Below, in pieces: positions 1-64,000 of a stretch of 64,000 bases of DNA. The position numbers were made by a program, and so were the translations under genes. This DNA is from Lamellibrachia columna (Eukaryota > Annelida > Polychaeta > Sabellida > Siboglinidae): assembly GCA_963662155.1 (NCBI GenBank), contig OY759273.1, positions 32,482,536 through 32,546,535 on the forward strand, read 5' to 3'. The stretch's first letter is position 1. Every line of letters begins with the position of its first letter. The notes below the pieces were generated by a model. It was not told the DNA's origin and did not search any database. It saw only the letters and a program-made list of their open reading frames with translations.

Positions 1-687
1 GGTGGGAGTTTGGCCCCCCGAAAACAGGTGGAACTGAGATTAACACCCCTGCCACCACACCCCCTGCCACACACCCCTTGAGTGCTTTTCCACGAACGTA
101 TTTATATCCTGTTGCTGCATAACGGCAGAACCCTGAGCTTGTTTGCTATGAGAAAATACAACAAACTGTTGTTGGTATAGGTCATTTATTAATTGAATGA
201 CAAGAGAAATAAAACCACACATTGATGAGTCATGAGTATACAAGCACTCGTCGCGGGCAAACATAATTAATAAATGACAAACTATATGTAACACTGTATG
301 GTGAGTGGCCAAAGACCCCCAGGCCTCCACAAGGGGGTCCCAGAACAACCCCAGGCCTCCAAAAGGTAACTATACATGAAAGAAATATAAAAAGCCAGCT
401 CAGAAGTAAAAGTGGTATCGCTACAGTATACAGATCAGCACACAGGCCAGCAAGTAACTACACACACAATACAGAACAGCCAGGCATAAGTTCAGACTAA
501 TTAAATAGTGAACTAACTAACAACATCTACTAGTCCAATTGTAAGCGCACTAAAATCCACAAAAGAAAATAAATGTCAGCTCTATAAAGTAGTGTACAGT
601 ACCAGAGCAGTGATAACTGAAATCTGACACAATGACCCACTCAGTTGTGTTAAAAGTTGTGTAGATGCATCATAAGTTAGCCAAGCA

Positions 688-763
688 GTAGCTACTAGCT
701 GTAGCTACTAGCTGTAGCTACTAGCTGTAGCTACTAGCTGTAGCTACTAGCTGTAGCTACTAC
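688..763. repeat. 13-base tandem repeat
   Basis: About five copies of GTAGCTACTAGCT. Confidence 0.9.
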
Positions 764-991
764 CTGATGCAACACCAAAGACAATAACATTAGGGTATAT
801 TAATCTGGAGCAGGGCAATACAGATGTAGCATCGAAACAAGACAGGCTTCCATCTACCCATGGCCTCTATTTGGGCATCACTCGTGCCCCTGTCAACTGC
901 TGGGGTAGCAGCACCGATTCTAAAACTGTGTCCCTTGTAGTAGGTTGGGTCCAAACCTGCCCATTGCAGGGCTCTACACTAGTGCTGGCAG

Positions 992-1398
992 AAACATTGC
1001 CTGGATACAGGGAACCATTAGAAGAAGCCAACCAAGGCCGTTAGCTTTACCACGCATCAGGAGACATTGCATAAGGACTGACAGTGGGCAATAAACATTG
1101 CCTGGATACAGGGAACCATTAGAAGAAGCCAACCAAGGCCTTAGCTTTACCACGCATCAGGAGACATTGCATAAGGACTGACAGTGGGCAATAAACATTG
1201 CCTGGATACAGGGAACCATTAGAAGAAGCCAACCAAGGCCTTAGCTTTACCATACATCAGGAGACATTGCATAAGGACTGACAGTGGGCAATAAACATTG
1301 CCTGGATACAGGGAACCATTAGAAGAAGCCAACCAAGGCCTTAGCTTTACCATACATCAGGAGACATTGCATAAGGACTGACAGTGGGCAATAAACAT
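992..1398. repeat. 100-base tandem repeat, four copies
   Basis: Units begin AAACATTGCCTGGATACAGG at 992, 1093, 1193 and 1293. Confidence 0.95.
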
Positions 1399-1997
1399 CG
1401 TCACTCTGTGGCTTAGACAAAGTAACTGGTCTACCAGAAGTATTACGATTAAAATGAGATATGACTAGAGCAAGATGAGTAGTAAAAACAGTGACATTCT
1501 TCAATTGTACTGTGCTACACAGCACACCTGTGCTACACTGTGCTACACAGCACACCTGTGCTGTGCAGCCCAGTGTAGCATATGGCTGAACCTTTCAAAG
1601 ATACAGCACAGCATGGAAAACAGCACTCATGAAAAACAAATTGTTGGTTGTAACTTCGGGTTGTATAGAAATGACATGAAAAGAATCTGATAAGACCAAT
1701 TTAGAGTCAATAAATGAGTGTTATCAGAATAAATTTAGAGTCATCTCTGGTTCACAAGGATGGTGGATCCACCAGGGGTGATAATAATATCACGGTTTAT
1801 CCATCTGGGGCGGAAACAGTATCACCCCTGGTTCACGAGGTTTAATGTTTTCCTGTGACAACAAATTGTTGGGAAACTATTACGTTGTACAGTAAACCTC
1901 TGTATACGGCACATTTATAACAGTAGGATGGCAAAACCTCCTTGTTATGGACAGGTGTCCATTACAGACAAGGTGGTAAACTTAGAGGTAGCCTGAA

Positions 1998-3094
1998 CGA
2001 AGAGACGACTCTATGAATTATGACCGTAGAAGTAGAAGTAGTGAGATGAAATCTGGAAGCACGGCATCAAGTGGATACAACTGGCCAAAGGCTGATGAAC
2101 CTGTAAAGGCTGAGGCATTGTTCAAAGCAATGAAACAAAATGCAAACAGATGCACCTATTCTTCTGACAGTCGTCTCTAGTGAGAGGATGTGTGTGGTGC
2201 CACTTGTCTGGGGAATTGGGAATTACCTCGCGCTGGGAGTTGGTGTGGTGGAGACTATTACTCAGACAGCTGTCGACAGAGACACACCAGCACGGGTGAG
2301 ATGATGGGCATGTCGACAGACAGAATACATATCAATAAAGTAACAGTCTCACTCATGGCAAGGAATCTCTTCTGACTCCAGTGCGCCTGTCCACTTTTGG
2401 TGTGACATTTATTGGAAACATAGGAATTCAGAAATAAAAATGAAGGAATAGTATAGGAATATTTTAAAGAAAATATAGTTTTGTTTCAGTTGGTGCCATC
2501 TACAGACTTCTCACTCAGTACCACTTCTCAAATCATTCCCTGTCCGATATCGCATTACCTAGTACCTATCAAACACTTTCATCCAAGCAACCAGCATATT
2601 TACATTCACTGCTCACTTGTACAAGACAGTCTAGACAATTTTGATAATCTATTTCTAATTTACTGATTCCAGTGTTAAGACAAATGTCAGAACTAGTGCT
2701 TTTTCAGTTGCTGCACCGAATATGAAGAACTCACTCCCCGTTAGTGGAGTCTGTAGGAAATATCGCTCCGATCCCTTAGACCCGGACATCAGCACTGACA
2801 AGACAGCACCAGCATTCACAGCGCAACAGTTCACCCTCTCTTTGGAAGAACACAAAAACATCCGCTGACCGGTGCACAGTGCAGCCAACAGGTGGCAGCA
2901 CTGCTGCACATTGAGCATTGCGTTAGTGCTTAAATCGCTGGATGAAAGGAGATGGCAACAGTGTCAGCGGCATCATTGGCACTGGCGTACCTTCATATAA
3001 CTGATGCCTGCTGGAAATGTCCGGCGATGACAGAGGAGTGAAAACGTCCTATTTCACGTGTGGTACGGTCATAATTCGTAGAGTTGTCTCTTCG
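1998..3094. mobile_element. Possible non-autonomous DNA element with 31-base inverted ends
   Basis: CGAAGAGACGACTCTATGAA... at 1998-2028 matches the reverse complement of 3064-3094 with few mismatches. Length 1.1 kb; no transposase and no clear target-site duplication. Confidence 0.5.
2013..2180 (+). CDS. Short open frame, 55 codons, unrecognised
   Basis: Starts MNYDRRSRSSEMKSG and ends SSDSRL. The start lies inside the left arm of an inverted repeat, so it may belong to a small transposon. No family recognised. Confidence 0.2.
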   Translation: MNYDRRSRSSEMKSGSTASSGYNWPKADEPVKAEALFKAMKQNANRCTYSSDSRL

Positions 3095-3107
3095 TCGTTG
3101 TGAACAC

Positions 3108-4560
3108 CTGCAACAACAATTAACAACTGTTAGTACACAGTCTGCAACAACAATCAACAACTGTTAGTACACAGTCTGCAACAACAATCAACAACTGTTA
3201 GTACACAACCTGCAACAACAATTAACAACTGTTAGTACACAACCTGCAACAACAATCAACAACTGTTGGTACACAACCTGCAACAACAATTAACAACTGT
3301 TGGTACACAGCCTACAACAACAATCAACAACTGTTGGTACACAACCTGCAACAACAATTAACAACTGTTGGTACACAGTCTGCAACAACAATCAACAACT
3401 GTTGGTACACAACCTGCAACAACAATTAACAACTGTTAGTATAAAACCTGCAACAACAATCAACAACTGTTAGTACACAGCCTGCAACAACAATTAACAA
3501 CTGTTGGTACACAACCTGCAACAACAATTAACAACTGTTGGTACACAGCCTGCAACAACAATCAACAACTGTTGGTACACAACCTGCAACAACAATCAAC
3601 AACTGTTGGTACACAGTCTGCAACAACAATCAACAACTGTTGGTACACAACCTGCAACAACAATTAACAACTGTTAGTACACAACCTGCAACAACAATCA
3701 ACAACTGTTGGTACACAACCTGCAACAACAATCAACAACTGTTAGTACACAGCCTGCAACAACAATCAACAACTGTTAGTACACAACCTGCAACAACAAT
3801 CAACAACTGTTAGTACACAGTCTGCAACAACAATCAACAACTGTTAGTACACAACCTGCAACAACAATCAACAACTGTTAGTACACAACCTGCAACAACA
3901 ATCAACAACTGTTAGTACACAGCCTGCAACAACAATCAACAACTGTTAGTACACAGTCTGCAACAACAATCAACAACTGTTGGTACACAACCTGCAACAA
4001 CAATCAACAACTGTTGGTACACAGTCTGCAACAACAATCAACAACTGTTGGTACACAACCTGCAACAACAATCAACAACTGTTAGTGCACAGCCTGCAAC
4101 AACAATTAACAACTGTTAGTACACAACCTGCAACAACAAACAACAACTGTTGGTACACAACCTGCAACAACACTTAACAACTGTTAGTACACAGTCTGCA
4201 ACAACAATCAACAACTGTTGGTACACAGTCTGCAACAACAATCAACAACTGTTGATACAGTCTGCAACAACAATCAACAACTGTTAGATACACAGTCTGC
4301 AACAACAATCAACAACTGTTAGTACACAGTCTGCAACAACAATCAACAACTGTTAGTACACAGTCTGCAACAACAATCAACAACTGTTAGTACACAGTCT
4401 GCAACAACAATCAACAACTGTTAGTACACAGTTTGCAAAAACAATCAACAACTGTTGATACACAGTCTGCAACAATCAACAACTGTTGATACAGTCTGCA
4501 ACAATCAACAACAGTTAGTACAATCTGCAACAACAATCAACAACTGTTGGTACACAGCCT
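3108..4560. repeat. 34-base minisatellite, about 42 copies
   Basis: Unit CTGCAACAACAATCAACAAC plus TGTTAGTACACAGT, with alternating variants (TGTTGG/TGTTAG, CAGTCTG/CAACCTG). Open frames over it are artefacts. Confidence 0.95.
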
Positions 4561-4599
4561 ACTAAAATACTACACCACCAGGGGTTACATACACATGAT

Positions 4600-5780
4600 G
4601 TGACGAGTACCTGGTCAAAGTACTTGACGATGAGTATTTCACGAGTTACAAGAGTAAAATACACTTACACAGGCCTCAGTTGCAGAAGTGGTTTTTGCTT
4701 TGTATTCAGCCTTGTTAAATCTCTTGAATACAACCCATCGTCTACTGACTGTATATATGCTAGCAGATATGTCATGTTTAAAACATGACATATCTGATGA
4801 CAAGAGATGTTTGACTTTTGATAAGCCTTCCTTTACCACAAGCCAAAGCAGACTGTTGCATTGGACGCCCGTCTTGTGAACATTTTTGTGGTGATGTTGA
4901 CAGAAATCTGTTATCCAACATTAGCTCAGACAGCAGTCTAGTTTCACTGACCTGTCGTACCCCCAACGGTCATCTCCAGGGGTCTGTGACTGTCCACACC
5001 ATGGTCCTTCCTATGTTCTATGGCCCCAGTTCTCGTCATGGTGTTCCGCCCAGCTGCTTTCAGACTGGTTGTATCGACTGCTGCGGTAGTCCCTGCTCCA
5101 CAGTCGTAGTCATGTTTCCTGTCATTGCGGTAAGGAAAACATTTAATTAAAATGTTGTTGATGGTACTTATGTGAGCTAGCCAAGCTACAACGTTCGAAA
5201 ACATGATATGTTAAAAAGTTCGCATTTATATATATATATATTTACAATGGCTGAAATCACCAATGAACAGGACACAACAAAACTAAAATTAGCCAAATTT
5301 GCAAACACACAAAACCACACGTCTTCAATGCTGAATTTCCATTAGCTGAGTCTGAGTTGGCTTATGAATAAATATTTTCATTTAAACAATGCAGTTTGTA
5401 CAATATGCCTGAATGTGGGGAAGGAATTTCTAATACAAATTTACATATCATGTTCCGTTTGAGGCAGGAAATGACAAATGATGGCAATGACGAGCGCAAA
5501 TTGTTGTTGATGGGAAAGACCTTGTAAATAAGGAAGCCATTTTGACAGGGACAGCTCTGACATGTCGCCGACAGATCAACGAAGACATCAGCCAGGTGAG
5601 AAACACTCAGGTAATGTCTGACAAGGGACAGAAGGAAAGCAATGACTCTGACCGATGGTGGTCATCAAGAGTCGCTGTACTGTCCAGGTGGCTGATTCTA
5701 CGAGCTGGACCCCTCAGTGTACCTAGAGAAACATAAACACTGATGTGAGCTTTAGACAACAACGTTTCAGGCATCCTCAG
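4600..5780. other. No recognised gene
   Basis: Overlapping frames up to 110 codons on both strands show no motif or splice pattern I can use. The only clear structure is the palindrome at 4764. Confidence 0.5.
4764..4796. repeat. Perfect 33-base palindrome
   Basis: Arms CAGATATGTCATGTTT and AAACATGACATATCTG flank a single A. A 16-base-pair stem with no mismatch. Confidence 0.95.
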
Positions 5781-5785
5781 ATCAC

Positions 5786-6036
5786 TGGAGGATGGTGGAT
5801 CCATCAGCGGTGATAACAATATCACCACTGGTTCACAAGGATGATGGATCCACCAGGGGTGATAACAATATCACCACTGGTTCACAAGGATGGTGGATCT
5901 ACCAGGGGTGATAACAATATCACCACTGGTTCACGAGGATGGTGGATCTACCAGGAGTGATAACAATATCACCACTGGTTCACAAGGATGGTGAATCCAT
6001 CAACGGTTATAACATTATCACCACTGGTTCATGAGC
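5786..6036. repeat. About 50-base tandem repeat, five copies
   Basis: Each unit holds GGTGATAACAATATCACC, itself a near palindrome. A single related unit lies at 1750-1840. Confidence 0.9.
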
Positions 6037-6109
6037 ATGCAAATTAGCAACTGCCTACTTTCAACAGTGTCACAACATTTGTCGATCTGGTTATGGTACG
6101 GTGTGACTC

Positions 6110-6190
6110 AAACCACCCCACAGTCAGGTCCCCACCCACAGTCAGGTCCCCACCCACAGTCAGGTCCTCACCCACAGTTAGGTCCCCGTC
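6110..6190. repeat. 18-base tandem repeat
   Basis: Four to five copies of CAGTCAGGTCCCCACCCA. Confidence 0.9.
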
Positions 6191-6199
6191 CATCGGAGG

Positions 6200-7190
6200 T
6201 CATCAACATGTAAATTTTTACCACAAAATAATTTTGTAGGTATGAATCATAAGAACCACCTCCAAATCTCCACAGTTACATAGGATTTTGTTTGAAAACA
6301 TAGGAATTGTAATTAAAATATAGGAACATTGTTCCGTGAATTGTAGGGAAGTAAATGTAGGTGTGGGGATTAACACGTCTATCCCAACTGCACAGTCTTT
6401 GTTGTATTCGCCAGTATATGTCTTTTTCTGTCTTGTTAGTAGTAGACCTGACTACTGCAATTCCCTTTATCTCAATATCGCAATCAAGGACATCGAATTT
6501 AATAATAATAAAAAAAGTAAAGAAATAAGTAAAAATCCAATGCATGTATGAATCTGACATCACGCTCACCTATCTCAGCTATCGTCGCTGTGTGCGTCCA
6601 CATTTCCAATCGCACATTTCACTGGAAGTTGGTGTACATCTTTCTGTGGATGGTTGTCATTTCTCTGTTGTTGTTGTGGTGGTGGTGGTGGTGGTGGTGG
6701 TGGTGATGTGACCCGGCACCACTGCTGTGAGTGGTGCCATCTGTCTCAGTATTTGATATGACTTTGTTCTGAAAACAATCCACATTTTCATTAATATCAG
6801 TTGTACAACAAAGTTGGGTTATGATGATTTTGCTTCAAATCAATCAAATGTAGCTCAACTGAATGCATAAAACTATCGACTGTTGTTGAAGACTTTGTAA
6901 GAAACCAGAGAAGACAAGCTATGGTCCATACCACCGCACACATATATGTCAACAGCACTGAGATGCACCTACTCGTCTTTTCTCCTTCAGTGTTGTTTCT
7001 ACAACTTGTGCATTAAACTTGAATTTTTACCCAAAAATCCACAAATTACTGAAATTACACATTCCACAAATCGTGCACATATATTCGTGCGTCACCACAA
7101 CATTAATAACTAGAATTTTGATTGCAGTGTTGTTAAATCAGAAGCACCAAATAGTAGCTGCATTTTAGCAAAGACGTAGGATTGATTGTG
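6200..7190. other. No recognised gene
   Basis: AT-rich, with a short TGG/GTG triplet run at 6668-6705. Confidence 0.5.
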
Positions 7191-7259
7191 ATCAATGTGC
7201 CAGGAAGACAACAATTTAGGAGTCTTTTCCCAACATTCCAATTATTTCACCACGCGGCA

Positions 7260-7640
7260 TTCACAGACTCATATATCCGACATGAAACTTCACCGTCACT
7301 TTTCAGCTTCAAAAAGTGAAAATGTTGCGTGTTCATGTGTTGGTGTGTATATGTGCATGTGTTGGGTGTGTATGTATGTGCATGTTTTGGTGCGTATATA
7401 TGTGCATGTGTTGGTGACCTTTCTAAGACTCATATATCCGACATGAAACTTCACTGTCACTTTTCAGCTTCAAAAGTGAAAATGTTACGTGTGCATGCAT
7501 TGGTGCGTATATATGTGCAGATGTTGGTGTGTATGTATGAACATGTGTTGGTGCTTATATTTGTGCATGTGTTGGTGTATGTATGTGCATGTGTTGGTGC
7601 ATATATATGTGCATGTGTTTGCGTGTATATATGTGCATTG
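7260..7640. repeat. TG-rich degenerate repeat with a 160-base duplication
   Basis: TGTGCATGTGTTGGTG-like units. ATATCCGACATGAAACTTCA occurs twice (7278, 7434). Confidence 0.85.
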
Positions 7641-7654
7641 GATACAAGAATATC

Positions 7655-7810
7655 CAATTATCATTCTCACAGAGGACCTATCATTCTCACAGAGGACCAT
7701 AAATGAATGGAATAACTTATCTAGTGTTTATGTAAATGCCAACAATGTCAGGTTAAAAACAGTTGGACTCTGGATGTGCCAATGGCTTCCTAGTCCACTT
7801 CGTCGCCGTA
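7655..7810 (+). mobile_element. LINE 3' fragment
   Basis: LSFSQRTINEWNNLSSVYVN followed by the tail (GTTGGACTCTGGATGTGCCA) matches the LINE end with divergence. Confidence 0.75.
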
Positions 7811-7860
7811 ACACCTACACGATACAAACAGTTCCAGGAATGTACAGCTGATGAACTGAA

Positions 7861-9370
7861 CGAGCCGCTGTGATCCTCAAGGGCTGGCCAGATACTAAGC
7901 TGGAGACACCGCACGCAGTCCAAATGTACTAAACAACATGTGACAAACTCTCCGTATCTGACAGTGTAGTGTACAAAGGTATGAGAATCGTGGTGCTGCC
8001 AAACATAAGGCCTAACACGCTTGCACAAATACACAAGTCGCACATGGGCATAACGAAATGCTAGCAACGAGCGCAGAAAGCACAATACTGGCCAGGGATA
8101 ACGCAATAAATCGAAAATCTCGTGAATGATTGCGCAGCGGGTAACACGTACCAGAATAAGCAGCCAGCCGAAACGCTCGGGTCAATGAAAACACCTGATC
8201 TGCCTTGGGTCGAAGTAGCAGCGGACATTTTCGAATGGGAAAGAACTAACTACTTGGTCACTGTAGGTTACTATTCCAAGTACATCGAAGTTCACAAACT
8301 CGAGAATTTGAGCAGCACAGCTACTATTGACGCCCTCAAATGCCAAATGAGTCGACAAGGTATTGCAGAAAAATTTAGATCTTACAATGCAACACAGTTC
8401 TCACCTCGTGAATTTACGCTTTTCTGCACAGACTACCAGATCGACCACTGCACATTATCGCCTGCCTTTCTGCAGTCAAATGGTGAGGCAGAGAGGGCAG
8501 TACAGACTGTGAAACGACTTTGGCGAAAGTGTACAGACAAACACTTGGCCTTGCTAGACTACCGCAAAATGTCAATGGAAAGCTGCAATCTGTCACCAAC
8601 CCAGCTACACATGAGTCACAGGCCTAGAAATAACAGTCAGAGAGCTTCCAAAGCCAACTACCTACGATGCGTCCAAAGTGAGACACAGCCTGGACAGGGA
8701 TAAGGAGAAACAGCATCACTGCTAAGACAAGAAAGCCAGTGGGGATCTCCCAGTACTTCTGCCAGAGGATCCAGTGAGGATGGCACCATTCCCGGGCTCC
8801 AAGAAATGGCTACATGCCACTATTGTATAACTGACACCCAGCGCCTAGATCGTATGACACCTTCAACTGTCAACGATCGGAGCACAACAGATGTACTCCA
8901 GAATCGAGCCAGAAATAAGCAGCAAGTCACCCGGTCAACAAGTGCTAACTGGAGAGTCACTCAAACAGCAGCTGTCACACCGCCAGCACAGTGCCCAGTT
9001 TTGAACACAAGTAATTTCAGTAATTTGAGCTGTAAATAGAAGTGTGAATAATGGCACAAGAAAATGGACAGACATTGACTTTTATAAATACTTACTTTGT
9101 AAACTGTACATTTGCATATACTGTATACAGCAATGCTGTCACACAAGTAGACTCGACTGTATACATTCAAATTTAGTAGCGACATATGCAGTTGTAAGCC
9201 CATACATTTTGATTTGTTAGTACAGATAATCTTTCTTTGGAAGAAAGGGAGATCTGATATTCAGAGTGAATATACCGTTAGGTTTTACAGCAACCGCACA
9301 TGTTCACGGCTAGCGGAAAGCCATCAATAAACATATCGAGTTACCACACTGCCATTCCTGTGTCTAGTCA
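7861..9370 (+). mobile_element. Degenerate Ty3/gypsy retrotransposon, integrase end
   Basis: From 7861 the text resembles the tail of reverse transcriptase/RNase H (ILKGWPDTKLETPHAVQ) and then the integrase zinc finger (IHKSHMGITKC, YWPGITQ, NDCAAGN) with stops at two positions. The integrase core is open at 8122-8703: WVEVAADIFEWE keeps the first Asp, FLQSNGEAERAVQTVKRL keeps Glu, but the middle DNGPQF motif reads YNATQF, losing the second Asp. The C-terminal part is broken (LPVLLPEDPVRMAPF). A purine run (GAAGAAAGGGAGA, 9241) may mark the start of a 3' LTR with AATAAA near 9327. The element cannot move. Confidence 0.85.
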
Positions 9371-9384
9371 CGATTTGTTACATT

Positions 9385-9550
9385 GCCTGTTTATATTTAT
9401 GTACAATCTGTATGCACACACATCCACTGTTTATATTTATGCACAATCTATACGCACACACATCCACTGTTTATATTTATGTACAGTTTGTATGCACACA
9501 CATCCACTGTTTATATTTATTTACAGTTTGTATGCACACACATCCACTGT
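9385..9550. repeat. 40-base tandem repeat, four copies
   Basis: CATCCACTGTTTATATTTAT units start at 9421, 9461 and 9501, with a partial at 9541. Confidence 0.95.
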
Positions 9551-10244
9551 ACCCAGTTATTTACCTGTACATGCAAACAAACAAAAAGCAGTCTTCGTCA
9601 CACGGAGCACATATATAGATGAAGCATGAAGGGAGATTTCATGCTACTTTCAGTAAATATTAACAAAAACAGTAAATATTAACAAAAACAACACACCAAG
9701 CATTGGACTGACCAAAGACCTTTTTAAGACTTGGGTTGACCAAAGATAGAAACACTAATTACTTTAGTTATGATGAGGTTACACCGCTTTTGACGTAAAC
9801 AAAACGTATCCATCATAAACACAAAAACAGTCACCTAACTGCATATTATCTTGACTTCAGTTTTATGCAGAGATCCAGTTTTACAGTCAAATAATTTTTC
9901 AGAATGCGAGCGATGAATAGGGTGAAATTCGTGACTTTTCAGCATTTCCGTTTTCACTTGACTTAATGTTTCACCAAACATTAAATAATTTAATCATTTG
10001 TCAGATGATTTCTCAAAACCTACATATAAAAGTTGTACAAATGGGCTAGCATGTCGCAGTGGATACTAGGTAGGTTTGATTTATCATAAAATGAATTTAA
10101 AATGAGACTAGCAAAAAAAATCAAATTGAGGAGGAACCTTTAAGACTTTATAAGACTCTATAAGATTCTATAAGACGGTAGCAACAAGCACCACAACAAC
10201 GGGCCCACCATTGTGGTTCTAGGCACCACATTCGCACCACCCAC

Positions 10245-10436
10245 CTGCGCCACTCTCTGATGGCGTCCGTGTCCTTGATGTCAGCCAGACAGTTGTTGAT
10301 GTGGTTGCCGATGTGGATGAGACAGTGCCACGTGTGGTTCTTCTGCTCCTTGTCCGACACCGCTGGGTCGGGGTTGTCCAACTGCTTGAGGGACTTCTTC
10401 ACTGGCCGCATCCTTTCTTTGCACTTGACAGGGCAT
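10245..10436 (-). pseudogene. CHD1: CHD1 C-terminal helical (CHCT) exon, open
   Basis: Reads KCKERMRPVKKSLKQLDN, then HCLIHIGNHINNCLAD, ending REWRR at donor CAG|GTGGGT. This is the conserved CHCT domain of CHD1. The 5' side runs into a 30-base tandem repeat, so the original acceptor is unclear. The following exon was not found below 10245. Confidence 0.85.
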
Positions 10437-10437
10437 G

Positions 10438-10648
10438 TCAGCATCAGTAAACAATTGTCATACAAAGTCAGCATGAGTAAATAATTGTCATACAATGTCA
10501 GCATCAGTAAATAATTGTCATACAATGTCAGCATCAGTAAGCAATTGGCATACAATGTCAGCATTAGTAAATAATTGTCATACAGTGTCAGCATTAGTAA
10601 ACAATTGTCATACAATGTCAGCATCAGTAAATAATTGTCATACGAGTC
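10438..10648. repeat. 30-base tandem repeat, seven copies
   Basis: Unit CAGCATCAGTAAATAATTGT plus CATACAATGT, abutting the CHD1 CHCT exon. Confidence 0.95.
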
Positions 10649-10675
10649 ACCTCAAAACTTTGCACACATTGTAGC

Positions 10676-11150
10676 CATCGATTCCAGAACTGAGAGACCT
10701 TAGTTATGAAGAATGCCTGAAAGAATGTGGTTTAACAACCCTAGAGACAAAGAGGTTAAGAGGAGATCAGATTGAAGTTTTTAAGATATTGAATGGGTAT
10801 GAAAATATTTATAGAAATATGTTTTTCTCACTCAAGAAGGATAGCAGAACTAGAGGACATGAGGTAAAATTAGTAAAGGATCAATGTAGATTGGACATCA
10901 GGAAGCACTCGTTCTCACAGAGGACAATAAATGAATGGAACAAATTGTCTACAGATTGTGTAACTGCTAGCAGCGTGAATATGTTTAAAAACAAGGTTGA
11001 CACATATCTCAGGAGGGCGGTTATAAGTAGATGAACATTGTTGGACTCTCGATAAGTCAATGGCTTCCTTGTCCACTTGCCATCTGGGCTTTTGGCTTGG
11101 ATGGCAAATCTTGTTAAATATTGTTAAATCTTGTAACTATCATATAGTTA
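10676..11150 (+). mobile_element. 5'-truncated LINE copy
   Basis: Nearly identical to the last 470 bases of the LINE at 48270 (IPELRDLSYEECLKE to KVDTYLRRA and the 3' tail). It lies antisense in an intron of the CHD1 copy. Confidence 0.9.
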
Positions 11151-11258
11151 TATTTAAACTTAAATTTTTTTAATCTTTTCTAAAATCTGGAGTACGGTAA
11201 TCACAACTGAGGCTTAGTAATCGAGTCCGACCTGATATTGTAAATAAACGACACTCAC

Positions 11259-11498
11259 CTTCTTCTTCCCAGATCTCTCCTCTTCCCTCTTCTTCTTCAT
11301 CTTGGCTGCCTTCGCCTCCTTCGACTGCTTCTTCTTCTCCGGGTTATCAGCCACTGGCTTCTCCTTATTCTCCTTCCCTTCCTTCGTTTCCCGCATGTCA
11401 ACGTCAGAGTCATCGTCATCGCTGTCCTTTATGATCTCCTTCAACTTGACCTTGTGACTGTGGATGTCCGATTTCTTGACACAAGGCTTTTGGGCCAT
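11259..11498 (-). pseudogene. CHD1: CHD1 charged linker exon, open
   Basis: An 80-codon exon, acceptor GTGTTCAG, donor AAG|GTGAGT. It is lysine- and acid-rich (KEIIKDSDDDDSDVD, then KEAKAAKMKKKREEER), as expected between the SLIDE part and the C-terminal helical domain. Composition alone would be weak; order and borders support it. Confidence 0.65.
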
Positions 11499-11499
11499 C

Positions 11500-12770
11500 T
11501 GAACACACACCACACAATGTTATGGGTCTCACAGGCAACACTTCTTGGACATGGACTTTGAGGAACAATTTAACATGCCTCTGATGGTGCAGCAACTGCA
11601 CTATAAACGGTGCATTTTGGTAGAATAATACATGATTTTTTAATGCAATTAGATGATCGTCACCTTCATTGTTAATATAATTTACGTGATAATATATACA
11701 ATTCATGTTTCTGCTCATCATCATCATCATCCAGCATGAAGCTCAGCAACAACCACAAGGAAATAAGTAGTCAGTGACACTGAACAAAAAGAAAAGGCAA
11801 ACTGCCAACAAGCAGAAAGTGAAAGTTACTGGAGCCTTAGTGGAGCCGTCAATGTGCTTATGGAGCACTATTAGCAGGTATTTGGCGAGTGTGTGGAGAT
11901 GTTGTGACTATGGCTTCATCTGCCCATCAGACAACACCTGTTCCATGAACAATTTCGCTCTGTCACATACATGCCAGTTGTAAACCTGTCTCAATGTTTT
12001 CTCTAAACACACGCCAGAACATCAATTTAGCCATCAAATACCATGGTTTAATATTGTAAATTCATGTCAACCTACATCTGTAGAGTGTAAATTTTTTGGA
12101 ATGTTTCAGTCATTTGACGTTTCACGATTCAAATATGACCCAATTATCATAACGGATGTTCCAGCAAAGTTAAGCTAAATTATACAGAACAACAAGAGTG
12201 ATGTAAAACTTAACTTAGCTGGTTATTTGTACATGAAGAAACATATATTGCTAAGTACAGTTTTCACTGTTTGTACTGAACTGCTAAAATAAAGCCACAT
12301 CCAATTAATGTTCTGCTCATGTTGAAACCAGGAGGGGGTTTTGTCCTACCCGTTCTGAAAATGTGAGGGCTTTTGTCCATGAAGGCTTATGTCCTATACT
12401 CTTACTTAACTGATACTGTCTAGTTAACCGAGAGAGTCTCCATGTAGTAACTAGCACTATTATGCCCTGATGGTCTGTCATATACCTCTGACATGCCATC
12501 CCAAAATTCGCAGTAAATGCAGAAGGTTGCCATATCTCATGTTTTTTGTGGGGTCAAACAACATGTTTGAATTGTTTGATGATTTCATCATAAACAGGGT
12601 GTATTATCAAGGCAAGTGTGTGTAGCACTTTGAACTACCTGCAGTGAAACAGTCTAGAGGTCAGTGTTTAGAGGACCATAGTGCCTATTGTCCATTGTGT
12701 TTGTGACATGGAGAGAAATGTTTAGTGTGTGCTTGTGGGGTTGGTTGTAAAACAGTAAAAGGGGTAAGTT
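11500..12770. other. Probable CHD1 intron, nothing recognised
   Basis: AT-rich, no exon of the expected SANT-SLIDE part was found between the blocks at 11259 and 13374. Confidence 0.5.
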
Positions 12771-12773
12771 GTA

Positions 12774-13052
12774 ACAACATTACAACAATGTTGTCATTCC
12801 AGTCAATAATGATATTGTCACCCATCCATGGGAGGATATCATACTAAAGTTGTCACAACAACATTACAACAATGTTGTCATTCCAGTCAATACTGATGTT
12901 GTCACCCATCCAGGGGAGGACATTGTACTAAAGTTGTCACAACAACATCAGCTGCAAGGAAGTAAGAGATGTTCAATCAGCTTTATTCCCCTGTACCCCT
13001 GACATGTGTACCCCCTGACATGTGTACCCCCTGACATGTGTACCCCCTGACT
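12774..13052. repeat. 83-base duplication and a 17-base repeat
   Basis: ACAACATTACAACAATGTTG at 12774 and 12857, then four copies of CCCCTGACATGTGTACC. Confidence 0.9.
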
Positions 13053-13167
13053 GGTTGACGATCACCATGTCTTTACAAACTATGTGGTACCTAGACACCT
13101 AAATACACACAAAAACTACCACCATAAGACTAGTGCAAATGTCGGGAATCGGAGAAACGGCACAAAC

Positions 13168-13374
13168 CTCTGCTCTAGGTGGCCAAACTTCTTGTAGCTC
13201 TTATGTGCCGAATCTCAGCGTTCTTGAAGTCCTTCATGAACTGTCTGGCTGCCGAACATCGGCCTAGTCGCTTGGTGAGGCACCATCGTCAGAGTCGTCA
13301 CTCCTCTCTGAGTAGTCTCCCTTCCTCCTGCGATGCTTCTGTATCCTCTCATTGTCACAGACGAAGTGGTTCGT
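13168..13374 (-). pseudogene. CHD1: CHD1 exon before the SANT-SLIDE part, frameshifted
   Basis: Acceptor AAATGCAG, donor GAG|GTTTGT. Pieces in different frames read RKGDYSERSDDSDDG, then FMKDFKNAEIR, then HKSYKKFGHLEQR. These match the CHD1 run (GFSDAEIRRFIKSYKKFG) that opens the DNA-binding region. At least two single-base shifts separate them. Confidence 0.78.
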
Positions 13375-13837
13375 CTGCATTTGATAACCACATAGTCAGT
13401 TGACATTGACAATCGTCAAATGCAGCCCAAACTTTGGAAACTGTCAACCATCAAAAAGCCAATAAAGCTGAAATTGTCAATAATAAAAGTCTGCAAGGAA
13501 AACTGAAACCACAATTGAAACATTTTTTCTCAGTCCAGAAAAGGAATTAGGGCTGTTACTCCTTGGACAGCAATTCACTCCAGTCATAACTGGTATAAAC
13601 ATAGCTTTATTTATTAATGGTTCAGTTGCTTCTCAGCCAACTGATTCAATTAAATCACCCAAAAAACAAAAACGTAGATTTTAAAACTTTTAATTTTTTA
13701 TTTTTATGAATTTAACACAAATAAAAGTTCTCACAAGCATCTCAACAAAGTTATGTATGTCTTCTAATACATACCAACTTTGAGCACACACTTGTTGTTA
13801 CTGCCAGTTTTATAGTTGTTATTATTGTGTGACATTG

Positions 13838-15826
13838 TGTATGTTTGAATTGTTCCCTTACTGGTCATGAAGCCTTCACAGCCTTAAGTGTGTGTTTGAA
13901 TTGTTCCCTTACTGGTCATGAAGCCTTCACAGCCTTAAGTGTGTGTTTGAATTGTTCCCTTACTGGTCATGAAGCCTTCACAGCCTTAAGTGTGTGTTTG
14001 AATTGTTCCCTTACTGGTCATGAAGCCTTCACAGCCTTAAGTGTGTGTTTGAACTGTTCCCTTACTGGTCATGAAGCCTTCACAGCCTTAAGTGTGTGTT
14101 TGAATTGTTCCCTTACTGGTCATGAAGTCTTCACAGCCTTAAGTGTGTGTTTGAATTGTTCCCTTACTGGTCATGAAGCTTTCACAGCCTTACGTGTGTG
14201 TTTGAATTGTTCCCTTACTGGTCATGAAGCCTTCACAGCCTTAAGTGTGTGTTTGAATTGTTCCCTTACTGGTCATGAAGCCTTCACAGTCTTAAGTGTG
14301 TGTTTGAATTGTTCCCTTACTGGTCATGAAACTTTCACAGCCTTACGTGTGTGTTTGAATTGTTCCCTTACTGGTCATGAAGCCTTCACAGCCTTAAGTG
14401 TGTGTTTGAATTGTTCCCTTACTGGTCATGAAGTCTTCACAGCCTTAAGTGTGTGTTTGAATTGTTCCCTTACTGGTCATGAAGCCTTCACAGCATTAAG
14501 TGTGTGTTTGAACTGTTCCCTTACTGGTCATGAAGCCTTCACAGCCTTAAGTGTGTGTTTGAACTGTTCCCTTACTGGTCATGAAGTCTTCACAGCCTTA
14601 AGTGTGTGTTTGAATTGTTCCCTTACTGGTCATGAAGCCTTCACAGCATTAAGTGTGTGTTTGAATTGTTCCCTTACTGGTCATGAAGCCTTCACAGCAT
14701 TAAGTGTGTGTTTGAACTGTTCCCTTACTGGTCATGAAGCCTTCACAGCATTAAGTGTGTGTTTGAATTGTTCCCTTACTGGTCATGAAGTCTTCACAGC
14801 CTTAAGTGTGTGTTTGAATTGTTCCCTTACTGGTCATGAAGTCTTCACAGCCTTAAGTGTGTGTTTGAATTGTTCCCTTACTGGTCACGAAGTCTTCATA
14901 GCCTTAAGTGTGTGTTTGAATTGTTCCCTTACTGGTCATGAAGTCTTCATAGCCTTAAGTGTGTGTTTGAACTGTTCCCTTACTGGTCATGAAGCCTTCA
15001 CAGCATTAAGTTTGTGTTTGAATTGTTCCCTTACTGGTCATGAAGTCTTCACAACCTTAAGTGTGTGTTTGAATTGTTCCCTTACTGGTCATGAAGCTTT
15101 TACAGCCTTAAGTGTGTGTTTGAACTGTTCCCTTACTGGTCATGAAGCCTTCACAGCATTAAGTGTGTGTTTGAATTGTTCCCTTACTGGTCATGAAGCT
15201 TTCACAGCCTTAAGTGTGTGTTTGAATTGTTCCCTTACTGGTCATGAAGCTTTCACAGCCTTACGTGTGTGTTTGAATTGTTCCCTTAGTGGTCATGAAG
15301 TCTTCACAGCCTTAAGTGTGTGTTTGAACTGTTCCCTTACTGGTCATGAAGCCTTCACAGCATTAAGTTTGTGTTTGAATTGTTCCCTTACTGGTCATGA
15401 AGTCTTCACAACCTTAAGTGTGTGTTTGAATTGTTCCCTTACTGGTCATGAAGTCTTCACAACCTTAAGTGTGTGTTTGAATTGTTCCCTTACTGGTCAT
15501 GAAGCCTTCACAGCCTTAAGTGTGTGTTTGAATTGTTCCCTTACTGGTCATGAAGCCTTCACAGCCTTAAGTGTTTTTGAATTGTTCCCTTACTGGTCAT
15601 GAAGCCTTCACAGCATTAAGTGTGTGTTTGAATTGTTCCGTTACTGGTCATGAAGCATTCACAGCCTTACGTGTGTGTTTGAATTGTTCCCTTACTGGTC
15701 ATGAAACCTTCACAGCCTTAAGTGTGTGTTTGAACTGTTCCCTTACTGGTCATGAAGCCTTCACAGCATTAAGTGTGTGTTTGAACTGTTCCCTTACTGG
15801 TCATGAAGCCTTCACAGCCTTAATTT
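13838..15826. repeat. 51-base minisatellite, 39 copies
   Basis: Unit of 51 bases reading CLNCSLTGHEAFTALSV in one frame. The 585-codon frame exists because the unit is a multiple of three; a 4-base loss at about 15571 breaks it. It occupies the place where further CHD1 linker sequence would be expected. Confidence 0.97.
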
Positions 15827-17114
15827 AAGTGCTTCTATGGTGACAGATATGCCATGTGAAAAAATTCTGACCAATATTTGCCAATAACAAATTGTTAGTA
15901 TAGATCATGACATCACTTACTAATTATTCCTTGCTGATTTAATTCAATAATCAAATCACTTCCAGAGAACTCATAAACAAATTTACTTGACAATCATCAA
16001 ATCAATCAAATAACCTAATCAATAGGAAAAAAAAAACAGTTTCATGCACAGTGAAATAGACTAAAATATGTACTAAAGAGAAAGACTTAGGAACCAAACT
16101 GAGTGCAACGAACCTACTCCATGGGCCTAATATCGCCATGTAGAACTTTGTTTTTTTGTAAGTGTGGTTCAGTCCAAGGAAGGCAACCACCATGAAGCCA
16201 TTCTCTGGCTTTATGAACAATGAACTATAACTGGTATTCATCCTCACCAAATAGTCCACCTGTCACATTTGACTCCTAACAATCTAAAGAATTACATCTA
16301 GCTGTTTTCTTGGTGTAACTGTATTGTGCTATTGAAACACTGAAGTCGATTTCAAACAACGGAATCATAACTTGGTTTGTTGAGAGATGTCCACACCAGA
16401 CGACTAAACAAGTCAACTGAATTCAAAATTTAGCGCTGCCACAGAAAGTTCCACAAAATCTTCAGATGCCTCCAAATACACTCAAGTTAGGCAACAAGAA
16501 AACACCATTCACACCAGGATTTCCTGCCAGGAACCATAAATCAGATGTACCCGTAGGAGAATGAAGAACCTCATCTGACCGTGTGAGCAACTCAATTATA
16601 CACAGTGTTCATTACATTCACATGGTGCTCAGTTCAATGCATCAGCTGCGTCAAACCATTATGTTGACGAGTTCCTCTTGTTATTTCATTTATGTATTGA
16701 TCTACTTAATATTGTATAACATTCCTGTAGAAGACACACTTTCATTTATATGGTACTTATTATTCAACCTGACAAATTTTCATTTAGTTAATAATCTTAC
16801 TAGTTAACCTCTTACATGCTTACTAATTAATATCTTACACGCACCTGAACTGATTGCATCGTAGTATTCTGTTTTTTGTTTTATATCTTATTTTTGTTCA
16901 TCGGAATACTATTATTGCAACGTTCAATTATAACCTTTTTACTATCGGTGGTTCTCACCAAAAGCCATCCGCTCCTCAGTTACACTGTAATTAACTTGTC
17001 TTTTCATTATGCAATATTCTGTATATATGTAACTGAAATAAAGTTCTATCAATTGTAGATGGAATGGAACTGAGCACCCCACCCCAAACCCCACACGCTA
17101 CCCCACCCCACCCC

Positions 17115-17445
17115 ACCTGTGATGTTTGTGGGGTGGGGTAGCGTACCGGTTGGATGGCCGGACCCTTAAGCGAGAGAACCTGGGTTCAAATCCTCTTGTT
17201 GCTCTTTCGAAGCTTTGGCAATTTTGTTCCCCCGTCGTTGCCTCAGTTCACTCAGCTGTGTAAATGAGTCCCTGGCTACAGACAGAGGTGGATATTTGAA
17301 CAAATAATCTTCGCGCAGTAACTGCAGCGTGGCTGAATGCTTCCCAGAGAAGTCGAGAATGAACAGGTCTGCCAGGGGGTGAAGTGTAAAGCGCTTTGAG
17401 GAGTCCCAAGGACTGAATACTATGCTATATAAGAAGATACCTTTT
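17115..17445 (+). repeat. tRNA-derived SINE, copy 1
   Basis: An A-box-like TAGCGTACCGGTTGG and a B box GGGTTCAAATCC mark a tRNA-like head. The middle CCTCAGTTCACTCAGCTGTG and the end AAGCGCTTTGAG resemble the conserved body of metazoan SINEs. It was copied with its host block. Confidence 0.7.
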
Positions 17446-17479
17446 ATTTGATGGACCGGGGGACCCTGCTATGGTGTAC

Positions 17480-17562
17480 CTTGAACTTGGACAAGAGTTC
17501 ATTTGTCACTCAGTTAAGGTCCTCAGCACTGCGGGTCTCTTCAGTATCTCGTCAATGTCCAC
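17480..17562 (-). pseudogene. CHD1: CHD1 linker exon (DIDEILKR...LLSKFK), copy 2
   Basis: An 83-base duplicate of 19878-19960 with the same internal shifts, so the damage came before the duplication. Donor AAG|GTACAC. Confidence 0.75.
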
Positions 17563-18022
17563 CTACAAACAGGTCCAACCAGTAAATATAAGAGTGTATG
17601 GATATGTACAAACTTACACATATATTTAAGCTTAAGTATAAGTATAACCATTATTAAAAAAAGATACATATTCCTTCTTGGTAATATAGAAAATTGCAGT
17701 AAAACAAATCAAATGAAGAATATCTTAAACTGGGGCATGAGTTCTTAAAACAGGCAGTTCGAGGCACACAGTACTTCCGTGTTATCGCGGATTACATATG
17801 GAAACTACCACCACAGGACTAGTCAGGGGCGTAGCTAAGTATAAATTCATGCGGAAACACAAATTTAAGAGGGGGTCTGGGTGTCCATTTTTTAAAGCAA
17901 ACTGTAATCCTTTGCAATCTGGTGATATTTTTAAGTTAAAATAGAACTTAAAAAGACTAGCTTAAATGTGTGTTGTATTAAGATTGTTTACATGCTTCAA
18001 ACATCATTATTTGCCAAGATAC

Positions 18023-18130
18023 CTGTTACTTTCTTGTGGTGTCGAGGCGGAAGATTCAACTCAATCATTTGTTGGATCATTTCTTCCACTTCTACTTTCT
18101 TTCTATCGTCCTCTGGAATAACGTCATTCC
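18023..18130 (-). pseudogene. CHD1: CHD1 linker exon (WNDVIPEDDRKK), proximal copy
   Basis: Same exon as 20879-20990, with WNDVIPEDDRKKVE and the same donor (ACAG|GTATCT). Only one copy of the exon-end motif follows, so the array arose in the other copy after duplication. Confidence 0.78.
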
Positions 18131-18781
18131 AGTATTTCTCTTGTGACAGATATGCCATGTAAACATATTCTGACCAATATTTGCCAATAACAAATTGTTA
18201 GTATAGATCATGACATCACTTACTAATTATTCCTTGCTGATTTCATTCAATAATCAAATCACTTCCAGAGAACTCAAAAACAAATTTACTTGACAATCAT
18301 CAAATGAATCAAATAACATAATCAATAGGACAAAAAAACAGTTTCATGCACAGTGAAATAGACTAAAATATGTACTAAAGAGGAAGACTTAGGAACCAAA
18401 CTGAGTGCAAACGAACCTACTCCATGGGCCTAATATCGACATGTAGAACTTTGTTTTTTTGTAAGTGTGGTTTTCAAACTGTGGTTCAGTCCAAGGAAGG
18501 CAACCACCATGAAGCCATTCTCTGGCTTTATGAACAATGAACCATGACTGGTATTCATCCTCACCAAATAGTCCACCTGTCACATTTGACTCCTGACAAT
18601 CTAAAGAATTACGTCTAGCTGTTTGCTTGGTGCAACTGTATTGTGCTATTGAAACACTGAAGTAGGTTTCAAACAATGGAATCACAACTTGGTTTGTTGA
18701 GAGATGTCCGCACCAGACGACTAACACACAAGTCAACTGTATTCAAAACTTAGCGCTGCCACAGAAAGTTCCACAATGTAC

Positions 18782-18845
18782 CTGTGGATTCCTGTTTAGT
18801 CCTGCCCCAAATTTCTTCATCCTTGAGATTGTCAAAGCTGACGAC
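18782..18845 (-). pseudogene. CHD1: CHD1 linker exon (VVSFDNLKDEEI)
   Basis: A 64-base exon, acceptor TTTAATTGCAG, donor ACAG|GTACAT. It reads VVSFDNLKDEEIWGR and follows LLSKFK exactly as in CHD1 (FKVANF type). The other copy of this duplicated block lacks it, through a deletion at about 16455. Confidence 0.7.
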
Positions 18846-19514
18846 CTGCAATTAAAACAAAACACAGGAGGTAAATCTTCAGATGCCTCCAAATACACTC
18901 AAGTTAGGCAACAAGAAAACACCATTCACACCAGGATTTCCTGCCAGGAACCATAAATCAGATGTACCCGTAGGAGAACGAGGAACCTCATCTGACCCTG
19001 TGAGCAACTCAATTACACACAGTGTTCATTACATTCACATGGTGCTCAGTTCAATGCATCAGCTGCGTCCAGCCATTATGTTGACGAGTTTCTCTTGTTA
19101 TTTCATTTATGTATTGATCTACTTAATATTGTATAACCTTCCTGTAGAAGACACCCTTTTATTTATATGGTACTTATTATTCAACCTGAAAAATTTTCAT
19201 TTAGTTAATAATCTTACTAGTTAACTTCTTACATGCTTACTAACTGATTGCATCGTAGCATTCTAATTTTCCTTTCATATCTTATTTTTATTTATCTGAA
19301 TACTATCATTGCAACGTACAATTATAACCTTTTTACTATCGGTGGTTCTCACCAAAAGCCGTCCGCTCCTCAGTTACACTGTAATTAACTTGTCTTTTCG
19401 TTATGCAATATTCTGTATACATGTGACTGAAATAAAGTTCTGTCAATTGTGGATGGAATGGAACTGAGCACCCCACCCCAAACCCCGCACCACCCCACCC
19501 CACCTCTGATGTTT

Positions 19515-19840
19515 GTGGGGTGGGGTAGCGTACCGGTTGGATGGCCGGACCCTTAAGCGAGAGAACCTAGGTTCAAATCCTCTTGTTGCTGTTTCGAAGC
19601 TTTGGCAACTTTGTTCACTCTACGTTGCCTCAGTTCACTCATCTGTGTAAATGAGTCCCTGGCTACAAACAGAGGTGGATATTTGAACAAATAGTCTTCG
19701 CGCAGTAACTGCAGCATGGCTGAATGCTTCCCAGAGAAGTTGAGATGGCGTTGGAATGAACAGGTCTGCCAGAGGGTGGAGTGTAAAGCGCTTTGAGCAG
19801 TCCCAAGGACTGGATACTGCGGTATATAAGAAGATACCTT
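19515..19840 (+). repeat. tRNA-derived SINE, copy 2
   Basis: Same element as at 17115, duplicated with the 2.3 kb block. B box GGTTCAAATCC is kept. Confidence 0.7.
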
Positions 19841-19877
19841 TTTATCTGATGAACCGGGGGACCCTGCTATGGTCTAC

Positions 19878-19960
19878 CTTGAACTTGGACAAGAGTTCAT
19901 CTGTCACTCAGTTAAGGTCCTCAGCACTGCGGGTCTCTTCAGTATCTCGTCAATGTCCAC
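19878..19960 (-). pseudogene. CHD1: CHD1 linker exon (DIDEILKR...LLSKFK), copy 1
   Basis: Acceptor TTTGTAG, donor AAG|GTAGAC. It starts VDIDEILKR, passes through several shifts (ETRSAED in another frame) and ends ELLSKFK. These are the borders of one CHD1 exon. It is not translatable as a whole. Confidence 0.75.
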
Positions 19961-20392
19961 CTACAAACAGGTCCAACCAGTAAATATTAGAGTGTATGGA
20001 TATGTACAAATTTACACATGTTTAAGTTTAAGTATAACCATTAGTAAAAAAAGATACATATTCCTGATTGGTAATATAGAAAATTGCAGAAAATTGCAGT
20101 AAAATAAATCAAATGTAGAATATCTTAAACTGGGGCGAGTTCTTAAAACAGGCAGTTCGAGGCACACAGTACTTCGTGTTATCGCGGACTGCATATGGAA
20201 ACTACCACCACAGGACTAGTCAGGGGCGTAGCTAAGTATAAATTCATGCGGAAACACAAATCTAAGAGGGGGTCTGGGTGTCCATTTTTTTTTAAAGCAA
20301 ACTGTAATCCTTTGTAATCTGGTGCATTTTTAAGTCAAACCAGAACATAAAAAAGTTTTAATGTGCATTGTATTAAGATTGTTTACAAGCTT

Positions 20393-20898
20393 CAAACATC
20401 ATTATTGCCAAGACACCTGTCACTTTCTTGTCACCAAACATCATTATTACCAAGATACCTGTCACTTTCTTGTCCCCAAACATCATTATTACCAAGATAC
20501 CTGTCACTTTCTTGTCCCAAAACATCATTATTACCAAGATACCTGTCACTTTCTTGTCCCCAAACATCATTCTTGCCAAGACACCTGTCACTTTCTTGTC
20601 CCCATACATCATTATTGCCAAGACACCTGTCACTTTCTTGTCACCAAACATCATTATTGCCAAGACACCTGTCACTTTCTTGTCACCAAACATCATTATT
20701 ACCAAGACACCTGTCACTTTCTTGTCCCCAAACATCATTACTACCAAGATACCTGTCACTTTCTTATCCCCAAACATCATTATTGCCAAGATACCTGTCA
20801 CTTTCTTGTCCTCAAACATCATTATTACCAAGATACCTGTCACTTTCTTGTCCCCAAACATCATTATTGCCAAGATACCTGTTACTTTCTTGTGGTGT
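20393..20898. repeat. 42-base minisatellite seeded by a CHD1 exon end
   Basis: About 12 copies. Read on the minus strand each unit gives KKVTG(I/V)L(A/V)IMMFGD. The KKVTG part and the donor ACAG|GT(A/G)TCT are the end of the CHD1 exon at 20879-20990. The long frame across it is not evidence of a gene. Confidence 0.9.
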
Positions 20899-20990
20899 CG
20901 AGGTGGAAGATTCAACTCAATCATTTGTTGGATCATTTCTTCCTCTTCTACTTTCTTTCTATCGTCCTCTGGAATGATATCATCCCAGTC
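20879..20990 (-). pseudogene. CHD1: CHD1 linker exon (WDDIIPEDDRKK), distal copy
   Basis: Reads WDDIIPEDDRKKVEEEEM, then IELNLPPRHHKKVT, ending at donor ACAG|GTATCT (20879). It aligns with the CHD1 block after the ATPase (WEEIIPEDQRRR type). The exon end and donor are the seed of the 42-base array that follows. Confidence 0.8.
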
Positions 20991-21024
20991 TTAGATCTTT
21001 GAATTTAGGCACAAAGGTCTAATT

Positions 21025-22195
21025 CTGCTAGGGACACTGATGTAGTCAGTAGCCCCTGGCTCACAAAGATACAGGTGTGTCTGCCAGGGACACTGATGTA
21101 GTCAGTAGCCCCTGGCTCACAAAGATACAGGTGTGTCTGCCAGGGACACTGATGTAGTCAGTGGCCCCTGGCTCACAAAGATACAGGTGTGTCTGCCAGG
21201 GACACTGATGTAGTCAGTAGCCCCTGGCTCACAAAGATACAGGTGTGTCTGCCAGGGACACTGATGTAGTCAGTGGCCCCTGGCTCACAAAGATACAGGT
21301 GTGTCTGCCAGGGACACTGATGTAGTCAGTAGCCCCTGGCTCACAAAGATACAGGTGTGTCTGCCAGGGACACTGATGTAGTCAGTAGCCCCTGGCTCAC
21401 AAAGATACAGGTGTGTCTGCCAGGGACACTGATGTAGTCAGTAGCCCCTGGCTCACAAAGATACAGGTGTGTCTGCCAGGGACACTGATGTAGTCAGTAG
21501 CCCCTGGCTCACAAAGATACAGGTATATCTGCCAGGGACACTGATGTAGTCAGTGGCCCCTGGCTCACAAAGATACAGGTGTGTCTGCCAGGGACACTGA
21601 TGTAGTCAGTAGCCCCTGGCTCACAAAGATACAGGTGTGTCTGCCAGGGACACTGATGTAGTCAGTAGCCCCTGGCTCACAAAGATACAGGTGTGTCTGC
21701 CAGGGACACTGATGTAGTCAGTAGCCCCTGGCTCACAAAGATACAGGTGTGTCTGCCAGGGACACTGATGTAGTCAGTAGCCCCTGGCTCACAAAGATAC
21801 AGGTGTGTCTGCCAGGGACACTGATGTAGTCAGTGGCCCCTGGCTCACAAAGATACAGGTGTGTCTGCCAGGGACACTGATGTAGTCAGTAGCCCCTGGC
21901 TCACAAAGATACAGGTGTGTCTGCCAGGGACACTGATGTAGTCAGTAGCCCCTGGCTCACAAAGATACAGGTGTGTCTGCCAGGGACACTGATGTAGTCA
22001 GTAGCCCCTGGCTCACAAAGATACAGGTGTGTCTGCCAGGGACACTGATGTAGTCAGTAGCCCCTGGCTCACAAAGATACAGGTATATCTGCCAGGGACA
22101 CTGATGTAGTCAGTAGCCCTTGGCTCGTAAAGATGCAGGTCTATCTGTCAGGGACACTGATGTAGTCAGTAACCACTGGCTCATAAAGATGCAGG
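21025..22195. repeat. 56-base minisatellite, about 21 copies
   Basis: Unit starts CTGCCAGGGACACTGATGTA; very uniform except for the last two copies, which are diverged. Confidence 0.97.
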
Positions 22196-22317
22196 AACTT
22201 TTTAACATTTGGACATTAAACTTATCATTAAGTCCAAGGAGGGCAACCATCATAAAGATATTTCTGACTTTACGGACAGTAAACCATAACTAGTATTTAA
22301 TCACACCACAAAATATT

Positions 22318-22505
22318 TGACGCTTGCAATATCTCTCCCACCAAACATGATATCTTGCAATACCTCTCCCACCAAACATGATATCTTGCAATATCTCTCC
22401 CACCAAACATGATATCTTGCAATATCTCTCCCACCAATCATGATATCTTGCAATATCTCTCCGATCTAAACATGATATCTTGTAATATTTCTCCCACCAA
22501 ACATT
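22318..22505. repeat. 31-base tandem repeat, six copies
   Basis: Unit CCAAACATGATATCTTGCAA plus TATCTCTCCCA. Confidence 0.9.
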
Positions 22506-23312
22506 ATATGTTATATAAATAAAGCTGTGATGAACGTTAAATCTGAGCATTGCTAAATCACATTTCTAAGAGGATTCACATGAAATTGTTTAAATAACCA
22601 CACAATGAGATCATAAAGAAAACAAGATGATGAAGTCATCAAAGACGCACCCTAATATCTACTTAGCTGTAGTTCACTCAATGGGGCCCTAAAAGTCTAT
22701 CAGTCACATAAATTGTTGCAGGGGTGAACAGTGATCACGTAGCACTTGATACAGAACCATGGATCAGGCCAACGAAGGTGACCATCATGAAGCCATTGTC
22801 TGGCTTTACAAACAGTGAACCATAACTTGTGTTCATCCTTACCACACGTCACAAATCTAACAAAAATGTGACAACCATTCGAGGCATCCTGGGAATGGAC
22901 AAGAATGTATCTACCAAGATGTGTGTTTATTACATAATTAAAGGGATACAAACTTTCAAGTTATTATTTCAAGTTATGGAAGTTCTCTTCTTCATTTTTA
23001 CAAAACTACTGGAAGCATAACGTGTAACAGTAAAAGAAAACAATGTATTGTCTAAGAAAGGATACACATCTCACTTACGAAAATGAAATTATATATGTGT
23101 GTGTTGTGACAATATTTAATAAACATCACACATATGCATGTATAAGTATACATCAATGTATATGTTCCCTACATTCTGAGTTAATTATAATTAATTATTA
23201 ATATATTCACTTTGAATTAATTATAAATCTGAATTATGCACATTGTCTTTCACACCATCTTGCGTCAAATGAAGCCCTTCTTGAACCTGACTAGAGCCAT
23301 AGTGAGGTCTAC

Positions 23313-23464
23313 CTGGAGATGCCGAGACCATTTTGACTGAGGACTGTCCGGCCAGTAGTGTCCATCCTCTGTATGACCAGGTGGTCAAGCACCATCTTCT
23401 TCTTGATCCTTTCTATTATGTCATCCTCCTCGCTGTCTTTTGTCACCAGGCGATACACGCTTAC
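23313..23464 (-). pseudogene. CHD1: CHD1 exon (VYRLVTK...MDTTG), intact
   Basis: Acceptor TGTGATAG, donor CCAG|GTAGAC. Open throughout: [16 protein letters not shown], then [18 protein letters not shown], which is nearly invariant in CHD1/CHD2. It directly follows helicase motif VI in normal proteins, but no motif V-VI exon is visible between here and 25140. Confidence 0.88.
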
Positions 23465-24295
23465 CTATCACAACAGCAAGAGACACTTTCAATGACCATA
23501 TTTGTAAAAGATCGGCTGCCTCTAATTTTGTTTCGGGACTGAGACAAGTCAAAAGATGCCCTCAAACAATTTTTATTTTGAATCTCCTCACCTTGATTTG
23601 AACTCTGAAAATAAAGTATGCAACTGTGGATTTATATGTCATGAGATGCTTGGGCACACATGAATGGCTCATAGAGCACACCCTTGTATCACACACACTC
23701 ACCTATAAACATTGGGGTAAATGCAATGAGGGACAGAGGTGTCTGGAGACAGACGATTGGAGTCAGCAGAGTTTGACCCCAGTGGCCGACATGAAGAATA
23801 TTTTATTTTCAAGTAACTTGTCCAGCAGAAGTGATCATTTAATTTCACTTACTGATCATTTTGTGTATTTCTGCAGGTTTGTTTTTATAGTTACAACACA
23901 AATTGTAATTGTGTTACTTTGGTAGTAAACATCACGGTGGATATTTGTAGACAACATAAACTTGTGATCACTTATCCTGGTAGAAATGTTTGTCTGCTGA
24001 AGTGACATTATACGTTATTGGTCAACTTGTCCCATGTTGAAAGTTTCTGTTAATATCAAACAGTGTAATTATTCAAAATTTAAGTGTTCTGAAAAAATAC
24101 TTTCAGCCTACCTAGTCAAGTTCATAAAAATGACACCAGTACAGTGCAGACCTGTGTATTAAATCAATGTGGACAACAGGGAATTGTGTTCTTTGTGATG
24201 GCTGATGTTTAGTTACACAGACTAGTCTGTGTCTTGAGAACATAACATTGGTCAGCTAACTAACTGGCACAATGTGTTATTGGATCTACAGTTGT

Positions 24296-24825
24296 GACGT
24301 TCCACTTGGCCTCAGGCCATGGTGTAATACATCACAGGGAGACTACCTACACCATGATACTCACGATACCCTTGGCCTCAGGCCACGGTGTAACACCACA
24401 GGGAGACGCTTACACCATGATACACTTGGCCTCAAGCCACGGTGTAATACATCACAGGGAGACGCCTATACCATGACACACATGTTACACTTGGCCTCAG
24501 GCCACGGTGTAATACACCACAGGGAGACGACCTACACCATGATACACATGATACACTTGGCCTCAGGCCACAGTGTAATACACTACAGTGAGATGACCTA
24601 CACCATGATACACACGTTACACTTGGCCTCAGGCGACGGTGTAATACACCACAGTGAGACGACCTACACCATGATACACACGATATACACTTAGCCCCAG
24701 GCCACGTGTAATACACCATAGGGAGATGACCTATACTATGATACACATGATACACTTGGCCTCAGGCCACAGTGTAATACACTACAGGGAGATGACCTAC
24801 ACCATGATACACATGTTACACGGGC
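24296..24825. repeat. About 60-base minisatellite, eight to nine copies
   Basis: Unit GATACACTTGGCCTCAGGCC and following, with uneven lengths. Confidence 0.9.
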
Positions 24826-25139
24826 CTTGTATGTGTAACTAACAAACTCTGATAGCAAACAAATGATCTACACTGGAGATAGTCTCAACATCAAGATATG
24901 TATATGATATTTTATATTATATTCATTCTACAGCAATAAAATACAAACCTCAAGTATAACAATGTTAATTTAGATGACCTTTTGAGATCAAAACATTCAG
25001 AGATTTGGGTCATTCTAATCAGATGAAACAACCCCAACTCGCTTAGCTCTGCGTCAGTAAACCAATGAAAATTGTACATTCCTTTTGGCGAATAATGCAG
25101 TATTCCTTCTATGATTATATTTCACATAATGTCATATAC

Positions 25140-25176
25140 CTGAGATCCTTCAGCACTGAACTGTTTCATCCAATCA
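25140..25176 (-). pseudogene. CHD1: Remnant of CHD1 exon (FSAEGS)
   Basis: A 37-base block after a good polypyrimidine tract (TTTTCTCTCTGTGCAG), ending CAG|GTATAT. It reads MKQFSAEGSQ, like the end of the CHD1 exon that normally opens RLDGSIKGE. That 5' half is absent. Confidence 0.55.
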
Positions 25177-25323
25177 CTGCACAGAGAGAAAAGCCCAACT
25201 TATATTCTGCCACCGCTTAGAACCAAAGTCAATAAATTTGAACACACTTAATGCAAAATAATTTCCAAAGCAACTTCTTGAACGCCAGAAAAACGTATTA
25301 ATAATAATACCCAGAATGCCTCA

Positions 25324-25464
<141 letters not shown>

Positions 25465-26359
25465 CTATGGGGGGAGGGTGGAGCGGAATAGTCACATGAT
25501 TAGTTGAAACTTCAACAGGGTTCCTACCCTTCCATTATACCATAACTCCAGGACTTGAAGAATTAACTCATTTTGTAGTGAAAACTTTAATAATGTGCAA
25601 TAACAACGACCAAACATATTATGCCATAAACATAAATAAATTGATATAATCATCAACCTCCAGTTGTTCATTTTTCTACAGTGGTCACAGCGATACAGTG
25701 GTATTATACATTTACTGCCCTCGAATTCTGGTAGTAACACAAATCTAGGACTTTAACAAGACATACATAAAAAGTGCCTTTTTTCCAGGTGTTGGAAGTA
25801 AAAACTGAGAAATCCAGTACTTTTCCAGTTTCCAGGATGAGTAGGAACCCTGCTTCAAATACCCCACCGGACCACATAATATCAGAGTAAATGAATAACA
25901 CAGGGCATAACTGATCTCCTTGTTATAAAGAATTCCATCATAATTGAGAGTTATAATTTCATTCATACATTTCTTGGCATTATAAAGTGGTTTTTTATAT
26001 TATTATTTGGTAAACATTTAATATGCTTTGTTCACAAATATCGGCCTGTGGCCAACAGACTTCACATAATATCCAATCTGTTTATCAACGGCGTCACCAG
26101 AAACCTCTGTGATGGTCGATGTAAACATGTCTCCAGTTTCTCACAGGCTTTGTGCACTATCACCAGCATGGCTTGTGAAATTCAAAACATGTAACTTATA
26201 ATTATTGAATTGTTTAATCATGTTAGACAATTATCATATTAACTACACACATTTTCCATTTTTCTACAGCCATACACAAATATACAAAAACAAAATATGA
26301 ACGCCGCTGATACAAGCATCACATCACAACAAAACTGCACTAAGACAACACTGAATTGT

Positions 26360-26535
26360 GGGAGATGTCGCAGGCTGTGGACCCACCTCAAAGGGTCCTT
26401 GTGGTCATCAGACCCACCTCAAAGGGTCCTTGTGATCATCAGCAGCATATGGCGGTCGCACTAGGAAGGCTGTGGACCCACCTCAAAGGGTCCTTGTGGT
26501 CATCAGCAGCATCTGGCGGTCGCACTAGGAAGGCT
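26360..26535. repeat. 64-base repeat derived from CHD1 exon, array 1
   Basis: Two to three units of the exon 3' end (LVRPPDAADDHKDP on the minus strand) with its GAG|GTGGGT donor. Confidence 0.85.
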
Positions 26536-26625
26536 GTGGGGTCCTCCATGATAATGTTCATGAAGTCCCCCATGTTGCCTTTCAAACCTTTACTTAGAGC
26601 CTTGTAGTTCTTTGTAAGGATCCAC
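26482..26625 (-). pseudogene. CHD1: CHD1 exon (WILTKNYKALSKG), downstream copy, internal deletion
   Basis: This is the second copy of the exon at 27968. It keeps the frame (GNMGDFMNIIMED, then TAFLVRPPDAADDHKDPL) but has lost about eight codons, including the LKKCC segment. The donor is GAG|GTGGGT. Neither copy is complete. Confidence 0.82.
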
Positions 26626-27674
26626 CTGCCGAACACATCGACACAATCCAGTCTCACGATAAACCTGGTTCAGCTCCACCCATAACCGACACTTCCAGAG
26701 GTTATGCACACGCACACATCATGAATGGCACACAAGGTACTTTAACATTATTTTAGAATGTCAAAGACACATCGTGTGTTCCCAATGAGAAAGATCATGA
26801 AGAGTTGACTCATTTTGTAGTGAAAACTTTAATAATGTGCAATAACTGTAATTCCATGTAAAAATAACTGCGATCAAAAATATTATGTCATAAACATAAA
26901 TAAATTGATATAATCATCAACCTCCAGTTGTTCATTTTCTACAGTGGTCACAGCCATACAATGATATTAGACATTTCCTGCCATTGAATTCTGGTAGTAA
27001 CACAAATCAAGTACTTTAACAAGACATACATAAAAAGTGCCCCTTTTCCAGGTGTTGGAAGTAAAAACAGAGAAATCCAGTACTTTTCCGGTTTTCCAGG
27101 ATGTGTAGAAACCCTGCTTAAAATACCCCACCAGACCACATAATGTCAGAGTTACTGAATAACACATGGCACAGCTGATCTCCTTGTCATAAAGAACTCC
27201 ATCATAATTGAGAGGTATAATGAGATTTCATTGATACATTTCTTGGCATTATAAAGCAGTTTTTTTATTTATATGTTTTGCTTAAGTTCACATTTAGAAT
27301 TTTTTAGATATTATTTGGTAAACATTTAATAGTGCTTTGTTCACAAATATCTGCTTTTGACCAACAGATTTAACATAACATCCACACTGTTTATCAACGG
27401 CGTCACCAGAAACCTCTGTGATGGTCGCTGTAAACATGTCTCCAGTTTCTCACAGGCTTTGTGCACTATCACGAATGCGGCTTGTGAAATTCAAAACATG
27501 TCACATATAATTATTGAATTGTTTAATCATGTTAGACATTATCATATAAACTACACACATTTTCCATTTTTCTACAGCCATACACAAATATACCAAAACA
27601 AAACGTGAATGCTGCTGATATAAGCACCATGTCACACCAAAACTGCACTAAAACAACACTGAATTGTGGGAGAT

Positions 27675-27860
27675 GTCACAGGCTGTGGACCCACCTCAAA
27701 GGGTCCTCGTAGTCATCAGCAGCATCTGGCGGTCGCACTAGGAAGGCTGTGGACCCAACTCGAAGGGGTCTTTGTGGTCATCAGCAGCATCTGGCGGTCG
27801 CACTAGGAAGGCTGTGGACCCGTCCTTGTGGTCATCAGCAGCATCTGGCGGTCGCACTAA
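27675..27860. repeat. 64-base repeat derived from CHD1 exon, array 2
   Basis: Three to four units of the same exon-derived sequence in the other copy of the 1.25 kb block. Confidence 0.85.
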
Positions 27861-27968
27861 GAAGGCGTGAATGCAGCATTTCTTCAGCTCTATGATAATG
27901 TTCATGAAGTCCCCATGTTACCTTTCAAACCTTTACTTAGGGCCTTGTTGTTCTTTGTAAGGATCCAC
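27840..27968 (-). pseudogene. CHD1: CHD1 exon (WILTKNYKALSKG), upstream copy, frameshifted
   Basis: Acceptor CGGCAG at 27968. The reading begins WILTKNYKALSKG and then loses one base after GNMG. In the other frame NIIIELKKCC, IHAFLVRPPDAADD follow, the expected CHD1 order. The 3' end merges into a tandem repeat and the nearest donor is lost. Confidence 0.82.
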
Positions 27969-28161
27969 CTGCCGAACACATTGACACAATCCAGTCTCAT
28001 GATAAACCTGTGTCAGCTCCACCAGTCACTGACACTTTCAGAAGTTATTCACATGCACACATCATGAATGGCACACAAGGTCCACACCTACATGCTTGGT
28101 TATTACAACAACAATAAATATGGGTCAGCTCCACCCGTCACCAACACGAGCTTTTATAGTA

Positions 28162-28433
28162 GGGGAGCCATTCTGAAATTGGCCATTACAGAATTGGCCT
28201 GGTGTGGTCGGTTCCCCCACCTTTGCTGTTAGTTGGTGAATTTTCAATTACCTGGTACCTAGATTTGATGATTTCGTTTTATATTATGTATGCATATTGT
28301 ATTCTTACATAATCAGTTGGCTTACTATAAAAGCTCGTATACAAACATACATCTGACTTGTACTTTTGTCTTCAGCAAACTAGCCATGATTCCGAGTCAA
28401 TAACATTAGCAAGTAGCATTGTCCCACATAAAT
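28162..28433 (+). repeat. Dispersed 270-base repeat, copy 1
   Basis: Shares GAGCCATTCTGAAATTGGCC through GCATTGTCCCACATAAAT with the copy at 29501. It contains TATAAAAGCTCG. Family not recognised. Confidence 0.8.
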
Positions 28434-28728
28434 ACTATTTTATGTATTTACGTTCACATTCATGAATGGGGCATTAGCCCCTGATTTGATGGTGTTTAAA
28501 TAAAGTTATTATTATTATGAACTGAGGCAATGTGGCACGAACAAAACTGAAGTTTCAAAACAACAGCTGGTAGACTTGAACCCTCGACTAACACGAAGAC
28601 TGAAGACAACATTGGCACTATGGCGTCCTGAACAAAATGTGCAAATCAGAGAGAGCGATCTAGTAACTCACGAATAGATGACTAACCACACTAAAATTAG
28701 CTGTCTGTATAAAGCATTCAAGACTTAC

Positions 28729-28821
28729 CTTGTCCTTTAGCATAATTTTGTAGGTTGTTATGATGAGTACATTGAACTTCGACCTCTTGTTACTTGGATG
28801 ACACCACTCGTACTCACGAAT
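28729..28821 (-). pseudogene. CHD1: CHD1 exon (EYEW...LKDK), intact
   Basis: A 31-codon exon between acceptor TTGTAACAG and donor AAG|GTAAGT. It reads [13 protein letters not shown], then [18 protein letters not shown] without interruption. It continues from the SRNK end of the previous exon, as in CHD1, with one extra residue (IITTY). Confidence 0.88.
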
Positions 28822-29133
28822 CTGTTACAATAAAATCACAATTTTTTATTAGAACATATCACAACAGCAGTTGTATTTAAATAATTTACTAGTTGAATCT
28901 GCTTTAGACAACTTTTTGTTTGGCCAGTTGTACACATTTAATTAAATGGGTTTTGTTTTCAGGGAGGCTGTGTGGTGTTGGCCTGTTCATGGATGCATGA
29001 GATGATTTTGGATAATTTAGGTAGAATCAGGAGATGTTCGCATGCGCCCAACAACGACTAGACAGGGGTCGATCCTTACAAGAGGATTAATGAAATACAG
29101 AAATACATGAAATAAAACCAACAAACGTGTCAC

Positions 29134-29359
29134 CTTATTGCGACTACTGTTGTCACCAAGGTATATGACACAGTTGAGACTCTGTAACCACAGTTTGAAC
29201 TCGTTCTGCCAGGTGGCGATAGTGGACAGCGGCATGACAAGGAGAAACGGTCCACTCATAGAGCTGATGCCGACTCGCGAGAACAGAGTCAGAGTGACAT
29301 ACAATCATCCGTATTGTCTTCCTGAGCCCATCTCGTCTGCCAGTATAACACTCTCCTGT
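29134..29359 (-). pseudogene. CHD1: CHD1 ATPase exon, motifs I-Ia, frameshifted
   Basis: Acceptor TTGCAG and donor AAG|GTGACA frame the exon. One frame reads VILADEMGSG, the start of Walker A. The GKT continuation is only found one frame over (KTIRMI), so a base is missing inside the ATP-binding loop. A second shift, by a 4-base gain near HQLY, leads to GPFLLVMPLSTIATWQ and then CVIYLGDNSSRNK. The last part matches the CHD1 segment after motif Ia closely. As written the exon cannot make an active ATPase. Confidence 0.85.
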
Positions 29360-29500
29360 CTGCAACAATCAGTGACTTGGTGACAACCAGCGGCTCACTA
29401 TGGCAACCAATGCCATGGCTCACAGTGAGAACCAGGTAGTGGCTTACAGTGACAGTGTCAGTGACTATATTATTGCCATATCTATAATCCTGTGGGGTGG

Positions 29501-29765
29501 GGGGAGCCATTCTGAAATTGGCCATTACAGAATTGGCCTGGTGTGGTCGGTTCCCCCACCTTTGCTGTTAGTTGGTGAATTTTCAATTACCTAGATTTGA
29601 TGATGTCGTTTTATATTATGTAGGCATATTGTATTCTTGCATAATCAGTTGGCTTACTATAAAAGCTCGTATACAAACATACATCTGACTTGTACTTTTG
29701 TCTTCAGCAAACTAGCCACGATTCCGAGTCAATAATATTAGCAAGTAGCATTGTCCCACATAAAT
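29501..29765 (+). repeat. Dispersed 270-base repeat, copy 2
   Basis: Second copy, lying between the CHD1 ATPase exon and the MULE transposon. Confidence 0.8.
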
Positions 29766-30114
29766 GATATTATTAGTCGAGTGATTCTCCAGCCTGCTGT
29801 TGCTTGTAGATATCACTCAAACGGCACATTTCGTCTCGGTCGGCAGTACGCTTCAAACTTCGCTAGCACCGGCTTTACTTTCTCTACTTCTGTGGGTGGC
29901 TCCCGCTGGAACGTCGAGAAAACAGGCCTGGCTTGAGCAATGTCGAGACTTGCACCGGCTCCTTTTTATCGCTCAAGCCAGTCGCACGTGCATATAGAGC
30001 TGATGCCAGGACAATTCCCCACTCGGACAATTCCCCACTGGACAATTCCCCACTGGACAATAACCCACTTGGACAATTCCCCACTCCATAATGACAAATT
30101 TGGACAATTCCCCA

Positions 30115-31440
30115 CTCTTAATTTTTTATAAGTGTCTTTTACATGTTTATCAGAGTATTATTTCTTTGATTGCACTTGAGAGGATGATTGTGTAATTGAA
30201 CTTGATTACACCTGGTTGATCTTTGTGCACAAGGAAGCCACAACAAGGTGGCTTCTAACTATTTATCTCTTGCCTTCAGCTTTTTCGCTTCTGCTGGATC
30301 AGGATGATCCATTTTGCTGTAAAAATAAAGTAATTTCAGAACAATGTCCAACATGGACAGTGCAACACATTTTTTTTAGGGTATTCAAATATCTTTGCTA
30401 CTTTTCATCATAATGATCGTTTTACAACAATGATATTCACTTGCTAATATCACCAGCTCAATCATAATATGACATCCTAATTTTTTATTTGAAAAACTTC
30501 TTATCACTAGCCATTTCGCTTAACCTTTAGGCAAACCAAAAAATTTAACAACACATCAGGTTTTCTCTTTGAAAACAAAAACATTGTATTGTTCGATAAC
30601 AAAGTTACATTATCTAAATGGAACTGATGGTACTTCTCCTTTGAACCAAATAAATAATAGTAGATGGTATCATGACACTTCAAAAGCAGTCCAAAATGTT
30701 TTAATTTAGAATTTCTAATACCAAAAATAAATGCGTATAATTATGTTATACACATGGTGTGGGCAACAAAATCAGATGTACTCATTTAGCTGGTTGAGGG
30801 AGCTAATATTGTGTTCATGCTTCTCCACACAACATGCCAGGCAAAATAGACAGATTTCTTTCATTTGTATGAATTTACTTGATAATCAGATACATTACCT
30901 GTGACCTTTTGAACAATTTATACCCTTGGATAAGATGATTTCAGTACAGATACCTGAAAGGCTTGAGTCAACATGTGCAAAGAAAATGGTGAACAGCTAA
31001 GCTTAGAACTGCTTCCACAACTGATTTAGCCTGTCTCAAATACGGTTCATTGGTGTTCAAATATATAGTGTGTGAATAGTTTATGTAACATCCGCAGTCT
31101 ATTTAATAAAAATTGCCTTGTTTTTCAAATCATGAATTTTTTTATTTCAATTGTTAGATCTGGTAAGGATCAAAATAGAGGATATCCAAAATGTTAAACA
31201 TTGTGTGGGTCAATGCTGATCATGGGCATGACTTCCATCCTCTCACCAATCACATGACAAATATAAAAGGAGGCATCCATATCTTCATGTAATTTTTATT
31301 TTTACACATGAAATGCCATCTTTGAAAGTTTTTACATTTTTAAGCAAAAATACCCCCATTTTTAGGCCCTCATATAGCTGTAGAAGAGGCAAATCTTGAT
31401 GAACCTTGCCAAAGTTGTCTTTGCTGAAAGATAAGACCAT
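30115..31440. other. Internal non-coding part of the MULE
   Basis: AT-rich spacer between the left end and the transposase gene; no open frame of note. Confidence 0.6.
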
Positions 31441-31448
31441 TTTTTCGT

Positions 31449-31612
31449 AAAGGTGGTTCTGTAATTCTTAAAGGTGGTTCTGTAATTCTTAAAGGTGGTT
31501 TTGTAATTCTTAAAGGTGGTTTTGTAATTCTTAAAGGTAATTCTGTAATTATTAAAGGTGGTTCTGTAATTCTTAAAGGTGGTTCTGTAATTCTTAAAGG
31601 TGGTTCTGTATT
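31449..31612. repeat. 21-base tandem repeat inside the MULE
   Basis: About eight copies of TTAAAGGTGGTTCTGTAATTC lie upstream of the transposase gene. They could hold transposase or factor binding sites, but this is not shown. Confidence 0.85.
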
Positions 31613-32097
31613 TGTAACAGAACCGTAATGTGTCTTGATTTCATCAGACTGATGCTACAATCAGCATTGAGGCTATCCCATTCAGCATGAAAGCACATTT
31701 CTAGAATTTAAGTTAAATAACTGGTGTCCCTGTCTGCAACATGGCAAGCAAGTTAATGAAACATAATTACATTGCACAAATGTCTCTAAAACAGGAAAGC
31801 ACAAATTGAAAGCACATTTCTAGAATTTAAGTTAAATAACTGGTGTCCCTGTCTGCCACATGGCAAGCAAGTTAATGAAACATAATTACATTGCACAGTT
31901 GATCTTTGTGCACAAGGAAGCCACAACAAGGTGGCTTCTAACTATTTTCCAATTGCACACGAAGCCGTGACAAAATGGCTTCTAACTAATTGCCAATTGC
32001 ACACAAGATGAGGTCTTTATAAGGGGGCCAGTATACCTGGTTCATCACTTATTCTCAGATAGATATTTCTCAATACATGCTACACATATAATAAACC

Positions 32098-33732
32098 ATG
32101 GAGATCATCAAAAACCAACGTGGTGGTTTGAAGCTAGTACATGAAGGCTATATGTACACTAAGAAGTACGTCCGGAAGAATGTCAGATGGGAGTGTGCCA
32201 ATCGCTATGCATTCAGCTGTAAAGGCGGTCTCACTACAGATGCTGAGGTAAATATTGCACGATCATGTTGATTGATTGCAGTTTGGAGTAATATTATATT
32301 TACTCATTTATTAACTCTTTTTCTCCTGTATTGGATGTTTTAAACCATTATTATTAATAGACATTAAAATATTAATTTTAATAATTGATATCATTACTAA
32401 TGGTCATTTCACTTCTTATCTTTCCAGATGAAGACTGTTATCAGCTCCACACCACATAGCCATGATCCCCAGGAGCATTCCGTTGCAGTGACCAAACTAC
32501 GTGCAACACTCAAGGAACATGCTGCAGGTTCACGTGGTACACTGAGTCAGCTACTAGTGGACCACACTACTGAGACCCCTGTAGAGGTGCGTGCAGAACT
32601 CGGTAATCCTGATACTGTGAAGCGTTCTCTCAGACGGGAACGTGCCAAGACTATGCCCAAGAACCCTGCTTCGCTTCGTGATCTCACACTTGATGAGGAG
32701 TGGACAATCACTAGTGACCAGGAACAGTTCCTCATCCACGACAGTGGAGTTGATTCCTCTGATAGGATGTTAGTGTTTGCTACTGACAATGCCCTGCGTC
32801 ACCTCGCTAGTTCTGACTCCTGGTTTATGGACGGAACATTCAATGTTGCACCACTACTGTTCACTCAGCTGTATGTGATCCGCGTACCGTTAGGAGAGTC
32901 GGCTGTGACCTGTGTGTATGCATTCCTGCCGAACAAGCATCAGTCCACCTACGAGGAACTGTTCACTGCCATACAAGACAGATGTACAGAGCTCGGTTTC
33001 CAGGCTGATCCAACAACCATCACCCTTGACTTCGAGCAAGCTGTGATTAATGCTGTGACGTCATCCTTCGGACCCCAAGTCAACGTACATGGCTGCTTCT
33101 ATCACCTAACACAGGCCACATGGAGGAAGATCCAGACTCTTGGTCTTGTACAGCGATATAGAGAAGAGGAGGACGTGAAACTCTTCTGTGGCATGCTAGA
33201 TGGACTCGCCTTTTTACCAGTGGATGATGTTCCTGAGGGTATGACATATCTACGGGAGCACACACCAGAAGGACTTGAACCTCTCCTGGACTACTTTGAC
33301 AACACCTATGTGTCCGGAGCCTTCCGTCGTATTCAGCCCCCACAACATCCAGATGGATCCATGCCTCCACTTAGGATGCATCGCATGCCTCCTATGTACC
33401 CACCACCCATATGGAACGTCAATTCCATTACTCTTGAAGGGGGATCAAGAACCAACAACATATGCGAGGGATGGAACAACGCCTTTGCAAAGCTAGTTGG
33501 ACATGCACACCCTACCATCTGGAGAGCCATTGATAGCATACGGAAAGATCAGGCCCAGGTTGCCACTGCCCTACTACGTGACCTGCTTGGTGAGCCACCA
33601 GCAAAGCGTGTAAGACGCCACACCCACAAACTCCAGTCAAAGCTGCACAAACTGTGCACTGACAGGCGTGACAACAGCAAGACTGTCCCAGACGTACTTA
33701 AGGGCATTGGCCATTGTGTAAGATTTAAGTAA
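32098..33732 (+). CDS. FLYWCH-MULE transposase, one intron
   Basis: Exon 1 (32098-32247, 50 codons) and exon 2 (32428-33732) are separated by a 180-base GT-AG intron and give 484 residues. The N-terminus is a FLYWCH zinc finger: RGGLKLVHEGYMY, then Cys in RWEC and FSC, and the His pair in PHSH just after the splice, so the intron splits the finger. The remainder is a MULE transposase, which cuts and inserts DNA between inverted repeats. The candidate DDE residues are Asp185 (WFMDGTF), Asp251 (TLDFEQA) and Glu397 (ICEGWNN), with the family C-x2-H motif (GCFYHL) at 273-276. No stop or frameshift is visible. A second copy of the last 28 codons follows the stop. The C-terminus (KRVRRHTHK) is basic. 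Confidence 0.88.
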
Positions 33733-33815
33733 ACTGTGCACTGACAGGCGTGACAACAGCAAGACTGTCCCAGGCGTACTTAAGGGCATTGGCCATTGTG
33801 TAAGATTTAAGTAAA
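33646..33815. repeat. 84-base tandem duplication at the transposase 3' end
   Basis: The last 28 codons with the stop are repeated immediately downstream with one C/T difference. The copy lies after the stop and does not alter the protein. Confidence 0.85.
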
Positions 33816-34764
33816 TCAAGCAGTTTTATATGTCAATACTTATGAAAATTATTGTTGAATAAAGTTTAATAAAAAATTCTGTTCTAAGTGTGGTATCATA
33901 TATGTCAATACTAATGTGTGGAGTGGGGAATTGTCCGAGTGGGGAATTGTCTGTGTGGGGAATTGTCCGAGTGGGGAATTGTCCAGTGGGGAATTGTCCT
34001 AGTGGGGAATTGTCCAGTGGGGAATTGTCCGTTTACCGCATAGACCGCTGCCGCATTATGAATGTCCAGTGCCTCTGGTGCCTGTAGCAGAGAAGTGTGC
34101 GCCATTCTCGTTATTTACGATAGCCACCATGAAATGATATACACAAGTCGTATATATAAGCAAAAGTTTAATCGTCAAAAGCCATAACAATCAACAAACA
34201 ATTACAGCCGGGAGCATACCTCATTTTTATAGCCAGGAGTAGGCATTATTTCGTTTCATCATACTCGCCCGAGATCCAAGTCAGGTGTGTTTCTTAGTCA
34301 CCTGATCCTGGCTTATAATTGCAGAGACAGTTACTTAATACCTATATACATGCACAATGTATCCATGCACCTTGTATATCAAATATTATTTCATATTAAC
34401 TATATGGTTAATGATTATGTTTTGTTGCGCCTCTGAGCTGAGGTTCCTGAAGATATATTGGAGCCATAGAAGTTAATTATTATCATACAAAGTGTGCACA
34501 ACAATGTAGGTATTCACAGTTTCATATATTCAGCTTTTCATTTGTAATTACCAAAGGGACACATTCCCTGAATTCTTATACATAACAAACAATTGTGAAT
34601 TGAATATAAGTTATTGAATGGAGCATGATATATAGTGAATGGAAATATATCAGTAATTCTACTAGATTGAATTATACACACATGTATATGCATACACGCG
34701 AACGAACATCCACATTTTAAAATGAATCGTGCAATATTTATTAATTGTTGAAATAGGGCTGGGT

Positions 34765-34930
34765 CATAAAGATTTAACAAGATTGCCATCCAAGGCAAAA
34801 CACCATGCAGATGGCAAGTGGACAAGCCATTGGCTTATCGAGAGTCCAACAGTTTTAATTCATGTGTAAACCGCCCTTCTGAGATATTTTTTTATTTTGT
34901 TTTTAAACATATCCACGCTGCTAGCATTTA
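34765..34930 (-). mobile_element. LINE 3' fragment, minus strand
   Basis: The reverse complement contains the LINE tail (GTTGGACTCTCGATAAGCCA) and the end of the coding part. Confidence 0.8.
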
Positions 34931-35544
34931 CAGTACATACTGGTTATAAACCAGTACGCTGGGCTTCAGATGTGAAACAAGGCGTTCACACATCGTGATT
35001 AAATAAGTTTACTTCTTTCAGTCATTGTCAACACGTACACAACTCGCTGGCTGAGACATTGGTGCGAGCCGCCCGAGCGTTGTTACCGTTGTAACAGTTG
35101 TTACAGTTGTAACAACATGTGCCTATGTATGCATCTAACCCGATTTCCCCTGTCGGCTAATGGCTGCAAGTTGTCAACATTTCATTAAGCCGTGTTGGAC
35201 ATTCTTCCATAAAGTCCAAAGACGACTTATTTCCCATCTTCCAACACAATAGTAATCAAAGTCACTATTAAGTAATCATAACTGATAAAGTAAATATATT
35301 GACATAAACAGATGGACAGTTCTCTGTGACCCCACGTGACCCCACGTGACCCTTGTCTCTAGGGCAACATTTATATTTAAGCAACTGAATTATTAGTAAT
35401 GAGACCAACTACCCACACAGTAAATACAACTGACGACTGGAGAAATAGTCACAACGACAATAGTTCATTAACTACGTTCTCTAAATTACATTACATTACC
35501 ATGGGTGTTGCCATCATGTGGTGGGTAGCTAAACTAAGCTGTGC

Positions 35545-35680
35545 TTCAGGTATTCAGGTAGTCATTTAGCCAGGATAACAGCCTTCCTGTATCCCTGTGG
35601 ACTATAGTTTGGCCACCAGGCCTTCGTGTCACACTCTCAAATGCTCTGCTGATGTCTAGGCAGATTAGTCCAGCTTTTTG
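35545..35680 (-). mobile_element. Fragment of another reverse transcriptase
   Basis: On the minus strand it reads GLICLDISRAFESVTR, then GRLLSWLNDYL, the RT palm and downstream motif of a non-LTR element. Flanks are unrecognised. Confidence 0.6.
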
Positions 35681-36311
35681 TTTGTCGTCAGTGGCAAATA
35701 CACACCAGCACTGGCGATTCAAGGAGACTGTTCGGAAGAAGAGTCGAGAAGCACAAGCAGGAGGCCGAGACCATCACAACCAGACGGTTTACCCGGGGAG
35801 AGAATATACACTGAAGAACTGCGGAACACACGTTACCAATCACAGGCCATGTCAACATACATCACTGCCTATTTGACTTGGATGGAGCCAACATGATTGA
35901 CAGGGAAAGCAACACAATATTAGGTGGATAAAGGTTGCAATCTGTATAACGGAGACAATGTGTTTTATATAATATGTTGCGCTACTACGTCGTTGCATGG
36001 CATATTATTGTGTGACTAAGCTCAAAGTTGCCCAACCCTTGTCCCCTTCACAGTTCCTAAATACGTCACTGCTGCCAATTAAAAACGTATGTGTTCCTAA
36101 ATACATCACTGATTTAAAGATGTATTTGTTCCTAAGTACGTCAATGGTGCCAAATAAAGACGTGTTTGCGCTGAAGACGCTCTTGTAAAGATTCGTAATG
36201 ACGTCGTTTGTTTACAGACGCAGGAACCAGCCAGTCGCAGTACGTACACCAACAACAGCCTGTGCCAGAACGACGACGTTATCTCAGAGCACCCGACAGA
36301 CCTGGCAGATG

Positions 36312-36385
36312 GCGCTGTTGACCATTGATCTCTATAAGTAATATGTAGTTAGTTATTTATAGAGATCAGTGGCACTGACCAGCGC
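36312..36385. repeat. Imperfect inverted repeat, about 26-base arms
   Basis: GCGCTGTTGACCATTGATCT...and AGATCAGTGGCACTGACCAGC arms surround a 20-base centre; the inner 12 bases (TGATCTCTATAA) pair perfectly. It directly precedes the 42-base array. Confidence 0.7.
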
Positions 36386-36590
36386 CTGCTACGTACGTAA
36401 CGCCGTATGTGTCCGCTGACCAGCACCTGCTACATACGTAATGCCGTATGTGTCTGCTGACCAGTGCCTGCTACGTACGTAACGCCTTATGTGTCTGCTG
36501 ACCAGCGCATGCTACGTACGTAACGCCGTATGTGTCTGCTGACCAGCGCATGCTACGTACGTAACGCCCCATGTTTCTGCTGACCAGCGC
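36370..36590. repeat. 42-base CpG-rich tandem repeat, five copies
   Basis: CTGACCAGCGCCTGCTACGT plus ACGTAACGCCGTATGTGT; each holds the palindrome TACGTACGTA. Confidence 0.92.
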
Positions 36591-37059
36591 AACATTCACG
36601 TTGCGTTCACCAAAGGTTCGCCGAGACGCGTCGTCGCCACAGCCACCTGGCGACAGAAACGACTACAAATGGGTGCGGCAGGAAGTCGGAGATGGGATGT
36701 TACTCCTAAACATTTGTGAGAGCAGTGGCGTATTTACCGGGCGGTGGGGGGGGGTGAGTACTGAGTCATGCCCCTTTAGCTTAATTTATTTGTCCCCGTA
36801 TTTTTCCGTTGCTCCGCTGCATGGTAACATGGGTGACTAGGCGTGACACCTTGGCCCCCCTTGGCCACCCCCTTTGGCCTCCCTCTTCGCGAGAATTACC
36901 TTTAAGCAAAGACCTGCTTTGCAAATGAGTAAATGGGAAATTAATTTGTATTATCTGTTTTATTGTAGAGACATTTGTTGCCTACATTTTCTAGAGACAC
37001 TTGCCGCGTCTACAGTTGTAGTGTCACCTTTCTTTCGCTGGCTGCCTTCAAGCTGTACT

Positions 37060-37125
37060 TTGAGTGTCCTGATCCCCGTAGTGTCCTGATCCCCGTAGAG
37101 TCCTGATCCCCGTAGTGTCCTGTCC
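37060..37125. repeat. 17-base tandem repeat
   Basis: Four copies of TGTCCTGATCCCCGTAG-type units. Confidence 0.85.
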
Positions 37126-37576
37126 GGCATCACGTCTTCCTTAGACTGAAATAGACTCCAGCCGCCACTAGTCAGCTCTGTGCACCGGGGCATTTCTCAA
37201 CTTTGTGGTGTATCTAAGATCTCGCACGGGGGGGGGCAAGCTCAGTCACACATTAGTTCTATGATGTAGAGGCGCAACAGAAAAATACGGGGCAAATGTA
37301 AACATTTAAGCCAAAGAGGACCATGGTCCACCCCCGCACGCCGCCCCATTTAAAAACGCCGCTGTCAACACATGCATATATTTCCCTGTATTTTTTTGCA
37401 GCCATTGTTGATTAATTATTGCAGTTACAATTCGCACTGTGCCATAATTGTTACTCGTGTGGATTTGTTGTAGGATTAAGGATTATAAACAAATTTGTCA
37501 ACAAATTGGGTTTGAAGAAAAATGTCAAATTGTATACCAAACTATATTTAACAACATCCAACAAGCAGCAAAACTG

Positions 37577-37945
37577 CAACTTCAATGCGATACTCCATTA
37601 CAAACAACTTCAATGCGATACTCCATTACAAACAACTTCAATGCGATACTCCATTACAAACAAACTTCAATGCGATACTCCATTACAAACAACTTCAATG
37701 CGATACTCCATTACAAACAACTTCAATGCGATACTCCATTACAAACAACTTCAATGCGACACTCCATTACAAACAACTTCAATGCGACACTCCATTACAA
37801 ACAACTTCAATGCGATACTCCATTACAAACAACTTCAATGCGACACTCCATTACAAACAACTTCAATGCGATACTCCATTACAAACAACTTCAATGCGAT
37901 ACTCCATTACAAACAACTTCAATGCGATACTCCATTACAAACATC
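37577..37945. repeat. 28-base minisatellite, about 13 copies
   Basis: CAACTTCAATGCGATACTCC plus ATTACAAA. All three plus frames are open because no unit phase makes a stop. Confidence 0.95.
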
Positions 37946-38378
37946 TCCTCGCCTTTCCTCGGGACAGACAAAACGTAAAAACGGACATTTGTTAACACTG
38001 ATGGTTTCAACTTGTGACAATCCGTCTTCTAAGCATTATTTTATGGAAGATTGGATGTAACATTAGCAAAAATGTCATAATTTATTAACATTTTATTTAA
38101 TTATTTGTTTTTTCATACTTATTATGAAAAAGTGAGATGATTTCAGAGCTAACTGGTGTTACTTCATAAACTTATATATTTAGTAGTGACAAGTGACATC
38201 ACTTGGTGCCGGTCTGTGTGTGTGCGTGTGCGTGTGTGTGCGTGTCTGTGCGTGCGCATGTAGGCCTATAACGATTTTCATTTGTTATCTGTTGCGGAGC
38301 TATGTTGAGGTTTCAAATAATTTAAATGCCCCGATTCTCTGATTGTTTCGATCTGAAATTTCATCGATAAGTAGTAAC

Positions 38379-38555
38379 AATGTTACACTTCGTGTTCTGA
38401 TCTTTATTGCTGTCGTAGGCCTATGTGTAGCAGCAGCCGATCAACGGGGGTCTTACGGGTCTCAATGCCCCTCCAGGCCATGGATGGGGGGTTTTATACC
38501 CCCAATGTGTCGCCCCTCCCTCCCCCCGGTTCGTAAGTACTATGACTATGACTGA
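38379..38555 (+). pseudogene. Possible secreted Pro-rich peptide, start out of frame
   Basis: The frame reads VTLRVLIFIAVVGLCVAAA, then DQRGSYGSQCPSRPWMGG, and ends PPVRKYYDYD at TGA. This looks like a signal peptide plus a 36-residue Pro-rich mature part with two Cys. The only nearby ATG (38380) is one base out of frame, so either it is broken or an upstream exon supplies the start. The last 75 bases recur inverted near 42650-42740, so it may partly be a dispersed repeat. Confidence 0.3.
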
Positions 38556-39944
38556 CTGAGACCCCCCTGAGACCCCCCTGCTAACAAGCCAGGATCCGCC
38601 CCGTTGAGTTTCACGGAGAAGACAACCGATGGTTGTTGAAACGTAGAATGAGTGACATAAATAGTTGTGTTGAAAGAAAATTTTATTCATTGGATAATTC
38701 AACTATTGCGGAAATACATCGTACATAAACGTTTCACTATAATAATGTGACAGGGCACACTTTGTTGTGTTTGCTCATCACAAGGTGGCAGCACTCATAT
38801 ACATCTTAGACATACTTTTTATTATTAGGCCTATTGTTCCTTTACTTTGGTGGATTATCTAAGTATATAATGAAACATATACAATTTAACGCAGTTTAAA
38901 TTAATTACTAGGTGATTAAATCTGCCATGTGGCAGTGGTCACGTGAGATGCTGGTAACTGGCTCTGACCCTTTGATGTGACCTGAGCAGGACAACATCAT
39001 TATCACGTGGTACTGGCTTATATGGTGAGACCCATGTAAGACCTACATATTGATGTTGCTGTGGTGGTTAATGTCTGACTTCCTGCAGGTAATAAAGAGT
39101 ATCTAGACACAACGACGTAATGTTTGTGGACTAGGAAGCACCCACGTTACAATAAGGTTAAACATTTCGAGATGCAAAAGAAACACCCTCAAGTTTCACT
39201 AAAACCACTGCAATATTTACTAACAATTGCAACAACATGTAATTCAAACACATGACTCATACAATAAATGGCGAACTTAAACCTCAACCGCTTTACGTTA
39301 CAGATGTCGTAAATAATACAACGTTTTAATTTAAATGCCTCATTGAACTGCAAATGTCGGTCGTTTTTAATAATAACGTTACCGATTTATTAACTCCTGG
39401 TGGCGCCTTTTACCGCCAGTGTTAAATGAAACATTGCGTCAACTACTATTAAATCACAATACGTGTTTCACGCTGTACGCGATGGATCGAACGTTTGCCG
39501 CCCCGCGCTGTAGGCCTCGTGTTTCAGGAGGTCAATGTCGGTGCGGAGGACGATTTGTAGTTTTGCTGCATCCTTTCAAACCACAGGTTGAAATGGAAAA
39601 ATTAAAACATTTGATTCGGAAAAGACAAATAAAACCTGATTATGTAGAAACATAGAGCCGAACCAACGTCTAAGACAAACCAATAGATTTTATGAGGTTG
39701 TTTCTACTGAGATATCGAACCTAGGAGAGAGTGACGTCATAGCTGAAGCAGAGCACTAAAGTATGCTGCATATAACTGAACATTTGGAAGACAAATTACA
39801 TGCGTCGAACAAAAGAAGATAAACGTATGTAAGAGGAAGAACGAAAACACAAAGTCAAAGATGAGAACTGAGAGATACAAAAGAAACACATGTTATCAGG
39901 GTAACATAAACAAACGTCATACGAAGTGAGTGATCTTAGTGTGT

Positions 39945-40930
39945 TTGTCAGCTGCTCAAAGAGAACTCACCACAACACATAGTTCCAGAACATATGTTAT
40001 TGGGAAAACGTAGAATAATATCCTCGTAATGTATTCCTACTAATGGCGACAATGCAACCACTGACATAGTTGTGTCCAAATATACAATATCGAAAAAAAA
40101 AACATTACTGTATTGCTTTTGACGTGATTCACATGGATGCACATTATTACCAGATATGTAGTGTCAAAGCCATGTCATGCCGGTAAACAGTCCAAGACGT
40201 AGTTGACAGAGACGACCACTCCCAGTTCGTCAGGTGACATTATATCAACGTTGGTCATTTCTATGACCTAGTGCACTCATAGCGACTCATGCTGACCTCC
40301 CCTAGACGTGTCCTGGAAAAACCCTCAACCCCTTCAAAAGCCCTTTCCAATGAGATTGTACAAATATTCAGTCGTAAAGAGTTTACAGTTGTAGACGTGT
40401 CAATATATAATTTGGTGTCGCCCAAAGCGTCCACAACAGCGAGTCGGCCGGGCGTCTTCTACTCGTAGGTGTTGTGTGCCACGTCAAGTTCCATCTCGGA
40501 AAAATGGACATTGTCGGTCAGTTGACCTTTCGTTGGCAAGATGACTAAATAGTCAATATATGTCTTACTTTTGACACACTGCGGTGCTTCTCCTGTCAGG
40601 TGAACTTGTTTATTGTCGCATACTTGAGACTGGAAATTCCAAACCATTAAATTGTCACGTTCCATTTAAGTATAACGTACGCTTCTGTTGCTGAATCGAA
40701 TCTAACGTGTGATCGACCTCGCACAGTGTCGACAAACATTAGTGGAATATATTTTAATGATCTTAATAATAATAATAATAATTATTATTATTATTATTAT
40801 ATACATTTATTTCAGACAAACAGACAACAATAACGTATGGAGCGAGTGTACGACTACGTGAACCTATGTTTAAAGTGAGTCTACGACCGCGCACGTACGC
40901 ACGCACGCACGCACGCACGCACACACATAA
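39945..40930. repeat. Segmental duplicate A
   Basis: Similar to 53545-54380 through coding exon, flanks, AAT/ATT microsatellite and CGCACG tract. Spans the terminal exon and about 500 bases beyond its stop. Confidence 0.85.
40459..40629 (-). CDS. Terminal exon of an unrecognised gene, copy 1
   Basis: Acceptor GGAATTTCCAG, 56 codons and TAG, in phase 0. It reads SQVCDNKQVHLTGEAPQC, then YLVILPTKGQLTDN and HFSEMELDVAHNTYE. A paralogue at 53974 differs by conservative changes and one in-frame 18-base gap, which supports real coding. Upstream exons were not identified. Function unknown. Confidence 0.5.
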   Translation of the reverse strand, partial: SQVCDNKQVHLTGEAPQCVKSKTYIDYLVILPTKGQLTDNVHFSEMELDVAHNTYE

Positions 40931-41884
40931 TCGTCACATCATATACATTAGTGACATAAGACATTACGTGTTACGTTGGCATAATTAGTTTAAATGTTCA
41001 TTACGTATGCAACAGTTGCAGCTGGGGGCATTCTCTGTACGAAACAACTGTACTATATCTTGAATTTGTTTAGCACCAGCCGAGTTACCCGGCGTTGCAC
41101 GGGGGGTAGAAAAGGCAACCACTGCAAGAGCTTATGTTTCCTTGCACCGCCCATTCACATTTTGGTAGGGCAGTGTCAGTAGCAATGACAACTTTATGCC
41201 CCAAAAATCATCTACAACTGCCAGTTTCACGAAGCGTTCGTTTGTAGACGTAACCGGCAACAATCTTAGAAAAGAAGTAAAGAAAGAATTGCATTTATTT
41301 ACTGCATTTATGTATATGCAAAATGTCATAGTATACCTGTGCATAAACACGGTATGCACGCACAAATTAAATAACCAAAGCAGCTAATGCACATAGAGAA
41401 AAAGAAAATAGAGTCAAATACAGACGTCACGTATTAGAGTCTTGGAGGCTCCCATTAAAACTAAAATTAGTTGCAATCACAGGAGCCGCCCATCAGCATT
41501 TTCACGTTAAAATATTATTAATGTGAGACTGTTCTACGCTTACAGCAAGGTTCGTCAGCGACAATCGGAGTGTTTAAGCAATAGACAATATTTTTGTCAA
41601 CTTCGGTGTTTGTTTCGGTGATCGGAGATGTTAGACGAAAACAATAATAAAAAAATTTCACCGAAAATTACGGAACATTAAATCGTACGTTATAAAATAA
41701 GTAACGCTGAGTGCGGGAAAGATCGGAGTAAAAAACGTCAATAAACAGGCCTGTTGGTTGGACTGCAATTAGGTGCAGTTGGAATAGGAAGAGCTCTATG
41801 CAATATATATAAGACATAATTTAACATATGCATAATTTTACATTGCTTAAGCATGAGCGTATATAAATACCACAAAAACAAAAA

Positions 41885-42200
41885 CAAATCATCTAAGTTG
41901 TGTCATAGTATTGGGATGCATGTACTAGGTGCTTTTTCATCAACATATATAAGTTTTGACAAATAAAACATTGTAGAATGAAACAGCTGTCTTGATATGT
42001 TTCCAAGAAGCAGGCTTTTATATAATTTGCGAAATCGTGGAAGTTGTGCGTAAATGTGTTATTCAACATCGCTTCGGGCGTTGAGTTTATTACGTGAGGT
42101 AAACTATGCCTGAGACAGTGTTGCATGAATGTGTGATTCGTTCGTGTGAGATGTAGTTCTGAGTTTCCTCGAGTGTTGTGGTCGTGAACGCTATTATTCG
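41885..42200 (-). mobile_element. C-terminal fragment of a non-LTR retrotransposon
   Basis: On the minus strand it reads HDHNTRGNSELHLTRTNHTF, then LRHSLPHVINSTPEAMLNNT and NYIKACFLETYQDSC. The HNTR and THxxxxFxNYIKxxFL patterns are typical of the tail after the reverse transcriptase in LINE ORF2. Confidence 0.55.
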
Positions 42201-43068
42201 GAATGAGAAAACACGCTTAATGTTGTTAACAATCGTGTGTACTATTGTTATCAGATATTTTCCACTAATCTACATTAGTATATAGGTCAGTGGTCTTGTC
42301 TACTTCTATTTATAACTGTGCACAGTAACATTGCTACAATGTAGCCAGTCCTTCACAAAGCAATGTTTATAGCTAGAGATACTTTGTTACTATAATGTAG
42401 CTAGTGTTTGTTTGATATGCTATGTATAGAGTCTAGACGCTTTCTATCCATAAACACCTGTACGGGCTACAGACAAACTATAATAACTTGAAACAGATTA
42501 GAAATATCTGCATACATCCAGCGACAAATGTGTAGGCATACTTATAATCTTTACGATGACATAAAAAACTAAATAATTCCACGGTTGTAACTTCCGCTAC
42601 AGCGTTTTTGAATTTTTACCCCCTCCAACCCCCTGACTCCCTATGAAGACTAAATAATGATGTGAATAAAGGGGCGGATCTAGGCTTGTTTGCAGCGGGG
42701 GTCTCAGTCACTCGTAGTCATATGTCATTCTACTTACGAATGTTCTACGTACGAATGGGGGGGGGGTCAGTGACGTGGAAAGAACTGTCATTTTGTGAAG
42801 CAGAATCTAGACTAGTGTGACTGTCCGTAGACTGAGAAGCACATACTGGTATATTTCACTGTCTGTATTGATTAAATAACGGTTAGTGATATAGAATATT
42901 GATACTTTTCGTAAAGATTTGATACATTGCAAAACGGCTTATTCCGTTAACTATGACCGATTCATGCAACACCAGTATATAATGTGGTACGCTCAGAGGT
43001 TTTGCCACCACCCCCAATGAAACAACATGGATACGCCTGTGCTGCTGGGTCATTTGTTAAAAGTAGAC

Positions 43069-43126
43069 ATGATGTTTAACATTATTTTAGTGCTAATCGT
43101 CACGTCCGCAATCGCGGACGAACTCC
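43069..43126 (+). CDS. Possible signal-peptide first exon
   Basis: ATG-ATG opens MMFNIILVLIVTSAIADEL, a convincing secretion signal with cleavage after AIA, followed by a donor CTCC|GTATGT. Unspliced, the frame ends after 30 codons at 43161. No second exon could be assigned. Confidence 0.35.
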
Positions 43127-43516
43127 GTATGTATTTGTCTGATATGAATTTCCTCAAATAATAATCCTGTAATATTACAATGCACACGTTACTAGGCGAA
43201 ACAACGCAGCAGCTAAGACTGCGTTTATTTGTTCTACGCGTTAATTGGGTTGGCGTACGCCGGGACATTTCCCTGAAGTAGTTGGACTAGATGGCAGACG
43301 CAGTGACTAGTGTCTAGACTTGTCGCTCTTCCACGCACAAACCGCTCGTGTAAATCGGCCTTAAAGCAATTCTTTGGAATTTTTCATCTCTTTATAATGT
43401 ACAAAATTATTCATTAACACTGTTAATATAACTAATTCATGCAATTCTATGCATTTACTTTATTAGAATTATGTTATTATTAATCACTAATGACCATGAC
43501 AACATATCGCTATCAT

Positions 43517-43536
43517 AACTCCGCGTACGCGGAGTT
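43517..43536. promoter_or_regulatory. Perfect 20-base palindrome upstream of the gene at 43702
   Basis: AACTCCGCGTACGCGGAGTT is self-complementary and lies 166 bases before the ATG. It may be a dimer binding site; it stands out by CpG content in AT-rich surroundings. Confidence 0.5.
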
Positions 43537-43701
43537 TCTACTTCGCGCCAGCATTCATGATCCATATAAGGCATGCTCATGAATATTCGGTACCGTCCGT
43601 CAGACTTCGGTTAGCTCCGCTGTGTTTATGGGGCAAGAAAAACGCGTACCACGTCATCAACATGTGTGTGTTTGTATTGGCTACCGCCAAGTTAGTGAAG
43701 C

Positions 43702-45375
43702 ATGGCCGAGGCCAGTGAATTTATTAAAAGAAAACGTGGGCCAGCTGCTGTTTATGCAACGGAATCGGCAAAGAAAAGAAGGAAAAGAGAAAGGGACAAT
43801 ATGTGGAATAAACGGAGAGTAAACATAGCGGCAGCCCATGACAGATGGATGGAATTAAAAGAAGTGCACCAGCTTTCCACCCACGAAGCCGTCGCGTTGT
43901 TGTTGTTGGACAACTTTGACAAGTGAGTGTGGTTATCTTCAGTCGACATATTTTGGTTAATAAATCTTTTTAAAATGTTAGTACAATTGTGACAAATGAT
44001 GTCAGACGTGATACCTGTTGACTGGTAAAAATAAATCTGCCAACATATCAAACTGAAAAAAGTGTTTACAAATGTTATAAACATGTTTTTATGTGTCGTC
44101 GTTACAATGCCAATGGTTCAATTGAATGAAAACCATGAGAAATATTAGAAAAGTGGTTGACAGATTATGTTTTATAATGTAAATTTGGGTATTTTTTATT
44201 TAATAGCCATGCATAAGTTGTTTTTGTAGATGGTGACCAAATGCTGAATAATAAAAATTACAAATTGATAACATACAAAATGTTTTCCATTCTTTCACAG
44301 GAGAACTGGGAGCTTGGAGAATTTCAGTAGCGTCATTTTGATGTTTGCCAGCAAACGATACGCATTCAGGTATTTTTATACTCACAAAAGCAACATACCC
44401 TGCATGTATTTTTGTGCTGTAACATTCAACTGAAAAACTTTTTCATTCGAAATGAAATATCAACTAGCACTGTATTATGTTTCTTAAAAGGAAAAAACAA
44501 GGCACTAACTAAAAAGCTTTTTTGTGTGTACACAAAGTTTAATATTGTATGTACATTATGAAAAATTATAATGAATTTGTTGCTGTTGTGGAAATTGGAC
44601 TATGCTACAAGATGTAATATAATATTATTTCAAGCAATCGTTGTTATTCCCTTTAACAAATACCAGAGGGTCAGCTAAAATTGATTTAATATTTAAAAAA
44701 ATTTTACATTAATATATATTGTTTCTGATACATATGTCTGGAATCCAACATGTACTCAGAAGTTGCTGAAAGAAGTGGAGGAAAATGATTTAATGTTGAA
44801 ACGTGGCTAACAGAAAATATATTTTCTAGTTACTTTCTACTCTTAGTTCACTTGTAATGCTATTTTTCAGATATCCATCATACCGTGCCAGAAATTATCT
44901 AGCAATGATAGATCACAACAGACACCTGGACAGGCCATATGCTGCTAAGAAGAAAGATGGACAGCCAATGTAAGTAAATACAAATTTAGCATCATGCACT
45001 CATGTTTATTGCATGTTCATCGTTCCAAACAGTACAAGAGTTATTTCTGGCATACAGATATGTCAAAAAGCTGAAATTCTTGCAACATAGACCAGAATAA
45101 CTAACTCATCTAAAAAAATATTTATTTAGTGATGACATCAAAATATGAACAAAACAGAGTAACTACTTTGTTTTGATAACAAATTAAATGATTTTGTACA
45201 AAAACAGAAAATCATCTGATTACATCATTTGCTTCCTTCTATCAGGTACCAGAGGATGTGTCACAAACAAAACAAGAACTGGTCAGCATGTCGGAAAAAG
45301 GAGAAGAAAACCCACAAATATGTGCCGGAAATTGTTGAAAGAATTGTCAATATGCATTTGGATGATGAGCACTAA
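43702..45375 (+). CDS. Small basic nuclear-type protein of an unnamed family, four exons
   Basis: Exons 43702-43922, 44301-44369, 44871-44969 and 45246-45375 join in phase with good GT/AG borders and give 172 residues. The N-terminus is basic and NLS-like (IKRKRGP, KKRRKRER). A segment like DRWMELKEVHQLSTHEAV follows, then RARNYLAMIDHNRHLDRP and WSACRKKEKKTHKYVPEI. I recall invertebrate and fish proteins of unknown function with RWxxLK and DHNxHLxR motifs; I cannot name the family. Exon 2 is less conserved in look. The TAA at 45373 may be premature: the same frame stays open for 42 more codons (LYRRAERGEHDPRNIA to QKQRSRFH) up to TGA at 45502. A TATA-like ATATAAGG lies near 43563. Confidence 0.65.
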
Positions 45376-45657
45376 TTGTACAGGAGAGCAGAACGTGGCG
45401 AACATGATCCAAGGAACATCGCATCAAACATTATGAATATAGGACCTGTTCCTGTACCATCAACTTCTGAGATAGTGCAAAAGCAGCGTTCACGTTTTCA
45501 TTGATGCACTGTGAATGGACTTAAGTTGTTGAATGTCTTCAGTCTTATGATATTGCTATCCACTTCATGTGTTTGTAAAGGTTGATATCAGGAAACAATA
45601 TGATGCAATATCCTGAATTGAAAATGGACATGTGGATCTTGGTACTTATTTACTTAC

Positions 45658-47875
45658 TGGGCCGTTGTTTAACAATTTACACTTGGACGGCGCCTTTTTA
45701 TAACATTTTCTCTCAGCAGCTGTTGGCATCTCCACACAGTTTTGACAGATGCACCATTCTGGTGTATTCCCAGATGACGGGTGGTACCCCTGTTGGGGGA
45801 TTAAATTAACGTCTCCATTGGTCATAATGGCTTGGATGTCATACCAGAATGATGGATGCCTCAATGCAGTTTTTGCTACAACTTCTCGCAGTTGGTTCTC
45901 GGGTATGTTCTGTACAACATTCTGAAATATATATGTAACAATTTTGCGATGTTACCTGCAATGGTAATTCAAGTAATGTTATGGTCTTGGTGAACCAGTT
46001 TTGGGGTAAAGAAAAAAAATGGGAAATACATACACAAAAAGGCTTAGTTATATATGACATTTCCATTTCCTGTGGTATTCTGAACCACATCAAGCCCAGT
46101 GCATTGACTACCATATATCTAAAAATTGCTGGTCTAGTAAAACCTGTCTTGGGCGACCACCCCTTCTGCACAGCCAGTGGTCCCTCAAGACAGGTGGTCT
46201 TCCGTAGCAGGTTGCAGGTAAAACTACAATCATACTGATTTATGATTGTATGTATGAGATAAGGTACAAAGACATGGTGGCACACGTATACACCTGTATT
46301 GTGTTCACTTTATTGGCATTTTTGTTTCCTTACATGTACAGTGTATTGGAAAGAAGAACTCGATTAAAATGTCCCAAATCATGAACATTTGTCTATACCT
46401 CACAACATAAATTGCCAGTTAAATGCAACTCGTATAACACTTGTATAATATAACAATGTCATACAGACTTAATTTAATTAAACATTTATAATTAGCAAAG
46501 TGTACCACACAAAAACAAAATGGTGGAGATTAGTATATAATGAGAGGTATTCCACCTGGCGGATAATGGGGCACTATAACTACTGTGATCGGTGGACCAA
46601 TCTGGCTTTCTTTCCCATCAAATTTCAACTGTTGGCATGTTCTGGTCGCTCATAACAGGTCAAAATAATGTTGATGTGATGGTCGTTGGTCGCCTTTGGC
46701 AAGTGGTCGCTCATTGCACATACATTATTGTTAGAAACAGTTTGTGATTGTGGTCGCCCAAGACAGGTTCTGTTGTACCTCGATTTGCTCCTTTTGCAAG
46801 GATGCATTCATCTGGTGGGCAGCTCTTTCCTCTTCGTCCTGCCTTCTCCCTCTTCCCCGAGTTCCATGTGCTGCCCTAGAACTTCCCCGACTCCTTTGAC
46901 TTCCAATGCCACGACGTCGCCTTTGACCACGGTCACTACCTCGTCCCCGGTCCCCTCCACCAGTTTATGCCACAACGTTGAACTGAAATATTAACAAAAA
47001 GCCAAGTTAAATTACCATGGTAATATGCATAATGTCTTCAGTCTTAAGACAAATTCAACTATGTGTGTGGATATATTTAGTTTACTAACTATCCTGTTCA
47101 CAAGTTTATTTTGTTTGCACTTCTCTTTAAAAAATCAGTGATTTGAGAAACCATGGTCAAGGTAAGATTTTGTAAGGTCTCTCGTGTGCACAAATTGCAT
47201 GTATGCAATCCACTTCTACCCATATGAGATGTATATGTAATATTTACTGGCTAAGAAAAAAATCAGGTTTTGCCTCTATGACATTTGCTCAAAATATTTA
47301 ATGCACAATGACTTATCATTTTGCTGCAAAATACTATCACGTGTGCGCTGCACCAATTAGGACAACGGATTTGAATCAACACAACACAAGAGAGGGTAAT
47401 TTCACAGACAGTCAATTTTGCCATCCCTGTCACATTCCAACAACGGCGCGAAATATACCCCCAGTCCTAGATTTGGGCAACATCAAGGACCAGGTTAAAC
47501 CTCTGGCTACGGTTGCACATTCTGATATTTTAGGTGTGCAGTTTCGTTCAGTGCATGCCAAATATTGTGCAATTTAGTTTTATTAACTGGAAAGACGATA
47601 CCCTTGCCTTGCCTAGACAGTCACAGACCCAGCTGGCACCGACCGCTGCCGCCGCCGTCGCCGCCGCCGCCGCCGCGCGAGCAGACGATAGACGCGGCGG
47701 ACGTTATAATTATACTTAATCGAAAAGTTGCCCAGCGAACCGCATTAGAAAGCAGGATAAATAAACAATGCATAAGCTTCCTGCATTGATAAAAGTAGCT
47801 GTCAATACACATATGTCTACGAATTGCTGATTTAAAAAGCCATTGCTTGAATAAACTCACCTCGGAGCCTGACAT
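45658..47875 (-). CDS. RG-rich protein with P2X7-C-terminal-like cysteine domain
   Basis: Three exons join in phase 0. 47875-47861 gives MSGSE (donor GTGAGT). 46982-46779 is Arg/Gly-rich (GGGDRGRGSDRGQRRRRG, then DEEERAAHQMNASLQKEQIE). 45921-45658 begins NVVQNIPENQLREVV and contains EWCICQNCVEMPT, then ERKCYKKAPSKCKLL, at donor CCA|GTAAGT. The WCxC-x2-C-x2-MPT-x3-E pattern is that of the C-terminal ballast domain of P2X7 receptors, which also occurs in many non-receptor invertebrate proteins; no channel part is present. The second Cys of the usual CC pair is Tyr here. The RG exon has an in-frame TAA at its sixth codon, so either another acceptor is used or the copy is dead. The last exon was not located. 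Convergent with the gene at 43702. Confidence 0.6.
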
Positions 47876-47887
47876 GTTGACTGTGTG

Positions 47888-47895
47888 TGACGTCA
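47888..47895. promoter_or_regulatory. Consensus CRE palindrome
   Basis: A perfect TGACGTCA lies 13 bases upstream of the MSGSE start on the minus strand. It is a candidate CREB/ATF site. Confidence 0.4.
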
Positions 47896-48269
47896 GCATT
47901 CCCTGTGTGCTTCACTGAGCATGCATGCATACTTATACTCGGGCTGCATAATTAATCATCCACATGGCAGCAAGCTCAAAATGCTTCATGTAAACACAAT
48001 TATTTGTCGGCTTTTTTTGCGCATATAACACCCAAATTATGCATAAAATGCAAGAAATAAGTGGCAGAGAAAGTACTTATGGGAACTGATCACGTTTTGA
48101 TACAGTACATCTCAAATGCATGTTACCTCACAAAGAATCGCTTTAACTTACGCAGGCTTAATCAAATTATTGTTGAAACAGCTGTTTTCAACATGGTCAT
48201 GGTTATATTGATAGCTAGTATAGGCAATCTCAGTCATCAGTCTTGGGTCAATACAAGAGGCCACTAGCA

Positions 48270-50880
48270 CAGATAAACCAATATCAAATCATCCGAAAAA
48301 CATCTCTGAAAAAGGTTATAGATGCGTATGTTTAAATGCAAGGAGCATAGTAAATAAGAAAAACGAATTAAACATTATGGTAGAAGATATTGACCCTCAC
48401 GTAATTGGTATAACTGAATCATGGGCCAACATAGATATAACAGATGCTGAAATAGGACTGACAGGATATGTAATGTTTAGGAAAGATCGAATAGGAAGAA
48501 GGGGCGGGGGAGTTATTTTATATGTTAAAGAATCTATTGAGGCTTATGAAATAAAACTAGAAAGGGAAGCAGATTGCGATGAAGCTGTTTGGTGCAAAAT
48601 TGTTTCAGGAAATTCAAAATTAACTATTGGATTAGTTTACCGAAGTCCAAACATAAACGAAGAGGACAACACAAAAATAAAAAACGCTATAAAGGAAGTT
48701 AGTAAAGGGGAATGTATCATAATGGGAGATTTTAACCATGGACACATACAATGGAATTCTCTAGAGAGCACAGGGATTGAGGACCAACAATTTCTATTTT
48801 TAATCCAGGATAGCTTTCTTACTCAGCACGTACTAGAACCAACCAGGGGAGAAAATGTATTAGATATAGTTTTGTCATCACAAAAAGAATTAGTGGACAA
48901 TGTAAACATATTTGAACCATTGGGTAACAGTGACCATAATCAAATACATTTTGACATCAATGTAAAATCAGAAAGTAAAAATAAGAAAACGTACAAGAGA
49001 AACTTCCACAAAGGTAACTACAAAGATATGAGAAAATACTTAGCAAAGCTAGATTGGAATAACATGCTGATGAATAAGACCGCAATTGAATGTTGGAATA
49101 TTCTAAAATATGAAATTGAGAGTATCATCGATAAATTTGTTCCCTTCCAAAAACAAGGAAAACGGTGTAGAAAGAAACACTTGTCAAAAGAGGCTATTAG
49201 AAAAATAATGCTAAAACAAACTATGTGGAGGGTTTATAGGCGTACCAAAAAGGAAAAAGACTATGCAAAATACAAAGAGGCACTTAATGCAGCTACAACT
49301 GAAATCAGACAATCTAAAAGAAGCTATGAGCAAAAATTAGCATGTAACATAAAAAATGACAGCAAGAGTTTTTATGCATGTGTCAGGAGTAAACAAAACG
49401 TACAAGACAAGGTACGTTTGAATGGAAGGAAGCAAACATCATACCATTATTTAAAAAGGGTTCGAGAAATAAGTCAGAGAATTACAGACCATTGAGTTTA
49501 ACGTCAGTGATTTGTAAATTATTAGAAAGGTTAATTAAAGACCATATGGTGGACTTCCTCGTTAAGCATAAATGATTAAATTCATCTCAACATGGATTCC
49601 TTAAAGCGAGGTCATGCTTAACAAATATGTTATGTTTTTTGGAAGAAATCACTAAGTGGATAGACGTGGGATCGCCAGTAGATATTATCTACTTAGACTT
49701 TTCAGAAAGCTTTTGACAAAGTGCCACATCAAAGATTACTACTTAAATTAAAAGCCCATGGTATCGGGGATAGCATAACTGACTGGATAGAACAATGGCT
49801 GACTGACGGAAGACAACGAGTTGTAGTAGATGGAGAAGTTTCAAATTGGAAATCGGTTTTGAGTGGGGTACCTCAAGGATCAGTATTAGGACCTATATTA
49901 TTCTTAATTTATATCAATGACTTGGACGACAATATAACAAGTAACGTACTGAAATTGGCGGAGGACACAAAACTGTTTAGAAAGGTTAATACTGATGGTG
50001 ATAAACAACATTTACAAAACGATCTAGACAGATTAGTGAAATGGTCTGAGAAATGGCAGATGTTGTTCAATTTTGGGAAAAGTAAATGCCTACATACAGG
50101 ACATGGGAACTTGAATGTAAACTATAAAATGGGAGATACTGTTCTGGGTACTACTGTAAAAGAAAAGGACTCAGGAGTTACAATAAGCGCTGATATGAAA
50201 GTTTCAGAGCAATGTGGTATTGCAGCTTCAAAGGGTAATCAAATTATTGGATTGATTAGAAGAAACATAACATACAAGGGAAAAAAGTTAAATATACCTC
50301 TTTATAAAGCAATAGTTAGACCTCATTTAGAATACTGTATACAAGCATGGAGACCATATCGTAAGAAGGATATAGATACGCTTGAACGCATATAAAGGAG
50401 AGCAACTAAAATGATTCCAGAACTGAGAGACCTTAGTTATGAAGAACGCCTGAAAGAATGTGGTTTAACAACTCTAGAGAGAAAGAGGTTAAGAGGAGAT
50501 CAGATTGAAGTTTTAAAGATATTGAATGGGTATGAAAATATTGATAGAAATATGTTTGTCTCACTCAAGAAGGATAGCAGAACTAGAGGACATGAGGTAA
50601 AATTAGTAAAGGATCAATGTAGATTGGACATCAGGAAGCACTCGTTCTCACAGAGGACAATAAAAGAATGGAACAAATTGTCTACAGATTGTGTAACTGC
50701 TAGCAGCGTGAATATGTTTAAAAACAAGGTTGACACATATCTCAGGAGGGCGGGTTATAAGTAGATGAACATTGTTGGACTCTCGATAAGCCAATGGCTT
50801 CCTTGTCCACTTGCCATCTGGGCCTTTGGCTTGGATGGCAAATCTTGTTAAATCTTGTTAAATATTACATTTTAGAGATG
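48270..50880 (+). mobile_element. CR1/jockey-like LINE, nearly full length, inactive
   Basis: From about 48310 (LNARSIVNKKNEL) it encodes an apurinic-type endonuclease with TESW, GGGVILYV, GDFNHG and SDHNQI. After an internal deletion near 49410, which shifts the frame, comes reverse transcriptase with LSGVPQGSVLGPILF. It ends with the C-terminal tail HSFSQRTIKEWNKLSTD. Breaks: the deletion, TGA at 49573, a one-base gain near 49710 and TAA at 50393. In the catalytic box the first Asp is Glu (LAEDTKLF, codon at 49961). The 3' end has GTTAAATCTT repeats. Such elements copy themselves by target-primed reverse transcription. Confidence 0.9.
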
Positions 50881-50910
50881 TACTCGGTCTGAACATCTGA
50901 ATTTAATTAC

Positions 50911-51022
50911 GCATAATATTAGTTGGCTCAGGAACTGACACAGGAGCGAAGAGAGATCGTATTGACTTCGAGCCAACTTCCATTTTCTCCCTTTCCCTAA
51001 TTTTTCTTTTTCTAGTCGGCAT
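50911..51022 (-). CDS. Possible first exon of a basic transposase-like protein
   Basis: ATG at 51022, 37 codons to a donor ATGC|GTAATT. Reads MPTRKRKIREREKMEV, then GSKSIRSLFAPV. Basic starts followed by a short FAPV/FF motif are seen in hAT/TTF-type transposon proteins, but this is weak. The LINE ends 30 bases downstream, which would place it inside the first intron. Confidence 0.3.
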
Positions 51023-51679
51023 GTTGGCTACAATACGCTAATTTATCAACTACGGCGCAAGGATGCAGACGATGGGCGGGAATCTAGTTTCGCCCGCGGT
51101 GAGTTCACGTGATGCATGATTGACAGCGCTGATCCTACGATTTCTAAAACTTATACCGCGGGCTGACGATAGGTTAGCTCAGATTACTGCTGAATGTAAT
51201 TTTATTACCGATTTCTTAAAACATTAGCTATACAAATTGTCGGCATACGATCGCGTGCTAATTTGTAGTTTCAGTAATTGCAAAGACCTGTTTAATTATA
51301 TAAATATTAGGCACAGAAAGTTTTGGCTCTGAACCATTGTTTATTTTTTACGGCATTGTGGCTAGTTGCCAGGGCATTTTTTAGGCCTGGAAAAAAGTGG
51401 TCCGGCACCGACTCCTACGCCCATGGGGTGGGAACGACACATGTGTTCTATTTACAGAAGGGTTAATATTAGCCGGCTGCTAATACTTCAGTCTTTACAT
51501 TGATACTAGTTCCGATGTATGCCTATATACGTTGTCCTTTACCGTAATATTTGCCACGGACAGAGAACCCATTCCTTGGCCTAGGGGGTCTTAATACCCA
51601 GTAGATGTGAAATGTGAGAAAGTAAGAAATAAAATAAATAAATGTTTAATTCTTTGCCGACCTCTTCTTATTTCCCTTC

Positions 51680-52050
51680 AGTCTTTCCCGTTGTCACGAG
51701 ATGTTCTAGTGTTCTCTTTCCCGTTGTCACGAAATGTTCTAGTGTTCTCTTTCCCGTTGTCACTATATGTTCTAGTGTTCTCTTTCCCGTTAATTCTAGA
51801 TGTTCGAGTGTTCTCTTTCCCGTTGTCAGTAGATGTTCTAGTGTTCTCTTTCCCGTTGTCAGTAGATGTTCTAGTGTTCTCTTTCCCGTTGTCAGTAGAT
51901 GTTCTAGTGTTCTCTTTCCCGTTGTCACTAGATGTTCTAGTGTTCTCTTTCCCGTTGTCACTAGATGTTCTAGTGTTCTCTTTCCCGTTGTCACTAGATG
52001 TTCTAGTGTTCTCTTTCCCGTTGTCACTAGATGTTCTAGTGTTCTCGTCA
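51680..52050. repeat. 30-base minisatellite, about 12 copies
   Basis: GTTCTCTTTCCCGTTGTCAC plus TAGATGTTCTA. Confidence 0.95.
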
Positions 52051-52282
52051 CGACGCCTAGCAATTAGGTTCGTCTTTACCTGATTTTGCACACTTTTGTT
52101 GTGAGCTGTTCCTAGGACGTCTTCCTTACTTTTTTTTCTGTCCATGATACTCTACGCGTTCTTCTAAAAAAATATTCATGTTGCTTCTTTCTTCTTTTCT
52201 AATTGCTTAGTTTAACACTTCATTAATCATATTAATATGTTGTGTTATTATAGTATTAGTACACATTATTATTGCATATTAT

Positions 52283-52500
52283 TATTATTAATCTAAGACG
52301 TAGTTAATTGAGACGACCACTCCCAGTTCGTCATGTGGCATTATACCCACTTCGGTCAACTATCTGTCCTTGAATGCTCACAGCGTAATTAATCTGCATG
52401 AAGATGCCGACCTGCCTTAGACAGTGTCAAGTCAGAACCCCAACTCCTTACAAAAGCCATTTCTAAAGAGTATATAAATTCGATGTAATGTCCGGTAGCA
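52283..52500. repeat. Partial, diverged third copy of the segment
   Basis: Starts GACGTAGTTAATTGAGACGA and keeps CCACTCCCAGTTCGTCA and the following 150 bases; the coding exon is not recognisable. Confidence 0.65.
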
Positions 52501-53351
52501 GTCATAAACACACCAATATGTCAATGTCGTTGAGTGACACGTACAAGTAAGTATGTGTGTCGGGCAACTGGGTAACAGCACGATGTGGATATAAACGACC
52601 GTAAACATAATGTAAGATAACATAATATAATAAAAGATATGAGAATTGTGTCATTATATACATTCAATGTTGTAGTTGAATGTTGTAGAAAATACCCACT
52701 TTTGTATTGCACCTTTGCAGCGTACGTCTATCGATGTTACGAAACGACCCAATTATTAGTCTCCATTATCAACTACACAGCTAAGACGCAGGCAACCGAG
52801 GAAGATCATTCTTCGTTAAACAAGTATTCAAATTTATCAACATGTTGCAAGAATTCAGCGTTATGATAATACGTTAGCTCACAATATTTTACTACAAAAT
52901 AATGTTTCATGAATTAGCTTCGACACTTATCCAGAATCCCAATGAGTATGTGTCAGCATAAACAAGATACATGTTGGTAAGTATTAAGTTATCCAGAATC
53001 CCAATGAGTACGTGTCAGCATGAGGACGATACAGTTTGGTAAGTAATAATTGCAGTAGGCAAAATGGAACACACAATGAAACTCACAGACAACCCATATG
53101 TATATGTAAGTATACACGCAAGTATATATGTATTTGTATGTAATTATATTTGTACGTTTCTGTTTGTGATTAATGACTACATAATACTACAAATGTTTTA
53201 ATATTGCAAGGGTGGCCTCACGATAACGACCATACTTAATGACGGTCTCCCAAACCGCCTATTTTTATTTTTGCCCTGTAAGTGAGTAATATTAATTTTC
53301 TAATTTTTATTCCTTGATATTAATGTACATATTTTTTGGTGAAACAAATGC

Positions 53352-53525
53352 ATCTCTCTCTCTCTCTCTCTCTCCCTCCCTTCCTCCCCCTCTCTCTCCC
53401 TCCCCTCTCTCTGCCTCTCGACTCTCTCTCTCTCTGTCCCTCTCCCCCTGTCTCTCCCTCTCCCCTCTCTCTCTCTGTCCCTCTCCCTCTCTCTCTGTCT
53501 CTACCTCCCTCCCTCCCTCCCTCCC
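53352..53525. repeat. TC-rich low-complexity tract
   Basis: CTCTCT/CCCTCC pyrimidine run of about 170 bases. Confidence 0.95.
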
Positions 53526-53973
53526 AATGATCTTAGTGTGTTTGCCTGCTGCTCAAAGAGAACTCACCACAACACATAGTTCCAGAACATATAAGCAGAA
53601 TGTGTTGTTGGGAAAAAGTAGAATAATATCCTCGCGATGTTCTCCTACTAATGGCGATAATGCAACCCCTTGCATAGTTGTGTTCAAATATACAATATCG
53701 AAAACACCAACATTACTTTATTGCTTTTGAAGTGATTCACATGGATGCACATTATTACCAGGTATGTAGTGTCAAAGCCATGCCATGCCGGTAAACAGTC
53801 GTCATGCCGACCTTCCCTAAACGTGTCCAGGAAAACAGTCAATCCCTTACAAAAACCTTTTCTAATGAGATTGTATAAATATTCAGTCGTAAAGAGTTTA
53901 CAGTCGTAGACGTGTCAATATATAATTTGGTGTCGCCCAAAGCGTCCACAACAGCGAGTCGGCCGTGCGTCTT

Positions 53974-54126
53974 CTACTCGTAGGTGTTATGTGCCACGTC
54001 AAGTTCCATCTCGGAAAAATGGACATTGTCGGTCAGTTGACCTTTCGTTGGCAAGATGACTAAATACTCAATATATGTCTTACTTTTGACACATTGCCGT
54101 GCTTCTACTGTCAGGTGAACTTGAGA
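53974..54126 (-). CDS. Terminal exon of an unrecognised gene, copy 2
   Basis: Acceptor GGAATTTACAG, 50 codons and TAG. It reads SQVHLTVEARQC, then YIEYLVILPTKGQ and HFSEMELDVAHNTYE. It lacks the six codons VCDNKQ present in copy 1. Confidence 0.5.
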   Translation of the reverse strand, partial: SQVHLTVEARQCVKSKTYIEYLVILPTKGQLTDNVHFSEMELDVAHNTYE

Positions 54127-54326
54127 CTGTAAATTCCAAACCATAAATTAACCTTTCTATTGCCGAGCCGAATATAATGTGTGATATACCTCTCGCAGTG
54201 TCGACACACTTGAGCGGGATATATTTTAACAATAATAATAATAATAATAATAATTATTATTATTATCATTATATACATTTGTTTCAGACTGCATGTAATA
54301 TATTCCTAACATCCAAGTGATGTACA

Positions 54327-54329
<3 letters not shown>

Positions 54330-54379
<50 letters not shown>

Positions 54380-54380
54380 A
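54330..54380. repeat. CGCA microsatellite
   Basis: ACGCACGC units; a shorter version is at 40890-40930 in duplicate A. Confidence 0.95.
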
Positions 54381-54589
54381 CCCACTGACATATCACGTGC
54401 CAAAATGAATGTAAAGAAAATCCACGCGGGCGAGACCGTCAGTAAGTATTTCCAAACATTCACAATTGTTGAAATATGTACTTAGCGTATCTTACTTACT
54501 TACTTATTACTTACTAAGTTAATTACTTATTCTATTCATACCCTGGTTCTGGTTGCTGCGTAGAACCACTAGCGTAGATAATACATGCA

Positions 54590-54720
<131 letters not shown>

Positions 54721-54992
54721 AAGAAGAATAACTCGAATGAAAGTAGATTTTCCAAAGACATTAATCTCCACAGGTCAAACCGTCCTCATGTTGATATCAG
54801 CCCATTGTTTGTCAACGTGGCACTGATCTATACGACTACAGCTAGAAACTATTTGGAAGCGTGCCAGTTCACGATTTATATGTTTTTGAATTACATAAAA
54901 GGCCAAGTCAGCCAACAGTTTCGGCAGGTTACAGGTGAGCAGTTGAACACATCGGTCGACACGTCTGGTACAGGTAAGTTTTTCCTCTGCAG

Positions 54993-55096
54993 GTCTGAAC
55001 TTCGCCGTCACTGGAAAGTTCACTTCGAAACCGGCTTGTGGAGACATCTTCGCTATCTCTGTACACGAATTACATTTCGAGCAATGTGTCGTTTAA
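54993..55096 (+). CDS. Possible terminal exon, unrecognised
   Basis: After acceptor TTTCCTCTGCAG the frame reads LNFAVTGKFTSKPACGD, then IFAISVHELHFEQCVV and TAA. The upstream partner is unclear, since the nearest donor would leave a 20-base intron. Low certainty. Confidence 0.2.
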
Positions 55097-55629
55097 ATGC
55101 AGTTTGTATCCTTTGACATTGAATTTTTAGTTTGTTCTTTGTCTGTTTTCGAAGAATATGCTTATAAACGCTCGCCCAGAGCATGACATTTTAGGTTTTG
55201 CAGTGGTGGTTTTACTGACTTGCGTGCGTGATTCTAGTGAGAACCCAACACTGTTTCAAAGACATTGGTTTGCGATGGGTAATCTGTAGCTGATGCCCGC
55301 CACTCGGTGTGCGTCGACTCAATTAACATATCTGAACAGACTTGGTTGGAGTTACTTACCTTAAACAAATCGAATCGACGTGAAACCCAACCAGCAGGTG
55401 ATTGACTCGATTGTCAAATATAAGCATTTTGTAAACATATTTGGTGTTTGCGATAAGCGTATCTCGCCAATCGTCGCTACTGAGCATAGTGGCCGATGAC
55501 ACAAAACCACGTGGTGCACGCCTGATTCTGTCTGCCAGTCAGTCTGTTTACCTCTCCACTGTGTTTATTTTCTTCTTTGTCCATGGCTTTGTCCTTTCAA
55601 CCAACCGCTGCCTTGTTCTTGTTTGGTTC

Positions 55630-56570
55630 TCCCACTCCGCCGTTTTCTAGTTCTCTCACTCCACCTTTGTCTAATTCTCTCACTCCACCTTTGTCTGATT
55701 CTCTCACTCCACCTTTTTCTGTTTTTTTCACTCCACTTTTGTCTAGTTCTCTCACTTCACCTTTGTCTAATTCTCTCACTCCACCTTTGTCTGATTCTCT
55801 CACTCCACCTTTTTCTGTTTTTTTCACTCCACTTTTGCCTAGTTCCCTCACTTCACCTTTGTCTGGTTCTCTCACTCCACTTTTGCCTAGTTCCCTCACT
55901 CCACCTTTGCGTAGTTCTCTCACTCCACTTTTGTCTAGTTCTCTCACTTCACCTTTGTCTAATTCTCTCACTCCACCTTTGTCTGATTCTCTCACTCCAC
56001 CTTTTTCTGTTTTTTTCACTCCACTTTTGTCTAGTTCTCTCACTTCACCTTTGTCTGGTTCTCTCACTCCACTTTTGCATAGTTCCCTCACTCCACCTTT
56101 GCGTAGTTCTCTCACTCCACTTTTATCTAGTTCTCTCACTCCACTTTTGTATAGTTCTCTCACTCCACCTTTGCCTAGTTCTCTCACTCCACTTTTGTAT
56201 AGTTCTCTCACTCCACCTTTGCCTAGTTCTCTCACTTCACCTTTGTCTGGTTCTCTCACTCCACTTTTGCCTAGTTCCCTCACTCCACCTTTGCCTAGTT
56301 CTCTCACTCCACTTTTGTATAGTTCTCTCACTCCACTTTTGTCTAGTTCTCTCACTTCACCTTTGTCTGGTTCTCTCACTCCACTTTTGCCTAGTTCCCT
56401 CACTCCACCTTTGCCTAGTTCTCTCACTCCACTTTTATCTAGTTCTCTCACTCCACCTTTATCTAATTCTCTCACTCCACTTTTGTCTAGTTCTCTCACT
56501 CCACCTTTTTATCTACTTCTCTCACTCCAACCTTGTCTTGTTCGCTCACTCCTCCCTTGTTTTGTTCTCT
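55630..56570. repeat. 24-base minisatellite with higher-order structure
   Basis: About 38 copies of TCTAGTTCTCTCACTCCACT plus TTTG variants. Runs of several units (with CCTTTTTCTGTTTTTTTCAC) recur three times, so multi-unit blocks were duplicated. It ends about 60 bases before the signal-peptide codons. The frames over it (SLTPPLSS type) are artefacts. Confidence 0.95.
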
Positions 56571-56632
56571 AACCCCAGCCTTGACCTGTCACGCCGCCTT
56601 ATCTTGTAGTAGAACGTCACTGGCCAGACAAG

Positions 56633-58018
56633 ATACGCGCAAGCTTCCTTCTACTGCTCTGTGCCGTGTTGTTGGCGACGGCGGCTTTCGCCAATGAAGC
56701 CGTGAGTACATGTCACATTACCAACACATGGTGTTTGGCAAAACTGTTATGCTGTTAAACGGTGCAACTACCTAGTATTAAAACCACCCAAAGCAATACG
56801 CTATGCAAGACAAGGAAGGCATTGGTTTATCGAGAGTCTAACATTTTTATGCGCCCCATCTTTGGTAGATACAGGTCAATTTTGGTTTCCCATGTCAACA
56901 TTCCCACTGCTAGCATTGAAACACCATTTTGGTGTCCAATATAACCTATTATTTTTCTAGTGCTACTTTGTATCTTCTTGTTTATGTACCTTCCTGAAAT
57001 TAGAAAGCATAAAATCAATTTTGTTATGCATTTATATGCAGTAGCGTGAATTCTTACGAAACCAGTGTATATTATTATTATTTTATAGAGGAACGATGAC
57101 AGTCTTACTGTGTCGGTAGACGAACAAGGCGAGAAGTTGGCCGGTAAGTTAATTCTTTTACAATAACATTCTTACACATGGTTTGAAATTATGGCCTATT
57201 CTTAAAACATTCGGTATACAAGTATTGCCTAATCTGTATTAAAGTATTTTAATAAACGCAAACAAACAATTGAGTGATTGTTGGCCAGTGCGGCATTTCT
57301 AGTGAAGACGATTGTTTCTGTACCACAGAACGTGTAATGCTACTAGGAAGCGTTACATTTGTATAACCTATTGCCGACATAACGGATCAGTTCTAAATAT
57401 GTAAAGTCGGCTTTAATCATACTTAACGTCCGTGATATGACGCAACATGGTGCATATTAGTTTGCTATCTGCTGGATATCCTCGAAGCGTGTAGATTCAA
57501 ACCAATGCCAGCATACAATGGCTGCCAAACCCTCTTGGGCCAAAACCACGGAAACAACCGAATCGCGACGGAAACCAACGAAGCGGGATTTCTAAGTTCT
57601 GCATACATCCATTTCTTCGTATAAAAGATGCAGGTGTTTAAAAGAAATATTTCTGAAATGTACAGTTACTATTGTAAGTGTGATATGTGGTTAAAATAAG
57701 CATTTCCAATGATCTTTAAATGGGTAAATATGGATTCATGGGAAGGTGGGTATCTCCGGAGTGCCAACCTACGGCCGGCCACACACGTCGTTTATGTCCA
57801 CGTGTTCATCCAGTAGTCGTCTATTTACACGTGCAGCGTGAATTGTTTGTATTTCATTATATGCACTGACTTTTATAACACATATGTTCAATATAGGTGA
57901 AGTTGACCGCGTCAAGAGACGTTTTTGGCGACGCAGGAGACGTCCTTGGAGACGTCCTTGGAGACGCCCTTGGAGACGCCCTTGGACACCTTACTGGAGA
58001 CGCCGCTACATCAAGTAA
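56633..58018 (+). CDS. Trp/Pro/Arg-rich antimicrobial peptide precursor, three exons
   Basis: Three exons join in frame: up to 56701 (donor GTGAGT), 57089-57143 (acceptor TTTTATAG, donor GTAAGT) and 57897-58018 (acceptor ATATAG, stop TAA). Exon 1 encodes a hydrophobic leader (SFLLLCAVLLATAAFA) followed by Asn-Glu-Ala. Exon 2 encodes an acidic propeptide (RNDDSLTVSVDEQGEKLA). Exon 3 opens GEVDRVKR, a furin-type site, and then a 32-residue tail with 15 Arg, 6 Trp, 5 Pro and 1 Lys. The tail contains four tandem RRPW units encoded by 12-base repeats, and ends RRRYIK. Known linear peptides of this composition (indolicidin, tritrpticin, mussel myticalins) act on bacterial membranes or intracellular targets; activity here is inferred. 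The codon where Met is expected (56633) is ATA, and no in-frame ATG lies between it and the upstream TGA at 56582. An upstream coding exon, a non-ATG start or a null allele are all possible. The 24-base minisatellite ends just upstream. Confidence 0.75.
56785..56945 (-). mobile_element. Diverged LINE 3' fragment in the first intron of the peptide gene
   Basis: The reverse complement of ATTGGTTTATCGAGAGTCTA and the CTAGCA(G)TG...AATGTTGACATG stretch match the LINE end. It lies in the intron after the signal-peptide exon. Confidence 0.65.
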
Positions 58019-58106
58019 AGGTCGGTGACCAAGTCGTACGACACGCTGAAACTGTTTATCAAAATGAAACAGGTTGTAACCCGTTAGCACAAGAAACTAT
58101 ATATAC

Positions 58107-58235
<129 letters not shown>

Positions 58236-58449
58236 TACTGAGCAAATACACTAGTGTAATTAAATAAGGCATCACGATCATAATCACTGTATATGTGCAA
58301 TGATATTATCCAGACGTATTGGCAACATATGTGTAATTTCTCAAAACATTTGTGTTGGGTGTTCGTTTATAGGAAAACGAACCAACGAATACTTCAATGA
58401 TACCTTGTTCAGTTATGTTCGTTAATATCCAGGGTATACAAACATTGTA

Positions 58450-58705
58450 TATAGCAGCTATATCTAACAGAGAGCGAGTCGAGTATAACACTTAATGGTA
58501 CATAGCAGCTATATCTAAGAGAGAGCGAGTCGAGTATAACACTTAATGGTACATAGCAGCTATATCTAAGAGAGAGCGAGTCGAGTATAACACTTAATGG
58601 TACATAGCAGCTATATCTAAGAGAGAGCGAGTCGAGTATAACACTTAATGGTACATAGCAGCTATATCTAACAGAGAGCGAGTCGAGCATAACACCTAAT
58701 GTAGA
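58450..58705. repeat. 51-base tandem repeat, five copies
   Basis: Units ATAGCAGCTATATCTAAGAG and following, starting at 58451, 58502 and 58553. Confidence 0.95.
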
Positions 58706-58994
58706 TGCAACGGAGTTCAACTAATCATCGCCTATGACAGTTCTGAAGAAACACCTCCATTATACACAATGTATTTAGTTGGATATCGTACCCCACGGTT
58801 GATGCAATCTTTCCGTGCGTCAGTTGGTGTTCCTGGTGGCAGTGGTGCCGAGTATAATTAACTAACTGATTGATAGAATATGCCATTTTTCTTAACACAT
58901 TTGCGCAAGGATCGGTATTCACAAACGTACCAAAAATGGTGTCACAAACGTACCATTACTCTGACAGTGTAATGGTAAAGAATGTGGTATAAGT

Positions 58995-59345
58995 GAGGGG
59001 TAGGACAGAATGTGGTAGGTGGGAGGTTAGCCTCAAAATAGATGGGAGGTTGGTCCTCGAGATAGATGGGAGGTTAGCCTCTAAAGCAGATGCGAGGTTG
59101 GCCTCAAAATAGATTGGAGGTTGGCCTCTAAACAGATGGGAGGTTGGCCTCAAAATAGATGGGAGGTTGACCTCTAAAACAGATGGGAGGTTGGCCTCAA
59201 AATAGATGGGAGGTTGACCCCAAAATAGATGGGAGGTTGTCCTCTAAAACAGATGGGAGGTTGGCCTCAAAATAGATGGGAGGTTGGCTTCTAAAACAGA
59301 TGGGAGGTTGGCCTCAAAATAGATGGGAGGTTGGCCTCTAAAACT
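58995..59345. repeat. 24-base minisatellite, about 15 copies
   Basis: AGATGGGAGGTTGGCCTCAAAA variants. Confidence 0.95.
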
Positions 59346-59689
59346 CATCAGTTATGAGTAACATTTTAAAGCGTCTACAACGTATAAACCGAACCCACTC
59401 TGAACTTGACTTGTATTGAATAAACAATTAAATAAAGCTAAATGACTACTTAACATTGTGTTCGTTCAGTCGGTGTTACTGACGGGTAGTGGAAGCTCGT
59501 CTCGGCCTCATCTCGTACGAACAGGATGTCGTCTATTCACTGTCCACCAACGGACTGTCCGCCAACCGACTGTCCAGCAAACAGCAACACCTGAACAAAC
59601 GAAACTAAATCAACAGAATTGAAATATAGCGCCAATGTGAATCAATGAGATCAGTGATGCCACCTGACGGTAATAGTCAAAATACGTGG

Positions 59690-60710
59690 CCAGACTCTGT
59701 TTTGGGAGTTGACGGAGCGAGCGAGAGTCGGCCAGACTCTGTTTTGAGAGTTGACGGAGCGAGCGAGAGTCGGCCAGACTCTGTTTTGTGAGTTGACGGA
59801 GAGAGCGAGAGTCGGCCAGACTCTGTTTTGGGAGTTGACGGAGAGAGCGAGAGTCGGCCAGACTCTGTTTTGTGAGTTGACGGAGAGAGCGAGAGTCGGC
59901 CAGACTCTGTTTTGTGAGTTGACGGAGAGAGCGAGAGTTGGCCAGACTCTGTTTTGTGAGTTGACGGAGAGAGCGAGAGTCGGCCAGACTCTGTTTTGTG
60001 AGTTAACGGAGAGAGCGAGAGTCGGCCAGACTCTGTTTTGGGAGTTGACGGAGAGAGCGAGAGTCAGCCAGACTCTGTTTTGTGAGTTGACGGAGAGAGC
60101 GAGAGTCGGCCAGACTCTGTTTTGTGAGTTGACGGAGAGAGCGAGAGTCGGCCAGACTCTGTTTTGTGAGTTGACGGAGAGAGCGAGAGTCGGCCAGACT
60201 CTGTTTTGTGAGTTAACGGAGAGAGCGAGAGTCGGCCAGACTCTGTTTTGTGAGTTGACGGAGAGAGCGAGAGTCAGCCAGACTCTGTTTTGGGAGTTGA
60301 CGGAGCGAGTGAGAGTCAGCCAGACTCTGTTTTGTGAGTTGACGGAGAGAGCGTGAGTCAGCCAGACTCTGTTTTGGGAGTTGACGGAGAGAGCGAGAGT
60401 CGGCCAGACTCTGTTTTGGGAGTTGACGGAGAGAGCGAGAGTCGGCCAGACTCTGTTTTGTGAGTTGACGGAGAGAGCGAGAGTCAGCCAGACTCTGTTT
60501 TGATAGTTGATGGAGAGAGCGAGAGTCGGCCAGACTCTGTCTAGGGAGTTGACGGAGCGAGCGAGAGTCGGCCAGACTCTGTTTTGGGAGTTGACGGAGA
60601 GAGCGAGAGTCGGCCAGACTCTGTCTTGGGAGTTGACGGAGCGAGCGAGAGTCGGCCAGACTCTGTTTTGGGAGTTGACGGAGCGAGCGAGAGTCGGCAA
60701 GGCGAAACTA
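59690..60710. repeat. 42-base minisatellite, about 24 copies
   Basis: GTTGACGGAGAGAGCGAGAG plus TCGGCCAGACTCTGTTTTGTGA. Long frames on both strands come from the multiple-of-three unit. Confidence 0.97.
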
Positions 60711-60749
60711 CTTTGCGTGTAGTTGTTGGATTCGGGATCAAATTATTCA

Positions 60750-61720
60750 TTTCACAACCCCCTTTAAATTAAATTCGCGTACAATTAAAATTCTAACATA
60801 AAACTTGTCAAAAGGTGTTCGTTTATTTGTTATATTAATCGCTAATCGTTTTACTATGACGTCCGTGTGCAGACTTTCGTGATAATGGGGGTAGGAGGTT
60901 GGACTAAAAAAAGAGGTAAATAGGTGGGAGGTTGGAGGTTGAGCCACGCCCTTTCATTAGTTCAGTCACCATGTGTTTCCATTTTCGTACACTCAGTATT
61001 TACATTATTCTTCTCACTATTATTCTTTAATTTTGAGACGCACATATGTACGAATATGTCAAGACATTAAGCAAATTTAAGTTGTGTAGCTTGTCAATTA
61101 TTCAAGTCAGAGGAACCTGAAAATATGTCCAAACAACGGGTGCGGTTACCCTGGGGCACTTCTTGGAGCATCACAGCAAGAAGTTGTATCTAAATGTTTA
61201 ACTTCTCTGCAAAGTTGCTCAGGTATAACCATTTAGTAATTGGTTAAAATGGTAGGACTGTCTGAGACATCATCTTTTTAATTTCCTGAAAATTTGTTGA
61301 TTTGACAAGGAATGACCCTACTGGGTACGAGAGCTGCGGACTGGTTGCATGGCTGTCGCAATAACTCGTTCTATTGGTCACACACTTACCCCCTTTTGTC
61401 ATGATAACACCATATCCCATTGTCACCTGCTCCATTATACCATTCCTTTTGTATCAAAACTGCCATTGAAAAAGTGCGTTTTATTATGTTAAAATGTGAC
61501 TTTTGATCCCTTCTTTGTGATTGTTAACTAAACTCATGTTTGGCAAAAATGTCACTTGCTCCCTTTTGTAATTTCACGGCAGTTTTAGACCAGGCGGTCA
61601 AAACTTTTATTTATGTAAACGACGCCAAAACGTTTGATCCCGTCGACTGAAGGGACCACGTGATTTGGTCGGGGGTGACCCCAAAACAACTCAACATAAC
61701 AACCCACGAGTTCGAACGAC
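60750..61720. other. No recognised gene
   Basis: Unique AT-rich sequence. Frames of 60-66 codons only. Confidence 0.5.
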
Positions 61721-62269
61721 GCCGACACTAGGGGAATCTGGGGCATGTCGGCACACCGTCACGTTATTTTGGACGTTTTTGAGACCCCCCTGTAGCGCTT
61801 CGTAACGCTGGCGCGTACACCCCCTATAATTACGTTCGTTTTAACACAGACACCCCCCGCTATGATGCTGGTTTGTCGTTGAAATGCTTTTAAAATAAAT
61901 AAAAAATGGCTTAACAATTAGAGCTATCCGTCGGATATTGACAGCTAGACGAGCTATCATTTAAAAAATCGTTACATAACGCTGGCACAGAGATCCCACC
62001 CTATGTAACGCTTCGTCACGCTTGCCAATAGACCCCCTCCACCCACCTAAGTGTGACGTACTTTATGGATGACCCCTAATGTTTCACAACTAATAAAGTG
62101 TTTATGCCAGTAGGGTAACATTTCGCCTTGTTAAACTTTGTATATTTAGTAGTTTACAATTGCCAATTACCGAACGTCAACTCCACTAAGAAAAACGTAT
62201 ATGTTATCAATATATATATATTGATCACTGACGTGCGGATGTGCCCCAGGGTACTGGGCATGTTTTGAG

Positions 62270-62630
62270 TACCCCCTGGGTTCCTATCACATCCCCTGGG
62301 TTCCTGTCACACCCCCTGGGTTCCTGTCACACCCCTGGGTTCCTGTCACACCCCCTGGGTTCCTGTCACACCCCTGGGTTCGTGCCACACCCCCTGGGTT
62401 CCTATCACACCCCCTGGGTCCCTGTCACACCCCTGGGTCCCTGTCACACCCCCTGGGTTCCTGTCACACCCCTGGGTTCATGTAACACCCCTGGGTTGCT
62501 GTCACACCCCTGGGTTCCTGTCACACCCCTTGGGTTCCTGTCACACCCCTGGGGTCCTGTCACACCCCCTGGGTTCCTGTCACACCCCTGGGTTCCTGTC
62601 ACACCCCTGGGTTCCTGTCACACCCCTCCA
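62270..62630. repeat. 20-base minisatellite, about 18 copies
   Basis: CCTGGGTTCCTGTCACACCC, with 19- and 20-base variants. Confidence 0.95.
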
Positions 62631-62799
62631 TAAAGAAACATGGGTTAACTGATGAGTATCCACATAGGCGTAAGACGTGTGTCATAAATCACACAATCAC
62701 TAATGCATCCGTAAATAAACGGGTAAAACCAAATTAAATATATATATTATAATAACATCTACACCACACCGTCACGTTATGTAAATTAACTTACTGCAC

Positions 62800-62870
62800 T
62801 GGGGCATATCCGCACACGCCTGGGGCATATCCGCACACGCCTGGGGCATATCCGCACACGCCTAGGTTTG
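62800..62870. repeat. 21-base tandem repeat, three copies
   Basis: CTGGGGCATATCCGCACACG units. Confidence 0.92.
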
Positions 62871-62974
62871 GTCAATGACGAGGTGTATGACATGCCTCAG
62901 CGTGCGGACATGCCCCACCTTCCCCTACTATCACTGTCCTCGCTCCATGCATTGCCTGACTCATCATATGTTGA

Positions 62975-64000
62975 CGTCGCACACTCCGGGAGTGCACCAG
63001 TCAGGCTCCAGGCAGTGGCTGTGGGGGACTCAGGGAGTGCACCAGTCAGGCTCCAAACAGTGGCTGTGGGGGACTCCGGGAGTGCATCGGTCAGGCTCCA
63101 AACAGTGGCTGTGGGGGACTCCGGGAGTGCACCAGTCAGGCTCCAAACAGTGGCTGTGGGGGACTCCGGGAGTGCACCAGTCAGGCTCCAAACAGTGGCT
63201 GTGGGGGACTCCGGGAGTGCATCAGTCAGGCTCCAGGCAGTGGTTGTGGGGGACTCCGGGAGTGCACTAGTCAGGCTCCAGGCAGTGGCTGTGGGGGACT
63301 CCGGGAGTGCATCAGTCAGGCTCCAGGCAGTGGCTGTGTGGGAATCCGGGAGTGCACCAGTCAGGCTCCAGGCAGTGGCTGTGGGGGACTCCGGGAGTGC
63401 ACCAGTCAGGCTCCAGGCAGTGGCTGTGGGGGACTCCGGGTGTGCACCAGTCAGGCTCCAGGCAGTGGCTGTGGGGGACTCTTGGAGTGCATCAGTCAGG
63501 CTCCAGGCAGTGGCTGTGGGGGACTCCGGGAGTGCATCAGTCAGACTCCAGGCAGTGGCTACGGGGGACTCCGGGAGTGCATCAGTCAGGCTCCAGGCAG
63601 TGGCTGTGGGGGACTCCGGGAGTGCATCAGTCAGGCTCCAGGCAGTAGCTGTGTGGGACTCCGGGAGTGCACCAGTCAGGCTCCAGGCAGTGGCTGTGGG
63701 GGACTCCGGGAGTGCATCAGTCAGGCTCCAGGCAGTGGCTGTGTGGGACTCCGGGAGTGCACCAGTCAGGCTCCAGGCAGTGGCTGTGGGGGACTCCGGG
63801 AGTGCACCAGTCAGGCTCCAGGCAGTGGTTGTGGGGGACTCCGGGAGTGCATCGGTCAGACTCCAGGCAGTGGCTGTGGGGGACTCCGGGAGTGCACCAG
63901 TCAGGCTCCAGGCAGTGGCTGTGGGGGACTCCGGGAGTGCATCAGTCAGGCTCCAGGCAGTGGCTGTGTGGGACTCCGGGAGTGCACCAGTCAGGCTCCA
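62975..64000. repeat. 45-base minisatellite, at least 22 copies, runs off the window
   Basis: GGGAGTGCACCAGTCAGGCT plus CCAGGCAGTGGCTGTGGGGGACTCC. Continues past the right edge, so total size is unknown. Confidence 0.97.

Follow-up and report, generated by a model that had tools for sequence, protein, structure and literature searches.

A probably antimicrobial, apparently undescribed multigene family of Trp/Arg-rich peptide precursors in a tubeworm, with one copy that is most likely a young pseudogene or null allele

Indolicidin, tritrpticin and peptides of the PR-39 type are produced from precursors in which a leader, a pro-part and a cleavage site precede a C-terminal Trp/Pro/Arg peptide lying in the last exon. 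Hydra arminins combine a leader, an anionic pro-part and a cationic C-terminal peptide, are restricted to their lineage and are tied to the microbiota. Vestimentiferan tubeworms live on bacterial partners that they hold in check. The annelid peptide families named in the available part of a review on worms are lumbricins, macins, BRICHOS peptides, perinerin, hedistin and Ms-hemerycin (PMC6780910), and the mussel myticalins are restricted to Mytiloida according to their authors, in the accessible text (PMC5577615). Host proteins of the Riftia proteome were screened against a peptide database at more than 75% identity, with histone hits as candidates (accessible part of PMC6918071); a screen at that threshold would be unlikely to see the family described here. 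Antimicrobial effects of trophosome tissue are noted, citing earlier work, in the available text of PMC7787665, and no such peptides are mentioned in the accessible portions of two Paraescarpia papers (PMC8476170, PMC6908572) and a Ridgeia paper (PMC3372519).

The window, that is, the whole stretch of 64,000 nucleotides that was analysed, corresponds to contig C13:32482536-32546535 of the Lamellibrachia columna genome. It contains one gene of interest, with the following features:

54880..54973, + strand: 5' exon, most likely untranslated; donor at 54974 (CAG/GTAAGT), next acceptor ending at 56609.
55619..56582, + strand: 24-base minisatellite of 40 copies within the first intron (TRF).
56610..56701, + strand: leader exon, acceptor CTTGTAG ending at 56609, donor GTGAGT, 28 other copies in the genome; it holds 23 untranslated bases, ATA at 56633-56635, a 20-residue hydrophobic leader and the first three propeptide residues, NEA.
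57089..57143, + strand: acidic propeptide exon, RNDDSLTVSVDEQGEKLA(G), acceptor TTATAG, donor GTAAGT.
57897..58018, + strand: third coding exon, acceptor CAATATAG, in frame in paralogs; it holds the EVD-RVKR cleavage site at 57908-57919, the 32-residue peptide at 57920-58015 and the stop TAA.
57936..57986, + strand: 12-base tandem repeat encoding RRPW units (TRF), with an RRPW count of 4 here.

The first-pass annotation had proposed three exons in phase, encoding a hydrophobic leader, an acidic propeptide, RVKR and an Arg/Trp/Pro-rich peptide with an RRPW x4 core. These exons (56633-56701, 57089-57143 and 57897-58018) are indeed bounded by GT donors and AG acceptors, and when joined they form a single frame of 81 codons followed by TAA. 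The translation agrees with the proposal as well: the propeptide has a charge of -6, and the mature stretch after RVKR, RFWRRRRRPWRRPWRRPWRRPWTPYWRRRYIK, has 32 residues, 26 of which are Arg (15), Trp (6) or Pro (5), and a charge of +16. The core is encoded by a 12-base tandem repeat at 57936-57986 with 4.2 copies and a 97% match in TRF. The leader end was set by the -3,-1 rule and not by a signal-peptide program. Two corrections are needed. A further 5' exon, at 54880-54973, lies upstream of the three, and the leader, on whose missing Met the annotation was silent, begins with ATA; the gene structure is that of the family (leader, propeptide, RVKR, C-terminal Arg/Trp peptide) except for the ATG start. 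The window copy is also the only one among 29 copies with a GTGAGT donor after the leader exon, and its first mature residue is Arg, as against Gly in six other intact copies. Repeats matching the 24-base minisatellite sit between the corresponding exons in the paralogous blocks L009 and L010.

A search of the tubeworm's own genome (880 Mb, 30 contigs) with the leader exon found at least 29 distinct copies (30 rows, row L046 being left out as a piece of the L035 copy), and a search with exon 3 found at least 11 rows; every one is on C13, and these row counts are lower bounds, as the search scores the best candidates only. The copies form three clusters at 22.2-23.9 Mb (13 copies), 29.8-30.2 Mb (11) and 32.3-33.1 Mb (5). 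The propeptide exon, which encodes a propeptide of about 20-25 residues, was found by pattern in 25 of the 29 copies, the exceptions being L028, L038, L043 and L045, and the mature part is readable in 24, with 22 distinct sequences (none from L024, L026, L034, L036 or L045). Copies in which an ATG, a propeptide exon and a cleavage exon were all found constitute a set of 20 full copies, a count that includes L037, probably in a shifted frame. Their mean pairwise identity falls from 0.91 in the leader, MRASFLLLLCVVLLATAAFANEA in the family, to 0.47 in the propeptide and 0.33 in the mature part. The 18 distinct mature parts of these 20 copies are 12-40 residues long and have charges from +2 to +20; three of the 20 copies are weakly charged (+2, +3, +3), all 20 contain Trp, and 19 are without Cys, the exception being L042. 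Pro occurs in some family members only. Mature parts include RRPW repeats, WRW repeats, short GWRR forms, RSSLP...WW forms and long NRRQGGGWKRRNTW repeats. Propeptide charge ranges across copies from -6 to +3, and the 24 cleavage sites comprise RVKR (15), RVKK (5), RAKR (2) and LVKK (2). The first-pass suggestion that unit number can change is borne out by close paralogs, in which the RRPW count ranges from 3 to 5, and by L012 and L013, whose third exons differ by exactly 12 bases (128 and 140). At ~7880-8270 of L015, some 86 kb downstream from the window gene, an expanded RRPW repeat is interrupted by three internal stops. This fragment matches the propeptide exon in part, and the 9.8 kb that were read around it contain no leader exon. 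It represents unit expansion in a dead copy.

Relatives were also found in Lamellibrachia satsuma, a siboglinid annelid. In a single-sequence search, the 81-residue query found two L. satsuma proteins, at E 1.5e-20 (LSAT2_016878) and 6.2e-10. The best of these has the same leader but with Met, and shares GEVDRVKR; the C-termini are nearly identical (WRRRYMK against WRRRYIK), and its core is WRWRW, not RRPW. In the third exon, GEVDRVKR and the C-terminal WRRRY(I/M)K are common to the window gene and model P0001. A profile search returned ten L. satsuma gene models with the window's leader and an ATG start, each on a contig of a different length, plus four leader-exon frames on contigs of three lengths, and a third protein search with a broader alignment added no further family members. 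The homologous part of the propeptide exon is present in L. satsuma too. Conservation of leader and propeptide in related species, on which the first-pass annotation had made its proposal depend, is thus found in the L. satsuma models, and on this point the proposal is not refuted. L016 (the same as L025) agrees with P0001 at 45 of 46 prepro positions and 26 of 35 mature positions, and subfamilies such as this one are common to both genomes. The 5' exon, read as codons, agrees with L. satsuma at up to 30 of 31 positions, and from this and the prepro agreement we take the two species to be closely related; no readable mature part of the genome copies is identical to an L. satsuma one. Models P0001, P0008, P0012 and P0013 use the cleavage-site and Arg/Trp frame; in P0010 the tail that follows RVKR is non-cationic. 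Weak matches made through Arg-rich stretches were excluded from the relatives: P0003 (E 1.6e-2), P0004 (0.82) and P0005 (7.4) in the single-sequence search, and P0018 (5.5e-2), P0019 (0.15) and P0020 (3.5) in the profile search. P0003 resembles a precursor in having a basic cut before an Arg/Pro-rich part, and P0018 and P0019 carry Arg/Trp-rich tails such as WGWRRRRWGWRRPWRRRYWRRRYYW, a likeness that is probably compositional only.

Selection differs along the precursor, as judged from pN/pS values that are pooled pairwise counts ignoring kinship among copies. Over leader codons 2-23 in the 27 ATG copies the pooled value is 0.38, versus 0.73 and 1.27 in the other frames, and the variable leader columns number 8, 11 and 13 by codon position, a weak skew; in the comparison with the 5' exon (0.93), the leader gives 0.22. 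The propeptide exon gives 1.49 (7 copies, 46 bases) and 1.46 (11 copies, 55 bases). These values show purifying selection on the leader but not on the propeptide, where selection is relaxed or diversifying. In the mature frame the third-position excess is borderline (18/38, p=0.051).

The window copy departs from this pattern at its first codon. At 56633-56635 it has ATA (Ile), with no in-frame ATG in that exon, so the gene as assembled may not be translated. ATG stands at this place in 27 of the 29 leader exons of the genome, the other ATA being in L045, a frameshifted copy for which a second exon was not located, and Met stands where the window has Ile in all 14 family sequences from the L. 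satsuma search (ten models and four leader-exon frames). AAG precedes the ATG or ATA in all eight start sites compared. The copy lies within a duplicated block of ~7 kb or more, most aligned pieces of which are 87-92% identical to the sister loci L009 and L010 among the matches listed, repeats included. Besides the start, its private changes are 3 synonymous and 6 non-synonymous (ratio 0.61; p=0.36, which does not differ from neutral). The start codon was probably lost recently, and recent loss of function is the simplest reading: in all likelihood the copy is a null allele or a pseudogene of young age. It is less likely that translation begins at a non-AUG codon or at the in-frame ATG that the 5' exon carries upstream. 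The ATA may also be allelic, stem from an error in the assembly or go with a switch of start site. With its frame intact and its start lost, the copy presents birth and death in progress.

The copies as a whole are best read as members of a multigene family, new to science as far as we can tell, whose linear Trp/Arg-rich peptides are probably antimicrobial. All 20 full copies have the composition and layout of a short Trp-bearing cationic peptide released from a precursor, and we infer secretion from the leader. The precursor would enter the secretory route, signal peptidase would cut after AFA and a furin-type convertase after RVKR, and the freed peptide would kill or restrain bacteria, with Arg binding anionic envelopes, Trp inserting at the interface and Pro keeping the chain extended. 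Such roles of Arg, Trp and Pro are those of indolicidin and tritrpticin. Diversity would arise from gene duplication together with gain and loss of 12-base units. According to the accessible texts, the synthetic peptide KWLRRPWRRWR, with an RRPWRR core, is potently antibacterial (PMC10653547), and RRPWRR is also present, through overlap, in analogues of Bac5 (PMC6973051) and in a design derived from indolicidin (PMC4457802). A ribosomal mode of action is less likely, since no PRP triplet was found by eye in the 24 readable mature parts and even myticalin A5, which is rich in Pro, had to be raised to 100 uM before it inhibited translation significantly (available part of PMC5577615). Several observations stand against the antimicrobial reading: propeptide charges of -6 to +3 are too small to neutralise a +16 peptide, three of the 20 full copies have weakly charged mature parts, the third-position excess in the mature frame is borderline, 9 of 24 cleavage sites (RVKK, RAKR, LVKK) are less typical for furin, P0002 and P0006 read exon 3 in an acidic frame, and the tail of P0010 is non-cationic. 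On balance we consider it likely that the locus belongs to a multigene family of secreted linear cationic peptides of antimicrobial type in the tubeworm, and that the window copy is a start-lost member, most likely a pseudogene or null. With 29 or more related leader exons, the array supplies defined peptides that can be made synthetically, localised in the tissues and assayed.

Another reading, which is unlikely, is that the array encodes a diversified set of host effectors with which a gutless tubeworm lets in, confines or moulds its bacterial symbiont, in place of generic defence. The near-invariant leader and a mature part varying in sequence and in 12-base unit number would then be the source of specificity. 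Legume NCR peptides and weevil coleoptericin have a comparable symbiont-shaping role. Also unlikely is a non-immune role of the secreted basic peptides, such as binding anionic tube or mucus polymers or signalling. Arg-rich peptides bind many polyanions, and antimicrobial activity is so far read from composition and layout; however, a near-constant leader joined to hypervariable, Trp-bearing cationic mature parts, 19 of 20 of them without Cys, resembles antimicrobial families of the myticalin type.

A further reading to which we give a low probability concerns the window copy, which would still function by starting at the ATG at 54880 in the 5' exon and yield a precursor of 120 residues, 43 of them ahead of the hydrophobic core, which would start at residue 44. 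The 5' exon, which is present in 8 of 9 loci examined including the window and has 94 bases with no indels, is open and in frame over the junction, and begins with ATG in 7 of the 8 loci having it; its reading matches models P0002, P0006, P0007 and P0009, and P0002 and P0006 start at its ATG. Gene models, however, prefer in-frame ATGs by construction, and the upstream ATG has T at -3 whereas the canonical site has A. The pooled pN/pS of 0.93 in the 5' exon (7 copies), against 0.22 in the leader, led us to reject coding as its main reading. In L033 an in-frame stop lies between the upstream ATG site and that copy's own leader ATG, just before the latter, so the upstream codons are not needed there. 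In a seven-copy alignment the exon is about as conserved as the next 120 bases and more so than DNA further out; when the alignment is restricted to the four 32 Mb copies, exon and surroundings show no clear difference. From pN/pS, conservation pattern and the L033 stop, the exon is most likely untranslated. The block around it, 54854-55093, has a divergence of 0.06-0.11 versus 0.10-0.40 in flanking DNA in the seven-copy alignment and reaches ~120 bases beyond the donor, a contrast that the four 32 Mb copies by themselves do not show; it is perhaps a promoter or enhancer.

It is very unlikely that exon 3 is mainly read in another frame, through the inner acceptor CGCAG/GAGACG, as an acidic GDVLGDAL repeat protein of which the Arg/Trp frame is a shadow. 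The models P0002 (LSAT2_029856) and P0006 (LSAT2_021984) seem to take this acceptor, omitting the cleavage site and the cationic frame, so that 2 of 10 L. satsuma models apparently use the acidic frame, and in each of the seven copies read that have an intact frame it runs through the repeats without a stop. Against this, paralogs that lack the 12-base repeat also have the cleavage site and the Arg/Trp frame, P0001, P0008, P0012 and P0013 take the Arg/Trp frame, and base changes favour its third position, though only at p=0.051. Models like P0002 and P0006 may be a reason why the family was missed. A chance open frame or repeat artefact, conceivable in a region with 75 TRF rows of which many are open in several frames, is refuted by the L. 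satsuma homolog at E 1.5e-20, the shared exon structure and the purifying selection on the leader.

Elsewhere in the window, a non-LTR retrotransposon with endonuclease and reverse transcriptase matches lies at 48224-50764 (+), its frame in pieces, and a near copy of its last piece is found at 10675-11034. A 443-codon open frame at 32401-33732 (+) has a MULE transposase domain (E 2.5e-12), and an integrase-core-like frame at 8110-8700 (+), scoring 30.5 bits against a Pfam cut-off of 32.6, is perhaps a fragment of an LTR element. The 75 tandem-repeat rows of the window (TRF) include long minisatellites of 51 bp x39, 56 bp x21, 42 bp x24 and 45 bp x23; several window minisatellites have more than one frame free of stops and would lead scans for open frames astray.

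Database comparisons did not place the family among antimicrobial peptides. Pfam gave no antimicrobial family placement (best, Metchnikowin at E 0.017; P0001 with 11.2 bits against a cut-off of 25), NCBIfam gave sub-threshold bacterial names only, and the 32-residue peptide matched no solved structure at E<=10. In bacterial genome contigs 91 stretches, and in viral contigs 600, matched the pattern, none of them confirmed as relatives. In the open-access literature, with subscription papers and preprints outside the scope, none of the titles or abstract openings among the matches listed describes such a family, which fits the first-pass remark that the gene was possibly unnamed.

Among described systems, the myticalins and modiocalins of Mytilus and Modiolus are likewise linear, cationic and Arg-rich with Pro, Trp or Tyr, and in the accessible text they share a conserved leader, a hypervariable mature part and a multigene organisation with pseudogenes (PMC5577615). 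They had been cited as precursors of like layout, but according to the same text their order is leader, mature peptide and acidic C-terminal part, a single exon encoding both the signal peptide and the mature region (PMC5577615), the reverse of the tubeworm family, in which the acidic part precedes RVKR and the peptide ends at the stop codon. The family leader does not, by eye, follow the myticalin consensus MKGXXLLLLTIXXALCMIXECEG given there (PMC5577615), and no myticalin was among the matches of the three protein searches. BRICHOS peptides (arenicin, alvinellacin, nicomicin) are annelid and have an acidic pro-part before a C-terminal peptide (available parts of PMC6265681 and PMC6780910), whereas 19 of 20 tubeworm mature parts are without Cys; neither a BRICHOS domain nor a cathelin-like pro-domain gave a Pfam match at E<=1 in the nine members scanned, of which several had been cut down to their leader and propeptide. 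Lumbricins are annelid and rich in Pro and aromatic residues (PMC6780910, PMC11678341, in the accessible texts) but have 57-76 residues and ~15% Pro in the available part of PMC11678341, versus 12-40 residues dominated by Arg and Trp here. Arminins are alike in layout. The cathelicidin-derived indolicidin (sequence given in the accessible part of PMC4457802), tritrpticin and PR-39-type peptides have the same order of leader, pro-part, cleavage and C-terminal peptide, but the tubeworm pro-part of ~20-25 residues is without a cathelin domain. The family offers a new example of how effectors can become hypervariable behind a constant leader, here with a simple unit prone to slippage. It is real and of a known kind, apparently undescribed, with strong genomic evidence and a putative function, and by analogy its peptides would probably work like indolicidin and the mussel myticalins.
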